Positions 1 to 51,742 of a DNA stretch of 51,742 nt are shown piece after piece. Below the pieces are notes generated by a model. It worked only from the letters and a program-made list of their open reading frames with translations, did not search any database and was not told where the DNA came from. The stretch covers positions 1 to 51,742 of the forward strand of contig JAJYIW010000002.1 in the NCBI GenBank assembly GCA_021789855.1. The letters are read 5' to 3'. Position 1 is the first letter of the stretch. Each line of letters opens with the position of its first letter. A program made the translations under genes and the position numbers. The DNA is from Chloroflexota bacterium. Its GTDB lineage: Bacteria > Chloroflexota > Anaerolineae > Anaerolineales > Anaerolineaceae.

Positions 1-1198
1 ATCCCGCCAGGGCAGAAGGTCGGGTAGGTAGATAACCCGCCGCAGAAGTCCAGCGGGAAAGAAAGTTGCTATCTACCAGAAACTCAGCCAGTTGAGTGCT
101 CAGGTCTCGCTGGCCTGGCTGAGGGCTCACCAGCGCCCATTCCCACCCCGTTGCCAGGGTAAAGGGTGTCTTGGACAAAGAGAAGAGTGGCAAAATAGCC
201 CCGTCAGGGGGAAGCACTGATAAATAACGGGACGTCCAGGTAACCACCCAGTTGACCCGTTTATCCTGGAACACCTGCCAGGCTTGAGCGTCGGTCGAAT
301 ATTGCGTCAGCCAGTACGGGAATACCCCTTCCTTAGCGCCAGATGCATATATTTTTAACACCGATGCGAATGCATCGGCGTTCAAGGTGGGGCGTTGTTG
401 GCTATCTTCAATCGGAGCACCGGTGCTCTCGTAAAGGGCAAGGGTCAGGGTGGATTGAGGGTCACTGGCGGGAAAAGACAGTGCGCCATTTTCGTGCAAT
501 TGGATTAACCCATTCCAATCCACTGGCGGTTTAGGGTTAAGCGAGGGGCGGTAAACCAGGATCATAGCGTCGCCGGCGAAGGGCAATCCATACGGGCTCC
601 CCTGGAGGTAGGCCATCTGCCGGGCATAGTTATACCAATCGGGATTATCAGATGCGATGACTTTACCATCAAATGGATAGAGCAAGCCTTTCAGCGTGGC
701 GGTTTCCAGGTCAGAGCGTGATAGGGCTACGAGATTAGGCAGCGCAGCCGGCGCAGCAGCGCTGGTTGCAGACAGGGCATCCAGGAGCCCCCCCGGGCCT
801 GAAGTCGCTTTAATCCGTACCACAATTTTTATTCCCCCATGGGCGTCTGAAAAAGCCTTCAACCGGTCTTTCAAAAGTCCCGCCGCAAGGTTATTACCAT
901 CCGGATCGAATTGTGGCGGCAACCAGAGGGTTAAAGGGGGCGGCGCAGGAGTGACTGACAGGCTGGTAGGGGTATTCCCTGGCGTCAGCGTCTTGTTTTG
1001 AGGGGGCGCAGGGGTTATGAAGGTCGGGGTCACCCCTACGGGCGAAGTCTTTTGCGCGGTAGACCAGAAAGGCAAATGCGTGAAGGTATCGCAACCGGGC
1101 AAGGCAGCAACCATAGCCAGGATCGCCAGGGCTACTGTGATGAAGACAGCAGCGTGTTTCTTTCTGACGTTTACCTGAGCGGGCGTGCCATATCTCAT
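1..1198 (-). CDS. Extracellular solute-binding lipoprotein of an ABC transporter (C-terminus cut by window edge)
   Basis: An open frame of 399 codons runs from an ATG at 1198 off the left edge. The N-terminus has a basic stretch, a hydrophobic core and a lipobox-like LPGC at about residues 34-37, so it is probably a lipoprotein anchored outside the membrane. A Thr/Pro-rich linker follows (about 45-80), then a fold with features of family-1 sugar-type binding proteins: GLPFAGDAMILVYRP in the middle and AAGYLPTRPSAL near the cut end. It should capture a solute, perhaps a sugar or oligosaccharide, for an ABC importer whose permeases would lie beyond position 1. It starts one base after the stop of the M42 peptidase upstream, so it is probably co-transcribed with that operon. 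The substrate cannot be read from the sequence. Confidence 0.85.
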   Translation of the reverse strand, partial: MRYGTPAQVNVRKKHAAVFITVALAILAMVAALPGCDTFTHLPFWSTAQKTSPVGVTPTFITPAPPQNKTLTPGNTPTSLSVTPAPPPLTLWLPPQFDPDGNNLAAGLLKDRLKAFSDAHGGIKIVVRIKATSGPGGLLDALSATSAAAPAALPNLVALSRSDLETATLKGLLYPFDGKVIASDNPDWYNYARQMAYLQGSPYGLPFAGDAMILVYRPSLNPKPPVDWNGLIQLHENGALSFPASDPQSTLTLALYESTGAPIEDSQQRPTLNADAFASVLKIYASGAKEGVFPYWLTQYSTDAQAWQVFQDKRVNWVVTWTSRYLSVLPPDGAILPLFSLSKTPFTLATGWEWALVSPQPGQRDLSTQLAEFLVDSNFLSRWTSAAGYLPTRPSALAG

Positions 1199-1199
1199 A

Positions 1200-2201
1200 T
1201 TATTCCAGGTGGAAAGGCTGGCTGACCAGGCCAACTAACAGGTGCACCGCATGGATCACATCCTGGTAATCTACCATTTCGGAGGGCGAATGGATATACC
1301 GGCATGGGATGGAGACGCAGCTTGCCGGAACCCCCGCCCGGGTGAGCTGGATCGCTCGCCCATCCGTCCCACCTGCTTCAAGGACCTCAAGCTGGTAGGG
1401 CAGCCCCAGCTTTTCAGCGGTGGCTACCATCCATCGCACCAGGCGTGGATCGGAAATAAAACTCGAATCGCGCACTTTAATCGTGGGGCCTTTACCCAGG
1501 CTCACTTCCATTTTAATACCTTTAGGGGTATCGCCAGTAGCCGTCACATCAACCGCCAGGCCCAGTTCCGGATCCACACCAAAAGCGGCGGCTGTGGCCC
1601 CGCGCAAGCCCACCTCCTCCTGGGTGCTGAACACAAAATAGAGCTCATTAGGCGTCTGTTTTACCTGTTTCAAGGTTTCCACCAAAACCGCTGCACTGAT
1701 ACGGTTATCCATCGACTTGGCCACCAGGCGATCGCCCAGGTCAAGGAACGGGCGGTCAAAACCAGCCGTATCGCCCACCCTGATAGCGCAATCCGCTTTG
1801 CTTTTCGCGCCTACATCGATGTACAAATTTTCAATAGCCGGGTATTTTTCAGGCGTATCACTTTTTTCCGCGTAAATCACCCCATGAATGCCGTTCATAA
1901 AGATCACCCGCCCGCCAATGCAGGTGCGCGGGTGAACGCCTCCAATGGTGATAAAGCGGACAAAACCGTTATCATCAATATGGGTTGCCATCACCCCAAT
2001 CTCGTCCATGTGGGCCGATAACATCACTTTCATGCCGCCAGCCTGCTTCAGCCCTTTGCGGGCAATCAGGTTTCCAAGCGCGTCCACTTTTAACTCGTCC
2101 ACGAAGGGAGCAATTTCAGCGCGGATAACTTCTCGGATGACCTGCTCAGAGCCGGAAGGGCCGGGCGTCTCGACCAATGTTTTGATAAAAGATTTCATCA
2201 T
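1200..2201 (-). CDS. M42 family metallopeptidase (tetrahedral aminopeptidase type), copy 3 of 3
   Basis: Cytosolic aminopeptidase of 333 residues, the usual length for M42/TET enzymes, which trim N-terminal residues from peptides inside a 12-subunit cage. The expected di-metal and catalytic residues are visible in order: SAHMDEIG (His), SMDNR (bridging Asp), STQEEVGLRG (catalytic Glu pair), VDVTATGD (Asp) and IHSPSEM (His). The start is the first of two adjacent ATG codons, preceded by a modest GAGG. It is the third of three tandem paralogs, 24 bases after the second, and the binding-protein gene begins immediately downstream. Family assignment is firm. Residue specificity (acidic, basic or hydrophobic N-termini) is not readable. 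Confidence 0.93.
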   Translation of the reverse strand: MMKSFIKTLVETPGPSGSEQVIREVIRAEIAPFVDELKVDALGNLIARKGLKQAGGMKVMLSAHMDEIGVMATHIDDNGFVRFITIGGVHPRTCIGGRVIFMNGIHGVIYAEKSDTPEKYPAIENLYIDVGAKSKADCAIRVGDTAGFDRPFLDLGDRLVAKSMDNRISAAVLVETLKQVKQTPNELYFVFSTQEEVGLRGATAAAFGVDPELGLAVDVTATGDTPKGIKMEVSLGKGPTIKVRDSSFISDPRLVRWMVATAEKLGLPYQLEVLEAGGTDGRAIQLTRAGVPASCVSIPCRYIHSPSEMVDYQDVIHAVHLLVGLVSQPFHLE

Positions 2202-2225
2202 GACCTCATCAACTATCGGCTAGGT

Positions 2226-3317
2226 TTATTGTCTGGGTTCAACTAAGATCGAAGCAGGTAATCGCTTCAGCGCCGCATGAAGCAGGGCCAGAGTATTTTT
2301 CCAATCCTCAAGCCTGGCAACGCTGCTATTGGTGTGGGTATAACGGCACGGCATAGAAATAGACAGGCTGGGGATGCCGGCTCTTTGCTTGTGGATAACG
2401 CCAGCATCGGTTCCGCCACCGCCTGGTTGCCGGAACTGGTAAGGGATGCCTTCCGCCTCAGCAGATGCAATCACATGCCGGACTAACCGCGGATCAGAAA
2501 GCGTGCTGGAGTCGGCCAGGTAGATAGCTGGGCCGGCGCCGAGGTGGGTATTGTAAGCCGTGTTTTCAGCGCCATCCCATGCCGGCAAATCATTCGCCGG
2601 GGTCGAGTCGACGGCGATGGCCAGGTCGGGGTTCAATGCATACGCAGCCACCCGGGCGCCTCTCGCTCCAATTTCTTCCTGGACGGTAAAAGCAGCCAGG
2701 AGATCGATGTTATCCGGGGCGTGCTTGAATAGCTCAATTAAGGTGGCCACCCCCTGGCGATTGTCCAGGGCTTTTGCGAAGATGCTGGGGCCTGCCTGTG
2801 CAAAGCGAGAAGCAAACGTACCGCGATCCCCAATCTTGGCCTTGCTGCTCCCTTCAGGACCTAAGTCAATCCGTAAGGCATCCAGCGGGATGCCATACTT
2901 ACGCTCTTCACGTGTGGTCAGGTGAATGGGTTTAGCCCCGATCACCCCTGGAATATGATCTTTGCCAACCAGGATAGCCTTGCCGGGCAATTGCCGTACG
3001 TCGATCCCGCCAACCTTTTCGAACCTGAACAGGCCATTTTCTTCATCCTCAGACAGGATGAAACCGACTTCATCCATGTGGGCTGATACCATCACCCGGA
3101 GGCGATTTTCGCCTGTCCCTTCCCGAATAGCCAGGACGTTGCCCAATAAGTCGACCTTTACCGAATGAGCGACTGACTTAATCTGGTCGAGAACGATCTT
3201 TCGAACCTCGCCTTCATCCCCTGAAACGCCGAGCGCGTTGCAAAGGCTCTCTAAAAGTTCAATCTGTTCACGTCCAAACTCTGGCAATAATCGAGTCGAA
3301 TCAAGTGGATTGCTCAT
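2226..3317 (-). CDS. M42 family metallopeptidase, copy 2 of 3
   Basis: Second tandem M42 aminopeptidase, 363 residues. Metal and catalytic motifs are intact: SAHMDEVG, ALDNRQGV, TVQEEIGARG, VDSTPAND and THTNSSV. It has about 20 extra N-terminal residues compared with the copy downstream. The C-terminal pocket segment (GGGGTDAGVIHKQRAG) differs from the EAGGTDGRAIQLTRAG of that copy, which suggests a different substrate preference. It begins three bases after the stop of copy 1, so translation is probably coupled. It should act as a self-assembled peptidase complex in the cytoplasm. Confidence 0.93.
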   Translation of the reverse strand: MSNPLDSTRLLPEFGREQIELLESLCNALGVSGDEGEVRKIVLDQIKSVAHSVKVDLLGNVLAIREGTGENRLRVMVSAHMDEVGFILSEDEENGLFRFEKVGGIDVRQLPGKAILVGKDHIPGVIGAKPIHLTTREERKYGIPLDALRIDLGPEGSSKAKIGDRGTFASRFAQAGPSIFAKALDNRQGVATLIELFKHAPDNIDLLAAFTVQEEIGARGARVAAYALNPDLAIAVDSTPANDLPAWDGAENTAYNTHLGAGPAIYLADSSTLSDPRLVRHVIASAEAEGIPYQFRQPGGGGTDAGVIHKQRAGIPSLSISMPCRYTHTNSSVARLEDWKNTLALLHAALKRLPASILVEPRQ

Positions 3318-3320
3318 GCT

Positions 3321-4379
3321 TTATTCTTCCCAGGAAATCTTCCCGATCGTATCGGGTTCCAATTGCGCGATAAACTCGGCGATTAAACGCCCGGTGCGTT
3401 CAATGTCTTTGATAGAGACGACCTCTACCGGCGTGTGCATGTATCGCAAGGGGATGCCCAGGATCACGCAGGGTACCCCCTCCGCCACCACCTGGATTCC
3501 CATCGCATCGGTACCCGACATATGGGGCGAAACCTCGGTATACGTGAGGATTTCGTATTTTTCAGCCACTTCTTTCATCATCTTGTACAGGGCAGGATGG
3601 CCATTAGGCCCAAGGACCATCACCACACCTTTGCCCAGAGGGTAGGTCTGGTAATCGCTCACCCCTGGCCCTCGGCCAAAGGTCACATCGACTACAATCG
3701 CCAGGTCAGGGCGAATTTCAAAAGGAGAGGTCAGCGCGCCTCCCAGGGTTTCCTCTTCCTGAACGGAAGCGACCGCCCAGACATCCCAGGCATGGTTGCG
3801 GCGTTGCAGCGCCTCCAGGGCGACCGTGGTCGCTGCGACCGCGGCGCGGTCATCCAGGGTATGGCCGCAAATGGCCCGGCCAGTCAGTTCAAACGGCGCC
3901 TGGGCAAACGACACCCGATCCCCCACGTGAACCAGGTCAGCCACGTGTGCAGGCTCCAGCCCGGTATCCACCCACAGGTACTCCATGGGCACAGGATCAT
4001 CCCTGTAGGCTGCCGGGAGCAGGCGAGCCGGCGGCTGAACCAAAATGCCGGGCAGGGCTACTCGCCCATGAACAGTGACCGGCTGACCGGGTAAAATGCG
4101 TGGATCGACCCCTCCCACTTGAGTAACCCGGAGAAACCCATCGACATGGCCCGTGACCATCATCCCAATGGCATCCATGTGGGTGGAGATCATTACCCTG
4201 GGACGCGGCGAAGGCGCCGCGCCATAACGCAGGCCATGCAGGCTTCCCAGCCGGCTCAGGCTGAGCTGGTTGACCAGCGGCTTCCAGGCCTCCCGGATTA
4301 ATTCCTGTACCGGCGTCTCATCGCCTGAAAGGCCCGAGACAGATAAGATAGATTTGAGAAAAGGCAGTAGTTCGGTCAT
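3321..4379 (-). CDS. M42 family metallopeptidase, copy 1 of 3 (most divergent)
   Basis: First of three tandem M42 aminopeptidases, 352 residues. The ligand and catalytic motifs are present but more divergent than in the other two: STHMDAIGMMV, HTLDDRAAV, SVQEEETLGGA, VDVTFGRG and MHTPVEV. In the second motif DNR is replaced by DDR. After the catalytic Glu pair the usual GxRGA is TLGGA. These changes suggest a distinct specificity rather than loss of function, because every metal ligand is kept. It starts four bases after the Thr/Pro-rich membrane protein gene, inside the same apparent operon. Confidence 0.9.
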   Translation of the reverse strand: MTELLPFLKSILSVSGLSGDETPVQELIREAWKPLVNQLSLSRLGSLHGLRYGAAPSPRPRVMISTHMDAIGMMVTGHVDGFLRVTQVGGVDPRILPGQPVTVHGRVALPGILVQPPARLLPAAYRDDPVPMEYLWVDTGLEPAHVADLVHVGDRVSFAQAPFELTGRAICGHTLDDRAAVAATTVALEALQRRNHAWDVWAVASVQEEETLGGALTSPFEIRPDLAIVVDVTFGRGPGVSDYQTYPLGKGVVMVLGPNGHPALYKMMKEVAEKYEILTYTEVSPHMSGTDAMGIQVVAEGVPCVILGIPLRYMHTPVEVVSIKDIERTGRLIAEFIAQLEPDTIGKISWEE

Positions 4380-4383
4380 TGAC

Positions 4384-4962
4384 TTAATGTCCAGTGGAAG
4401 GGGCCAGGCCAGTTGGAGTCTCCGTGGTTGCCACGGAATTAACCACGGGAGCCAGGGGCGAGGCTGTGCCAGTCGCCGCAGGCAAGGTGTGTGTAGGCGT
4501 CAACGTATGCGGAATAGGGGTGTCACTCGGAATGGGGGTATCACTCGGAATAGGAGTGTCCGTTGGCGTTATGGGTGTGCGAGTGGGCGTATCGCTGGGG
4601 GTTACGGTTGCTGTCGGAGGAATGGTCGTATTCGTCCGGGTCGCAGTGGGCGTCAGGGTAGAAGTGGGGGTTAACGTATCTGTCACCGTGGGCGTATTTT
4701 CGGGTGTCAAGGTGATGGTGGGTGTCTCGGTCGGCGTAAGGGAGGGGAATGGCGTCAATGAGACATACGGGGTCAGCGTATCCGTCGGGACCTGGCTGAC
4801 GGTTAAGGTCAGGGTAGGGGTACCAGTAGTAGCCGCCTGCGCACTGGGCCCGTACTTATACACCACCAGTCCAAGGCAATAACAAGGAAGTGTTGCTACC
4901 ATAATTAACAATAGGATTAATCGCGTTCTAGCCCGGCCGGTGGCTTTACTCAGCATAAACAT
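4384..4962 (-). CDS. Membrane-anchored Thr/Pro-rich low-complexity protein
   Basis: A 192-residue protein with one N-terminal hydrophobic segment (about 14-36) after a basic start, followed by roughly 150 residues dominated by Thr, Pro, Ser and Leu with TPT-type repeats. It includes three exact or near-exact SDTPIP units. There is no globular domain. It is probably an extracytoplasmic stalk, possibly O-glycosylated. Two in-frame ATGs lie six bases apart; the second (4956) has a better-spaced AGG. It is the first gene of the operon leading into the M42 peptidases, four bases ahead of the next start. I do not recognise a named family, and the function is unknown. Confidence 0.75.
   Translation of the reverse strand: MFMLSKATGRARTRLILLLIMVATLPCYCLGLVVYKYGPSAQAATTGTPTLTLTVSQVPTDTLTPYVSLTPFPSLTPTETPTITLTPENTPTVTDTLTPTSTLTPTATRTNTTIPPTATVTPSDTPTRTPITPTDTPIPSDTPIPSDTPIPHTLTPTHTLPAATGTASPLAPVVNSVATTETPTGLAPSTGH
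4511..4564. repeat. Three tandem 18-bp repeats coding SDTPIP
   Basis: Three consecutive 18-base units (4511-4528, 4529-4546, 4547-4564), differing at a few positions, encode repeated SDTPIP in the stalk of the Thr/Pro-rich protein. They are likely to vary in copy number by slippage. Confidence 0.7.
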
Positions 4963-5149
4963 CCTGCTTGATGGGATCTGGCTTCACAACAGGTATCTTA
5001 TCACTCTTATCACAGGTGTGGCAAGGAAATATTCCGGTTCTTTAGGAAGTGCGGTTGAGGCGACGATTTCAGGCTCATCTTGAGAGGCCTGAAAATCACG
5101 GGGAGCCGATCGAGGGCGTAACCGGACCATTTGTGGTAAAAATAGGGGC

Positions 5150-5953
5150 ATGCATTGGATCTACCTGTCACCTCACCTGGATGATGTTGCCCTGTCCTGC
5201 GGCGGGCTGGTTTGGGAACAGTCCCGCTCGGGCGATAAGGTTGAAATCTGGACTGTCTGCGGCGGCGAACCGCCTGACACACCCCTATCGCCCTTCGCCC
5301 AGTCATTACACGACCGCTGGCGAACCGGCCCTGATGCCGTGAAAGACCGGCGCCAGGAAGACAGGCTGTCCACCCAGGCACTGGGCGCCTCCTATCGCCA
5401 TTTAGACTGGCCCGATTGCATCTATCGTTTTCACCCGGAAAGTGGACTCCCCGTGATCCAGGGGGAGTATGACCTGTTCCATGCCCGGCCCGAAGACACG
5501 GCCATTCACGACCTGACAGAAACGTTACGCCGTACCCTCCCAAAACGGGTGCGCCTGGTCAGCCCGATGGCGCTCGGCGATCACATCGATCATCATCTGA
5601 CCCGAATGGCAGCCGAGCGGCTTGGCGTACCCCTGCTTTACTACCCGGATTATCCTTATATCCTCCACCTTCCCCGCGTTCTTGAAAAGATGGAATTATC
5701 CAACCTCAGAAGAAGGATAGTTAACCATGAACCGCCCCCCGGTGGCGAGGTAGTTGAGCAGTGGGCAAGAGGAAAGTGGAGCCGCATGGAACGCGCTATT
5801 TCCGAAGAAGGACTCCTTGCCTGGCAAAAATCGATAGCTGCACACCATTCGCAAATCAGCACATTCTGGGCGGGGCTGCCAGATATGGAAATGGCCATCC
5901 GCAACTTCTGGGCTGGCGGCGGTGGGCGGTTATGGCGGATTAAAATAACTTAA
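5150..5953 (+). CDS. PIG-L (LmbE-like) family deacetylase
   Basis: A 267-residue member of the zinc-dependent PIG-L N-deacetylase family, which removes acetyl groups from N-acetylglucosamine-type conjugates, as in mycothiol and bacillithiol synthesis or glycan modification. The metal/catalytic motif SPHLDDVALSCGG is at residues 7-19 (HLDD in place of the usual HPDD), and the second metal motif GDHIDHHLTRMAAERLG is near 144-160. There is no signal peptide, so it is cytosolic. The ATG at 5150 follows AGGGGC with very short spacing, so the start is slightly uncertain, but it sits just before the first conserved motif. It is the sole gene between the minus-strand operon and greA. The substrate is unknown. 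Confidence 0.88.
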   Translation: MHWIYLSPHLDDVALSCGGLVWEQSRSGDKVEIWTVCGGEPPDTPLSPFAQSLHDRWRTGPDAVKDRRQEDRLSTQALGASYRHLDWPDCIYRFHPESGLPVIQGEYDLFHARPEDTAIHDLTETLRRTLPKRVRLVSPMALGDHIDHHLTRMAAERLGVPLLYYPDYPYILHLPRVLEKMELSNLRRRIVNHEPPPGGEVVEQWARGKWSRMERAISEEGLLAWQKSIAAHHSQISTFWAGLPDMEMAIRNFWAGGGGRLWRIKIT

Positions 5954-5958
5954 AAATC

Positions 5959-5987
5959 TTGCTTAAGCGTCAAATATATGTTATGAT
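5959..5987 (+). promoter_or_regulatory. Sigma-70-type promoter of greA
   Basis: TTGCTT (5959-5964), a 17-base spacer and TATGAT (5982-5987) form a good vegetative promoter. It leaves a leader of about 130 bases before the greA ATG. Confidence 0.7.
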
Positions 5988-6051
5988 AAGGCCAATAAGG
6001 TGGACAGGAGGGATAAAATCTTCTTGTCACCGGGCGTAATTCATAAAATTG

Positions 6052-6074
6052 CTCCAAGTTGGAGTAGTTTTTTT
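6052..6074 (+). terminator. Possible attenuator hairpin in the greA leader
   Basis: CTCC (6052-6055) and GGAG (6061-6064) close a small hairpin, extendable to CTCCAA/TTGGAG, followed by seven T residues at 6068-6074. It lies after the promoter and before the greA start, so it could terminate part of the leader transcripts. The stem is short, so strength is uncertain. Confidence 0.45.
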
Positions 6075-6126
6075 AACCATGTTTTTGGGTTTATTAACAC
6101 CCAACCAGAAAGTATAAGGATTATCA

Positions 6127-6588
6127 ATGACCACCTCATTCCTTACGCGTGAAGGCTACCAAAAGCTCCAAGAAGAACTGGATTTTCTTCGCACGACCAA
6201 GCGGCTGGAGATCGCCAACCGGCTGCACGAAGCCATGGAGGGTGGAGAATTGATCGAAAACGCAGAGTACGAAGCGGCCAAAAACGAACAGGCGTTTGTT
6301 GAAGGCCGGATCAAAGAACTCGAAATTCTCCTGGCTACAGCCCGAGTCATTGCGGACACCGAACGAGCCGACACGGTACAGGTTGGATCAAAGGTAACGA
6401 TCCAGGAAGAAGGCGGCTCGCCCGAAATTTATACGATTGTTGGCGCAGCCGAAGCCAATCCACGCGCCGGGCGTATTTCCAATGAGTCGCCATTGGGCAA
6501 AGCACTCCTGAACCGCCATACCGGCGAGCACGCCCAGGTAGACGCGCCAGCCGGCGTCTTTTCGGTGGTCATTCTCAAGGTAGAATGA
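6127..6588 (+). CDS. greA: Transcription elongation factor GreA
   Basis: A 153-residue GreA. It enters the secondary channel of backtracked RNA polymerase and stimulates transcript cleavage. The N-terminal coiled coil carries GELIENAEYEAAK, with the acidic tip residues at Glu41 and Glu44, matching Asp41/Glu44 of the E. coli protein. The C-terminal FKBP-like domain ends in SPLGKALLNRHTGE followed by the short final strand. AAGGA seven bases upstream supports the ATG at 6127. The gene has its own promoter and a strong terminator after it, so it is mainly a single-gene unit, with lysS as the next gene. Confidence 0.97.
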   Translation: MTTSFLTREGYQKLQEELDFLRTTKRLEIANRLHEAMEGGELIENAEYEAAKNEQAFVEGRIKELEILLATARVIADTERADTVQVGSKVTIQEEGGSPEIYTIVGAAEANPRAGRISNESPLGKALLNRHTGEHAQVDAPAGVFSVVILKVE

Positions 6589-6607
6589 CTTGGGGCATCG
6601 ACATCCG

Positions 6608-6641
6608 GCCCCGCCCAGTCACGGCTGGACGGGGCTTTTTT
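6608..6641 (+). terminator. Rho-independent terminator after greA
   Basis: An 11-bp stem, GCCCCGCCCAG (6608-6618) with CTGGACGGGGC (6625-6635), has a six-base loop and one wobble pair, and is followed by six T residues. Confidence 0.9.
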
Positions 6642-6674
6642 AATCAAGCATTGCAGAAAGAGGCCGACTGAACT

Positions 6675-8210
6675 ATGGAAGAAGAACTTTCAAACCTGGA
6701 ACAAACTCGCCTGGAAAAAGTACACCGCTTACAGGCAGCCGGGATCGACCCCTACCCTGCTCGCTCCAGCGTCACCCATACCACTCTTGAGGCAATTAAG
6801 GCTTTTGAGGACACGGAGAGCGCCGCGAAGGACGGGGTTGAACCTGCCCCGGTCGAAGCGACGCTGGCAGGCCGGTTACGCGCTATTCGCCCGATGGGTA
6901 AGCTGATCTTCGCTCACATCGAAGATCGCGCCGGCCGTATCCAGCTCTTTTTCAGGGTTAACGATCTGGGGTCTGACCAGATGGATTTCTTCGTCCGGGA
7001 ATTCGACCTGGGTGACTTTATCCAGGTCAAAGGGACCCTGTTTCGCACCCGCACGGGTGAAATTACTCTGCACGTTCAGGCGTTCAGCCTGCTGGCCAAA
7101 TCGCTGATCCCATTACCTGCGGCTAAAGATGAGGTTGTGGATGGTAAGGTGATCCGGCACGCCGTGTTAAGCGATCCCGAAACCCGCTTCCGCCAGCGTT
7201 ACGCTGACCTGGCAGTGAACCCCGAGGTGCGCCAGATCTTCCAGCAACGAGCCGCTGTAGTCAGGGCCCTGCGCCAGTTTTTAGATAACCAGGATTTCCT
7301 GGAGGTCGAAACGCCGGTTCTGCAACCCATTTACGGCGGCGCAGCCGCGCGCCCTTTTGTGACCTACCACAACCAGCTTAAACAGGAATTGTATTTACGC
7401 ATTTCCTTTGAGCTGTATTTAAAGCGTTTGCTGGTCGGCGGATTAGAGCGCGTATATGAAATTGGGCGCGATTTTCGCAATGAAGGCGTCTCTTTCAAGC
7501 ACAACCCTGAGTTCACCCAGCTCGAATTTTACATGGCTTATACCGATTACCAGGGGATTATGGCCATGACCGAGACCATGCTGGCTTACGTGGCGGACCA
7601 GGTCTACGGCCGGCGGATATTTAGCTTCAACGGCCACGAGGTGAACCTGACACCGCCCTGGAAAAGGATCGAGCTGCGGCAGGCGTTAAAAGAGGTTACC
7701 GGGATAGATATCTATGCGCATGGCACGACGGAAAGCCTGGCGGACGCCATGGCTGCCAAGGACCTGAAATTTAAACCGGGTACCCCACGAGGTAAATTGA
7801 TCGATGGGATGATCGGCGATTTCCTGGAGCCCACCCTGATCCAGCCCACTTTCCTTTATGATTACCCGCGAGATATCTCACCCCTGGCGAAGAATAAGCC
7901 GGGTGATCCCAGCATTGTCGAGCGGTTCGAAGGGTTCGTGGGCGGCTTTGAGCTGTGCAATGCTTTTTCTGAGCTCAATGATCCGCTCGAACAGAAAGCC
8001 CGCTTCCTCGAGCTTGGCCGCGCTTATGCGGCCGATGACGAGGAGCGCCATCCCATGGATGAGGATTATCTGCGCGCCTTAAGCTATGGCATGCCCCCAA
8101 CCGGCGGTTTCGGAATGGGCATCGACCGGCTGATGATGCTGCTGACCGACCACCACAGCATCCGCGAAGTGATCCTTTTCCCTCACCTGCGGAAAAGCGA
8201 CGAAGAATAA
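6675..8210 (+). CDS. lysS: Lysyl-tRNA synthetase, class II
   Basis: A 511-residue class II LysRS that charges tRNA-Lys with lysine in the cytoplasm. The N-terminal OB-fold anticodon-binding domain (about 65-170) is followed by the catalytic core. Motif 2 is visible as YEIGRDFRNEGVSFKHNPEF and motif 3 as GFGMGIDRLMMLL near the C-terminus. Length and domain order are normal. A GAGG lies 11 bases before the ATG. The preceding greA terminator implies separate transcription or partial readthrough. The sigma-factor gene starts about 60 bases after the stop. Confidence 0.97.
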   Translation: MEEELSNLEQTRLEKVHRLQAAGIDPYPARSSVTHTTLEAIKAFEDTESAAKDGVEPAPVEATLAGRLRAIRPMGKLIFAHIEDRAGRIQLFFRVNDLGSDQMDFFVREFDLGDFIQVKGTLFRTRTGEITLHVQAFSLLAKSLIPLPAAKDEVVDGKVIRHAVLSDPETRFRQRYADLAVNPEVRQIFQQRAAVVRALRQFLDNQDFLEVETPVLQPIYGGAAARPFVTYHNQLKQELYLRISFELYLKRLLVGGLERVYEIGRDFRNEGVSFKHNPEFTQLEFYMAYTDYQGIMAMTETMLAYVADQVYGRRIFSFNGHEVNLTPPWKRIELRQALKEVTGIDIYAHGTTESLADAMAAKDLKFKPGTPRGKLIDGMIGDFLEPTLIQPTFLYDYPRDISPLAKNKPGDPSIVERFEGFVGGFELCNAFSELNDPLEQKARFLELGRAYAADDEERHPMDEDYLRALSYGMPPTGGFGMGIDRLMMLLTDHHSIREVILFPHLRKSDEE

Positions 8211-8272
8211 GCGGCGTGTTACGCTGCCAGTAAAATGGTACCTGGTCAGAAAAGGCTTGGGTAAGGAAGGCG

Positions 8273-8881
8273 ATGGATGAGCAAGCGTTAGTTAATGGGG
8301 CTGTAAAAGGCGATCTGGATGCCTTCAATCGCCTGGTTCTTGCCTATCAAGACATGGCCTTTAACCTGGCCTATCGCCTGCTCAATGATGATAACGCAGC
8401 CGAAGATGCCGCCCAAAAGGCGTTTATCGCTGCGTACCAGGGATTAAAAAGCTACCGCGGAGGCTCCTTCCGGGCATGGGTGCTGAAGATGGTCACGAAC
8501 GCCTGCTACGACGAATTACGCCGCCGGAAACGCCACCCTACTACCCCGCTTGAGCCGGTAACGGATGACGATGAATCGGTAGAATCGCCTCGCTGGATGG
8601 CAGATGACGGCCCCTCACCGGAAGAATCCGCCGAACGGGCCGAGCTGGAAGAAGTCATCCAACATTGCCTCAGCGATCTTCCCGATGATTTTCGGGCGAT
8701 CGTGGTTTTAATCGATGTCGAGGGCCTGGACTACGAGCAGGCTGCGGCGATTACCCGCCATCCGCTGGGAACGATTAAAAGCCGGCTGGCGCGGGCGCGC
8801 TTACGGTTAAGAAAGTGCCTGGATGGCTACTGGGAACTTTTGCCTTCCATCTTCCGTCTGAATCATGAAGGCACGGCATGA
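8273..8881 (+). CDS. ECF-type RNA polymerase sigma factor
   Basis: A 202-residue sigma-70 family factor with only regions 2 and 4. Region 2 spans about residues 20-90, with the core-binding segment AYQDMAFNLAYRLL and NAAEDAAQKAFIAAY. Region 4 spans about 125-185, with LPDDFRAIVVLIDVEGLDYEQAA and the helix-turn-helix HPLGTIKSRLARARLRLRKCL. A charged linker (about 93-125) joins them. AAGGAAGG just upstream supports the start. The gene overlaps the next one by four bases (ATGA), and that protein has the layout of an anti-sigma factor, so the pair is probably a membrane-signalling switch. The target promoters are unknown. Confidence 0.93.
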   Translation: MDEQALVNGAVKGDLDAFNRLVLAYQDMAFNLAYRLLNDDNAAEDAAQKAFIAAYQGLKSYRGGSFRAWVLKMVTNACYDELRRRKRHPTTPLEPVTDDDESVESPRWMADDGPSPEESAERAELEEVIQHCLSDLPDDFRAIVVLIDVEGLDYEQAAAITRHPLGTIKSRLARARLRLRKCLDGYWELLPSIFRLNHEGTA

Positions 8882-9813
8882 AAGAACAACTTTCAACCCA
8901 AGATATTCAGACGCTATCGGCTTACCTGGATGGTAAATTGGCTCCGCGGGAAAAGGCCCATTTCGAGTCACGCCTGGTGCAACAGGCCAGTTTACAGGAA
9001 GAACTGGAGGCGATCAAGCAGACCCGGCTGATGCTGCAAAAGACACCGAAGCGCCGGGCGCCGCACAATTTTACCCTTTCGCCGGCCATGGCGCCCCATC
9101 GCCCGGCTCAACCGCTCTTCCCCGTTTTTCGCTTTGCCACTGCCCTGGCCGGTGTGTTATTAATCGCGACGTTTGCGGCTCAATTCCTGCTCGGCAGTGA
9201 GGCGCCCGTGATGCAAACCGCCGCACCCCTGGCCCTATCGGCTGCCAGCAATAAAGTGGCGAGCACGGAGCCGGCCAGCCTTTACCAGGCTCCTGCGGCT
9301 GTGAGCCGGAGCACACCCACTGGCCTGGCCACCACGCCCCTTAGCCCAGGTAGTGGCCTGGGCGGCGGCTCACCCGCATTACCCAAGACATCCACCCAGC
9401 TTAACGCAGTAAACCCCCTGGTAGCGGAAACGGCCACTGAAACAGCCCAGCAAAAGAACCAATCCCTGGCAGCCGTGGGAATCGCAAAGACCCCCACTCC
9501 ATTGGCTCAAAACGGCCAGCCAGCCACGACAAACCAGGCAGAAGGGAGTGGAACGCCTGCCCCAAGCGCCACAGAAATCCCTCCGTCCAACCCACTTCCC
9601 CCAGCCGTGAGCGATCATCAAAACACCAGCGGGCCGGTCCTGGGAATCCAGCCTCCCGCGACACCAGAGGTCTCCAGTCCGACATCTGCCCCGATTAAAA
9701 GTTCCGCCCCATCTCCGCAATCGTTCTGGACATGGGGCGAAAGCAGCCTGTTATTTATCCTGGTAGGGATGGCGGCTGCAGCAATCTATTTTTACCGCAA
9801 AGAAAAGCTCTGA
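8878..9813 (+). CDS. Putative anti-sigma factor, membrane protein with a long low-complexity linker
   Basis: A 311-residue protein whose ATG overlaps the sigma-factor stop. Residues 10-55 (LSAYLDGKLAPREKAHFESRL) resemble the N-terminal sigma-binding domain of zf-HC2-type anti-sigma factors, but the HxxxCxxC zinc ligands are absent. A hydrophobic segment lies at about 82-105. About 180 residues rich in Pro, Ser, Thr, Ala and Gln follow, then a second hydrophobic segment near the C-terminus (SSLLFILVGMAAAAIYF) and a basic tail. The likely role is to hold the sigma factor at the membrane. The second segment, with charged RKEKL, looks like a wall-sorting tail but has no LPxTG motif. The anti-sigma role is inferred from overlap and layout. 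Confidence 0.75.
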   Translation: MKEQLSTQDIQTLSAYLDGKLAPREKAHFESRLVQQASLQEELEAIKQTRLMLQKTPKRRAPHNFTLSPAMAPHRPAQPLFPVFRFATALAGVLLIATFAAQFLLGSEAPVMQTAAPLALSAASNKVASTEPASLYQAPAAVSRSTPTGLATTPLSPGSGLGGGSPALPKTSTQLNAVNPLVAETATETAQQKNQSLAAVGIAKTPTPLAQNGQPATTNQAEGSGTPAPSATEIPPSNPLPPAVSDHQNTSGPVLGIQPPATPEVSSPTSAPIKSSAPSPQSFWTWGESSLLFILVGMAAAAIYFYRKEKL

Positions 9814-9822
9814 TCTACCCGT

Positions 9823-11034
9823 CTAAAGCCCGGCAGCCTGGCGCAGTATGGCAGCACGATCGGTGTGCTCCCAGGTCAGATCCAGGTCATCCCGGCCGAA
9901 ATGTCCATAAGCTGCCGTCTGACGGAAGATCGGGCGGCGCAGGTTGAGATCGTGGATGATCGCCCCAGGACGCAGATCAAAAATTTGATGGATCAGATCT
10001 GAAATTTTATCGTCCGGAATGACTCCCGTGCCAAACGTTTCCACATTGATGCTCAGAGGCCGGGCAACCCCAATCGCGTACGCAATCTGAATTTCGCAAC
10101 GTTTCGCCAGGCCCGCAGCGACGACGTTCTTGGCCACCCAACGAGCTGCGTATGCACCGGAACGGTCAACCTTGGTCGGATCTTTCCCGCTGAATGCGCC
10201 CCCGCCGTGCCGCCCCATCCCGCCATACGAGTCGACAATAATTTTACGCCCTGTCACCCCCGCGTCACCCATCGGGCCGCCGATAACGAAACGGCCGGTC
10301 GGGTTGACAAACACCTTGATGCGGTTATCCACCATTTCCTGCGGCAGGGTTGGGTAAATGACGTGCTCCATTAAAGCTTCAGTAATATCGGCATGGCTGA
10401 CCTCTGGCGCGTGTTGGGTGCTGACCAGCACGGTATCAATCCGGACCGGTTTGCCATACTGGTATTCCACGGTCACCTGGGTTTTGCCATCCGGACGCAG
10501 CCAGGGCAAAGTGCCAGCTTTGCGCACTTCGCTCAAGCGGCGGGCCAGCTTGTGGGCCATGAAGATCGGCATAGGCATCAGGGTCGGGGTTTCATCGCAA
10601 GCATAGCCAAACATCATGCCCTGGTCACCCGCGCCGATGGCTTCTATATCCGCATCCGTCATTTGACCTTCCTTGGCCTCCAGGGATTTATCCACACCCA
10701 TGGCGATATCCCCGGATTGGCGGGCAATGGCCACCTGAACCGCGCAGGAGTTGTAATCGAATCCCTTGGCCCCATCGTCATAGCCGATATCGCGCACCAC
10801 GTTGCGCACCACCTGGTCAAAATTGATCTGGGCTCGGGTGGTAATTTCGCCGAGGACCATCACAAAACCGGTCTTGGTCGCCGCTTCACAGGCCACCCGT
10901 GAATAGGGATCCTGCTCGAGGCAGGCATCCAGCACGCCATCGCTCACCTGGTCACACAACTTGTCCGGGTGGCCCTCGGTCACCGATTCGGAAGTGAACA
11001 GGTACTTCGGTGAATCCATAAAAGACGTATTCAT
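9823..11034 (-). CDS. metK: S-adenosylmethionine synthetase
   Basis: MetK joins methionine and ATP to make S-adenosylmethionine. From the ATG at 11034 the protein is 403 residues, close to the family norm. Signature motifs are present: [19 protein letters not shown] near the N-terminus, [12 protein letters not shown], and the glycine-rich [16 protein letters not shown]. The start is fixed by GGAGG five bases upstream. The open frame continues back to 11193, but those extra codons fall in the terminator and the SAM-I riboswitch and are not coding. Expression should fall when SAM is abundant. The gene ends nine bases from the convergent anti-sigma gene. Confidence 0.97.
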
Positions 11035-11052
11035 ATCATCCTCCACTATGTT

Positions 11053-11094
11053 AAAAAAATTTTGCCCCTGACCGGTAATCAAAGAGGGGCAAAA
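11053..11094 (-). terminator. Riboswitch-controlled terminator before metK
   Basis: On the minus strand, TTTTGCCCCT and AGGGGCAAAA form a 10-bp stem followed by seven T residues. It lies between the SAM-I aptamer and the metK ribosome-binding site, as expected for the expression platform. Confidence 0.9.
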
Positions 11095-11108
11095 CAACAT
11101 CGGCTGCC

Positions 11109-11227
<119 letters not shown>

Positions 11228-11254
11228 CCGTTAGGGGCTATTCAATTATCTTTT

Positions 11255-11260
11255 ATTATA
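11255..11260 (-). promoter_or_regulatory. Minus-10 box of the metK leader promoter
   Basis: A perfect TATAAT on the minus strand lies about 30 bases before the riboswitch. No strong -35 is visible; ATTTGA, 16 bases upstream, is the best match. Confidence 0.55.
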
Positions 11261-11296
11261 ACACACTTCGTTGCTCTCAAATGATAAAATGGGGTC

Positions 11297-11962
11297 ATGC
11301 TTCAGGAAGATTACTTGATGCGCATGATCCGGCTGGCCACCACGGTGTTTGCCCATATCCTGGGATTGAAGCAGATCGGCAGTTACCAGGATGCAATGGC
11401 CATCATTGACCAGGCGCTGGAGGTGATCTTTGGGCTCAGCCCAGCCTTGATCAACAGCCTGGATGACGAGAGCCTGACCATACTGCTCACTTCAAAGAAT
11501 GGCCTGGAAGTGGATAAAGTGCTTATTTTAGCCGGCCTCCTTAAAGAGCGGGGAGATATCTACGCTGCCATCCAGCAACCTGACGATAGCCGCCTTTCTT
11601 ATGTCCGCGCCATTAATTTCTATCTCGACCTGTTTTTTACCCCCGCTCATATTCCCCCTGAAGTGCTGACCGAAAAAATTGAAGAGCTGTTATTGCTGAC
11701 GAAAGACCAACCGTTGACCGAGGATTTAAATTATCGGGTTTTCTTCTATTACGACCAGACCAGGCAATACAGCCGAGCCATCCGCCAGCTGGACAGCCTG
11801 TTATCCGATGCCAGGCCTGATTGGGAAGTGGTCTCGCAGGCCAGGGCTTTTTATCAACGCCTGTTGGAACTGCCCGACGAAGAGCTGGCTAAGGCTCAAA
11901 CCAGCCGGGATGCGCTATCAACCCGGCTCAAACAGCTCATTGAGCCGGATCGTCGCGTTTGA
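11297..11962 (+). CDS. DUF6483-like protein of unknown function
   Basis: A 221-residue, mostly helical cytosolic protein. The opening MLQEDYLMRMIRLATTVFAH, followed by SYQDAMAIIDQALEVIFGLS, resembles the DUF6483 family, recognised from memory and so only probable. There is no signal peptide or membrane segment. Helical pairs at about 25-60 and 150-215 could form TPR-like repeats. It is divergent from metK, separated by the riboswitch region, and its last 26 bases overlap the 3' end of the RNase Z gene on the other strand. No function is assigned. Confidence 0.7.
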   Translation: MLQEDYLMRMIRLATTVFAHILGLKQIGSYQDAMAIIDQALEVIFGLSPALINSLDDESLTILLTSKNGLEVDKVLILAGLLKERGDIYAAIQQPDDSRLSYVRAINFYLDLFFTPAHIPPEVLTEKIEELLLLTKDQPLTEDLNYRVFFYYDQTRQYSRAIRQLDSLLSDARPDWEVVSQARAFYQRLLELPDEELAKAQTSRDALSTRLKQLIEPDRRV

Positions 11963-12866
11963 TTTGGAAAGTATCGAAATCCCTGGCGACCGCCACGTTA
12001 GGGAAGACCGCCTGGGCTTCAGCCAGGACATCTTTTTCACGGTAACGGCGAGAAATATGGGTCAGGATCAATTGCCTCACGTTGGCTTGAACGGCCAGCT
12101 CAGCCGCCCGCCGCGCCGTCAGGTGGGAAAATTGCTGCGCCATTTCGGCTTCCTCTTCCAGGTAAGTCGCCTCAATCACCAGGGCATCGGCTCCCCTGAT
12201 TATCTCAACTAAATTTTCGGTGTACCCGACATCTCCAATATGAACCAGGCGTGTTCCCGCCCGGACCGGCCCCAAAACCTCTTCGGGCTGGATGGTGCGG
12301 CCATCGGGCAGCATAGCAGGCAGGCCGGCGACGAGATCGCGCCGCCAGGAGCCTTGTGGAATGCCCAGGGCTTCGGCCTTTTCCGCCAGAAAAGGCCGGC
12401 GCGAATGTTCTTCAAAGGTAAAGCCGATGCAATCTGGCCCGCGGTGAACCACCGGAAATGCCGAGACCGTGAAATCTTCGGCCTCGAAGAACGGCCCATT
12501 ACCGACTTCCTCAAAATAAATGGGCATAGGCGCCGTAGCGCCGCGCAAAACCACTCCATACAACAGATCGCGAATGCGGTCTATCGCCCCTCGGGCGGCA
12601 TAAATGCGCAATTCATCCATTGCTTCCCAGCGCATATAGGTAGAAAGCAAGCCCGCCAGGCCTAGAATATGGTCAAGATGGCCATGCGTGATTAATATCT
12701 GGTTTAATCGTTTGAACCCAATCCCAGATTGCAATATCTGGCGCTGTGTACCTTCGCCGCAATCAATCAGGAAACGATACTCATCATGTTTTAGAACCTG
12801 GGCAGAAAGACCGCGCCGGGCAGATGGAGCCGACGCGGAGGTGCCGAGAAAGATGATTTCGAACAA
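11937..12866 (-). CDS. rnz: Ribonuclease Z (tRNA 3' processing endonuclease)
   Basis: A 309-residue metallo-beta-lactamase-fold endonuclease that cuts the 3' trailer of tRNA precursors lacking an encoded CCA. The N-terminus MFEIIFLGTSASAPSARRG and the zinc motif THGHLDHILGL (about 60-70) are typical. Further metal ligands appear in FPVVHRGPDCIGF, HIGDVGYTENL and LTHISRRY. Length is normal. One tRNA-Ala in this window encodes CCA and the other does not, so an RNase Z route is relevant here. The 3' end overlaps the convergent DUF6483-like gene by 26 bases. Confidence 0.95.
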   Translation of the reverse strand: MFEIIFLGTSASAPSARRGLSAQVLKHDEYRFLIDCGEGTQRQILQSGIGFKRLNQILITHGHLDHILGLAGLLSTYMRWEAMDELRIYAARGAIDRIRDLLYGVVLRGATAPMPIYFEEVGNGPFFEAEDFTVSAFPVVHRGPDCIGFTFEEHSRRPFLAEKAEALGIPQGSWRRDLVAGLPAMLPDGRTIQPEEVLGPVRAGTRLVHIGDVGYTENLVEIIRGADALVIEATYLEEEAEMAQQFSHLTARRAAELAVQANVRQLILTHISRRYREKDVLAEAQAVFPNVAVARDFDTFQIKRDDPAQ

Positions 12867-12889
12867 TCAAATAATTCCTTTGGGCTCGA

Positions 12890-13093
12890 TTATTTACCCT
12901 GGCCCATACCGGCCACCTGGCGCAACACACCCAGGATTCCCAGGCCAAGGGAAACACCCTCCCCCGCCGTGAGGCGTGGTTTTGCATTTTCCTGTTCCGC
13001 GCGCTGCACCAGAAGGTAGGCTGCCCCCACGCCTGCCAGGGCCCCCAGGATGCTGCCAATGATTAACGTTTTCAACTTCCAATTATCTTGCAT
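12890..13093 (-). CDS. Small single-span membrane protein
   Basis: A 67-residue protein with a Gly/Ala-rich hydrophobic segment at about 8-28 (LIIGSILGALAGVGAAYLL) resembling a glycine zipper, then a charged stretch and an amphipathic tail. GAGGG four bases upstream supports the ATG at 13093. It sits 23 bases upstream of rnz and 32 bases after the next membrane-protein gene on the same strand, so the three may share a transcript. The family is not recognised and the function is unknown. Confidence 0.7.
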   Translation of the reverse strand: MQDNWKLKTLIIGSILGALAGVGAAYLLVQRAEQENAKPRLTAGEGVSLGLGILGVLRQVAGMGQGK

Positions 13094-13125
13094 AGAACCC
13101 TCTTATATCTTTGATAATGGAATGT

Positions 13126-13587
13126 TCAGATTCCTTTTTGCGCTTTGGCCAACGCTGCTTGAAACCCTGCCAGATAACCGCGTAGGCTGATGACCGGGCT
13201 GGCGATCTGATCGCACCACTGGCGCACCAGGCTGTAAGCATAAACTGCATAAGCCTGAGCCAGGAGCGTGTAAGACGGCACCAATCGCAGCAAGCGCGCC
13301 AGGAGATAAACCAGTGCGAACGCGAAAACCAGGATAAAAAAGCAGCCCACGATCACCGGCGCTGATAAGAAAATGAACGAAGTGTCTGCCCACCGGGACA
13401 ACGTGGTGGTATCAGGCGAAGCCGCGGTGATGATTACACCGGCTAGCAAGGCCAGGATGACCACCATGGTTACCCCCAGAGGGACATAAATTTGCCAGAC
13501 GGATTGGCGATAGTGCGCTGCCAGGCTGGTATGGGGTGGGCTTTTGAGCTCCACAACAGGCGTCTTATTAACCGGAGATTGGACCAT
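13126..13587 (-). CDS. Two-span integral membrane protein, unknown function
   Basis: A 153-residue protein with two clear hydrophobic segments (about 32-56 and 72-98), a hydrophilic N-terminus and an amphipathic C-terminal half ending in ALAKAQKGI. No catalytic motif is visible. It is probably the first gene of a short minus-strand unit leading to the 67-residue membrane protein and rnz. The ATG at 13587 lacks a clear Shine-Dalgarno. I cannot name a family. Confidence 0.7.
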   Translation of the reverse strand: MVQSPVNKTPVVELKSPPHTSLAAHYRQSVWQIYVPLGVTMVVILALLAGVIITAASPDTTTLSRWADTSFIFLSAPVIVGCFFILVFAFALVYLLARLLRLVPSYTLLAQAYAVYAYSLVRQWCDQIASPVISLRGYLAGFQAALAKAQKGI

Positions 13588-13696
13588 AGCTTTATTTTAG
13601 CATGAGTCGCCTGGATTCGGTGATCGTGCTGGCCTGAATCAAGGGCAATTTCATAAAAAGATAGACTGAAGTATACCCCTATCTTAAATAATCATG

Positions 13697-13702
13697 TATA
13701 AT
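13697..13702 (+). promoter_or_regulatory. Isolated minus-10-like TATAAT before a hairpin-rich intergenic region
   Basis: A perfect TATAAT sits in an AT-rich stretch at the beginning of the hairpin-rich region. No good -35 lies 16-18 bases upstream, so the promoter call is tentative. Confidence 0.35.
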
Positions 13703-13734
13703 GTTAACATTGGTTATTAATTGCTGACACCTGT

Positions 13735-14234
13735 CGCACCTTTAGTTTATTATATTTTCGGTGCGGCTGCGGTTTTTGGATGAAGGCCATGCCCGGTATG
13801 GCCCCACACACGGCCCAGGTGCAGTGTGTGAAATAAAATGGCATTGGTGAGTCATTGCTGGATGTGCCGGACATTAAACTGGCGCAGGTAATTGGTTGGG
13901 AGGTCGGTGGATTTTAGCCTGGCTTAAGCAGACTTTAGAGTCTGGGTTTAAGCGCAGGGCCACTTATGAAAGTTGTGGTGAAGGCCCAGGTTCAGGGTCT
14001 TTTTGAGGACCAAACAGGGGTGAAACCCTTCGCCACACTCGCCTTGGGAGAGATTAAGGGATTATGAGAAGACCAATCAACTGGCTTCGCCATGGATGTT
14101 TTGGGAACGACATGCTATTGATCACCTGAACCCGTCTTCCTGAACAACCGTTTCCGCTGATCGGAAACTCAATTCAGTGAAGATAAAATGAGTCATCCAC
14201 AGCCGTGGCCGCGCAAGGCAGGCCTACGGCTGTG
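13735..14234 (+). ncRNA. Candidate structured non-coding RNA (series of hairpins, no ORF)
   Basis: The 658-base gap between 13588 and 14245 holds no supportable gene but many inverted repeats. Visible stems are CGCACC/GGTGCG (13735/13760), GGCCAT/ATGGCC (13785/13798), CACACAC/GTGTGTG (13805/13824), and the strong nested GCTTAA-CAGACT-TTAG-AGTCTG-TTAAGC (13922-13953). Further stems are GGGCC/GGCCC (13957/13983), GGTC/GACC (13996/14008), AGGG/CCCT (14016/14026), GTTTCCG/CGGAAAC (14150/14162) and CACAGCCGT/ACGGCTGTG (14198/14226). I checked for RNase P RNA, tmRNA, SRP and 6S hallmarks and found none. It may be an unrecognised RNA, or the last stem may be a leader element of recX. Strand is assumed. 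Confidence 0.4.
14198..14234 (+). terminator. Strong hairpin just before recX
   Basis: CACAGCCGT and ACGGCTGTG form a perfect 9-bp stem with an inner GGCC/GGCC extension, followed by TTAATTTAA 11 bases before the recX ATG. It could end transcripts from the hairpin-rich region or regulate recX. The T-run is poor. Confidence 0.45.
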
Positions 14235-14245
14235 TTAATTTAACG

Positions 14246-14887
14246 ATGGACCATACGATCACGGCAATCAAAGCGCAAAAACGCAATCCTAACCGGCTGG
14301 CCATTTACCTGGATGGCGAGTTTGCCTTTGGGCTGGCCCGGATCGTGGCTGCCTGGTTAACCGTCGGACAGGTGCTGAGCGAGGCGGCGATCACAGAGCT
14401 GCAACGCAAGGATAAAGATGAGGCAGCTTACCAGTACGGCCTGACCGTACTCAACTACCGCCCGCGGTCTGTGGCCGAGTTGCGCCAAAAACTGGCCGAA
14501 AAAGGCTACACGGAAGCAGTAGCCGGGCTGGTCATCGAGCGAATGCAGCAGAACGGGTTGCTGAATGACCTGTTGTTTGCCCGAACCTGGGCCGAAAATC
14601 GATCGGCGTTTCACCCGCGCAGCCGGCGAGCCTTAACCATTGAACTGCGCCGAAAGGGTATTTCGGACAACGAGATTGAGCAGGCGCTGGGGGAGCCAGT
14701 GAACGAAGAAGAGTTGGCTTATCAGGCGGCCAGACGCCGGGCATCCAGGCTGGCCGACCTGGAACGAGCGGATTTTCGGAATAAGCTGGGCGCCTTTCTG
14801 GGTCGCCGGGGTTTCTCATACGACACGATCGCGCCAGTCATTGACCGCTTATGGAACGAGCTCCATGCTACGGAAAATAGTCGATGA
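14246..14887 (+). CDS. recX: Regulatory protein RecX
   Basis: A 213-residue RecX, which binds RecA filaments and inhibits recombinase and coprotease activity. It is made of three-helix RecX repeats: LTVLNYRPRSVAELRQKLAEKGY (about 68-90), NGLLNDLLFARTWAENRSAF (about 103-122), IELRRKGISDNEIEQALG, and a last repeat near the C-terminus (FLGRRGFSYDTIAPVIDRLW). An extra N-terminal domain (about 1-55) is common in Gram-positive-type RecX. recA is not in the window. rny follows after about 90 bases on the same strand. Confidence 0.92.
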   Translation: MDHTITAIKAQKRNPNRLAIYLDGEFAFGLARIVAAWLTVGQVLSEAAITELQRKDKDEAAYQYGLTVLNYRPRSVAELRQKLAEKGYTEAVAGLVIERMQQNGLLNDLLFARTWAENRSAFHPRSRRALTIELRRKGISDNEIEQALGEPVNEEELAYQAARRRASRLADLERADFRNKLGAFLGRRGFSYDTIAPVIDRLWNELHATENSR

Positions 14888-14974
14888 AACAACGCCTTAT
14901 GATTACAGACGCAACCAAGGATGCAGGTGATTAACTAAAAGCACGAAAAATAAAACAGGATAAGAGGATGAGGA

Positions 14975-16504
14975 ATGGAAAATTTTGTATGGATCTTTTT
15001 GATCTTGCTGGGATTAGGAGGAGGTGCACTGGCCGGGTACCAGTATAAACGTTACCTGGACGAGAAATTACGCAAGCAGCAGGAGCTGAAAGCCAACAGC
15101 ATCGTTCAGGCAGCGCAAGAAACGGCACACCGGATCGAGCTGCAAGCCAAAGATGATGCGCTGAAAGCTCAGCAGGCAGTGGAAGCTGAGAGCGTCCGGA
15201 GACACCTAGAGCTGAGCCGGGAGGAAGACCGCCTGCAAAAGCGGCGAGCAGAACTCGATCATCGCCTCGAGCGGCTGGAACAACGCGAACAAATGATTAA
15301 CAAACGCCAGGGTGCGCTGGATAAACGGGTTAACGACGTTGAAAAGCTTTATACGCAACAGGTGGCCGAACTGCAGCGGGTTGCACAGATGAGTGTAGAA
15401 GATGCCCGAAACGTGCTCCTGGAAGATGCGGAAAAGGAAGCCCGCTCCGACATGGCGCGGATTATCCGCCAGATTGAAGCCGAAGCGCGCGAGGAGGGCG
15501 AAAGTCGCGCCCGCGTCCTCATTGCCGAGGCCATCCAGCGGGTTGCCTCGGATCACGTCGCTGAGGTGACCACCTCGGTGGTGCCTTTGCCCAATGAAGA
15601 GATGAAAGGCCGCATCGTAGGACGCAATGGGCGTAACATCCGCGCGTTTGAACAGGCCGCCGGGGTGGATGTGATTGTCGACGATACCCCCGAGGCCGTC
15701 ACGGTATCCTGCTTTGACCCGGTGCGCCGCGAGGTGGCCCGGCGATCCCTGGCGCGGTTGATCCTGGATGGGCGCATCCACCCGGCGCACATTGAAAAAA
15801 TCTTGAACGATGAGCAACGCCAGGTAGAGCGTGACATTGTCGATGCAGGCGAACAGGCCGCTTTTGACGCGGGCGTTGCCGGTTTGCACCCTGAAGTGCT
15901 CAAAACGTTGGGCCGGCTTAAATATCGCACATCTTACGGTCAAAACCAACTGGCTCATTCTGTGGAGGTGGCCAAGCTGGCAGCCGTGTTGGCGGCTGAG
16001 TTAGGCGCGGATGTCGAAGTTTCCAAAGCCGGCGCCTTATTGCATGACCTGGGCAAAGCCATGGATCACAACACGGAAGGTACCCATGCCATGATCGGGG
16101 CTGAATTTGCCAAGCGTTACGGGGTACCGGCGAAAGTGATCAACGTTATTGCTTCCCACCACCACGAGGTGGAACAGGAAAGCGTGGAGGCGGTGATAGC
16201 TGAATGCGCTGATGCGATCTCCGGGGCCCGGCCAGGGGCCAGGCGCGAAGACCTGGATCAATATATCAAACGCCTGCGCGCGCTGGAAGATATCGCTAAT
16301 TCCTACAAGGGCGTTAACCAGAGCTACGCTATCCAGGCCGGACGCGAAGTACGCATCATCGTGCGTCCCGATGAAATCGACGACCTGGCATCGGTCCGCC
16401 TGGCCCGCGATATCTCCAAGAAAATAGAGGAGACCATGCAGTACCCCGGCCAGATCAAGGTGACGGTTATCCGCGAGACCCGCGCCGTCGATTACGCCAA
16501 ATAG
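14975..16504 (+). CDS. rny: Ribonuclease Y
   Basis: A 509-residue membrane-anchored endoribonuclease that starts mRNA decay. The N-terminal membrane helix (about 4-22) is followed by a long charged coiled coil (about 30-195). Next come the KH RNA-binding domain (GRIVGRNGRNIRAFEQAAGV, about 213-232) and an HD phosphohydrolase domain with HSVEVAKLAAVLA and LLHDLGKAMDH (about 327-362). It ends in the usual KVTVIRETRAVDYAK. AGAGGATGAGGA precedes the ATG. Length and domain order match the Bacillus enzyme. It may share a transcript with recX. Confidence 0.97.
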   Translation: MENFVWIFLILLGLGGGALAGYQYKRYLDEKLRKQQELKANSIVQAAQETAHRIELQAKDDALKAQQAVEAESVRRHLELSREEDRLQKRRAELDHRLERLEQREQMINKRQGALDKRVNDVEKLYTQQVAELQRVAQMSVEDARNVLLEDAEKEARSDMARIIRQIEAEAREEGESRARVLIAEAIQRVASDHVAEVTTSVVPLPNEEMKGRIVGRNGRNIRAFEQAAGVDVIVDDTPEAVTVSCFDPVRREVARRSLARLILDGRIHPAHIEKILNDEQRQVERDIVDAGEQAAFDAGVAGLHPEVLKTLGRLKYRTSYGQNQLAHSVEVAKLAAVLAAELGADVEVSKAGALLHDLGKAMDHNTEGTHAMIGAEFAKRYGVPAKVINVIASHHHEVEQESVEAVIAECADAISGARPGARREDLDQYIKRLRALEDIANSYKGVNQSYAIQAGREVRIIVRPDEIDDLASVRLARDISKKIEETMQYPGQIKVTVIRETRAVDYAK

Positions 16505-16532
16505 CCCCGGTTAAGCTTTGGCGGCCTGGCGC

Positions 16533-17174
16533 TTACCCGTTTAAAAATGGGTTGCCGCTCCGCTCAAGGCCAACGGTCGTTTCAGGGCCGTGGCCGGGTA
16601 ACAGGCGGGTGGTGTCCGGCAGGCTGAGCACCTGCGTGTGGATCGAGGCCAGCAGCGTTTGAAAACTGCCGCCGGGCAGGTCCGTGCGGCCCACTGAGGA
16701 TTGAAAAATAAGATCGCCCACCAGCATCACCCCGCTGGGATGGTGGAAGGCCACGTGACCGGGGGTATGGCCTGGCACATGGCGTACCTCGAGCGTTTCA
16801 TGGCCCAACGGCAGGTGTTGGCCATGGGTAAAGATTAAATTGGGGCGCGGGCCGGCTTCGAAATTGAAGCCAAACTGGCTCGCGCCGCCTCTTTTTTCCC
16901 ACAAGGGAAGGTCAGCCGGATGCAGTCCAACCGGCAACCGCCCCTGGTATGCCGCTTCCACTTCGGCAACCCCGGCCAGGTGATCAAAGTGGGCATGGGT
17001 CAGCCAGATTTGCTGCAACTCCCAGCCGCGCGCCGCGGCTACCTCGACCGCCGCCTGGCTGCCGAAGGAGGGATCCACCACCACCGCGGTTTTGCTTTCC
17101 ATGTCAGCCACCAGGTACGTATTGTTTTCCAGAGGGCCTAAAACCAGGCGAACGACTTCCAGCGCCATGCCCAA
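16533..17174 (-). CDS. Metallo-beta-lactamase-fold hydrolase (glyoxalase II-like)
   Basis: A 213-residue cytosolic hydrolase. The zinc motif THAHFDHLAGV (about 59-69), VPGHTPGHVAF (about 133-143), GDLIFQSSVGRTDLPGG (about 152-168) and LPGHGPETTVGLER near the end are typical of YcbL/glyoxalase II-like thioesterases. Such enzymes hydrolyse S-acyl thiols or related esters, but the substrate cannot be told. The start may be the ATG at 17174 or at 17168. It begins two bases after the M24 peptidase stop, so the two are probably translated together. Confidence 0.9.
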   Translation of the reverse strand: MGMALEVVRLVLGPLENNTYLVADMESKTAVVVDPSFGSQAAVEVAAARGWELQQIWLTHAHFDHLAGVAEVEAAYQGRLPVGLHPADLPLWEKRGGASQFGFNFEAGPRPNLIFTHGQHLPLGHETLEVRHVPGHTPGHVAFHHPSGVMLVGDLIFQSSVGRTDLPGGSFQTLLASIHTQVLSLPDTTRLLPGHGPETTVGLERSGNPFLNG

Positions 17175-17176
17175 TC

Positions 17177-18280
17177 CTATAAGATGAGCAGATCGCGTGG
17201 GTAATCGGACAGGCTGGCGCTGCCATCCGCTGTGACGACCACGTCGTCTTCGATGCGCACGCCTCCGCGCCCCGGCAGGTATATTCCCGGCTCAACCGTA
17301 TAGGTCATACCAGGCGCCAGAGGCAGGGTGTTCTCCCCAAACATGTACGGCTCTTCATGACCCTCCAGGCCCAGGCCATGCCCCACGCGATGGGTAAAAT
17401 AAGCGCCGTAGCCGGCCTGTTCAATGACCGCCCGGGCGGCGCGATCCACCTGGCCGGCGGGCAATCCAGGCCGCCCGGCTGCGCGCCCGGCTGTGTTGGC
17501 AGCCAACACCACCCTGGCAATATGGGCCAGCTCGGTCTCAGCCTGCCCGATGGCAAACGTGCGGGTGAGATCCGAGCAGTAACCCTCCAGGCCGGCGCCC
17601 CAATCAACGACCAGGAAATCGCCCTCTACCAGCTTGCGATCGGTGGGCAAGGCGTGTGGATTGGCGCTGTTTGGCCCGCCAGCCACAATAGGCGCAAAGG
17701 GCATCGAGGGATCGCTGCCAGCCCGAAGCAGTTGCAGGGTCAACTCGGCTGCCACCTCGCGCTCCGTCACCCCGGCATGGATCACGGGCAGGGTTGCCTG
17801 CAGCCCGCGTTGCGCCACCTCCACCGCTTTGCGCATGGAGGCAATCTCGGCCGGATCCTTAGCCATGCGCAAGCTGGCCAGGGTAGCCGCTGCCGAGTCG
17901 AAACGCGCCTCGGGCGCTCCAGCTTCCAGGTAACGCAGCTCCATCACGCGCAGCGTGTTGGGCTCGACCCCCACCTTCTTACCATTGAGCCCAGCAGCCT
18001 CACAGGCCTGCTCGAAGGCGGCACCCCAGGTAGCGGGGTTGTCGGTGTAAATGAATAATTTGAAAGAAACAGGCGAGGCCTTGGCTTTGATCACTTCCAG
18101 CTCAGGAAGGATGAGGGCCGGCTCCTGCCCCGGGACAAAGATCATCACGTAGGGCCGCTCGCTCAGGTGAAAGTGCAGCCCGGTCAGGTAAACCAGGCTG
18201 GGGCCGGGGTTCAGCACCAGGGCGTCCAGCCCGGCAGCCTGGAGCAGATTGGATAAGCGGGATAGGCGGTCAGCGAGCAT
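17177..18280 (-). CDS. M24 family Xaa-Pro peptidase
   Basis: A 367-residue aminopeptidase P/prolidase-type enzyme that cleaves peptide bonds next to proline. The N-terminal creatinase-like domain (about 1-130, with YLTGLHFHLSERPYVMIF) precedes the pita-bread catalytic domain. Metal ligands are seen in VVDWGAGLEGYCSDLTRTF (two Asp), HRVGHGLGLEGHEEPYM (His), VEPGIYLPGRGG (Glu) and GVRIEDDVVV (Glu). GGAGG just before 18280 fixes the start there; the frame extends 40 codons further upstream but lacks a start signal. The gene lies between the zinc-ribbon gene and the metallo-beta-lactamase-fold gene. Confidence 0.93.
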   Translation of the reverse strand: MLADRLSRLSNLLQAAGLDALVLNPGPSLVYLTGLHFHLSERPYVMIFVPGQEPALILPELEVIKAKASPVSFKLFIYTDNPATWGAAFEQACEAAGLNGKKVGVEPNTLRVMELRYLEAGAPEARFDSAAATLASLRMAKDPAEIASMRKAVEVAQRGLQATLPVIHAGVTEREVAAELTLQLLRAGSDPSMPFAPIVAGGPNSANPHALPTDRKLVEGDFLVVDWGAGLEGYCSDLTRTFAIGQAETELAHIARVVLAANTAGRAAGRPGLPAGQVDRAARAVIEQAGYGAYFTHRVGHGLGLEGHEEPYMFGENTLPLAPGMTYTVEPGIYLPGRGGVRIEDDVVVTADGSASLSDYPRDLLIL

Positions 18281-18396
18281 ACATCCTCCATGGATATGAA
18301 TAGGCAAAATTATAGTCCGAAGCGATGAAATGTGCCATTCAGTGTGAGATTGACCGCTTGATTCCCGGGGTCTGGTAAGCTGCCAGACGAAACAGG

Positions 18397-18834
18397 TCAC
18401 GGGCCAGGAGGTCGCCCGTTGTCCTGCTCCCAGCGATGAATAGCATTCCGAATCCAGGTGATGCGGCTGCCTTGAGGCTGCCTGCGGCTCTCAAACTCGA
18501 TCAGCCGCTCTGCCGTGGGTCGATCTCCCCCCACCTTGAGTAGCAGGTTATCGAACAACTCAGCCTGATCAACCGCCGCCCCAAACAGCTCATCCACCGC
18601 GTAGGGCCGCCGGGTGAGCCTCCGGAAGAAATCATCCAACCGGGCGAATATGCCTTGAGGACGAGGATGGACCCGGCGAGGTCGCCTGGTACGGACTTCC
18701 TCGGCCTCATCTTCGGGCTCATACAGGTTAACACCGCAATTGGGGCAGCGAGAAAGGCCAATATAGAAGCGCGCGCCACAGTTTCCGCACTCGATCTCAT
18801 CATCTTCAAGTGGAGGGTCCATACTTATTGGCAT
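18397..18834 (-). CDS. Zinc-ribbon protein of unknown function
   Basis: A 145-residue acidic/basic protein. A four-cysteine zinc ribbon, CGNCGARFYIGLSRCPNCG (about 17-35), opens it. A charged linker (about 40-62) and a helical C-terminal half follow. The first ATG (18834) and a second at 18822 are both possible. It lies upstream of the M24 peptidase in the same direction and ends about 115 bases before that start. The ribbon suggests nucleic-acid or protein contacts. No named family is recognised. Confidence 0.7.
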   Translation of the reverse strand: MPISMDPPLEDDEIECGNCGARFYIGLSRCPNCGVNLYEPEDEAEEVRTRRPRRVHPRPQGIFARLDDFFRRLTRRPYAVDELFGAAVDQAELFDNLLLKVGGDRPTAERLIEFESRRQPQGSRITWIRNAIHRWEQDNGRPPGP

Positions 18835-19010
18835 GATGACACCATTTACCTGAAGTGTAACTCATATTTTCTGGTTGGGAACCCGGAGCTAACCTTTGGA
18901 CGGCTGATTTTAAGAAAGCCTTAATTGGCCAGTGGCATAATGTTAAAGATGATATCAGGTAATCGCTTTATACTTAACCGCGCCTTGCGAATTTTCTACC
19001 CGGATTGATC

Positions 19011-20051
19011 ATGATAGTGGATCAAGCCAGGGCCCTGGCCCGTGAATGGGTCATCAATGAAACGCCACATCTACCTGGTTTCCTGGGCGCATTCTTTCAC
19101 GGCTCGATCAACTGGCTGCCTGACGACGCAACCCTACCTGCCACTTCTGACCTGGATGTCGTGGTTGTGCTGGACGGAACCATGCCGCTGCCAGAGCGCA
19201 CTAAGTTTCTTTACCGCAGGGTGATGATCGATGTGTCTTACCTGCCATGGGGACAAATTGCCACCCCTGAGCAGGTGCTGGGTCTATCGCACCTAGCAGG
19301 GAGCTTGAAAGCGCCGGGGATTATCCTCGATCCATCGGGGAAGCTGGTTAATCTCCAGGCTTCCGTTTCCGCCGGGTATGCCAGGCGAGCGTGGGTTTAT
19401 CGACGCTGCGACTATGTAATAGGAAAGATTTCACAACATCTGAGGGCTCAAAACGAATCGGATCCGTTCCACGACCAGGTCACTAACTGGCTATTTGAGA
19501 CGGGTTTGACGACGCATGTCCTGTTGGTCGCCGGACTGAAGAATCCGACCGTCCGGAAAAGGTACCTGGCCGTGCGAGACCTCCTGGCAGATTATGGACG
19601 CTCGGATTTCTACGGAGAGCTCCTGGATTTATTAGGCTGCACCTGGATGAGCCAGCAGATCGTTGAGAGCCACCTCAGCCGGCTCGCCGAAGCCTACGAC
19701 ACGGCCAGTGCGGTCATCAAAACGCCCTTCGTTTTTGCTGCGGACATCAGTAAAATCGCTCGCCCCAACGTTATCGATGGGAGCCAGGAGCTGATCAGTC
19801 GCGGCAGCCACAGGGAGGCCATCTTCTGGATGGTCGCAACTTATGCACGGTGTATGAAGGTGTTCTTTAGCGACGCGCCGGTTGAGCTCCGGGAAGCCCA
19901 TGCAACCGGTTTCCACCTGCTGATGAAAGATCTCGGCATTACTTCGTATTTCGACCTACAAAGGCGCAGCCACCAGGTCGAAGCTTTTTTACCCCGCTTG
20001 TGGCAGGTCGCCGAATCCATCATCGCGTCCAACCCTGAGATCGAAAATTGA
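19011..20051 (+). CDS. Nucleotidyltransferase-fold protein
   Basis: A 346-residue protein from the ATG at 19011; an in-frame TTG six bases earlier is possible. Residues about 25-70 carry a polymerase-beta-type nucleotidyltransferase signature: FHGSINW, then TSDLDVVVVLDG with two Asp, and a third acidic position in VMIDVSYLPW. The C-terminal two thirds are helical and could be the substrate-binding part, as in aminoglycoside or kanamycin nucleotidyltransferase-like families. It should move a nucleotide onto a small molecule or protein, but the acceptor is unknown. The gene stands alone, just upstream of the tRNA-Ala promoter. Confidence 0.7.
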   Translation: MIVDQARALAREWVINETPHLPGFLGAFFHGSINWLPDDATLPATSDLDVVVVLDGTMPLPERTKFLYRRVMIDVSYLPWGQIATPEQVLGLSHLAGSLKAPGIILDPSGKLVNLQASVSAGYARRAWVYRRCDYVIGKISQHLRAQNESDPFHDQVTNWLFETGLTTHVLLVAGLKNPTVRKRYLAVRDLLADYGRSDFYGELLDLLGCTWMSQQIVESHLSRLAEAYDTASAVIKTPFVFAADISKIARPNVIDGSQELISRGSHREAIFWMVATYARCMKVFFSDAPVELREAHATGFHLLMKDLGITSYFDLQRRSHQVEAFLPRLWQVAESIIASNPEIEN

Positions 20052-20076
20052 GCTCCCGGGATCCCCGCCCGTTTTC

Positions 20077-20105
20077 TTGACAGTTCCCTCTCTCTCAGCT
20101 AGAAT
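20077..20105 (+). promoter_or_regulatory. Promoter of tRNA-Ala(CGC)
   Basis: TTGACA (20077-20082), a 17-base spacer and TAGAAT (20100-20105) form a near-consensus sigma-70-type promoter 15 bases before the tRNA. Confidence 0.88.
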
Positions 20106-20120
20106 CAACCTACTTCTATT

Positions 20121-20196
20121 GGGCCTGTAGCGCAGTTGGGAGCGCGCCTCAATCGCACTGAGGAGGTCGAGAGTTCGAATCTCTCCAGGTCCACCA
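20121..20196 (+). tRNA. tRNA-Ala (anticodon CGC)
   Basis: The cloverleaf folds cleanly: acceptor GGGCCTG/CAGGTCC, D stem GCGC/GCGC, anticodon stem CCTCA/TGAGG with loop ATCGCAC, and T arm GAGAG-TTCGAAT-CTCTC. The anticodon is CGC, reading GCG. The G3-U70 pair, the alanine identity element, is present. The 3' CCA is encoded. Confidence 0.97.
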
Positions 20197-20205
20197 GGAT
20201 CAATC

Positions 20206-20243
20206 GCCTGCTTGCCAATTAACCGCGAGCGGGCATTTTTTTT
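20206..20243 (+). terminator. Terminator after tRNA-Ala(CGC)
   Basis: GCCTGCT (20206-20212) pairs with AGCGGGC (20228-20234) with one mismatch, followed by a run of eight T residues. Confidence 0.75.
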
Positions 20244-20336
20244 CGATGGTAATACGGAGGCAGGCCAGCCAGCCGACTCCCATCCTATGTAATCTCGCAT
20301 GGTTTCGCGAACAACCCCGAAGGGTATTCAAGAGCA

Positions 20337-20365
20337 TTGACGAAATCCGGGAGGGTGGCTATAAT
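20337..20365 (+). promoter_or_regulatory. Promoter of tRNA-Ala(GGC)
   Basis: TTGACG (20337-20342), a 17-base spacer and TATAAT (20360-20365) lie about 64 bases before the second tRNA. Confidence 0.85.
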
Positions 20366-20428
20366 AGCACCACTATTCAGGCCATACGCTTGAACGATGG
20401 TCGAAGCCAACCCGCGTTGGATCACCAT

Positions 20429-20501
20429 GGGCCCATAGCGCAGTTGGGAGCGCGTCTCAATGGCATTGAGAAGGTCGAGAGTTCGAATCTCTCTGGGTCC
20501 A
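20429..20501 (+). tRNA. tRNA-Ala (anticodon GGC)
   Basis: The cloverleaf is acceptor GGGCCCA/TGGGTCC with G3-U70, D stem GCGC/GCGC, anticodon stem TCTCA/TGAGA with loop ATGGCAT, and T arm GAGAG-TTCGAAT-CTCTC. The anticodon GGC reads GCC and GCU. The discriminator A is followed by CAC, so the 3' CCA is not encoded and must be added enzymatically, unlike in the first tRNA-Ala. Confidence 0.97.
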
Positions 20502-20515
20502 CACAACCCGTCAAC

Positions 20516-20567
20516 GAGTGATTAGCCTGGTGTCGCACTGACGCAGTGACTAATCACTCCTTGTTTT
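20516..20567 (+). terminator. Terminator after tRNA-Ala(GGC)
   Basis: GAGTGATTAG (20516-20525) and CTAATCACTC (20550-20559) form a perfect 10-bp stem with an inner CACTG/CAGTG hairpin, followed by CTTGTTTT. Confidence 0.8.
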
Positions 20568-20579
20568 CCGGGATAAAAC

Positions 20580-20868
20580 AGGTGAAGGCAGGAGCAGTAA
20601 ACCATCCGCCAGCGAACCGGGAGAGCAAGGTGTGAGCCCGGCCGGCGCCTGCGGAGCGCCCAGGTTGAACTCGCCTGCCGCCCTCAGCGATGAGGGCTAT
20701 CTTTGCCAGTGAAACCGGGTTACCCCAAACCTTTTAGCTGGCAACGGAGCGCCCGTTAGCGCGCACTTGAGCGGTCTGCTGGCGCCGGTGGGACTGGGCG
20801 ACTGGTAGGCAAGCAGGGTGGTACCACGGAGGAACCCTTCGCCCCTGGTTTGGGCGAAGGGCTTTTTT
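20580..20868 (+). promoter_or_regulatory. T-box leader controlling leuS (specifier CUC, Leu)
   Basis: Stem I is closed by GGCAGG (20587-20592) and CCTGCC (20674-20679). On the inner side lie AGTA (20596-20599) and GAA-CTC (20667-20672), the S-turn and specifier loop; CTC is a leucine codon. A GCCCTCA/TGAGGGC hairpin follows at 20680-20697. The T-box AGGGTGGTACCACGG lies at 20815-20829. Its TGGT pairs with the NCCA end of uncharged tRNA, the variable base matching an A discriminator. A terminator follows. Uncharged tRNA-Leu(GAG) should favour antitermination and raise leuS expression. Confidence 0.95.
20835..20868 (+). terminator. T-box-controlled terminator before leuS
   Basis: CCCTTCGCCC (20835-20844) and GGGCGAAGGG (20852-20861) form a perfect 10-bp stem, followed by six T residues. 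The T-box sequence is positioned to form the competing antiterminator. Confidence 0.93.
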
Positions 20869-20898
20869 GTAGAAAAGGTTTTTAAAGCTGGAGGAGCC

Positions 20899-23691
20899 AT
20901 GACAAATGAAGTAGCACCGGTTTACAACCCATCCGAGATCGAACCCAAATGGCAGGCTCGCTGGGAGGCGGATGGCCTGTACCATTCCAATATTGACCCG
21001 GCAAAGCCAAAGCACTACGCGCTGACCATGCTCCCCTACCCTTCGGGCGATCTCCACATCGGCCACTGGTATGCCATGACCCCTTCGGATGCTCGCGCGC
21101 GTTTCATGCGCATGCGCGGTTACAACGTGCTCTTCCCCATGGGTTTTGATGCGTTTGGCCTGCCGGCTGAAAACGCGGCGATCAAGCACAACATCCACCC
21201 CAAGGTCTGGACCTACGCCAACATTGACCGCATGCGCAAACAATTGCGCAGCATGGGCGCCATGTTCGATTGGCGGCGCGAGGCGGTTTCGGCGGACCCG
21301 GAATACTACCGCTGGACTCAATGGTTCTTCACCCAGCTCTACCAACATGGATTAGCCTACCGCAAGATGTCGCCGGTGGATTGGTGCCCGCATTGCAACA
21401 CCACCCTGGCGCGCGAACAGGTGTGGGGTGAGGACCGCCACTGCGAGCGCTGCGGTACGCCGGTGATCAAGAAAAACCTGGAACAATGGTTCTTCCGCAT
21501 CACCCAATACGCCGATGACCTGTTGAGCTACGAAGGCATCGACTGGCCCGAACGGGTGCGCGTGCTGCAAACCAACTGGATCGGCCGGTCAGAAGGCGCT
21601 TCGGTGATCTTCCATGCCGAGCAAGGGGACGAAATCGAGGTGTTTACCACCCGCCCCGACACACTGTTTGGCGCCACCTTCATGGTGCTGGCCCCTGAGC
21701 ACCCCCTGGTTGAAAAAATTACCACCCCTTTGCAGAAAGAGGCCGTGGCCGCTTACCTGGCAGAAACCCTGCGCCAGTCCGACCTGCAACGGGAAGCCAC
21801 GGATAAAGAGAAAACCGGCGTCTTCACCGGTGGGTATGCGATCAACCCGGTCAATGGGCGCCGCATCCCCATCTGGATCGCCGATTACGTGCTGATGACC
21901 TATGGAACGGGCGCAATTATGGCCGTTCCGGCCCACGATGAGCGTGATTTTGCCTTCGCCATCAAATTCGGCCTGCCCATCATCCCGGTGATCGACCGGC
22001 CCGATGGCCAATCGAAGAGCATGGTCTTCCCAGGCTCGGTGAAAGGAGGCTTTAAGGAGGCGCTGACCACCGCCGGGATTTCTTATGACTCTGCGCCGGT
22101 AGGCGCCCTCGGCGAAGGGCTGTTCGTCACCCTGTCCCGTGACCAGGTTCAGCCCTACACCGCGCTGGTGCGACAATTCCTCAAGCCGGGCTTCTGGAAC
22201 GATATCGTTGGCAGCACCTGGCGCTTTATCTTCAGCGACGGCGTGCGCGAGCTGGAGTCGGTCGAAGCGGACCAGGACATCCTGGCCCGGTGCAAGGCGC
22301 TCTATCCGCCGGTGGCCCCCTACCAAACCACCATGGAAATGCTTAACAGCCAGCCCTTTTACCACGACGTCCTGTTCCACGCCGAATACGGGAACATGAT
22401 TCATTCTGGCGAGTTCTCTGGCACACCCGGCGAGCGCGCCAAAAAAGACATCATCGCCTGGCTGGAAAAACGGGGCGACGGCAAGGGCACGGTGAATTAC
22501 CACCTGCGTGATTGGCTGATCTCTCGCCAGCGCTATTGGGGCGCGCCGATCCCGATCATTTACTGCGAAAAGTGTGGAGCCGTTCCAGTGCCAGACGACC
22601 AGCTCCCCGTGCTGCTGCCCGACGATGTGGAATGGCTGCCAACCGGGCAAAGCCCGCTGAAGCTGCACCCCACCTGGCGTTTCACTACCTGCCCTCATTG
22701 CGGCGGCCCGGCTGAGCGCGAAACCGACACAATGGATACATTCATGTGCTCATCATGGTATCACCTGCGTTACCTGAGCCCCCAGTACGACCAGGGGCCC
22801 TTCGACCCGGCCGAGTATGCCTACTGGATGCCGGTGGACACCTACACCGGGGGCATCGAGCACGCCACCATGCACCTGATCTACACCCGTTTCTTCCACA
22901 AGGCCGGGCGCGACATGGGCATTTTGCAGGGCCGGGAACCCATGCTGCAATTGCGCAACCAGGGGATCGTGCTGGGTGAAGACTCTGAGAAGATGTCGAA
23001 AAGCCGCGGCAACGTGGTTGCTCCCGATACGCTGGTAGCCTCTTACGGAGCCGATACCGTGCGCGCTTACCTGATGTTCTTTGCCCGCTGGGATCAGGGC
23101 GCGCCCTGGAACAGCAACGGCATCGATGGCACGGTGCGCTGGCTGCGCCGGTTATGGGCTACCGCCCTGGAGCCGGCGCCTGCTCATCCGCTCACCCCAG
23201 CCCAGGAGCGTACCCTGCGGCGCAAGGTGCACCAGACGGTGAAGCGGGTGACCCACGATTTCGAAACGTTTGAGTTCAACACCATCATATCTGCCCTGAT
23301 GGAGCTGCTGAACGAGATGATTAAGGCCAAGCAGCAGGGCGCCTGGGCTACTCCCGCCTTGGACGAGGCCATCGATATTTACCTGCGCCTGCTGGCGCCG
23401 GTCGCCCCGCACATCAGCGAAGAGCTGTGGCAAAGGCTGGGCAAGCCTTATTCTATTCATACCCAACCCTGGCCGGTGGCTGATGAAGCCGCCGCCGCCC
23501 AGGAGGAGATCACCCTGGTGCTGCAGGTGAACGGCAAGCTGCGCGACCGCCTGACCGTCCCGGCGGATATCAGCTCCGAGGACGCTAAGGCGGCTGCCCT
23601 GGCCAACGAGACAGTGCAAAAATTCCTGGAAGGAAAGCCTCCCCGCCAGGTCATTTATGTAGCCGGCCGCCTGGTCAACATCGTTCTCTAG
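20899..23691 (+). CDS. leuS: Leucyl-tRNA synthetase
   Basis: LeuRS of 930 residues from the ATG at 20899, which has GGAGG just upstream. An in-frame GTG at 20818 would begin inside the T-box and is rejected. Class I motifs are clear: [12 protein letters not shown] (HIGH motif, about 45-56) and [10 protein letters not shown] (KMSKS motif, about 696-705). The central editing domain (about 225-425) includes [19 protein letters not shown] and [14 protein letters not shown]. The zinc-binding insertion before the editing domain has [10 protein letters not shown] and [11 protein letters not shown]-terminal anticodon-binding domain ends in VNGKLRDRL and [13 protein letters not shown]. The T-box leader couples it to leucine charging. 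Confidence 0.98.
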
Positions 23692-23702
23692 CTAACAGCA
23701 CA

Positions 23703-23771
23703 CCGCCCCCACGGGGCGGGAGGAATCAAGGAGGGGAATTCAGCCGCAATCGAGGCGGGTGAATTCCCCTC
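23703..23771 (+). terminator. Two strong hairpins after leuS
   Basis: CCGCCCC/GGGGCGG (23703/23713) is followed by a perfect 12-bp stem, GAGGGGAATTCA (23731-23742) with TGAATTCCCCTC (23760-23771). There is no T-run after either, so they may be 3'-end stabilisers rather than a classic terminator. Confidence 0.5.
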
Positions 23772-23849
23772 GACGCTTACATAATCCCGGTAAAATCGGA
23801 TCCATAATAGACAGATTATCAATCATGAGCTCCTGTGGAGGTAACTAAA

Positions 23850-24533
23850 ATGCGGATCGAGGATTTAAATTGGATGGATGTCGAAAAGTACCTGGAGCAC
23901 GAGGATCGCCTGATCGTGGTGTTGGGCGCGTGTGAACAACATGGCTACCTGAGCTTGCTCACCGACGCGCGTATCCCCCTGGCTCTCGCCGACGCCGCCT
24001 CGCAGAAAACGGGCGTGCTGATCGCCCCGCCGCTCAACTTTGGCGTCTCCTCGTATTTTCAAAGTTACCCGGGCACGATCAGCCTGCGCGCCAGCACGCT
24101 CCTCGACAGCGTCGAAGATATTGTGCGCTCCGTTTATGCCTCGGGGTTCCGGCGCCTGCTGGTGCTGAACGGGCATGGCGGCAACGACCCGGCGCGCGCC
24201 CGCCTGGTGGAGCTCGCCAACCAGTTAGATGGGCTGCGAATCGCCTGGTACGCCTGGTGGCAATCGACCAGCGTGCTGGACCTGGCCATCCGGCGCCAGC
24301 TCAAGACCGCTCACGCTAACTGGATGGAAGCCTTTCCCTTCACGCGCGTGGCTGACCTGCCTGCCGGTGAGAAGCAGCCGCCGGAATTTATCGGCCTGCT
24401 CAACGCCGCACAAACCCGCCAGGTATACGGCGATGGCGTGTTCGGCGGAGCCTACCAGGCCAGCGATGAGGTGATGCAGGAGCTTTTCGATGTGTGCCTG
24501 AAGGACACGCTGCACCTCCTGGAGTCCCTCTAA
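23850..24533 (+). CDS. Creatininase family amidohydrolase
   Basis: A 227-residue member of the creatininase/formamide amidohydrolase family, metal-dependent enzymes that open cyclic or linear amides. Conserved pieces are VVLGACEQHG (Glu and His ligands, about 26-35), LLTDARIP (Asp, about 39-46), LNGHGGNDPAR (His, about 108-118) and HANWMEAFPFT (Glu, about 158-168). The ATG at 23850 is chosen because GGAGG lies directly before it; an in-frame GTG at 23835 would place the GGAGG inside the gene. There is no signal peptide. The substrate is not determinable. The RidA-family gene follows after about 95 bases. Confidence 0.88.
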   Translation: MRIEDLNWMDVEKYLEHEDRLIVVLGACEQHGYLSLLTDARIPLALADAASQKTGVLIAPPLNFGVSSYFQSYPGTISLRASTLLDSVEDIVRSVYASGFRRLLVLNGHGGNDPARARLVELANQLDGLRIAWYAWWQSTSVLDLAIRRQLKTAHANWMEAFPFTRVADLPAGEKQPPEFIGLLNAAQTRQVYGDGVFGGAYQASDEVMQELFDVCLKDTLHLLESL

Positions 24534-24628
24534 TCAACTTCCTCTACTGTAAAAAATCAAGCTTAACGTTTCCTCCGAGTTGGCGTAGAATCAGAGCTAA
24601 ATCTATTTTAATCCGCCCGGAGGAAACT

Positions 24629-25051
24629 ATGACTTGTTCCTGCAAAGAAAAAAGGGTGATCCAATCCGACAAAGCGCCCAAAGCATTGGGGCCGTATTCG
24701 GTCGCCATCCAGTTAGGAAACCTTGTTTTTGCTTCTGGCCAGCTTGGCCTGGATCCGGCCACCGGCAACCTGGCAGTAGGCGGCATTGAAGCTGAAACGC
24801 GCCAATCGCTCACTAACCTCAAACATGTCCTCGAAGCGGCCGGCTCCGGGTTGGATAAAGTCGTTAAGACCACCGTATTCCTCCGCGACATGGCTGATTT
24901 CCCACGGATGAACGCTGTTTATGGCGAGTTTTTTACGGAGAATCCGCCAGCCCGCTCAACCGTACAGGTGACGCTACCCCGGGGCGGAGCGGTTGAAATT
25001 GAGGCAACTGGCTTTACCCTGGATGACTGCTGCTGCGACTGCAAGGACTGA
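24629..25051 (+). CDS. RidA family protein with cysteine-rich ends
   Basis: A 140-residue Rid-family protein, which forms trimers that hydrolyse reactive enamine/imine intermediates from PLP enzymes. The core is standard: KAPKALGPYSVAIQLGN, FASGQLGLDP, LKHVLEAAGSGLDKVVKTTV and PPARSTVQV with the catalytic arginine, ending in EIEATG. Unusually, the N-terminus is MTCSCK and the C-terminus DDCCCDCKD, giving six cysteines outside the core that could bind metal or form disulfides. GGAGG five bases upstream fixes the ATG at 24629; the frame is open further upstream without a start signal. The response-regulator gene starts eight bases downstream. Confidence 0.92.
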   Translation: MTCSCKEKRVIQSDKAPKALGPYSVAIQLGNLVFASGQLGLDPATGNLAVGGIEAETRQSLTNLKHVLEAAGSGLDKVVKTTVFLRDMADFPRMNAVYGEFFTENPPARSTVQVTLPRGGAVEIEATGFTLDDCCCDCKD

Positions 25052-25059
25052 CGCCCGGC

Positions 25060-25743
25060 ATGGCTGGCGAGCTCATCTTACTTGTCGACGATGAGAACAG
25101 CATTCTCCAATTAGAGCGCCTCTACCTCGAGCGAGAAGGGTACCGGATCGAAGCGGCCGGCGATGGTAAAGCAGCCCTCCAGGCGGTCAATAAGCTCCAC
25201 CCCGCCTTGCTGGTATTGGATATCATGCTGCCCGAGCTGGATGGCCTTGAAGTCTGCCGCCAGTTGAGAGCGGTGCATGACCCCATCCTGATCCTGATGG
25301 TCACGGCGCGGGATGAAGATATCGATAAAATCCTGGGGCTTGAGCTGGGCGCAGACGATTACCTGACCAAGCCTTTTAACCCTCGCGAGCTGGTGGCGAG
25401 GGTCAAGGCTTTATTGCGCCGGTCTGAGCACCTCCCTGGCAGCCCTACACCCGCACTCATCCGGATTGGCGACCTGGAAATCGACCCTGCACGCCGCGAG
25501 GTGACCCTCAATGACCAGGCGATTGACCTGCGCACCCAGGAATTTGAAGTGCTCCTGGTGATGGCCCAAAACAAAGGCCTGGTGCTTTCCCGCGAAAAAT
25601 TACTTAACCTGGCGTGGGGTTACGATTTCTATGGCCAGACCCGCACCGTCGACGTCCACGTAGGCCAGCTCCGCCAAAAACTATCCGCCAGCAAGGTCAA
25701 GATCGAGACCATCACTGGCGTGGGTTACAAGCTGGTGGGATAA
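25060..25743 (+). CDS. OmpR-family response regulator
   Basis: A 227-residue two-component regulator. The receiver domain (1-120) has LVDDE, the phosphorylated Asp in LVLDIMLPELDG (about residue 51) and the LTKPF lysine (about 101). The C-terminal winged-helix DNA-binding domain (about 130-225) includes LRTQEFEVLLVMAQNKG and TVDVHVGQLRQKL. Its stop overlaps the ATG of the histidine kinase, so the two form a cognate pair. Polysaccharide genes follow in the same run and are plausible targets or co-regulated partners. Confidence 0.96.
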   Translation: MAGELILLVDDENSILQLERLYLEREGYRIEAAGDGKAALQAVNKLHPALLVLDIMLPELDGLEVCRQLRAVHDPILILMVTARDEDIDKILGLELGADDYLTKPFNPRELVARVKALLRRSEHLPGSPTPALIRIGDLEIDPARREVTLNDQAIDLRTQEFEVLLVMAQNKGLVLSREKLLNLAWGYDFYGQTRTVDVHVGQLRQKLSASKVKIETITGVGYKLVG

Positions 25744-27203
25744 TGGCGACCTCGCTACGCAGCCGGCTCTGGTTGAGCTTCACCCTCCTGACCCTGTTTT
25801 CCATCCTGGCGGTGGGAATCGGCCTGATCCTGGAGCTGCTGAAGAATCCGCCGGCTTACCGCCAGGCAGTCGTTCGATTAAGGGTGGCGGAAGCCACCAT
25901 CGTGACCCATTTTGAGCGCAATCCGGCCTTGCTCCTGCCCGCCCGAATGGAAACGACAGCCCGCCAGGAGGCCCAGGCCGCGGGCATGCGCATCCTGCTG
26001 CTCTCACCCCAGGGAAATGTGTTGGCTGATTCTCGCGGCCTTAACGAGACCACCTCGGCCCTGTCCTTCCCCAGGCCATTAAAACCCAATGATACGAACC
26101 TGGCCCAGGTCAATAGCTTGCGCGATTCCAGCCGCCGGGCCTGGTGGTATACTCTGCGCGCTGTAGACAACGGCGCCCTTTACCTGGTGGTGGCCACGCC
26201 CAGGTCGCCTTTAATTACCCTGGCAACCCTCGTCGCCGACTTGCGTGACGAGGTGCTGATTCCCTTGCTCGAAGCCGGCAGCATCGCTCTTCTGGTCGCT
26301 TTTGTCCTGGCTATCACCTTGAGCCGCTGGATCGCCTCGCCGCTCCATCGCATTGCCAGCGCTGCCGGCCAGATCGCTGCGGGCAGCTCCCATCCCCTCC
26401 CTTTGGAAGGACCCAAGGAGGTGCAGGATCTGGCGTTGGCCCTCAACGAAATGTCCCACAAAGTCCAGCTCAGCCAGCAATCTCAGCGCGACTTTGTAGC
26501 CAACGTTTCCCACGAGCTGAAAACACCCCTCACCTCGATCCAGGGCTTTGCCCAGGCGATCGTGGATGGAGCCGCCCAGACCCCTGAAGCGTTGAAACAG
26601 GCTGGCGGGGTCATCCTGGCCGAATCTTCGCGCATGTATCGCCTGGTCATGGATCTGCTGACCCTGGCCCGCCTGGACGCCGGAACCGCCGATTTGCACT
26701 ATGAGCCGCTTGATCTGGAGGCCTTGCTGCAGCAGGTGGTGATGAAATTTACCCCTCAAGCTAACCAGGCCCGGGTGAACTTGCAGAGCCAACTCGAGCG
26801 CGTACCGGATGTTCAAGGAGATAGCGACCGCCTGGCCCAGGTTTTCGGTAACCTGGTCGATAATGCGATCAAATATACGCCTGCTGGCGGGTCGGTACTG
26901 GTTAGAACCCAGTTATCAGGCGATAAAGTCCTGGTTCACGTCGCCGATTCGGGCGTGGGAATAGCGCCAGACGACCTGACTCGCGTCTTCGAGCGTTTCT
27001 ATCGCGCAGACAAATCACGTCAGAGCGGGCCAGACCACGGGGCCGGGTTAGGACTGGCTATCGCCCGCCAGATCATCCAGGCCCACGGCGGAACCATAAC
27101 CGTCTCCAGCAGCCTGGGACGCGGCAGCGAGTTTATGGTACGCCTGCCAGTATCCTACCTGGCTGAAACGATCCGGGCAAAATCAAGTCAATTGACCCCA
27201 TGA
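25743..27203 (+). CDS. Sensor histidine kinase (HAMP/HisKA/HATPase)
   Basis: A 486-residue membrane kinase starting at the ATG that overlaps the regulator stop (TAATG). Two membrane helices at about 12-33 and 178-198 flank an extracytoplasmic sensor region of about 145 residues with no recognised domain. Then come HAMP (about 200-255), the phospho-acceptor motif SHELKTPLTSIQG (about 258-270) and the ATPase domain with NLVDNAIKYTPAGG (N box), DSGVGI (G1), FERFYR and GAGLGLAIA (G2). It should sense an envelope signal and phosphorylate the adjacent OmpR regulator. It overlaps the glycosyltransferase start by four bases. Confidence 0.95.
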   Translation: MATSLRSRLWLSFTLLTLFSILAVGIGLILELLKNPPAYRQAVVRLRVAEATIVTHFERNPALLLPARMETTARQEAQAAGMRILLLSPQGNVLADSRGLNETTSALSFPRPLKPNDTNLAQVNSLRDSSRRAWWYTLRAVDNGALYLVVATPRSPLITLATLVADLRDEVLIPLLEAGSIALLVAFVLAITLSRWIASPLHRIASAAGQIAAGSSHPLPLEGPKEVQDLALALNEMSHKVQLSQQSQRDFVANVSHELKTPLTSIQGFAQAIVDGAAQTPEALKQAGGVILAESSRMYRLVMDLLTLARLDAGTADLHYEPLDLEALLQQVVMKFTPQANQARVNLQSQLERVPDVQGDSDRLAQVFGNLVDNAIKYTPAGGSVLVRTQLSGDKVLVHVADSGVGIAPDDLTRVFERFYRADKSRQSGPDHGAGLGLAIARQIIQAHGGTITVSSSLGRGSEFMVRLPVSYLAETIRAKSSQLTP

Positions 27204-28186
27204 ACCCATCCCTCGTTTCTATTATCATCCCATGTTACAATGAAGAAACAACCATTGGCCTTTTGCTAGAGGCAATCCTTCAGCAAACTTATCCGCGATC
27301 AGCCATAGAGGTCATCATCGCTGATGGCTTTTCGGCCGACCACACCCGAGCCAGGGTCACTGACTTTCACAACCAGCACCACGATCTGGACCTTCGCATC
27401 GTGGATAATCCGAAGCGAATTATTCCGGCTGCCCTGAATGTAGCCTTGAACACCGCGCGTGGAGAAATCATCATTCGATTGGACGCACACTCGATGCCAG
27501 AAAAAAGCTATATCAGCCGGTGCGTGGAAGCGCTCGAACAGGCTCGAGGCGATAATGTTGGCGGTGTGTGGGAGATCCGGCCGGGCGGAAAAGGCTGGCA
27601 GGCGCGGGCCATTGCAGCGGCTGCTGCCCATCCCCTGGGCGTAGGTGATGCCCTCTACCGTTTTACTCGCAGCGCAGGAGAAGTGGATACGGTTCCTTTT
27701 GGCGCGTTTCGTAAAACGCTGATCCAGGCAGTGGGTTTATTTGACGAGACCTTGCTGACCAACGAGGATTATGAATTTAATGTGCGGGTGCGGCAACAGG
27801 GTGGAAAGGTCTGGCTGGATCCCTTGATCCGATCGGTGTATTTTGCCCGGCCTGACCTGGCATCTTTGGCGCGGCAGTACTGGCGTTATGGCTATTGGAA
27901 ATCGCGCATGTTACGGCGTTACCCCAAAACATTACGCTGGCGCCAGGCTTTGCCTCCTTTATTTATCGCCAGCCTGCTGGGATTGGCTCTCCTGTGCCCC
28001 TGGTTCCACCCGGCGGTTTGGCTCCTGGCCGGAGAAATAGCGTTATATGCGTTGATCCTGTGGGGGGCATCCGTGCCGGTAGCCTATTCAAAACAGGATT
28101 TCTCCTATATGATCGGAGTCCCTTTAGCTATGGCGACCATGCATTTCGCCTGGGGAAGTGGATTTTTATGGAGCCTGCTAAAGTGA
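27200..28186 (+). CDS. Family 2 glycosyltransferase (ExoA-like)
   Basis: A 328-residue membrane-bound GT2. The N-terminal catalytic domain opens with SIIIPCYNEETTIGLLLEAI and carries the DxD-type IIRLDAHSMP (about 90-100) and the acceptor/base motif LLTNEDYEFNVRVRQQGGK. The RQYWRYGYWKSRM segment and about three C-terminal membrane helices (about 245-325) resemble the succinoglycan glucosyltransferase ExoA. It probably adds a sugar to a lipid-linked repeat unit at the inner membrane face. It overlaps the histidine-kinase gene by four bases and the next gene starts seven bases later. Confidence 0.9.
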   Translation: MNPSLVSIIIPCYNEETTIGLLLEAILQQTYPRSAIEVIIADGFSADHTRARVTDFHNQHHDLDLRIVDNPKRIIPAALNVALNTARGEIIIRLDAHSMPEKSYISRCVEALEQARGDNVGGVWEIRPGGKGWQARAIAAAAAHPLGVGDALYRFTRSAGEVDTVPFGAFRKTLIQAVGLFDETLLTNEDYEFNVRVRQQGGKVWLDPLIRSVYFARPDLASLARQYWRYGYWKSRMLRRYPKTLRWRQALPPLFIASLLGLALLCPWFHPAVWLLAGEIALYALILWGASVPVAYSKQDFSYMIGVPLAMATMHFAWGSGFLWSLLK

Positions 28187-28192
28187 AGGCCA

Positions 28193-29611
28193 ATGAATAA
28201 CGAAAGAAAACCATTACGTTTACGCATAAAAAACTCGGAACGCCGGGCTATATTAATGACCGGCGACCTCATCTCGGGGGCCATCGCTTTATTCCTGACG
28301 CTCTACTTTTGGGCCGGCCGCGATGACTGGCTCAAAGGCTTTTCGTACAAATTCCTGGAGACTCGACCCCCTTTCTGGTTTTTCCTGTTGCCCATGGTCT
28401 GGCTGGTTTTCCTGGTCGAACTGTATGAGCCCAAACGCGCGAACCGAAAAACCGATACAATCTCCGGCATTTTAGTCGCCGCCGCCATCAGCTCGGCGCT
28501 TTACCTGGCCCTGTATATCGCTTCTCCCAATGACTCGCTTCCTCGCTACGTGATAGTATTTATCTTAGCGGCAACCCTGCTGACCCTTGGATGGCGCATG
28601 GGCTATATTTCGATCTTTACAGCGACCAATTTTATGCGCCGGGTGCTGATCGTCGGCGCCGGTAAATCCGGCAGCCGCCTGGCGGAAGTGATCAACTCGG
28701 TTAACCCTCTCCCCTTCCACGTCGTGGGATTGATCGACGACGACCCCGAAAAAATCGGCACGAAAGTGTGCAATTACCCGGTGCTGGGTGGGAACGGCTG
28801 CTTATTGGAAACGATCGAAAAAACGGAAGTCTCCGATCTCATCCTGTCCATTTCCGGGCCTGTGGACAATACCATGTACAATGCCATCCTGACCGCTGAA
28901 GAAAACGGCGTCGAAGTGACCACCATGCCAACGGTCTATGAAGAGTTGATGGGGAGAGTCCCAATCCTCCTTCTCGAAGCCGATTGGCTCATTCGATCCT
29001 TTGTTGACCAGGCTCACGCCAGCGCGTTCTATGAGCTGGCCAAGCGTTTGATCGATATTGTCGGGGGCTTCCTGGGATCTATCGGCTTTATCATAAGCCT
29101 GCCTTTTATTGGGGCAGCCATTGTTATCGATACCGGCTTCCCTATTCTTTTCACTCAGAACCGCCTGGGGAAAAGCGGGAAGACTTATAGAATTATCAAA
29201 TTCCGCACGATGCGTAATGACTCAGAGATAGATGGCAAACCCCGGGTGACCCAGGAAGGCGACGAACGCATTACTCGCATCGGCTGGCTGCTACGTAAAA
29301 CCCATTTGGACGAATTGCCGCAATTTTTCAATGTGGTGAGAGGCGAGATGAGCCTGGTAGGGCCTCGGGCAGAACGCTCAGAGCTGGTTGAAGATTTACA
29401 ACAGAGGATTCCCTTCTACCGGGCGCGTTTGCTGGTCAAACCAGGCATCACCGGCTGGGCCCAGATCAATTTCGGGTACGCCGCTACGGTCGAAGACACC
29501 ATCATCAAACTGGAATACGATCTATACTACATCAAGCATAGAAATTTACTGACGGATATAGCGATTATGCTGCGGACAGTGGGGACCGTAGTAGGATTTA
29601 AAGGTCAATAA
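28193..29611 (+). CDS. Polyprenyl glycosylphosphotransferase (priming sugar transferase)
   Basis: A 472-residue membrane enzyme that starts a polysaccharide by moving a sugar-1-phosphate from a nucleotide sugar to undecaprenyl phosphate. N-terminal membrane helices (about 18-145) lead to a CoA-binding-like Rossmann region (RRVLIVGAGKSGSRLAEVI, about 148-166). Another membrane segment (about 290-318) and the bacterial sugar-transferase domain follow, with KFRTMRNDSEIDG, RKTHLDELPQFFNVVRGEMS, LVGPRAER and KPGITGWAQINFGY. The domain order matches the WbaP/WcaJ class. It commits the pathway encoded by its neighbours. Confidence 0.95.
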   Translation: MNNERKPLRLRIKNSERRAILMTGDLISGAIALFLTLYFWAGRDDWLKGFSYKFLETRPPFWFFLLPMVWLVFLVELYEPKRANRKTDTISGILVAAAISSALYLALYIASPNDSLPRYVIVFILAATLLTLGWRMGYISIFTATNFMRRVLIVGAGKSGSRLAEVINSVNPLPFHVVGLIDDDPEKIGTKVCNYPVLGGNGCLLETIEKTEVSDLILSISGPVDNTMYNAILTAEENGVEVTTMPTVYEELMGRVPILLLEADWLIRSFVDQAHASAFYELAKRLIDIVGGFLGSIGFIISLPFIGAAIVIDTGFPILFTQNRLGKSGKTYRIIKFRTMRNDSEIDGKPRVTQEGDERITRIGWLLRKTHLDELPQFFNVVRGEMSLVGPRAERSELVEDLQQRIPFYRARLLVKPGITGWAQINFGYAATVEDTIIKLEYDLYYIKHRNLLTDIAIMLRTVGTVVGFKGQ

Positions 29612-29628
29612 CGCTGGTTTTGCAGTAT

Positions 29629-31521
29629 ATGAAAATACACCCCATCATTCGAAATCGATACATCATCATCGGCGATCTGCTGTTGATCATGGTATCAGTG
29701 GTTGCCAGCTATGCCTTGCGCCTTGAATTAGGGGCGCTGTTTATGTTTTATTTCCCCTGGGCGCCGGTGATGGTGGCGGTCAGCCTGGTGATCAAGCCCA
29801 TGGTGTATTACCTGTTTGGCCTGTACCGGCGTATCTGGATTTATGCCAGCACCCAGGAATTAAAGCTTATCTTAGCCGCCGTCACCACCGCATCCATGAT
29901 TGTCTCCCTGGTGATCATTGCCCTGGTGCATATCGGGGTGATTGTTCGCTTTTCGCGCTCAATCCTGGCGATCGACTGGCTGTTATCGCTCATCTTTGTC
30001 GGCGGGCTGCGTTTTACCTTCCGCCTGCTCGCTGAAAGCCTGAACCAGACGGAGCGAAACCACCATCTCGACCAGCTAAAGCACGTCCTCATCATCGGGG
30101 CCGGCGACGCTGGCGTACTGGTTCTTAAGGAAATAATGAAAAACCCCCAGGTGGGCATGCGCCCCACAGGTTTTTTAGATGATGACCCGGCCAAATTAAA
30201 GCACCAGATTTACGGCGTGCCGGTGATCGGAAAACTGGCTGACCTGGGAACCATTCTGGATAACCACAAGATCGACGAGGTTGTGATTGCCATACCCACC
30301 GCGCCGGGGCGGGTGATCCGCATGGCCGCCGATATCTGCCGGCTAAAGGGAGTCCCCTTCCGCACCATGCCTGGCATTTTTGAATTGCTGGGGGGAAGCG
30401 TCAGCGTCAACCGGCTGCGCGAAGTGGACATCACCGACCTGCTCCGCAGGGAACCCACCCGCATTAATGAAGAAATTATCGGCACCAGCCTTAAAGGGAA
30501 GGTAGTGCTGGTCACCGGGGCAGGCGGTTCGATCGGCCGCGAATTGTGCCGCCAGATTTCCCGTTGGGAGCCAGCCGAACTGATCCTGTTGGGGCACGGC
30601 GAAAACAGCATCTTCGAAGCCTTGATCGAGCTGCGTGAAGATTTCCCTTCGATGCCCTATCGCCCCTTGATCGCTGACATTCGCGATTTACCCCGTTTGA
30701 AGTGGATTTTCGACACCTACCGCCCCCAGGTAGTTTTTCATGCCGCCGCGCATAAGCACGTTCCCTTGATGGAATTTAACGTTCAGGAAGCCATCACCAA
30801 CAATATCATGGGCACGCAGAATGTCGTCGAAACCTCCCTGGCCTCATGTACCGAGCGCATGGTAATGATCTCCACCGACAAAGCCATCCGGCCCATCAAC
30901 GTGATGGGCGCCACCAAACGCATGGCCGAGATGCTCGTGTTGGATGGAGCCCACCGCAGCGGCAAGGCTTTCTCAGTGGTGCGCTTTGGCAATGTCCTGG
31001 GGAGTCGCGGCAGCGTGGTTCCCCTTTTCAAACGCCAGATCGCCCGCGGCGGGCCGATCACGCTGACCCATCCCGACATGCGCCGGTATTTTATGACTAT
31101 CCCCGAAGCCGTCCACCTGGTTTTACAGGCCTCTGCCATGGGACAGGGAGGTGAAACCTTTGTGCTGAACATGGGCCAGCAGATTCGCATCCTGGACCTG
31201 GCCGAAGACCTCATCCGCCTGTCCGGCCTGGAGCCTGGCCGCGATATTGAAATTGTGTTTACCGGTATCCGCCCGGGAGAAAAGCTGAGCGAAGATTTAT
31301 GGGACAAAGGATATTCATTTATCCGCACTTCGCATCCAGACATCATGCGGATCGGGGGCCAGGATGTCCTGGGCGGGGATGAGCTCCAAAAAGCCGTCGA
31401 TGATCTCATCCAGCTTGCCCACCAGGGTGAAGATACCGAGATTATCAACCGGTTGGGCGATCTCATCCCTGGATCAGCCGTCCACATTGTTTCTCCGCCT
31501 GAAATAACCTCGATCGAGTAA
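29629..31521 (+). CDS. Membrane-bound nucleotide-sugar 4,6-dehydratase (WbpM/PglF/CapD-like)
   Basis: A 630-residue protein from the ATG at 29629; an in-frame TTG nine bases earlier is the alternative. Four N-terminal membrane helices (about 10-130) precede a first Rossmann domain (VLIIGAGDAGVLVLKEI) and a C-terminal SDR dehydratase domain (VVLVTGAGGSIGRELCRQI). The catalytic segment MISTDKAIRPINVMGATKR has Met where most SDRs have Tyr, the Ser-Met-Lys arrangement known for WbpM/FlaA1 enzymes. It likely converts UDP-GlcNAc to a 4-keto-6-deoxy sugar for a modified amino-sugar. The stop overlaps the next ATG (TAATG). Confidence 0.94.
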   Translation: MKIHPIIRNRYIIIGDLLLIMVSVVASYALRLELGALFMFYFPWAPVMVAVSLVIKPMVYYLFGLYRRIWIYASTQELKLILAAVTTASMIVSLVIIALVHIGVIVRFSRSILAIDWLLSLIFVGGLRFTFRLLAESLNQTERNHHLDQLKHVLIIGAGDAGVLVLKEIMKNPQVGMRPTGFLDDDPAKLKHQIYGVPVIGKLADLGTILDNHKIDEVVIAIPTAPGRVIRMAADICRLKGVPFRTMPGIFELLGGSVSVNRLREVDITDLLRREPTRINEEIIGTSLKGKVVLVTGAGGSIGRELCRQISRWEPAELILLGHGENSIFEALIELREDFPSMPYRPLIADIRDLPRLKWIFDTYRPQVVFHAAAHKHVPLMEFNVQEAITNNIMGTQNVVETSLASCTERMVMISTDKAIRPINVMGATKRMAEMLVLDGAHRSGKAFSVVRFGNVLGSRGSVVPLFKRQIARGGPITLTHPDMRRYFMTIPEAVHLVLQASAMGQGGETFVLNMGQQIRILDLAEDLIRLSGLEPGRDIEIVFTGIRPGEKLSEDLWDKGYSFIRTSHPDIMRIGGQDVLGGDELQKAVDDLIQLAHQGEDTEIINRLGDLIPGSAVHIVSPPEITSIE

Positions 31522-32519
31522 TGGCCATTCTTTCTCCAACCGAATGGGAAGAATTCCTCATGCGGCAGCCTGCCAGCCATTTACTCCAGACCCGCGCCTG
31601 GGGCGATTTCAAATCAAAATTTGGGTGGACGGCTGAGCGATTGGCTGTTGGTCAGGCAGGCGCACAGGTGCTCTTTCGCAAGCTTCCCCTGGGATTGGTA
31701 ATGGCCTACATCCCGCGCGGCCCGGTCGGGCAGAATTGGGAAGCGTTGTGGCCTGAGGTCGACACGCTCTGCCGGCGAAAAAAAGCTTTCTTCCTGCGGG
31801 TCGAACCCGATCTCTGGCAGGCGGCAGGCCACCTGGGGCCCGATCGCCAGCTACTCGGTTTTATCCCCGGCCTGCAGACGATCCAACCTCCCCGGACGAT
31901 CCTGGTGGACCTCAGACCCGGCGAGGATCAAATCCTGGCCCGGATGAAACAAAAGACGCGTTACAACATCCACCTCGCGGAAAAAAAAGAGGTCGAGGTC
32001 AAGATCACGCAGGATCTCGCGCCATTTTACCGGATGATGGTCGAGACGAGTCAGCGAGACGGTTTCCCAGTCCATAGCCAGGAGTATTACCAACAGGTTT
32101 ACCGCATCTTTCACACGCGGGGGGAATGCGAGCTGTTTCAAGCTGAATATGCCGGAGAGCCGCTGGCCGCCTTGCTGGTGTTCGTGTGGGGAAAACGATC
32201 CTGGTACCTCCATGGGGCATCAAGCAACGCCGAGCGCAACCGGATGCCGGCTTACCGCTTGCAATGGGAGACGATGCGCTGGGCCCGTAACCAGGGATGC
32301 ACCGAATACGACCTGTGGGGCGTGCCTGACGAAGAAGAGGCCGTTCTCGAAGCCGGATTTGCCGACCGGTCAGATGGCTTATGGGGCGTCTACCGGTTTA
32401 AACGCGGTTTTGGCGGGGAGGTAAGGCGCACGGTGGGCGCCTGGGATCGCGTCTACCAGCCCGCGTTGTATAGTTTATATAAAAAATGGGTCGCATTCAA
32501 AAAGCAGCGTATCGAGTAA
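31521..32519 (+). CDS. FemXAB family aminoacyltransferase, copy 1
   Basis: A 332-residue member of the FemXAB/peptidoglycan bridge family, which uses aminoacyl-tRNA to add residues to lipid II or related acceptors. Two GNAT folds are suggested by ASHLLQTRAWGDFKSKFGW and AYIPRGPVG in the first half, and by RMKQKTRYNIHLAEKK, ETSQRDGFPVHS, SWYLHGASS and EYDLWGVPDEEE in the second. It is translationally coupled to the dehydratase gene. Its place at the end of a polysaccharide operon suggests aminoacylation of wall or glycan material. The acceptor and amino acid are unknown. Confidence 0.92.
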   Translation: MAILSPTEWEEFLMRQPASHLLQTRAWGDFKSKFGWTAERLAVGQAGAQVLFRKLPLGLVMAYIPRGPVGQNWEALWPEVDTLCRRKKAFFLRVEPDLWQAAGHLGPDRQLLGFIPGLQTIQPPRTILVDLRPGEDQILARMKQKTRYNIHLAEKKEVEVKITQDLAPFYRMMVETSQRDGFPVHSQEYYQQVYRIFHTRGECELFQAEYAGEPLAALLVFVWGKRSWYLHGASSNAERNRMPAYRLQWETMRWARNQGCTEYDLWGVPDEEEAVLEAGFADRSDGLWGVYRFKRGFGGEVRRTVGAWDRVYQPALYSLYKKWVAFKKQRIE

Positions 32520-32576
32520 CCGGGCGCCCATTGAGAGGCGTTTGCCCATCTACGATCCTGGAAAGACCGCCTACCT

Positions 32577-33692
32577 GTGGAAGCCGTTAACGTTCAACAG
32601 CCTGAAGACTGGAACTCAATTCTTCGCTCTCTGCCCGAAGCTCACTTATTGCAAACCTGGCAGTGGAGCCAGGTCAAAGCCCCCCTGGGTTGGCAGCCGT
32701 TGCCGTTTGTCTGGCGCGACCACGCCGGAAATATCCAGGCAGCCGCATTAATCTTGCAGCGCCGCCTGGCTTTACCTGGTTTAGGTGACCGCCTTAATCT
32801 AATGTATATCCCGCGTGGCCCTCTCCTGGATTGGGCCAACGACAGTCTCGTCCGGCGGGTAATAGATGACCTGCAGGCCTTTGCCCACCAGGAGAAATCC
32901 ATCGCGCTGAAAATAGACCCGGATGTAGCTGTGGGTACCGGGCTTTCGGGGAACAACGATTCACCCGATTCGCCGGGAAACAAGCTGGTGACAGCCCTAC
33001 GTTCCAGGGGCTGGCTATTCTCAAACGACCAGGTTCAGTTTCGCAATACCGTGCTGATTGACCTGGGGGATACCGAAGCGGCCATGCTGGCGCGCATGCG
33101 CCAGAAGACCCGCTATAACATTCACCTGGCGCAGCGCAAAGGAGTCACGATTCGCAAGGGTGAGTTAGAAGATTTGCCCTTACTCTACAAGATGTACGCT
33201 GAGACGTCTGTGCGAGATGGCTTCGTCATTCGCGATTGGCCCTATTATGCCCGCGTCTGGCAAACGTTTATCCAGGCGGAAATGGCAGAGAGCCTGATTG
33301 CTGAGGTGGGCAGCGAACCCATTGCCGGGTTGCTTGTCTTCCGGTTCGGATCGAAAGCCTGGTACCTCTATGGCATGTCGCGCAACCTGCACCGGGAAGC
33401 CATGCCGAATTACCTGCTGCAATGGGAAGCCATGCGTTACTGTAAATCCGCCGGCGCGAAGATCTACGACTTGTGGGGAGCGCCCGATGAATTTACGGAA
33501 GAAGACCCCATGTGGGGAGTGTTTAAGTTCAAAGAAGGCCTTGGCGGATATGTCCTGCGCACCCCTGGGGCATGGGATTACCCTGCCCGGCCGGGTCTTT
33601 ACCGTCTGTACACCCAAACGCTGCCGCGCTTGCTCGCGATCATGCGCTGGCGAGGAAAAGCCAAAACCCGCCGCGAAACGCGGGTGATTTAG
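32577..33692 (+). CDS. FemXAB family aminoacyltransferase, copy 2
   Basis: A second, diverged copy of 371 residues, starting most likely at GTG 32577, which places the conserved AHLLQTWQWSQVKAPLGW near residue 22. Shared blocks with copy 1 are MYIPRGP, RMRQKTRYNIHLAQRKG, ETSVRDGFVIRDWPYY, WYLYGMSRN and IYDLWGAPDEFTEEDPMWGV. It is about 40 residues longer, mainly through an insertion at about 105-135. In Gram-positive bacteria such tandem Fem proteins add successive bridge residues, and the same division of labour is plausible here. It is the last gene of the plus-strand polysaccharide run. Confidence 0.9.
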   Translation: MEAVNVQQPEDWNSILRSLPEAHLLQTWQWSQVKAPLGWQPLPFVWRDHAGNIQAAALILQRRLALPGLGDRLNLMYIPRGPLLDWANDSLVRRVIDDLQAFAHQEKSIALKIDPDVAVGTGLSGNNDSPDSPGNKLVTALRSRGWLFSNDQVQFRNTVLIDLGDTEAAMLARMRQKTRYNIHLAQRKGVTIRKGELEDLPLLYKMYAETSVRDGFVIRDWPYYARVWQTFIQAEMAESLIAEVGSEPIAGLLVFRFGSKAWYLYGMSRNLHREAMPNYLLQWEAMRYCKSAGAKIYDLWGAPDEFTEEDPMWGVFKFKEGLGGYVLRTPGAWDYPARPGLYRLYTQTLPRLLAIMRWRGKAKTRRETRVI

Positions 33693-33702
33693 GATTAAGG
33701 TC

Positions 33703-35796
33703 TTATTTTATGGCCGGGCTCCAGACGGGCGAGTAATTCAAGGAGGAGCCGCTGGTCAGAGGTTGCCTTTCAGCTCCGCTCACCGTCATCACCCAGATTT
33801 CATGGCTGTCTGGGCCTGACCAGCCTTCGAAAACGATCCAATGATTATCCGGTGAGACCTGCGCCTGGGCAATAAATCCAAAGTCTGTCTGCTTAAAAGC
33901 TGGCACCTTAAACTCGCGGTCCGTACCGAAATCTTCCTGGCGAATCGCCATGAGCCACGGGAGCAGGCTGGCAGAAGTCGATTGGCCAAAGAAGAGGATT
34001 TCCCCGTCCGGCGTCCAGGCAGGCCAGAAATCGTTAAGGTCATTGCTGCGGGTCACCTGTTTCTGGTAGCTTCCATCCGCATTCATGATCCAGATTTGTT
34101 CAGAGCCATATAACCGTACAAAAGCCAGGCGTTTACCATCCGGCGACCAGGCTGGCTGGCGGTCCTCATAGGCCGTATGGGACAGGTCGGTACGGCCATT
34201 CGTGCTCAGATTCAAGCTGTATATGCGAGGGCGGCCATTTTTCAACGATGTGAACGCTATCTCTTTCCCGTCCGGTGACCAGGCCGGGTCAAAGTCCCCT
34301 TCTGGCGCCAGGGGAAGGTCAATCTGGCCTGTGCCATCTGAATGGATGATGTGTAAACTGGAGCCAGGATACTGAGTATAGCGACCCGATGCCATGCTCG
34401 GGCAGGGTGAAATAAAAACCAGCCGTTTACCATCCGGAGCCCAATCGGGCTGGCAGGCTCCATCTTTAATGGCCGTGATCTGGCGAAGGTTGGATCCATC
34501 GGAATTCATGATCCACAGTTGCGGTGATCCACTGCGCTCGGACACGAAAGCGATTTGTTCGGATGATTCGGCGGCGATCGCTGATGTGGGAGAGAGGGCC
34601 GGCGTGTTGATAACGGGCGCCGCCACCTGAGGCAATGTCGCAGTCACCAGCGGCTTGACCTCAGCCAGCGTGCTGGTCGGGTGAGGCCTGGGGCTTGGGC
34701 TGCTCTCCGGCACCAACCGTGTAGGGGTAAATTCCGCCGTAGGCCTGGCCCCCGCGAAAAAAGGGGAAAAGACATTGCGGTGACCCAATCCATAGACCCC
34801 GCCCAAAACGATGAGGACTAACAAGGCCAGGCCCGCGACCCTCTCCCTCCAGTGAGATATCACGGTTTTTTTCGGGTGATCGACCCGTCCATTCGGCACC
34901 GGCTGAGATGGCGCAATGCCGCGGGAGCCATTTACTGGAGTTCCATTTTTAGGAGTGGATATGGGCCTGGAAATAAAGCTTCCGGGTTGGGATTGCGCTT
35001 CGATCAACGCCTGTTTAAATTCTTCAGCCGTCTGATAACGCGCCTTAGGGTCAACCGCCATTGCCTTCAGCACTGCGGCCGACAGTTTGCGGTTGAGGGT
35101 TGGCACCAGTTTGCGCGGATTAGTTAAATCTGCATTGCCAGTAGCTCGAGCCAGGGCATCTTCGGGAACAGCATTGGTCATCGCTACATACATAGTGGCG
35201 CCCAGGGAATAGATATCCGACCGGGGATCGGTATGAGCGGTGCCATATTGTTCCGGTGGGGAGTAACCAGGCGTCATGGCGCGTGCACCCGTGGTCGTCG
35301 ATTGATTATCCAGCATCAACTTAGCGAGGCCAAAGTCAACCAAAACGATGTTACCATCCGGCGTTAACCTGATATTTCCCGGCTTAATATCCCGGTGGAC
35401 TATGGGAGGCTCACGCGTGTGCAGGTAGGTTAAGGCATCACATACTGACGCCCCCATGCGGATCACTTCATCTTCTGGCGGCGCCCCTGAACGATCGAGT
35501 AGCTGCCGCAGATCTTCGCCCTCAATGTAATCCATCACCAGGTACTGCCCCTGGCGGTCAATGACAAAATGGTCGCTCACCCTGGGCAGGCTTGGATGCC
35601 GTAAGCCCGCCAGGATATTGGCTTCCAGTCGGAACTGGCGAGCATATTCGTCACTCAGAAATAAATTCTCTTTGACGGCCACAAAGACGCCCAGATTCTC
35701 ATCTGTGGCGCGATAAACCGATCCCATTCCCCCCTGTCCTAAGATTTCGATGATCCTATATCGATTATTGAGCAGTGTGCCAGGCTCAAGTGGCAT
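33703..35796 (-). CDS. Ser/Thr protein kinase with extracytoplasmic PD40 beta-propeller
   Basis: A 697-residue transmembrane kinase. The cytoplasmic kinase domain (about 10-270) has GQGGMGSVYRA, VAVKENL, HRDIKPGNIRL, DFGLAKL and the APE-like GYSPPEQYG. A linker and a membrane helix (about 320-340) lead to a Thr/Pro-rich stretch and then a TolB/PD40 propeller of about six blades, seen as repeats such as PQLWIMNSDGSNLRQIT, PDWAPDGKRLVFIS and PAWSPDGKRLAFVR. The propeller probably binds an external ligand or wall component. It converges with the FemXAB run and is divergent from a Thr/Pro-rich anchored protein gene. Confidence 0.94.
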   Translation of the reverse strand: MPLEPGTLLNNRYRIIEILGQGGMGSVYRATDENLGVFVAVKENLFLSDEYARQFRLEANILAGLRHPSLPRVSDHFVIDRQGQYLVMDYIEGEDLRQLLDRSGAPPEDEVIRMGASVCDALTYLHTREPPIVHRDIKPGNIRLTPDGNIVLVDFGLAKLMLDNQSTTTGARAMTPGYSPPEQYGTAHTDPRSDIYSLGATMYVAMTNAVPEDALARATGNADLTNPRKLVPTLNRKLSAAVLKAMAVDPKARYQTAEEFKQALIEAQSQPGSFISRPISTPKNGTPVNGSRGIAPSQPVPNGRVDHPKKTVISHWRERVAGLALLVLIVLGGVYGLGHRNVFSPFFAGARPTAEFTPTRLVPESSPSPRPHPTSTLAEVKPLVTATLPQVAAPVINTPALSPTSAIAAESSEQIAFVSERSGSPQLWIMNSDGSNLRQITAIKDGACQPDWAPDGKRLVFISPCPSMASGRYTQYPGSSLHIIHSDGTGQIDLPLAPEGDFDPAWSPDGKEIAFTSLKNGRPRIYSLNLSTNGRTDLSHTAYEDRQPAWSPDGKRLAFVRLYGSEQIWIMNADGSYQKQVTRSNDLNDFWPAWTPDGEILFFGQSTSASLLPWLMAIRQEDFGTDREFKVPAFKQTDFGFIAQAQVSPDNHWIVFEGWSGPDSHEIWVMTVSGAERQPLTSGSSLNYSPVWSPAIK

Positions 35797-35879
35797 TTCT
35801 CACCCGGGTGTAGAATGTATCGAGTTCGATTTTAACCCAACTTCATCGATTTGTGGGCCGGATCGGCGACCAAATCGGC

Positions 35880-35885
35880 TATAAT
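35880..35885 (+). promoter_or_regulatory. Minus-10-like TATAAT before the Thr/Pro-rich protein gene
   Basis: A TATAAT lies about 95 bases upstream of the gene in the divergent region. No good -35 is found at normal spacing. Confidence 0.4.
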
Positions 35886-35977
35886 TTCGGGGTGGACAGT
35901 TTTTCGAAGCAATCCATCCTGGCAATCAACCGGGCTTCATCCGATCGAGGATGAGCCCGCCTACGGGTAACTGACGC

Positions 35978-36949
35978 ATGAAGCTAGACATCCATTCAGC
36001 AGTCATGACCGCATTACTGCTGGCCTTGCTGGGCTTTTTAATCACCTTTCTGGCTGGCATCAGCTCCATCCGATCTGGCAGCAATTTGCCTTTCTTCCGG
36101 AAAAAACGGGACCGGATCGTGCGGGGCTGGCGCTATATATTCTCGGCCTTCTTGTTGGCCGGGGTTGCTTTTGTTCTCTACAAATATGCAGAGCCCACCA
36201 TCTATACAATCTTTCCTCCCACCCCCACCATCACGCTGACGCCGACCATCACCTTGACCCCAACCATTTCCATGACGCCGACCGTTACGATGACGCCCAC
36301 GATCACCAACACCCCCTCCATAACCGATACGCCTGCCTTACCCGCCTCGGTCCTGGCGCAGTTCCAAACCACCCCTATCGCCAACCCGGACGCCGTGTTC
36401 AGCCCGATCCAATTCGCCAAGGCGGTCGATAAGGACAACAAACCAGTCAATCCGGCCACCGAGTTTAAAAACCCGGTGGGGCACCTGTATGCCACCTTTA
36501 GCTTTGATAAGATGAAAAATGGCACCGAGTGGTCGGCATTGTGGTACCGGGGCTCTGACCTGGTCTACTTTGAGACGTCTGCGTGGAAGGGGGGAACCGG
36601 CGGGTATGGTTATACCGATTGGGCGCCTGGGGCGGACGCCTGGCTGCCTGGCGATTATGAAGTGCGGATTTTTGTGGGGATTCAATGGATGATCTCCGGC
36701 CGATTCACCGTTACCGGCAACCCTCCCTTGCCAACACCCACCCCGTCACCCACCTCAACGGCGACATCCACCTATACCCCACTGCCCAGCCCAACCATTA
36801 CGCCGACCCGCACACCGTGGCCCACCCTGACCCAGACGGCCACGCCTACCGTGACACGCACTTACCCGCCCACGGCAACTTCTACGGTTACCCGCACTCC
36901 CTGGCCAAGCCCAACGCCGTACCCATCCATTACTCCTCGACCCTATTAG
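35978..36949 (+). CDS. Membrane-anchored protein with Thr/Pro stalks and a globular domain
   Basis: A 323-residue protein. Hydrophobic helices lie at about 9-30 and 48-68. A first Thr/Pro-rich stalk (about 78-120) leads to a compact domain of about 120 residues (about 125-250). This contains PVGHLYATFSFDKMKNGTEWSALWYRGSDLVYF and ends in GDYEVRIFVGIQWMISGRFTV, beta-rich in appearance. A second Thr/Pro-rich tail follows (about 252-323). The layout suggests a surface-exposed binding or structural protein. It is divergent from the PD40 kinase gene, so a functional link is possible. The globular part is not a family I can name. Confidence 0.75.
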   Translation: MKLDIHSAVMTALLLALLGFLITFLAGISSIRSGSNLPFFRKKRDRIVRGWRYIFSAFLLAGVAFVLYKYAEPTIYTIFPPTPTITLTPTITLTPTISMTPTVTMTPTITNTPSITDTPALPASVLAQFQTTPIANPDAVFSPIQFAKAVDKDNKPVNPATEFKNPVGHLYATFSFDKMKNGTEWSALWYRGSDLVYFETSAWKGGTGGYGYTDWAPGADAWLPGDYEVRIFVGIQWMISGRFTVTGNPPLPTPTPSPTSTATSTYTPLPSPTITPTRTPWPTLTQTATPTVTRTYPPTATSTVTRTPWPSPTPYPSITPRPY

Positions 36950-36979
36950 GATCTTGCTGTGGGGGGAGTCCCTGGTCGA

Positions 36980-37894
36980 TCAGCGGCTCAAGGCAACTGC
37001 GATGCGCGCGCCCAGGCGGGCGTTATTGAGCAACAGCGCCAGGTTGGCTTTCAAGCTGGCCCCACCGCTTAATTCACTCACCCGGTTGAGCAAGAATGGG
37101 GTCGTTCCAGACCCATGTATGCCCTCGGCCTCGGCTTCCCTGACCGCCTGTTGAATCACGCCTTCGATCTCCTCATAGGGAAGGGCTACCTCTGCCGGCG
37201 GAGGGTTGGCCACCAGGATAGCGCTGCCCAGGCCCAGCCCCCAATGCGTCCTGGCAATCTCAACCACGTCTTGAGGGCTGTTGGCCGTCATCGTCAATTT
37301 CAGGCCACTCTGGCGCGAATAAAAAGCCGGTAATTCATCCGTTTGATAACCTACCACGGGGACCCCGACCGTTTCCAAATATTCCAGGGTAGCCGAGAGA
37401 TCGAGGATAGCCTTTGCGCCAGCGCACACGACAATCATGGGGGAGTGACTCAGCTCAGGCAGGTCCGCCGAGATATCGAAAGGAGCGTTGCGATGGACAC
37501 CCCCGATCCCGCCGGTCGAAAATACCTGGATACCGACCTGTCCAGCGGCAATTAAGGTGCCGGCCACGGTGGTGCCTCCATGACCCTGTTCCGCAATGGC
37601 AATCGCAAAATCGCGCCGGCTAATTTTACGAACTTTTTTCTCTTGAGCCAGGCGCTCCAGTTCTTCCCCTGACAGACCGACGCGGATCTTCCCATCCAGC
37701 ACTGCAATGGTAGCCGGTAAAGCCCCCAGGGAACGGATTTCCGCCTCCACATCCTTGGCGAGGGTCAGATTCTCGGGATACGGTAAACCATGCGTGATCA
37801 CGGCCGACTCAAGCGCCACCATGGGGGTGCCCGCCTGCCGGGCCTGGCTGACTTCAGGAGACAGCACAAAATATTCAGAAAGGGTTGGGGTCAT
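36980..37894 (-). CDS. psuG: Pseudouridine-5'-phosphate glycosidase
   Basis: A 304-residue PsuG, which reversibly splits pseudouridine 5'-phosphate to uracil and ribose 5-phosphate. Typical blocks are VALESAVITHGLPYPENL near the N-terminus, RRDFAIAIAEQGHGGTTVAGT, STGGIGGVHRNAPFDISADL, CAGAKAILDLSATLEYLET with the expected lysine, and VGYQTDELPAFY. Length is normal. The start overlaps the stop of the S24-TPR gene by four bases, so it is the last gene of that operon. The partner pseudouridine kinase PsuK is not in the window. Confidence 0.95.
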   Translation of the reverse strand: MTPTLSEYFVLSPEVSQARQAGTPMVALESAVITHGLPYPENLTLAKDVEAEIRSLGALPATIAVLDGKIRVGLSGEELERLAQEKKVRKISRRDFAIAIAEQGHGGTTVAGTLIAAGQVGIQVFSTGGIGGVHRNAPFDISADLPELSHSPMIVVCAGAKAILDLSATLEYLETVGVPVVGYQTDELPAFYSRQSGLKLTMTANSPQDVVEIARTHWGLGLGSAILVANPPPAEVALPYEEIEGVIQQAVREAEAEGIHGSGTTPFLLNRVSELSGGASLKANLALLLNNARLGARIAVALSR

Positions 37895-39000
37895 ATTCCT
37901 CCACCTTGATTAACAGGTTTAAAAGCGACCAGAGCCACGCCGCGGATATGAAAGCCTTCATTCAATTTCGAAAACTCCCTGGGTTGGTGCACCGGGTTGG
38001 TGCTTTGCGGCTCAAGGCTATATTTTAGTCCCGGTTGGACCACGTGGAAACGCTTTAAGGTAGCGTAACTATCTTCATTGTCGATTTCGGCCGCGACGAT
38101 ATCGCCATCATCGGCGTCCTCCTGGATACGCAGGAGGACGTAGTCGCCGATGTCAACCCCCTCCTTCTCTAATTTACCAGGGCGATTCATGCTATCACCG
38201 GTTATTTGGACTACCACATATCTGCTCGGCGGCAAGGAGATCGCCTGGCTTGAACCACGCAGGTTGACCATTCGATACGGCTTGTTTTGGATGATCACCC
38301 GATCAATGTCCACTTCCCCAATGGAAAGAGCTCGGTAGCCAACCGGGCCAAACCCACCGGCTGGGATCTTCTCAACCACTGAAAAGAGCTGCAACACCAA
38401 TGGATAAAACGCCTCTTCTTCGGAACCGGTCTGCCCGGTCACAACCACTTTTGGGGTTGGCTCAGGCGCAGCAGGTGCGGCTGGACCGCCAGCTCCTTGT
38501 TCCTGGCTTATGGCTTCCTCAAGGCCGGCTTGAATTTCCTGGATGCGTTCGGCATACCATTGCGCCTGTTGCCGGTCAACACTGCAGTTCTGCAGCCATG
38601 TAAACTGGCGTAAACACCGGCTCCAGCTTTCGTAAGCATGAACCCGTTCTTCAGGGAGATTCCACTGGATCGCGCCGATCATCCAGCGCACCACGGCCTG
38701 ATAATGACCATTCTTATCGTAACATCGTTCTGCTTTCTTTAACCATTCAATGGCTTTCAGCAAATCTCCCAGGCGATGAGTCATCAAGCCGCACTCCACC
38801 AGGGTTTCTGCCTGTTCAAGCTTATCCGGAAAACTCGCCTGGATGCTCAATAACCAATCACGGTGTTGCAGCGCGCCCGGCTTATCGTTTTGCTCGAACG
38901 ATGCTCGCATCTTATCTACCAGGAGTCGTGTTGAGGGCGTCAGGTGCGAACCTTCAACTTTGAATAACCATTCATGACCCTCTTCAGGTTGGTGCGCCAA
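37891..39000 (-). CDS. TPR-like protein with C-terminal S24 (LexA-type) peptidase domain
   Basis: A 369-residue two-part protein. Residues about 20-165 are helical repeats of TPR type (LEQAETLVECGLMTHRLGDLLKAIEWLKKAERCYDK). A Gly/Ala/Pro linker (168-185) follows. Residues about 200-365 form an S24 domain: a cleavage-site-like IPAGG (Ala214-Gly215), the nucleophile in QITGDSMNRPG (Ser270), GVDIGDYVLLR, and the lysine in YATLKRF (Lys316). S24 domains of LexA/UmuD type cut themselves next to Ala-Gly when activated. No DNA-binding domain is visible, so self-cleavage would release the TPR part. It lies between psuG (four-base overlap) and two SPFH-like membrane genes. Confidence 0.82.
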   Translation of the reverse strand: MAHQPEEGHEWLFKVEGSHLTPSTRLLVDKMRASFEQNDKPGALQHRDWLLSIQASFPDKLEQAETLVECGLMTHRLGDLLKAIEWLKKAERCYDKNGHYQAVVRWMIGAIQWNLPEERVHAYESWSRCLRQFTWLQNCSVDRQQAQWYAERIQEIQAGLEEAISQEQGAGGPAAPAAPEPTPKVVVTGQTGSEEEAFYPLVLQLFSVVEKIPAGGFGPVGYRALSIGEVDIDRVIIQNKPYRMVNLRGSSQAISLPPSRYVVVQITGDSMNRPGKLEKEGVDIGDYVLLRIQEDADDGDIVAAEIDNEDSYATLKRFHVVQPGLKYSLEPQSTNPVHQPREFSKLNEGFHIRGVALVAFKPVNQGGGI

Positions 39001-39016
39001 TTTTATCCGTCCTTAC

Positions 39017-40561
39017 TTATTCCGGCGGGGGAGTAGCATAACGCGCTTTGCCGGCCGATTGGAGAGCTTCCTTGAGAAATTGACTTAAATAACGAATAGC
39101 GGCTTCCAATTCGGGCTGATCAGGCGTAGCGCTTTGAGCAAAGCTGTCGCGCGCCACGCGTAATGCCGCCAGGTAATTCGCGATTAATTCGAGCCGAATC
39201 TCTTCATCGTCCTTCCCCTCGTGATTGGCATCGGAAGCCACGCTTTGAAGGGTATGGATCAGGCGGGCTAAAAATTGCTTCCGGCTTTCCTCTGAAACAT
39301 CTTTAATTTTTGAACGAGCCACCTGATTTTCGCTGGTGAGCTTCCAGGCATCATAATGTTCTTTGGTAATTACTTCATTGACATCCCAGGAGCCGATATC
39401 AATCCAGTTCAACTGAAAGCCTTGCTCCGCGGCGCGCTGTTGAAACTCAGGGCTCATAAAGCGCTGCTTAATTTCAGGGCGAGGAATAAAAATCAAGGTG
39501 GGCTTAGAAAGATCACCCATGTTGGACGAACCCAGGAAATCATTCAAGTTGTGGCTGGCGATAAAATTACGCAGCTCACGGCTGACCATCCCTTTTACGG
39601 TGGCGGCCCATTCCGCCCGAAAGGTGACCTTCTCTTCCGCCCCCACCAGGAGACGCCGGCCCGAGCGGCCGCGCCCATACACCAGGTGCTCTATTCCCGC
39701 CTTATCAAAAGAGTACTCATTTGGAGGGCCTTTTGGGTCGCGCAAGACGCTGTAAATAATGCGAACGTATTTGACGGTCAGTGAAATCCCATCTCTGGTC
39801 CGGCCTTCAACCGGAAATCCTTTGAACAGTTGGTCCTGTTCTCGCAGGTCAATGACCTCGCGTAAGCGCTCAAAACTATGAATGGTCTCGACGTTACCCG
39901 GTTTATCCCGGGTCGGGCCGATCAGGTGTGGCGTGCCATCCCGCCGCTCAAAAACAGCCATGTTTTCCAGGTTAACCTGGATCCAACCTGGCCCGCCTAC
40001 CCGCAAGATGGGAGAAGACAAGGATCCTTGAGCCACATCGCCGTTTTCAATGACCATGCGGTGGTAGGTAGTTGAGAACGCTGAACCGGTGATAAAGCGG
40101 GAAGCGATCGATTCGTCTTCAAGCTCAAAAATATCCGCCAGGTAAGCCGTGGCAATACGCGCGGCCATAAACACGGTGATACACACCACCAGGACATGCC
40201 TGAGGACATCGGCCTGGAATAAATTAATAATCAGCTCCTGCAGTACCAGCCCACCATAAATTAAAATTTTAAACGGCCCATTGACTATCACGCTGATCGG
40301 ATCCGGATATAAGAAGAAAGTCAACAACTGCCCGACCGAGCGGATAAAGATGTCCCAATAAACCAGGGGGTGGGAGGCCAGGTCGAAAAGGATCCAGAGG
40401 GCCAGACCGCCCAAGATAAATACTACAAAACGAACCGTCCCTCCCCGGCGGGACATCAAGAAGACCTGGTTGAGTAGATCGTCGACCAGGGAACGAAGGG
40501 CGGATTCGATCCCAGCTAATAGGGGAAAAGAGTATTCACGCGGAGGATGGTTGGCAGTCAT
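39017..40561 (-). CDS. SPFH-like multi-span membrane protein (2)
   Basis: A 514-residue protein with about four N-terminal membrane helices (about 44-65, 75-95, 100-115, 120-140). A cytoplasmic part resembles stomatin/prohibitin-like proteins: VGGPGWIQVNLENMAVFERRDG, EGRTRDGISLTVKYVRIIYSV, AAEQGFQLNWIDIGSWDV, and a helical tail with EHYDAWKLTSENQVARSK. The SPFH assignment is by pattern and is less sure than for the neighbour. Such proteins form large membrane rings that organise lipids or proteases. It is five bases from the related upstream gene and 16 bases before the S24-TPR gene. Confidence 0.68.
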   Translation of the reverse strand: MTANHPPREYSFPLLAGIESALRSLVDDLLNQVFLMSRRGGTVRFVVFILGGLALWILFDLASHPLVYWDIFIRSVGQLLTFFLYPDPISVIVNGPFKILIYGGLVLQELIINLFQADVLRHVLVVCITVFMAARIATAYLADIFELEDESIASRFITGSAFSTTYHRMVIENGDVAQGSLSSPILRVGGPGWIQVNLENMAVFERRDGTPHLIGPTRDKPGNVETIHSFERLREVIDLREQDQLFKGFPVEGRTRDGISLTVKYVRIIYSVLRDPKGPPNEYSFDKAGIEHLVYGRGRSGRRLLVGAEEKVTFRAEWAATVKGMVSRELRNFIASHNLNDFLGSSNMGDLSKPTLIFIPRPEIKQRFMSPEFQQRAAEQGFQLNWIDIGSWDVNEVITKEHYDAWKLTSENQVARSKIKDVSEESRKQFLARLIHTLQSVASDANHEGKDDEEIRLELIANYLAALRVARDSFAQSATPDQPELEAAIRYLSQFLKEALQSAGKARYATPPPE

Positions 40562-40566
40562 AAGCG

Positions 40567-42003
40567 TCAGGGCTTCTCTTCCAGCCAGTTGATCAATTCG
40601 ACGAGGATTTGCTTCTCTTCCTCCATCGAGCTGCTAAGCGATGGATGGGCCACCTGGCTTAAGCTCTCCTTCGCCATGGTCACCAGGATCTCTGTGCTGT
40701 CGTGCGAGACGCCCGGGGAAAGCCTGGCCAGAGACCGCGCCACCGCACGAGAATAGTCTTGCAAAGCCTTGGCCTGGCCATCGACCATCGCCTTACCTGT
40801 GTCTGCCTCGATTTGTGCTTTTTCTGCCATTGCACTTTGCTTCCAGGTTGACTTCCAACGCTGTTTTAATTCTTGATTGGTATCGTGATCAAACCGCAGG
40901 TTTACGATAAAGGCACCGGTGGCCTTGATCCCCCGGTCTTTAAGCTTCCGGTACTCATCACTGGGCACTTTATTGATCACCCGGCCGTCTGCGTCCAGGA
41001 GGTTCACTTCTGCCTGGGTCAGCCTCTGGCGCAGGGACATATTGATGAATTCCAATCCGGTCATCGCTTTCCGTGATGATTGGCCGATCTTACCAGCCTC
41101 ACTCGCAGAGACAATGCCAGGCGCCAAATCCCGGAAGAGATCATCCAGGGTGAATTTACCCACCAGCTCACGCCAAACGTCGCCCGCCAGGTAACCCGGC
41201 AGCTCATTCCAGTATACATTTCTCAATGGGTCGTCGGTGGGAACGTCTGGCTCGATCCCGCTGCTGGTCAGGGCGCGGTAAGTCGCCGTTTCGTCATAAC
41301 CGAAGCGAGTGTTCCCTTCACCGGGAACGGCCTCCAATTGAAAAGCAACGAGAATATTGGGGACGACCTCGATTCCATCCCGCGTGCGCCCGCTGGTCAG
41401 CCACCGGCGGCGCTGGCGCTCTGAATAAGACGCCTCCGTCTCTTTTTCACCTTGCTTTTTGAAGGGATCTTCCTCCTCTTTAGGGCCAAAAAACTGGGAT
41501 TGGCGGTGAAGATCGGCCGTTTCACCTTCCAGGATTTGCTCGACCTGGTTGCTCTGCGGGCTGACCCGGGTAAACACAACCCCCGGGCCCACCGCGCGGG
41601 TGAACTCGACGTCGGTACGGAGGACCGCCGCGCTGGCCGTGTCCAGCAAGGCAATGCCGGGGAATTTACGGCTCAGCTCACCCGCGTGTTTGCGCACCTT
41701 GCCATCCTCGATAAAGATCGCTGCGCCATGTCTCCCAAAGAGGTAATTCCACAGGCGATCAAACGTTAACAGCCGGCTCACCAAATCCCGCACCGGCAGG
41801 GTGAATTGAGCAAAGAAAAACATCCAAAAGACGATCCCCACATAAAAGAGCAAGAGATCGATCACGATGGCGCCGGCATTTTTATCAGCGCCCCCCAGGT
41901 AAGAGGTCAGGAAAATATAAAAGATAAGACCCAGGACAATGGCGGAAAAAATTTGCCATTTGGGGTGTCGAAAAAAGCCAAGGCGATTATTCATGCTTTT
42001 CAT
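40567..42003 (-). CDS. SPFH-like membrane protein (1)
   Basis: About 478 residues from the ATG at 42003; other possible starts are an in-frame GTG at 42036 and an ATG at 41994. Two membrane helices (about 17-37 and 46-66) precede a band-7/SPFH-like region: GPGVVFTRVSP, SGRTRDGIEVVPNILVAFQLEA, and YRKLKDRGIKATGAFIVNLRF. A long alpha-helical, Ala/Gln/Glu-rich stretch follows (WKSTWKQSAMAEKAQIEADT and on), typical of flotillin/prohibitin tails that assemble into rings. It is the first gene of the operon with SPFH-2, S24-TPR and psuG. A separate role is unknown. Confidence 0.72.
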   Translation of the reverse strand: MKSMNNRLGFFRHPKWQIFSAIVLGLIFYIFLTSYLGGADKNAGAIVIDLLLFYVGIVFWMFFFAQFTLPVRDLVSRLLTFDRLWNYLFGRHGAAIFIEDGKVRKHAGELSRKFPGIALLDTASAAVLRTDVEFTRAVGPGVVFTRVSPQSNQVEQILEGETADLHRQSQFFGPKEEEDPFKKQGEKETEASYSERQRRRWLTSGRTRDGIEVVPNILVAFQLEAVPGEGNTRFGYDETATYRALTSSGIEPDVPTDDPLRNVYWNELPGYLAGDVWRELVGKFTLDDLFRDLAPGIVSASEAGKIGQSSRKAMTGLEFINMSLRQRLTQAEVNLLDADGRVINKVPSDEYRKLKDRGIKATGAFIVNLRFDHDTNQELKQRWKSTWKQSAMAEKAQIEADTGKAMVDGQAKALQDYSRAVARSLARLSPGVSHDSTEILVTMAKESLSQVAHPSLSSSMEEEKQILVELINWLEEKP

Positions 42004-42105
42004 TTTATATAATAAATGGTTTACGGACAAGCCCACTCAGGGACGGGTCTGGTAAAATGGAGGGTGAACTACCGTGCCATCTTATCCATCGATCGAGAAA
42101 CCCAC

Positions 42106-42810
42106 ATGGCTGATGTGTTGCAAGTAGAGTTCCATTGTCACACGCGCTACTCCAAAGATAGCCTGACCCAGATCAAGGCCCTTTTGGCAACCTGCCGCCG
42201 CAAAGGAATCGATCGCGTGGCCATCACCGATCACAACGAAATCGAAGGCGCCCGGTTGGCTCACCAGATAGAGCCTGAACGAGTGATTATCGGTGAAGAA
42301 ATAATGACCACGCGAGGCGAGCTGCTGGCATTTTATGTCCAGGAGAAAATCCCCAAGGGACTTACACCTGAAGCAGCTATCCAACGCCTGCGCGAACAGG
42401 GCGCATTTATCAGCGTCTCCCACCCTTTCGATAAAGCCCGTTCAGGCGCCTGGGATTTAGCCGACCTGGAAACAATTGCCCCCCTGGTCGACGCGATAGA
42501 AACATTCAACGCCCGTTGCCTGAACAACCAGGCCAACCTTGCCGCGCAGGCGTATGCCAGAGCGCATCACCTGGCTGGCACCAGTGGCTCAGACGCGCAT
42601 ATTCTCATGGAAGTCGGCGCCGCCAGGCAAAAAATACCTTTCTTCAATACTCCGGCAGAGCTCAGGCAGGTCATCTGGCAGGCCCAATCGAGCCAGGCCC
42701 TGTCGCCATTTTGGGTTCATTTTGCTTCGACGTATGCAAAGATCTATCAAAAAGCTGGAGGCACCCTTCGCTCTTTGGGGGGGAAGTCACCAGGCCGTGA
42801 AGATGCGTGA
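42106..42810 (+). CDS. PHP domain metal-dependent phosphoesterase
   Basis: A 234-residue PHP-family hydrolase from the ATG at 42106; the frame is open upstream to 42016, but the conserved domain starts at once with VEFHCHTRYSKDS. Metal ligands appear in FHCHTRYSKDS, AITDHNEIEGA, ISVSHPFD and GSDAHILMEVG. Members hydrolyse phosphoesters such as 3',5'-bisphosphates or nucleotide ends. The protein is cytosolic, and no Shine-Dalgarno is obvious. It is divergent from the SPFH operon and ends 12 bases before the sugar-kinase gene, so the two are likely co-transcribed. Confidence 0.88.
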   Translation: MADVLQVEFHCHTRYSKDSLTQIKALLATCRRKGIDRVAITDHNEIEGARLAHQIEPERVIIGEEIMTTRGELLAFYVQEKIPKGLTPEAAIQRLREQGAFISVSHPFDKARSGAWDLADLETIAPLVDAIETFNARCLNNQANLAAQAYARAHHLAGTSGSDAHILMEVGAARQKIPFFNTPAELRQVIWQAQSSQALSPFWVHFASTYAKIYQKAGGTLRSLGGKSPGREDA

Positions 42811-42822
42811 GGATAGTGAGCT

Positions 42823-44334
42823 ATGAGCCTTCTAGGGATTGATGTTGGGACCAGCGGTTGCAAAGCGGTAACCTTTTCAGAGGAAGGACGGCAACTGGCC
42901 GTTGCGTATGAAGAATACGATTACCAGCATCCTTATCCGGAATGGGCCGAACTGGACACCCACCAGGTCTGGCAAAAAGTAAAAGACACGATCAAAAAGG
43001 CCGTCCAAGAATCAGCTGGTGACCCGGTGCGGGCGTTAAGCGTCTCCTCTCTGGGAGAGGCAGTCGTCCCAGTGTCTTTCAACCGGCAAATATTAGGGCC
43101 CTCTATCTTAAATTTTGATATACGGGGCGCTGAATACCTGAACGAGATTAACGAAAAGATGAGTCCGGAATACCTCTACCGGATCAACGGCAATACACCC
43201 GGAAACCATTACTCGCTGACCAAGCTGCTCTGGCTGAAACAGCACCAGCCTGAGCTGTACGCCGAAACGGATCGCTTTCTTCACTGGGGTGGCTTTGTCT
43301 CTTTCATGCTAGGGGCAGACCCGGTGGTCGATTACACCCTGGCCAATCGCACCCTTCTCTTCGATCTGGATCGAAAGGATTGGTCGGATGAGCTGTTGGG
43401 GCTGGTAAACTTTGAGCGTGACAAGTTGCCGCCAACCGTCGCAAGCGGAACAATCATCGGGAACGTCGCCAGTCCAATCGCAGACGAGCTGGGCCTGGCC
43501 GCCGGCATTCCCATCATTAGCGGGGGGCACGACCAGAGCTGTAACAGCGTGGGGTGCGGCGTCACGGAACCCGGCCACGCCATGTATGGCATGGGGACTT
43601 TTCTGTGCATGGTGCCGGTATTCAACCAACGGCCGGAACCCGCCCTGATGATCGCACAGGGGCTGTGCACCGAGCATCACGTCGTCCCGGGCGCATTTGT
43701 GAGTTTTATCTATAACCAGGGTGGTTCCCTGGTGAAATGGTTCCGAGATACCTTTGCGGCGGCAGAGCGCCAGCAATGCGCCGCCAATGGAACGGATATT
43801 TATAACCTGCTGACCGCAGAAATGCCCACCGGGCTAAGCCGGGTATTAGCCCTGCCCCACTTCACCACCACCGGGCCACCAGAATTCATTGAGGATTCCT
43901 GCGGCGTCCTGGCTGGGCTGCACCTGGATACGCCGCGAGGGGAAATCCTCAAGGGTTTAATCGAGTCGATGACGTTTTACCTGCGAGAATGTTATGAAGC
44001 CCTGCCGGCGACCATCGTGATATCCGATTTTCGCGCCGCGGGAGGCGGCAGTAAATCGGATGCCTGGATGCAGATCAGCGCTGACATTTTAGGGCAGCCG
44101 CTCCAACGTCCCATCGTCAACGAAGCGGGCGCACTGGGCGCGGCGATCATCGCCGGCGCCGGCAGCGGCATATTCCCATCCATCCAGGCTGGCGTCGACC
44201 AGATGGTGAGGCCAGGACGGACTTTCTACCCCAGCCCGGCGATGCAGAGCCGGTACGACGAACGCTACCAGCGGTATCGCCGTCTCTGGCCGCTGATGGC
44301 GGATTACTTACGCGACCTGGCCGCCTCAGCCTGA
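42823..44334 (+). CDS. FGGY family carbohydrate kinase
   Basis: A 503-residue sugar kinase of the xylulokinase/gluconokinase group. The N-terminal domain has the phosphate-binding LLGIDVGTSGCKAVTF and the substrate loop QHPYPEWAELD. The C-terminal domain has PIISGGHDQSCNSVGCG, with the catalytic Asp in GGHD, and FRAAGGGSKSDAWMQISADILG. It phosphorylates a sugar or polyol with ATP. The exact sugar is not evident. The last nine bases overlap the 3' end of the glycoside-hydrolase gene on the opposite strand, and both fit a carbohydrate-use locus. Confidence 0.93.
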   Translation: MSLLGIDVGTSGCKAVTFSEEGRQLAVAYEEYDYQHPYPEWAELDTHQVWQKVKDTIKKAVQESAGDPVRALSVSSLGEAVVPVSFNRQILGPSILNFDIRGAEYLNEINEKMSPEYLYRINGNTPGNHYSLTKLLWLKQHQPELYAETDRFLHWGGFVSFMLGADPVVDYTLANRTLLFDLDRKDWSDELLGLVNFERDKLPPTVASGTIIGNVASPIADELGLAAGIPIISGGHDQSCNSVGCGVTEPGHAMYGMGTFLCMVPVFNQRPEPALMIAQGLCTEHHVVPGAFVSFIYNQGGSLVKWFRDTFAAAERQQCAANGTDIYNLLTAEMPTGLSRVLALPHFTTTGPPEFIEDSCGVLAGLHLDTPRGEILKGLIESMTFYLRECYEALPATIVISDFRAAGGGSKSDAWMQISADILGQPLQRPIVNEAGALGAAIIAGAGSGIFPSIQAGVDQMVRPGRTFYPSPAMQSRYDERYQRYRRLWPLMADYLRDLAASA

Positions 44335-46599
44335 CCCGGCAGCCTCAAAGCGGGTACCTTTCGCCAACTTCAAGGTAACCTGTCCCTCGGGGTTCGCCAC
44401 GCTCACCCGACGCGTTTGACCGGCGCGGATCGAAATGGATTGGCCAGGCTTAAACCCATAGAGGGTCAATTCAACTTCAGGCCCACCTGTCACCAGCTCG
44501 CCGCTCAACTTTGTTGGTTCTACCTCCACGCCGCGTAAAATGACGGGCTGATCCGTGGTTAAAACCGGCAGGTCATTGAGACTGAGGCGCAGGCCGGCCG
44601 GGCTGACAGCAACCGCCAGCTCACCTTCAACAAGGCGAATCCCTTTAATTGCGGATACGCCTTCGCCCAGGTTGCCAAAACGCCAGCCTTTCCAGGGCTC
44701 AAAATCGGCCAGCTCCTGGATGCCAAGGTAAGCCAGGAGCCCGCCCCAATGGTAAACCGGGTCAGAGTTGGGCGCGTTATCCCCGTCCCCACTGATGTCA
44801 TCATAATTTTCATGCACATGGGATTCGCCCCGCCATTCACCCAGGAAGAGATCCAGGCTTTTCTGGCTAAGCGCTAATGCTTCCAGGTCAAAGCCATAAC
44901 GCCTGAGCCCTTCGCAAACCAGGAAATTCATCGGCCCCCAGATGCGCCCGCGCCAGTAATCGTTGACCGCAGACTGCAGACCTTCTCGCCGGCGCTCTGA
45001 GCTGCGGTAGCCCGGATCGCCGCGCGATATGCTGGGTAAGACAAATCCGCCCCAAAATTCTCCCGAGTTGAGCAGGTGTTCGTCCACCATACGCCTGGCG
45101 CGCTGCAGGGGGACAATCCCGGCCAACAATGGATAAAAGTTCGTAGGCGACAGGGAAGGCGAGAAACGCCCATCCCAGCTCTTGTTTTGATAAATGCCGG
45201 CAGCTTCGTTCCACAGCACAGAATTGATACGTTCGCCCATCTGCTGATATTCATCTGTTAAAGCACTGGCATCCGCCTCCAGGCCTAAAATGGCGGCAAT
45301 CTGGGCCAATGCCCAGGCATCCAGGGCATAGAGAGCATTCAAGCCCACGTCTACCAGCTCCATGGTGTGCGTCGTTTGATTAAAAACGACCGAATCGTAC
45401 ATCGGGCTGTTATCCAGGCCCGATTCATACATGGCAGCTCGCAAGGTGCCAGCCTCCCAGCCGGGGTTCTCTCCCGTGGGGGTGGAACCCCACTCCAAAA
45501 GGCCGTCGCCGTTGCCATCGCGGTGGGGCATCCACCAGCGATGCCAGCGAAGCAGCGCCGGGTAGACCTCGGACAACAGGTTGAGCCATTGGGGGGCTCT
45601 CACCAGGGAGCGAGAGCTCGCCAGCTTCAGCACCACGTAAGAGCCCACCGGCGGCTGAGAACGATCCTGAGAGGTCGCCCGGGCTGACCCGAAATTGGGT
45701 ACAAACCCCGCGGGGGTGATCTCTTGCAAGATTGCCCTCACGTTGGCCTCTGCCAGGGAGGGATCCTCCAACCCTGACATCATAGCGGCAAAAAAGGTGT
45801 CCCAATCGAACAGGACGTACCCACCCCATCCAGGAACCCGGCACCAATCCCGGCTGACCGGCGTGCAAATCCGTCTTTTTACGGGCTCCCAGATCGTATT
45901 CCAGTGCAGGCCGCGCGTCATCCCCGCCGCTGCCTCATCCAGCCACCCCATGCCGCGTAAGGCAGTCGCCTGGTACCGTTTACGCTCATCATCCAACCGC
46001 CGGGCTGCCTCTTCAAAGGTCACCGGAGGCACGCCAACCGGCTCGATCTTGATCAGGATAGGATCAACCGGCTGCGGTTCATCTTCCCACTCCTGGAAAG
46101 CAGGTGGTATGGCAAAGGCCAGGAATGGGGTAGCGGATGGCATTCCCTCAGGCAAGGGATTGAGGGGCGCATGGTTGGCGGTAAGCTGCCAGGTAACGCC
46201 GCCAGCCTGCGCAGCCAGGCTTGAATTCCCCTGGCTGACCTGAACCGGCGCAGCCCAGGCTCCATCCAGCTCTACCAGAAGCAGGTAATCCGCTTCGTCC
46301 GCCATCGAGCCCTCGGCTGCGATGAAACGGCAGATCGCCGGGGCTGGCTCCTCAACGACCGGGTGGCCATACTCACAAGACAGGGTCAGTGCGTCCCAGC
46401 GCAGGTCAACCTGGTTATAGCTCCCATCGCTGGCATGAGGGCCCAGGCGGCGCATCCCTGCCCGCCAATCAAATATCTCTTTTTTGGTGTGGCTGCCCAG
46501 GTGATACAAACAGAAGCGAACCCTCAAGCGGCTGGGCAGGTGAACGAAAGCATTGAGGTGGTTGGCGTCCCAGGTATTCCAGCCGGTGGGCTTAATCAT
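44326..46599 (-). CDS. GH63-like (MGH1-type) alpha-glycosidase
   Basis: A 757-residue cytosolic glycosidase with an (alpha/alpha)6-barrel core. The ATG at 46599 has AAGGAGAG six bases upstream; the frame opens further but without a signal. Key segments are YVLFDWDTFFAAMMSGLED (catalytic-region Asp), GLLEWGSTPTGENPGWEAG, LDNSPMYDSVVF, YWRGRIWGPMNFLV, and ESHVHENYDDISGDGDN (likely catalytic Glu). These resemble GH63 and mannosylglycerate/glucosylglycerate hydrolase-type enzymes. An N-terminal beta-rich domain and a C-terminal beta domain flank the barrel. It probably trims an alpha-linked sugar or compatible solute. It is divergent from the BTAD regulator, which may control it. Confidence 0.88.
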   Translation of the reverse strand: MIKPTGWNTWDANHLNAFVHLPSRLRVRFCLYHLGSHTKKEIFDWRAGMRRLGPHASDGSYNQVDLRWDALTLSCEYGHPVVEEPAPAICRFIAAEGSMADEADYLLLVELDGAWAAPVQVSQGNSSLAAQAGGVTWQLTANHAPLNPLPEGMPSATPFLAFAIPPAFQEWEDEPQPVDPILIKIEPVGVPPVTFEEAARRLDDERKRYQATALRGMGWLDEAAAGMTRGLHWNTIWEPVKRRICTPVSRDWCRVPGWGGYVLFDWDTFFAAMMSGLEDPSLAEANVRAILQEITPAGFVPNFGSARATSQDRSQPPVGSYVVLKLASSRSLVRAPQWLNLLSEVYPALLRWHRWWMPHRDGNGDGLLEWGSTPTGENPGWEAGTLRAAMYESGLDNSPMYDSVVFNQTTHTMELVDVGLNALYALDAWALAQIAAILGLEADASALTDEYQQMGERINSVLWNEAAGIYQNKSWDGRFSPSLSPTNFYPLLAGIVPLQRARRMVDEHLLNSGEFWGGFVLPSISRGDPGYRSSERRREGLQSAVNDYWRGRIWGPMNFLVCEGLRRYGFDLEALALSQKSLDLFLGEWRGESHVHENYDDISGDGDNAPNSDPVYHWGGLLAYLGIQELADFEPWKGWRFGNLGEGVSAIKGIRLVEGELAVAVSPAGLRLSLNDLPVLTTDQPVILRGVEVEPTKLSGELVTGGPEVELTLYGFKPGQSISIRAGQTRRVSVANPEGQVTLKLAKGTRFEAAGSG

Positions 46600-46644
46600 A
46601 AAAACTCTCCTTATCGACAGCGCAATGGATTGGCTTGCATGAAT

Positions 46645-46650
46645 TATACT
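46645..46650 (+). promoter_or_regulatory. Minus-10-like TATACT directly before the BTAD regulator
   Basis: TATACT ends six bases before the ATG at 46657, so a transcript from it would begin at or very near the start codon. No convincing -35 is seen. Confidence 0.4.
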
Positions 46651-46656
46651 TAGGAT

Positions 46657-49600
46657 ATGCTGACGGTCAAACTGCTTGGCAGCCCACAAATTGTAGACGA
46701 CCAGCGCCAGGTGCGGATCAGCCGCCGGAAAAGCCGGGCTGTTTTATATTACCTGGCTGCCAGCGCCACCCCTTTGACGCGCAGCCACCTGCTGGCTTTT
46801 TTCTGGCCCGACCACGAGCGGTCTTCCGGCCAGCAGTTATTACGGACCGCGCTCTACGAGCTACGCAAAACCTTTGGAGCCGCCATGGCGATGGAAGATG
46901 AATCCATCGGGTTATCCCAGGCCGTCGCTGTGGATGCCAGGCAGTTTGAAGCACTGGCCGCTACCCCATCCATGAGCCTGGCTCAACTTGGAGCCACTTT
47001 AGCGCTTTACCGGGGAGATTTTCTTGAGTCGTTTTCCCTGCCCGACTCGGCCGAGTTTGACGCCTGGCAAACCTACCAGGCGGAACATTACCGCAGCCTG
47101 TATATTCAAGGCGCAGTACGCCTGAGCCAGATTTATGAAGCGGACGGCGATTATCAAAACGGCCTGCAAGCGCTGGAAATGGCTTTGCGGCTTGATCCCT
47201 TGCAGGAAGACCTCCAACGCAATGCGCTCCGCTTGCAGTACCTGGGCGGCGATCGTCCAGGCGCAATCCGCCGGTATGAATCACTGCGCAAGTTGCTCGA
47301 TGAAGAACTGGGCGTTCCGCCCATGGCGGAAACCCGCCAGCTTTACCAGGCCATCATCACGGATGCGCTTCCCACACCCGGACAGCCCATTGGCGGGGTT
47401 ACCCGGCCCGGCGCCAACCTTTCAATTCCCCCCGCAAGCCCCAAGGCGCCATGGGTGGGCCGCGAAAAAGAATTACAACAAATGCATGAACTGGCCGGTG
47501 GGAGAGCCAGAAGGCTGATTTTGATCGAGGGAGAAGCCGGGATTGGTAAAACCCGGTTAGCCCATGAATTTATCCACCAGACGCGCGCGCTCACCCTGGC
47601 CGGAACAGCTCACGAGCTGGACCAGGCGTTACCCTACCAGCCAGTCATTGAAGCCTTGCGCAACCTATCCAACGATCCGGCCTGGCCTGATCTGCGCAGC
47701 CGGCTAAAACTGCCCGATATTTGGATCGCGGAAACTTCACGCCTCCTGCCCGATCTGTTTCCGCATTCCACCAGTTCCCTATCTTCCACCGCAACCACCA
47801 CCGAGGCCAGGCTTTGGGAAGGGATTAACCAGCTCCTGCACGCCATCAGCCAACAAGGACCGGTGATCATTGACCTGGATGATCTGCAATGGGCGGATAC
47901 TTCAACCCTGGGTTTGCTAGGCTACCTGCTCAGGCAGCCGGAACAATCCAAGATCATTTTCCTGGCTGCCACCCGCCCGGCACCACCCCGTTCGACCCTG
48001 GCCTCTCTCATGCAGACGCTCACCCGCGAAAACCGCCTGGCGCGGATAACCCTGGGCCGGCTTAATGCGGAGGCCATATTAAGTCTCTCGCGCATATTAA
48101 GCCCATTGGCAGCAGAGCCTCTGGCGAAATGGCTCGATCAGAATGCCGAAGGCAACCCTTACTTTATGATGGAGCTGATTCGGTATGCTGATGAAAAAGG
48201 GCTGATTAAAGCCGATGGGCGATTAACAGAGGAAGCGTTGAACGCTTCTCTGGTCGTACCTGCCTCTATCTATGCCATTTTGCAGGACCGGTTATCCCGG
48301 TTATCCGACCCGGCCAGGCGCTTGCTGGATACTGCTGTGGCCGCTGGTCGTGAGTTCGAATTGGAGGTGGTGACTCACGCCTCGGGCCTATCGGAACCGG
48401 CGGCCATGGATGCCCTCGACGAATTGCACAAATCCGGTTTGATCGACCCCCTGGACGACCGCCGGTTTACCATTCATCAAAGCTTGATGATGGAAGTCGC
48501 ATATCGCGAAATGGGGGTGGCCCGCCACCACCTGATGCACCGCCGCGTGGCCGATGCTTTGAAAATCGTGTACCGCCACCATCTCGATTTGGCTGCGGCT
48601 ATGTTGGCATGGCATTACAGCGAAGGAAACGCCCCTGAGCTGGCCGCTCCATACGCCTATCAAGCCGGAAAGCGAGCAGCCAGCCTGGCCGGTTGGCGAG
48701 AGGCTATCGGATTTTTTGAGCAAGCCCTGGCGGGTGAAACCCACCACCGGCAGCGGATTACCATTTACCTGGCCCTGGGTGATGCCTGCTTGCAGGCCGG
48801 TGATCTCTCCAAGGCAGCCGATGCTTACCGCGCTGTCATTGAGATGGCTAAAGGGCCGGAACAGGCCAAGGCGTTGGATCAGGCTCGCCTGGGCCTGGCG
48901 CAGGCCTACCTGCTACAGGGGCGGTACAGCGAAGTGCTGTCTATCGTCCAACAGGTGTTGGCGGTAGGCAAGATCAACATGGCGGCTGAAGCGGAGCTCA
49001 TCTGGGGTACCGCTTTGTCCCTGGAAGGCGCTGACTTAGAAGAGGCAAGCCAACACCTGGTACGCGCTGAACGTTACCTGTATTCATACGCCAAGCCCGA
49101 CCATGCCGGGCTGGCGCATATCAAATTTGAACAAGGCAGCGTTCAGGCGCAGCAAGGTAACCTGGAAAAAGCGATCTCGCTTTACAGGCAGGCCTTGCAG
49201 GTGGCGCAAGGCGATGAGTCCGCCCTAAACTGGCAGATTTTAGCTAATAACAACCTGGGATATCACCTGCTCTTGTTGGGCGACCCCACGGCGATCCATT
49301 ATGCCCAGGCTGGGTTCGACCTGGCGGTGGAAAAAGGCATGCTTCCCCAACTGGCCTACCTCCATTCCACCCTGGGGGAAATTGCCCTGGCTTCCGCTGA
49401 CCTGGATAAGGCGGAAGCTCATTTCACTGAAGGGTTACGCCTGGCTGAGCAGTTTTCCATCAAAGAGAGAGCCGCGGGATTAACCGCGAACCTGGGGTTG
49501 GTGGCGATCGCCAGGGGGCAAAAGGATCTGGCCATCCATCACTTATCCACCGCTTTGGCTTTATCCGATGACCTCGGCACCCGCCATCTTTCCGCTCAAA

Positions 49601-49743
49601 TCCGCGTGTGGTTGGTCCCGCTGTTACCCCCTGAGGAAGCCCGTAGCCATCTGATCGAGGCCAAAGCCCTTGCCGAGGCGGGTAGACGCCAGCGGTTGCT
49701 GCATGACATTTCCCAAGTAGAAGAAAAATTCCCCCAAGAATAG
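46657..49743 (+). CDS. BTAD/AAA-ATPase/TPR transcriptional regulator (SARP-like)
   Basis: A 1028-residue regulator. The N-terminal OmpR-type winged helix (about 1-95, VKLLGSPQI, TRSHLLAFFWPDHE, LRTALYELRKTFG) is followed by a bacterial transcriptional activation domain (about 100-240, DALEALRLDP-type helices including LQALEMALRLDPLQEDL). An AAA/STAND ATPase comes next, with Walker A GEAGIGKT (about 291-298) and Walker B VIIDLDDLQWAD (about 402-413), then a long TPR region (about 640-1020). There is no C-terminal LuxR helix-turn-helix. Such proteins act as ligand- and ATP-gated activators. It is divergent from the glycosidase gene by 57 bases. The ligand is unknown. Confidence 0.93.
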   Translation: MLTVKLLGSPQIVDDQRQVRISRRKSRAVLYYLAASATPLTRSHLLAFFWPDHERSSGQQLLRTALYELRKTFGAAMAMEDESIGLSQAVAVDARQFEALAATPSMSLAQLGATLALYRGDFLESFSLPDSAEFDAWQTYQAEHYRSLYIQGAVRLSQIYEADGDYQNGLQALEMALRLDPLQEDLQRNALRLQYLGGDRPGAIRRYESLRKLLDEELGVPPMAETRQLYQAIITDALPTPGQPIGGVTRPGANLSIPPASPKAPWVGREKELQQMHELAGGRARRLILIEGEAGIGKTRLAHEFIHQTRALTLAGTAHELDQALPYQPVIEALRNLSNDPAWPDLRSRLKLPDIWIAETSRLLPDLFPHSTSSLSSTATTTEARLWEGINQLLHAISQQGPVIIDLDDLQWADTSTLGLLGYLLRQPEQSKIIFLAATRPAPPRSTLASLMQTLTRENRLARITLGRLNAEAILSLSRILSPLAAEPLAKWLDQNAEGNPYFMMELIRYADEKGLIKADGRLTEEALNASLVVPASIYAILQDRLSRLSDPARRLLDTAVAAGREFELEVVTHASGLSEPAAMDALDELHKSGLIDPLDDRRFTIHQSLMMEVAYREMGVARHHLMHRRVADALKIVYRHHLDLAAAMLAWHYSEGNAPELAAPYAYQAGKRAASLAGWREAIGFFEQALAGETHHRQRITIYLALGDACLQAGDLSKAADAYRAVIEMAKGPEQAKALDQARLGLAQAYLLQGRYSEVLSIVQQVLAVGKINMAAEAELIWGTALSLEGADLEEASQHLVRAERYLYSYAKPDHAGLAHIKFEQGSVQAQQGNLEKAISLYRQALQVAQGDESALNWQILANNNLGYHLLLLGDPTAIHYAQAGFDLAVEKGMLPQLAYLHSTLGEIALASADLDKAEAHFTEGLRLAEQFSIKERAAGLTANLGLVAIARGQKDLAIHHLSTALALSDDLGTRHLSAQIRVWLVPLLPPEEARSHLIEAKALAEAGRRQRLLHDISQVEEKFPQE

Positions 49744-49750
49744 GGCGTTT

Positions 49751-49772
49751 TGTTGACGCTCTTGTTGACGCT
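49751..49772 (+). repeat. Direct repeat TGTTGACGCT before yceI
   Basis: Two exact copies of TGTTGACGCT (49751-49760 and 49763-49772), 12 bases apart start to start, lie upstream of a TATACT at 49791. They could be an operator or duplicated -35 elements. Confidence 0.45.
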
Positions 49773-49851
49773 ATAGCCACGCCGGTCACTTATACTGTAT
49801 CTGTAAGTGAGTAATCAAACCTATTTATTGAAAGATTTTGGAGGAAATAAC

Positions 49852-50391
49852 ATGTCCTGGAGCATTGATAACGCACATTCGCAAATTCAATTTGCAGTCC
49901 GCCATATGATGATATCAACCGTACGCGGTCGTTTTGAAAATTTTAGTGGTTCCGTAGAATTAGACGACAAAAAACTTGAAAACACGAAAGTTGACGTCAA
50001 AATTGATATGGCGACCATCAATACCCGCGATTCTCAGCGGGATGGGCACCTGCGCTCGCCTGATTTCTTTGAGGTTGAAAAGTTTCCTTACGCGACGTTC
50101 GTCAGCAAGTCGGTTAAAACAACGGATGCCACCCATGCGAAACTGGTTGGCGATCTCACCATCCGCGGCGTGACCCATGAGGCTACCCTTGACGTAGAAT
50201 TCAATGGGATGGCCAAGAATCCCTGGGGGAATACAGCGGCTGGGTTCAGCGCCCAGGGAAAGATTAATCGCAAGGATTGGGGACTTGAATGGAATATGGC
50301 CCTCGAGACCGGTGGTTTTCTGGTGGGCGATGAGATTACCCTGGATATTGAGCTTGAACTGGTCAAGCAAGCTGAAGCTGTGCCGGCGTAA
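49852..50391 (+). CDS. YceI family lipocalin-like protein
   Basis: A 179-residue YceI protein, whose fold binds polyisoprenoids such as octaprenyl pyrophosphate in a lipocalin-like barrel. Characteristic pieces are WSIDNAHSQIQFAVRHMMIS, VRGRFENFSGSVELDD, NTRDSQRDGHLRSPDFFEVEKFPYATF, LTIRGVTHEATLDVEF and FSAQGKINRKDWGLEWN. There is no signal peptide, so this form is probably cytosolic. GGAGGAAATAAC fixes the ATG at 49852; the frame is open upstream to 49807. It is followed by a hairpin terminator. Confidence 0.93.
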   Translation: MSWSIDNAHSQIQFAVRHMMISTVRGRFENFSGSVELDDKKLENTKVDVKIDMATINTRDSQRDGHLRSPDFFEVEKFPYATFVSKSVKTTDATHAKLVGDLTIRGVTHEATLDVEFNGMAKNPWGNTAAGFSAQGKINRKDWGLEWNMALETGGFLVGDEITLDIELELVKQAEAVPA

Positions 50392-50443
50392 CCCGGTTGT
50401 ATGAATTCTCTTGATTAACTAACATCGGATGAGTTCGAAGGAG

Positions 50444-50485
50444 AAGCTGGCAGGCCTTTGTTGGTTCTGCCAGCTTTGACTTTCA
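50444..50485 (+). terminator. Terminator after yceI
   Basis: AAGCTGGCAG (50444-50453) and CTGCCAGCTT (50467-50476) form a perfect 10-bp stem, followed by the T-rich TTGACTTTC. Confidence 0.7.
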
Positions 50486-50507
50486 TCTATTAAGGAGACA
50501 CCTAATC

Positions 50508-51116
50508 ATGACCCCAGTTTCAGTGCTTGCCTTTTCAGGCAGTTTAAGGAAAGCTTCCTATAATAGCGGATTAATCCGCGCAGCAACCACCGTTTTACCT
50601 GAAGGGATGACCCTCGAGGTGTTCGACCTGTCCGATATCCCCCTCTACAATGGGGATGTCGAAACAGCCGGGACACCGGAAAGCGTCAGGGTCTTCAAAG
50701 ACCGTATAGCTGCCGCTGACGCTTTATTGATCTCCACTCCTGAATATAATAATTCCATCCCAGGTGTATTAAAAAATGCGCTCGATTGGGCTTCTCGCCC
50801 GAATAAGGAATCTCCCTTCATCGGAAAACCAGCGGCTATCATGGGCGCCGGAGGCGTTATGGGCACTATCAGGGCGCAAATGGCGCTGCGACAGGTAGCT
50901 GCATCGCTCAACTTGGCGCTGTTGAATAAGCCCGAGGTGATGGTGGCGCGCGCCTGGGAGAAATTCGACTCAGAAGGTAATTTGCACGATGAGCCCACTT
51001 TTCAACAAATTGCTGAGCTCCTCAAGGCTCTGGGCACCTGGACGCGCCGGCTGCACAGGCCGGAGTCCTATAACGCCATGCCAGCGGATGTAAAACCAAC
51101 CGCTGCACTCAATTGA
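50508..51116 (+). CDS. NADPH-dependent FMN reductase family protein
   Basis: A 202-residue flavodoxin-fold reductase. FMN-binding segments are VLAFSGSLRKASYNSGLIRAA (phosphate loop) and STPEYNNSIPGVLKNALDWASR, the YNxSxPGxLKNAxDW hallmark of the family. GKPAAIMGAGGVMGTIRAQ follows. It reduces FMN, quinones, azo dyes or chromate with NADPH in related species; the physiological substrate here is unknown. AAGGAGA precedes the ATG. It converges on the dehydrogenase gene with a 20-base gap. Confidence 0.93.
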   Translation: MTPVSVLAFSGSLRKASYNSGLIRAATTVLPEGMTLEVFDLSDIPLYNGDVETAGTPESVRVFKDRIAAADALLISTPEYNNSIPGVLKNALDWASRPNKESPFIGKPAAIMGAGGVMGTIRAQMALRQVAASLNLALLNKPEVMVARAWEKFDSEGNLHDEPTFQQIAELLKALGTWTRRLHRPESYNAMPADVKPTAALN

Positions 51117-51131
51117 TCGGGGTGCACACGA

Positions 51132-51155
51132 CCCGGTCAGGCAAAATTGACCGGG
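51132..51155. terminator. Hairpin between convergent genes
   Basis: CCCGGTCA (51132-51139) and TGACCGGG (51148-51155) form an 8-bp stem overlapping the end of the dehydrogenase gene. There is no T-run, so its strength is doubtful. Confidence 0.4.
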
Positions 51156-51742
51156 TATGGCAGCTTATGCCCGGACAACCCGGCCCGCAGATTTTCAACG
51201 GCCATCATCACCATCCGCGTCCTCGTGGCGACTGATGCGCTCGCAATGTGCGGGGTGATCGTCACGTTGGGTAAAGATAATAAGGGATGGTCAGGGGGCA
51301 AAGGTTCCGGATCGGTTACATCCAGGGCCGCATGCGCCAGGCGGCCCTGTTTTAATGCCTGGTAAAGAGCTTCCGTGTCCACAACAGGCCCGCGCGAGGT
51401 ATTGATCAGGATAGCGGTCGGTTTCATCAGGGATAGCTCTCGCGGGCCAATCAGTTTGGTCGAATGAGCGGTTAAATTGACATGCAGGGTGATAAAATCC
51501 GCCCGGCTTAACAACTCATCGAATGGTGCATAACGGATACCCCAGGCATTTTCAAGCTCTGGCTTGCGCCGGTGATCATAATAAAGGATCTTCATCTTAA
51601 AACCGAGCCCGCGCCTGGCCACCGCTTCCCCGATCCGGCCCATACCCACGATTCCCAGGGTGGCCCCGTAAAGGTCCTGCCCTAACAACAGCGAAAGCCC
51701 CCAGGCGCGCCACTGGCCTGAACGAACGTAATCCACGCCCTC
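51137..51742 (-). CDS. D-2-hydroxyacid dehydrogenase (N-terminus cut by window edge)
   Basis: The last 201 codons of a D-isomer 2-hydroxyacid dehydrogenase, running off the right edge. The NAD(P)-binding motif LGIVGMGRIGEAVARRGLGF is followed by the catalytic Arg in LINTSRGPVVD, Glu in DVTDPEPLPPDHPL and His in ITPHIASAS. The sequence resembles glyoxylate/hydroxypyruvate reductases, which reduce 2-keto acids to D-hydroxy acids, but the substrate-binding N-terminal domain is missing, so specificity is open. The codons before 51736 continue the frame to the edge, confirming truncation by the window rather than a pseudogene. Confidence 0.93.
   Translation of the reverse strand, partial: EGVDYVRSGQWRAWGLSLLLGQDLYGATLGIVGMGRIGEAVARRGLGFKMKILYYDHRRKPELENAWGIRYAPFDELLSRADFITLHVNLTAHSTKLIGPRELSLMKPTAILINTSRGPVVDTEALYQALKQGRLAHAALDVTDPEPLPPDHPLLSLPNVTITPHIASASVATRTRMVMMAVENLRAGLSGHKLPYPVNFA

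Follow-up and report, generated by a model that had tools for sequence, protein, structure and literature searches.

Gene content and predicted fold of the locus

The window analyzed here is a 51,742-nucleotide stretch of contig JAJYIW010000002.1 from a Chloroflexota bacterium of the Anaerolineaceae. Within it, a gene-free stretch (13690–14245) lies between a divergent membrane-protein gene (13126–13587, minus strand), for which only a weak Yip1-like match was obtained, and recX. The lack of a supportable ORF, noted in the initial annotation, was confirmed: the sole ORF of at least 50 amino acids is a 56-amino-acid, minus-strand frame without a Pfam match. The parts of the window copy and the two genes behind it are as follows.

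13695–13702, + strand: extended −10 promoter TG-TATAAT (a motif, not a mapped start); the surrounding block, CTTAAATAATCATGTATAATG, is common to relatives
13709–14245, + strand: putative structured RNA (leader or ncRNA), running from roughly where transcription would begin up to recX; folding z of this segment alone, −4.37
13733–13767, + strand: 5′ hairpin GTCGCACC/GGTGCGGC, pair probability 0.96
13777–13783/14193–14199, + strand: candidate closing helix P2, TGGATGA/TCATCCA, probability ~0.5
13785–13803, + strand: hairpin GGCCATGC/GTATGGCC, probability ~1.0, 88 nt after TATAAT (the P3 position)
13805–13830, + strand: hairpin CACACAC/GTGTGTG, probability 0.92
13918–13958, + strand: nested stem of the initial annotation, probability 0.83–0.95
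13974–14037, + strand: 11-bp stem TGTGGTGAAGG/CCTTCGCCACA, probability 0.96, with an inner hairpin at 13996–14011 (probability 0.93)
14134–14184, + strand: stem GTCTTC-CTGAA/TTCAG-GAAGAT, probability 0.97–0.99, with an inner hairpin at 14150–14168
14198–14242, + strand: terminator-like hairpin CACAGCCGT..ACGGCTGTG, then TTAATTTA; directly before recX, weak T-run
14246–14887, + strand: recX (Pfam RecX_HTH1-3)
14975–16504, + strand: rny (RNase Y; Pfam RNase_Y_N, KH and HD), the second gene behind the RNA

The plus strand of the whole stretch folds with a minimum free energy of −204.3 kcal/mol, compared with −174.7 ± 6.7 for dinucleotide shuffles (z = −4.42; 0/100 as good). The minus strand likewise folds better than chance (z = −5.0); the plus strand is preferred for the RNA because of the orientation of the promoter and terminator in relatives. 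Perfect stems of 7 bp (14150–14156/14162–14168) and 9 bp (14198–14206/14226–14234) are present exactly as first described, while the nested stem at 13922–13953, described as 12 bp, exists but comprises 13 bp with a 2-nt bulge (13922–13934/13939–13953, pair probability 0.91–0.95). The figure of at least nine inverted repeats is threshold-dependent—a strict repeat finder returns only 5, and the ensemble fold contains more than 10 helices with probability above 0.8. The P2 candidate competes with a pairing between GGTGA (13846–13850) and TCATC (14193–14197).

Conservation of position and promoter

A DNA search of 60 relatives matched the stretch only in the window's own genome, and recX was therefore taken as the anchor for homologues. 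A scan of genome contigs with RecX gave one locus, and recX was found in 134/147 genomes of the family; 131 loci supplied upstream DNA for comparison. One relative, L032, encodes a RecX with 51% identity. Sequence conservation between genera is very low. In relatives rny follows recX, and the gene upstream of the RNA varies by genus, being the membrane-protein gene in some and ABC-transporter-ATPase-like or malic-enzyme-like fragments (named by eye) elsewhere. Because the upstream gene changes between genera, the conserved unit is RNA–recX–rny, and the RNA is linked to recX–rny rather than to the membrane-protein gene. In other families recA adjoins recX, with approximately 260–460 nt or more between them, but in the window's genome recA is on another contig; the RNA thus goes with recX, not with recA.

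The TATAAT lies at 13697–13702, where it had been located initially, and is preceded by the TG of an extended −10 element. By blastn, a block of 23–24 nt around it matches the same place in three relatives (L013, L024 and L025). In a count that is independent of alignment, TG/GG/AG-TATAAT occurs 240–600 nt before recX in 113/128 family genomes, compared with 1–5 in shuffles made from the same DNA. At the order level the motif is present in 63/71 loci (2–3 in shuffles), a figure that includes five matches inside recA from one family, f9; these f9 matches, at approximately −500, were discounted as they lie within the recA coding sequence. The distance from promoter to recX within the family has a median of 382 nt (range 252–549), the window copy being the longest. 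Over this promoter-to-recX stretch, terminal hairpin included, the mean folding z is −3.19 in 121 family genomes, with 77% below −2.

Clustering of six-frame segments revealed no reading frame common to the homologous stretches beyond genus-level conserved DNA and neighboring genes. In genus g9, an apparent coding motif, FYTPxGE, was dismissed because it corresponds to an ACTCC/GGAGT hairpin and forms no shared-frame cluster.

Compensatory changes and RNA architecture

Covariation was evaluated separately in two families. In a genus of the window's family, g11 (13 sequences), 15/52 pairs of the RNAalifold structure are changed on both sides, against a shuffled mean of 4.6 (0/500 as high), and the structure collapses when slid by one column. 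In f12, another family of the order, the RNA is compact (approximately 300 nt, with a core of 195–215 nt), and 12/35 pairs in an alignment of 19 sequences are changed on both sides (shuffled mean 7.2; 3/500 as high). For g9, structures were obtained by RNAalifold on close subgroups, as the whole g9 set misaligned.

The architecture that emerges consists of the promoter, one or more 5′ hairpins, a closing helix P2, a hairpin P3, further hairpins, P2′ and the terminator. In g11, a 5′ hairpin with compensatory changes (helix 1) stands at a place similar to that of the window hairpin at 13733–13767. P3 is usually CTCCC/GGGAG in relatives and mostly lies 70–125 nt after TATAAT; pyrimidine/purine hairpins are found in 100/184 elements, whereas shuffles give 28–37 and the reverse orientation gives 26. 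The window hairpin at the P3 position is not pyrimidine/purine in sequence and is without the usual CTCCC/GGGAG. Throughout the family, the terminator is generally preceded at once by a closing helix (mean score 5.8 versus 3.3 for shuffles).

A covariance model, R1, was built on f12 and run over 100 whole f12 genomes. It matches 36 of them, once each, and comparison with the recX coordinates places all 36 matches immediately before recX and in its orientation. Several of the matched genomes (G255, G257, G259, G277, G278, G290, G311 and G323) belong to genera outside the model set; the remaining 64/100 genomes gave no R1 match, which at such divergence does not imply absence. Across 42 R1 matches, 27/35 pairs are changed on both sides, in an alignment that was fitted to the model and is thus biased towards it. 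R1 gives no match in the window at E ≤ 10, nor any at meaningful scores in other members of the window's family, which is too diverged from f12 for the model. As R1 does not detect the window copy, its membership of the same RNA is inferred from where it lies and from its promoter, terminator and fold; it combines the promoter with a hairpin 70–125 nt later, a stem of the ACAGCC..GGCTGT type and recX behind. At the level of sequence, the comparison establishes a promoter motif, a conserved position, structure, compensatory changes and linkage to recX.

Terminator-like right boundary

In many relatives an ACAGCC..GGCTGT stem, with clearer T-runs than that of the window, stands before recX. By a simple criterion, a terminator-like stem precedes recX in 103/131 family loci and 68/71 order loci; some genera are without a clear hairpin there. 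The criterion is weak alone (94/121 real tails pass, and 118/363 shuffled tails), and because it passes a third of shuffled tails, the terminator argument rests on shared sequence and position. The median distance from the end of the stem to the start of recX is 18 nt, so that a promoter serving recX alone would have little space. Terminator-like hairpins also precede recX in the class-level loci.

Predicted function

Together, the far-upstream promoter, structured RNA, terminator-like stem at recX, scant space for another promoter and strict linkage suggest that the RNA is an attenuated leader. Our confidence is evenly balanced that the stretch represents a previously undescribed RNA family, spread across the order, and works as a terminator-attenuated leader of the recX–rny operon. 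Plus-strand transcription from the promoter at 13697 would yield the structured RNA, which would fold into several hairpins within a long closing helix and end at an intrinsic terminator abutting recX. Most polymerases would stop at this terminator, releasing a short RNA, and a minority would read through, allowing RecX and RNase Y to be made. The leader would set the read-through fraction, either because RNase Y may cleave or bind it or because it may refold. Transcription, termination, read-through and a sensed signal are what we infer here, and the model predicts short leader RNAs that end just before recX. The stable linkage to recX expected of an attenuated leader is borne out in f12, where every one of the R1 matches adjoins recX and none lies elsewhere.

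The main rival, which we consider rather unlikely but take seriously, is an independent, trans-acting ncRNA of approximately 250–540 nt with its own promoter and terminator. In that case, recX–rny would be transcribed through read-through or in some other way, and its place next to the RNA would be a historical accident. The promoter looks strong, the RNA appears closed (by both closing helix and terminator), there is one copy per genome, and the Y-rich CUCCC..GGGAG hairpin presumably resembles the C-rich seeds of some sRNAs. However, such an RNA need not have stayed beside recX in 36/36 genomes, never elsewhere, even though its upstream neighbors vary, and its fast divergence, with no long invariant stretch, is not what would be expected from a conserved partner. 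An unlikely wider reading is that of a new class of large structured RNA, spread across the order with a single copy in each genome, that may act biochemically in its own right (for example, by binding RNase Y or the ribosome) besides attenuating recX–rny. This would tie recombination control to RNA decay.

Very low sequence conservation between genera and the variable length (252–549 nt) would also suit a passive, long 5′ UTR of recX–rny with a conserved promoter and structure due to chance or base composition. The compensatory changes above shuffles in two separate families, a fold that beats dinucleotide shuffles in most genomes, and a P3 hairpin that holds its position make this improbable. 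An origin as a degenerate gene or mobile element, suggested by the missing ORF and the lack of DNA matches in 60 relatives, is scarcely credible given a promoter, terminator-type stem and position kept in more than 100 genomes and no shared reading frame.

Comparison with known RNA classes

The size of the RNA falls in the range of known classes, and a diverged 6S RNA, SRP RNA, tmRNA, RNase P RNA or known riboswitch could have been missed by Rfam. We consider this very improbable, since the four housekeeping RNAs, whose hallmarks had been sought in the stretch without success, are all encoded on other contigs of the same genome.

G000:C167:15822-15998: 6S RNA (RF00013); no match in the window
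G000:C278:6473-6572: SRP RNA (RF00169)
G000:C27:7021-7418: tmRNA (RF00023); ARAGORN finds none in the window
G000:C239:10657-11153: RNase P RNA (RF00010)

The Rfam evidence argues in the same direction. No family matched 13690–14245 at E ≤ 5, and across the entire window Rfam matches are limited to a SAM riboswitch and two tRNAs. In approximately 50 homologous loci, no credible riboswitch, T-box or leader was found with Rfam 15 (E ≤ 1 or gathering cut-off), the sole weak match among relatives being GABA3 (E = 0.16, under its cut-off). The original proposal of a possible new structured RNA is thereby supported: the region has no Rfam match, and conservation and covariation are present at the same place before recX in relatives. 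From the sequence comparison, the best explanation is that the stretch belongs to an undescribed, order-wide RNA family. In a limited, open-access literature, we found no paper on an RNA before recX in these bacteria.

Comparison with known leaders

We rate the RNA family as new and the control element as one of a known kind. The 5′ UTR of Escherichia coli rne, 361 nt long, is a feedback element. It resembles the RNA described here in being long and structured and in standing ahead of the gene for a decay endonuclease; the enzyme is different, however, and the scans of the stretch and its relatives gave no credible Rfam match. To our knowledge, no intrinsic terminator lies between the E. coli rne leader and its gene. 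In Synechocystis sp. PCC 6803, 95.9% of polymerases fail to pass from the rne 5′ UTR into the RNase E gene, and leader RNAs of 200–500 nt accumulate (PMC10989929). There too a long leader stands before the gene for a main decay endonuclease, but the enzyme is RNase E, not RNase Y, and in the window recX intervenes and control by the nuclease is a prediction. For E. coli recX, approximately 10% read-through of a terminator is reported (cited in PMC3542578); that terminator lies directly before recX and limits its expression, as the terminator-like stem would in the window, but the transcript starts from recA, whereas the window RNA would start at a promoter of its own, with recA located elsewhere. 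As analogues, the Synechocystis rne and E. coli recX precedents indicate that each half of the mechanism occurs in nature. Bacillus subtilis RNase Y controls its own mRNA partly via the 5′ UTR (PMC10303841). That UTR differs in being 164 nt long, with the strongest cleavages near its 5′ end, and the model proposed for it includes neither recX nor an attenuator (PMC10303841).

Rfam has no entry for this RNA family, which was found in the majority of genomes sampled from a large and little-studied order of bacteria. Should the RNA control recX–rny, one leader would couple a regulator of RecA to a main mRNA-decay nuclease, an arrangement comparable to that of the RNase E leaders in E. coli and cyanobacteria but with an unrelated enzyme.

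Loci outside the family and other features of the window

In L147, L148, L159 and L164, and at class level in loci such as L217 and L222, recA precedes recX with a spacer of 260–460 nt or more and a strong hairpin just before recX. The recA–recX spacer of other families may be ancestral to the RNA. The recX-upstream spacers of three class-level loci from different families (L212, L214 and L219) share a recurring motif resembling ACTGGTT-G-CCAA-GTGG, possibly part of the same RNA. One genome, G225, carries two recA genes (C1:1321341-1322363 and C1:1925955-1926965; 79% identical over the match), one of which adjoins recX.

Elsewhere in the window, a ribonuclease Z-like gene (11937–12866, minus strand) is encoded upstream on the strand opposite the RNA, from which two small genes separate it. 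The SAM riboswitch (11109–11225, minus strand) is directly upstream of a metK-like gene, whose listed ORF spans 9823–11193 and whose true start is probably further in. The two tRNA genes (20121–20196 and 20429–20502, plus strand) both encode tRNA-Ala, with anticodons CGC and GGC, and are approximately 230 nt apart.
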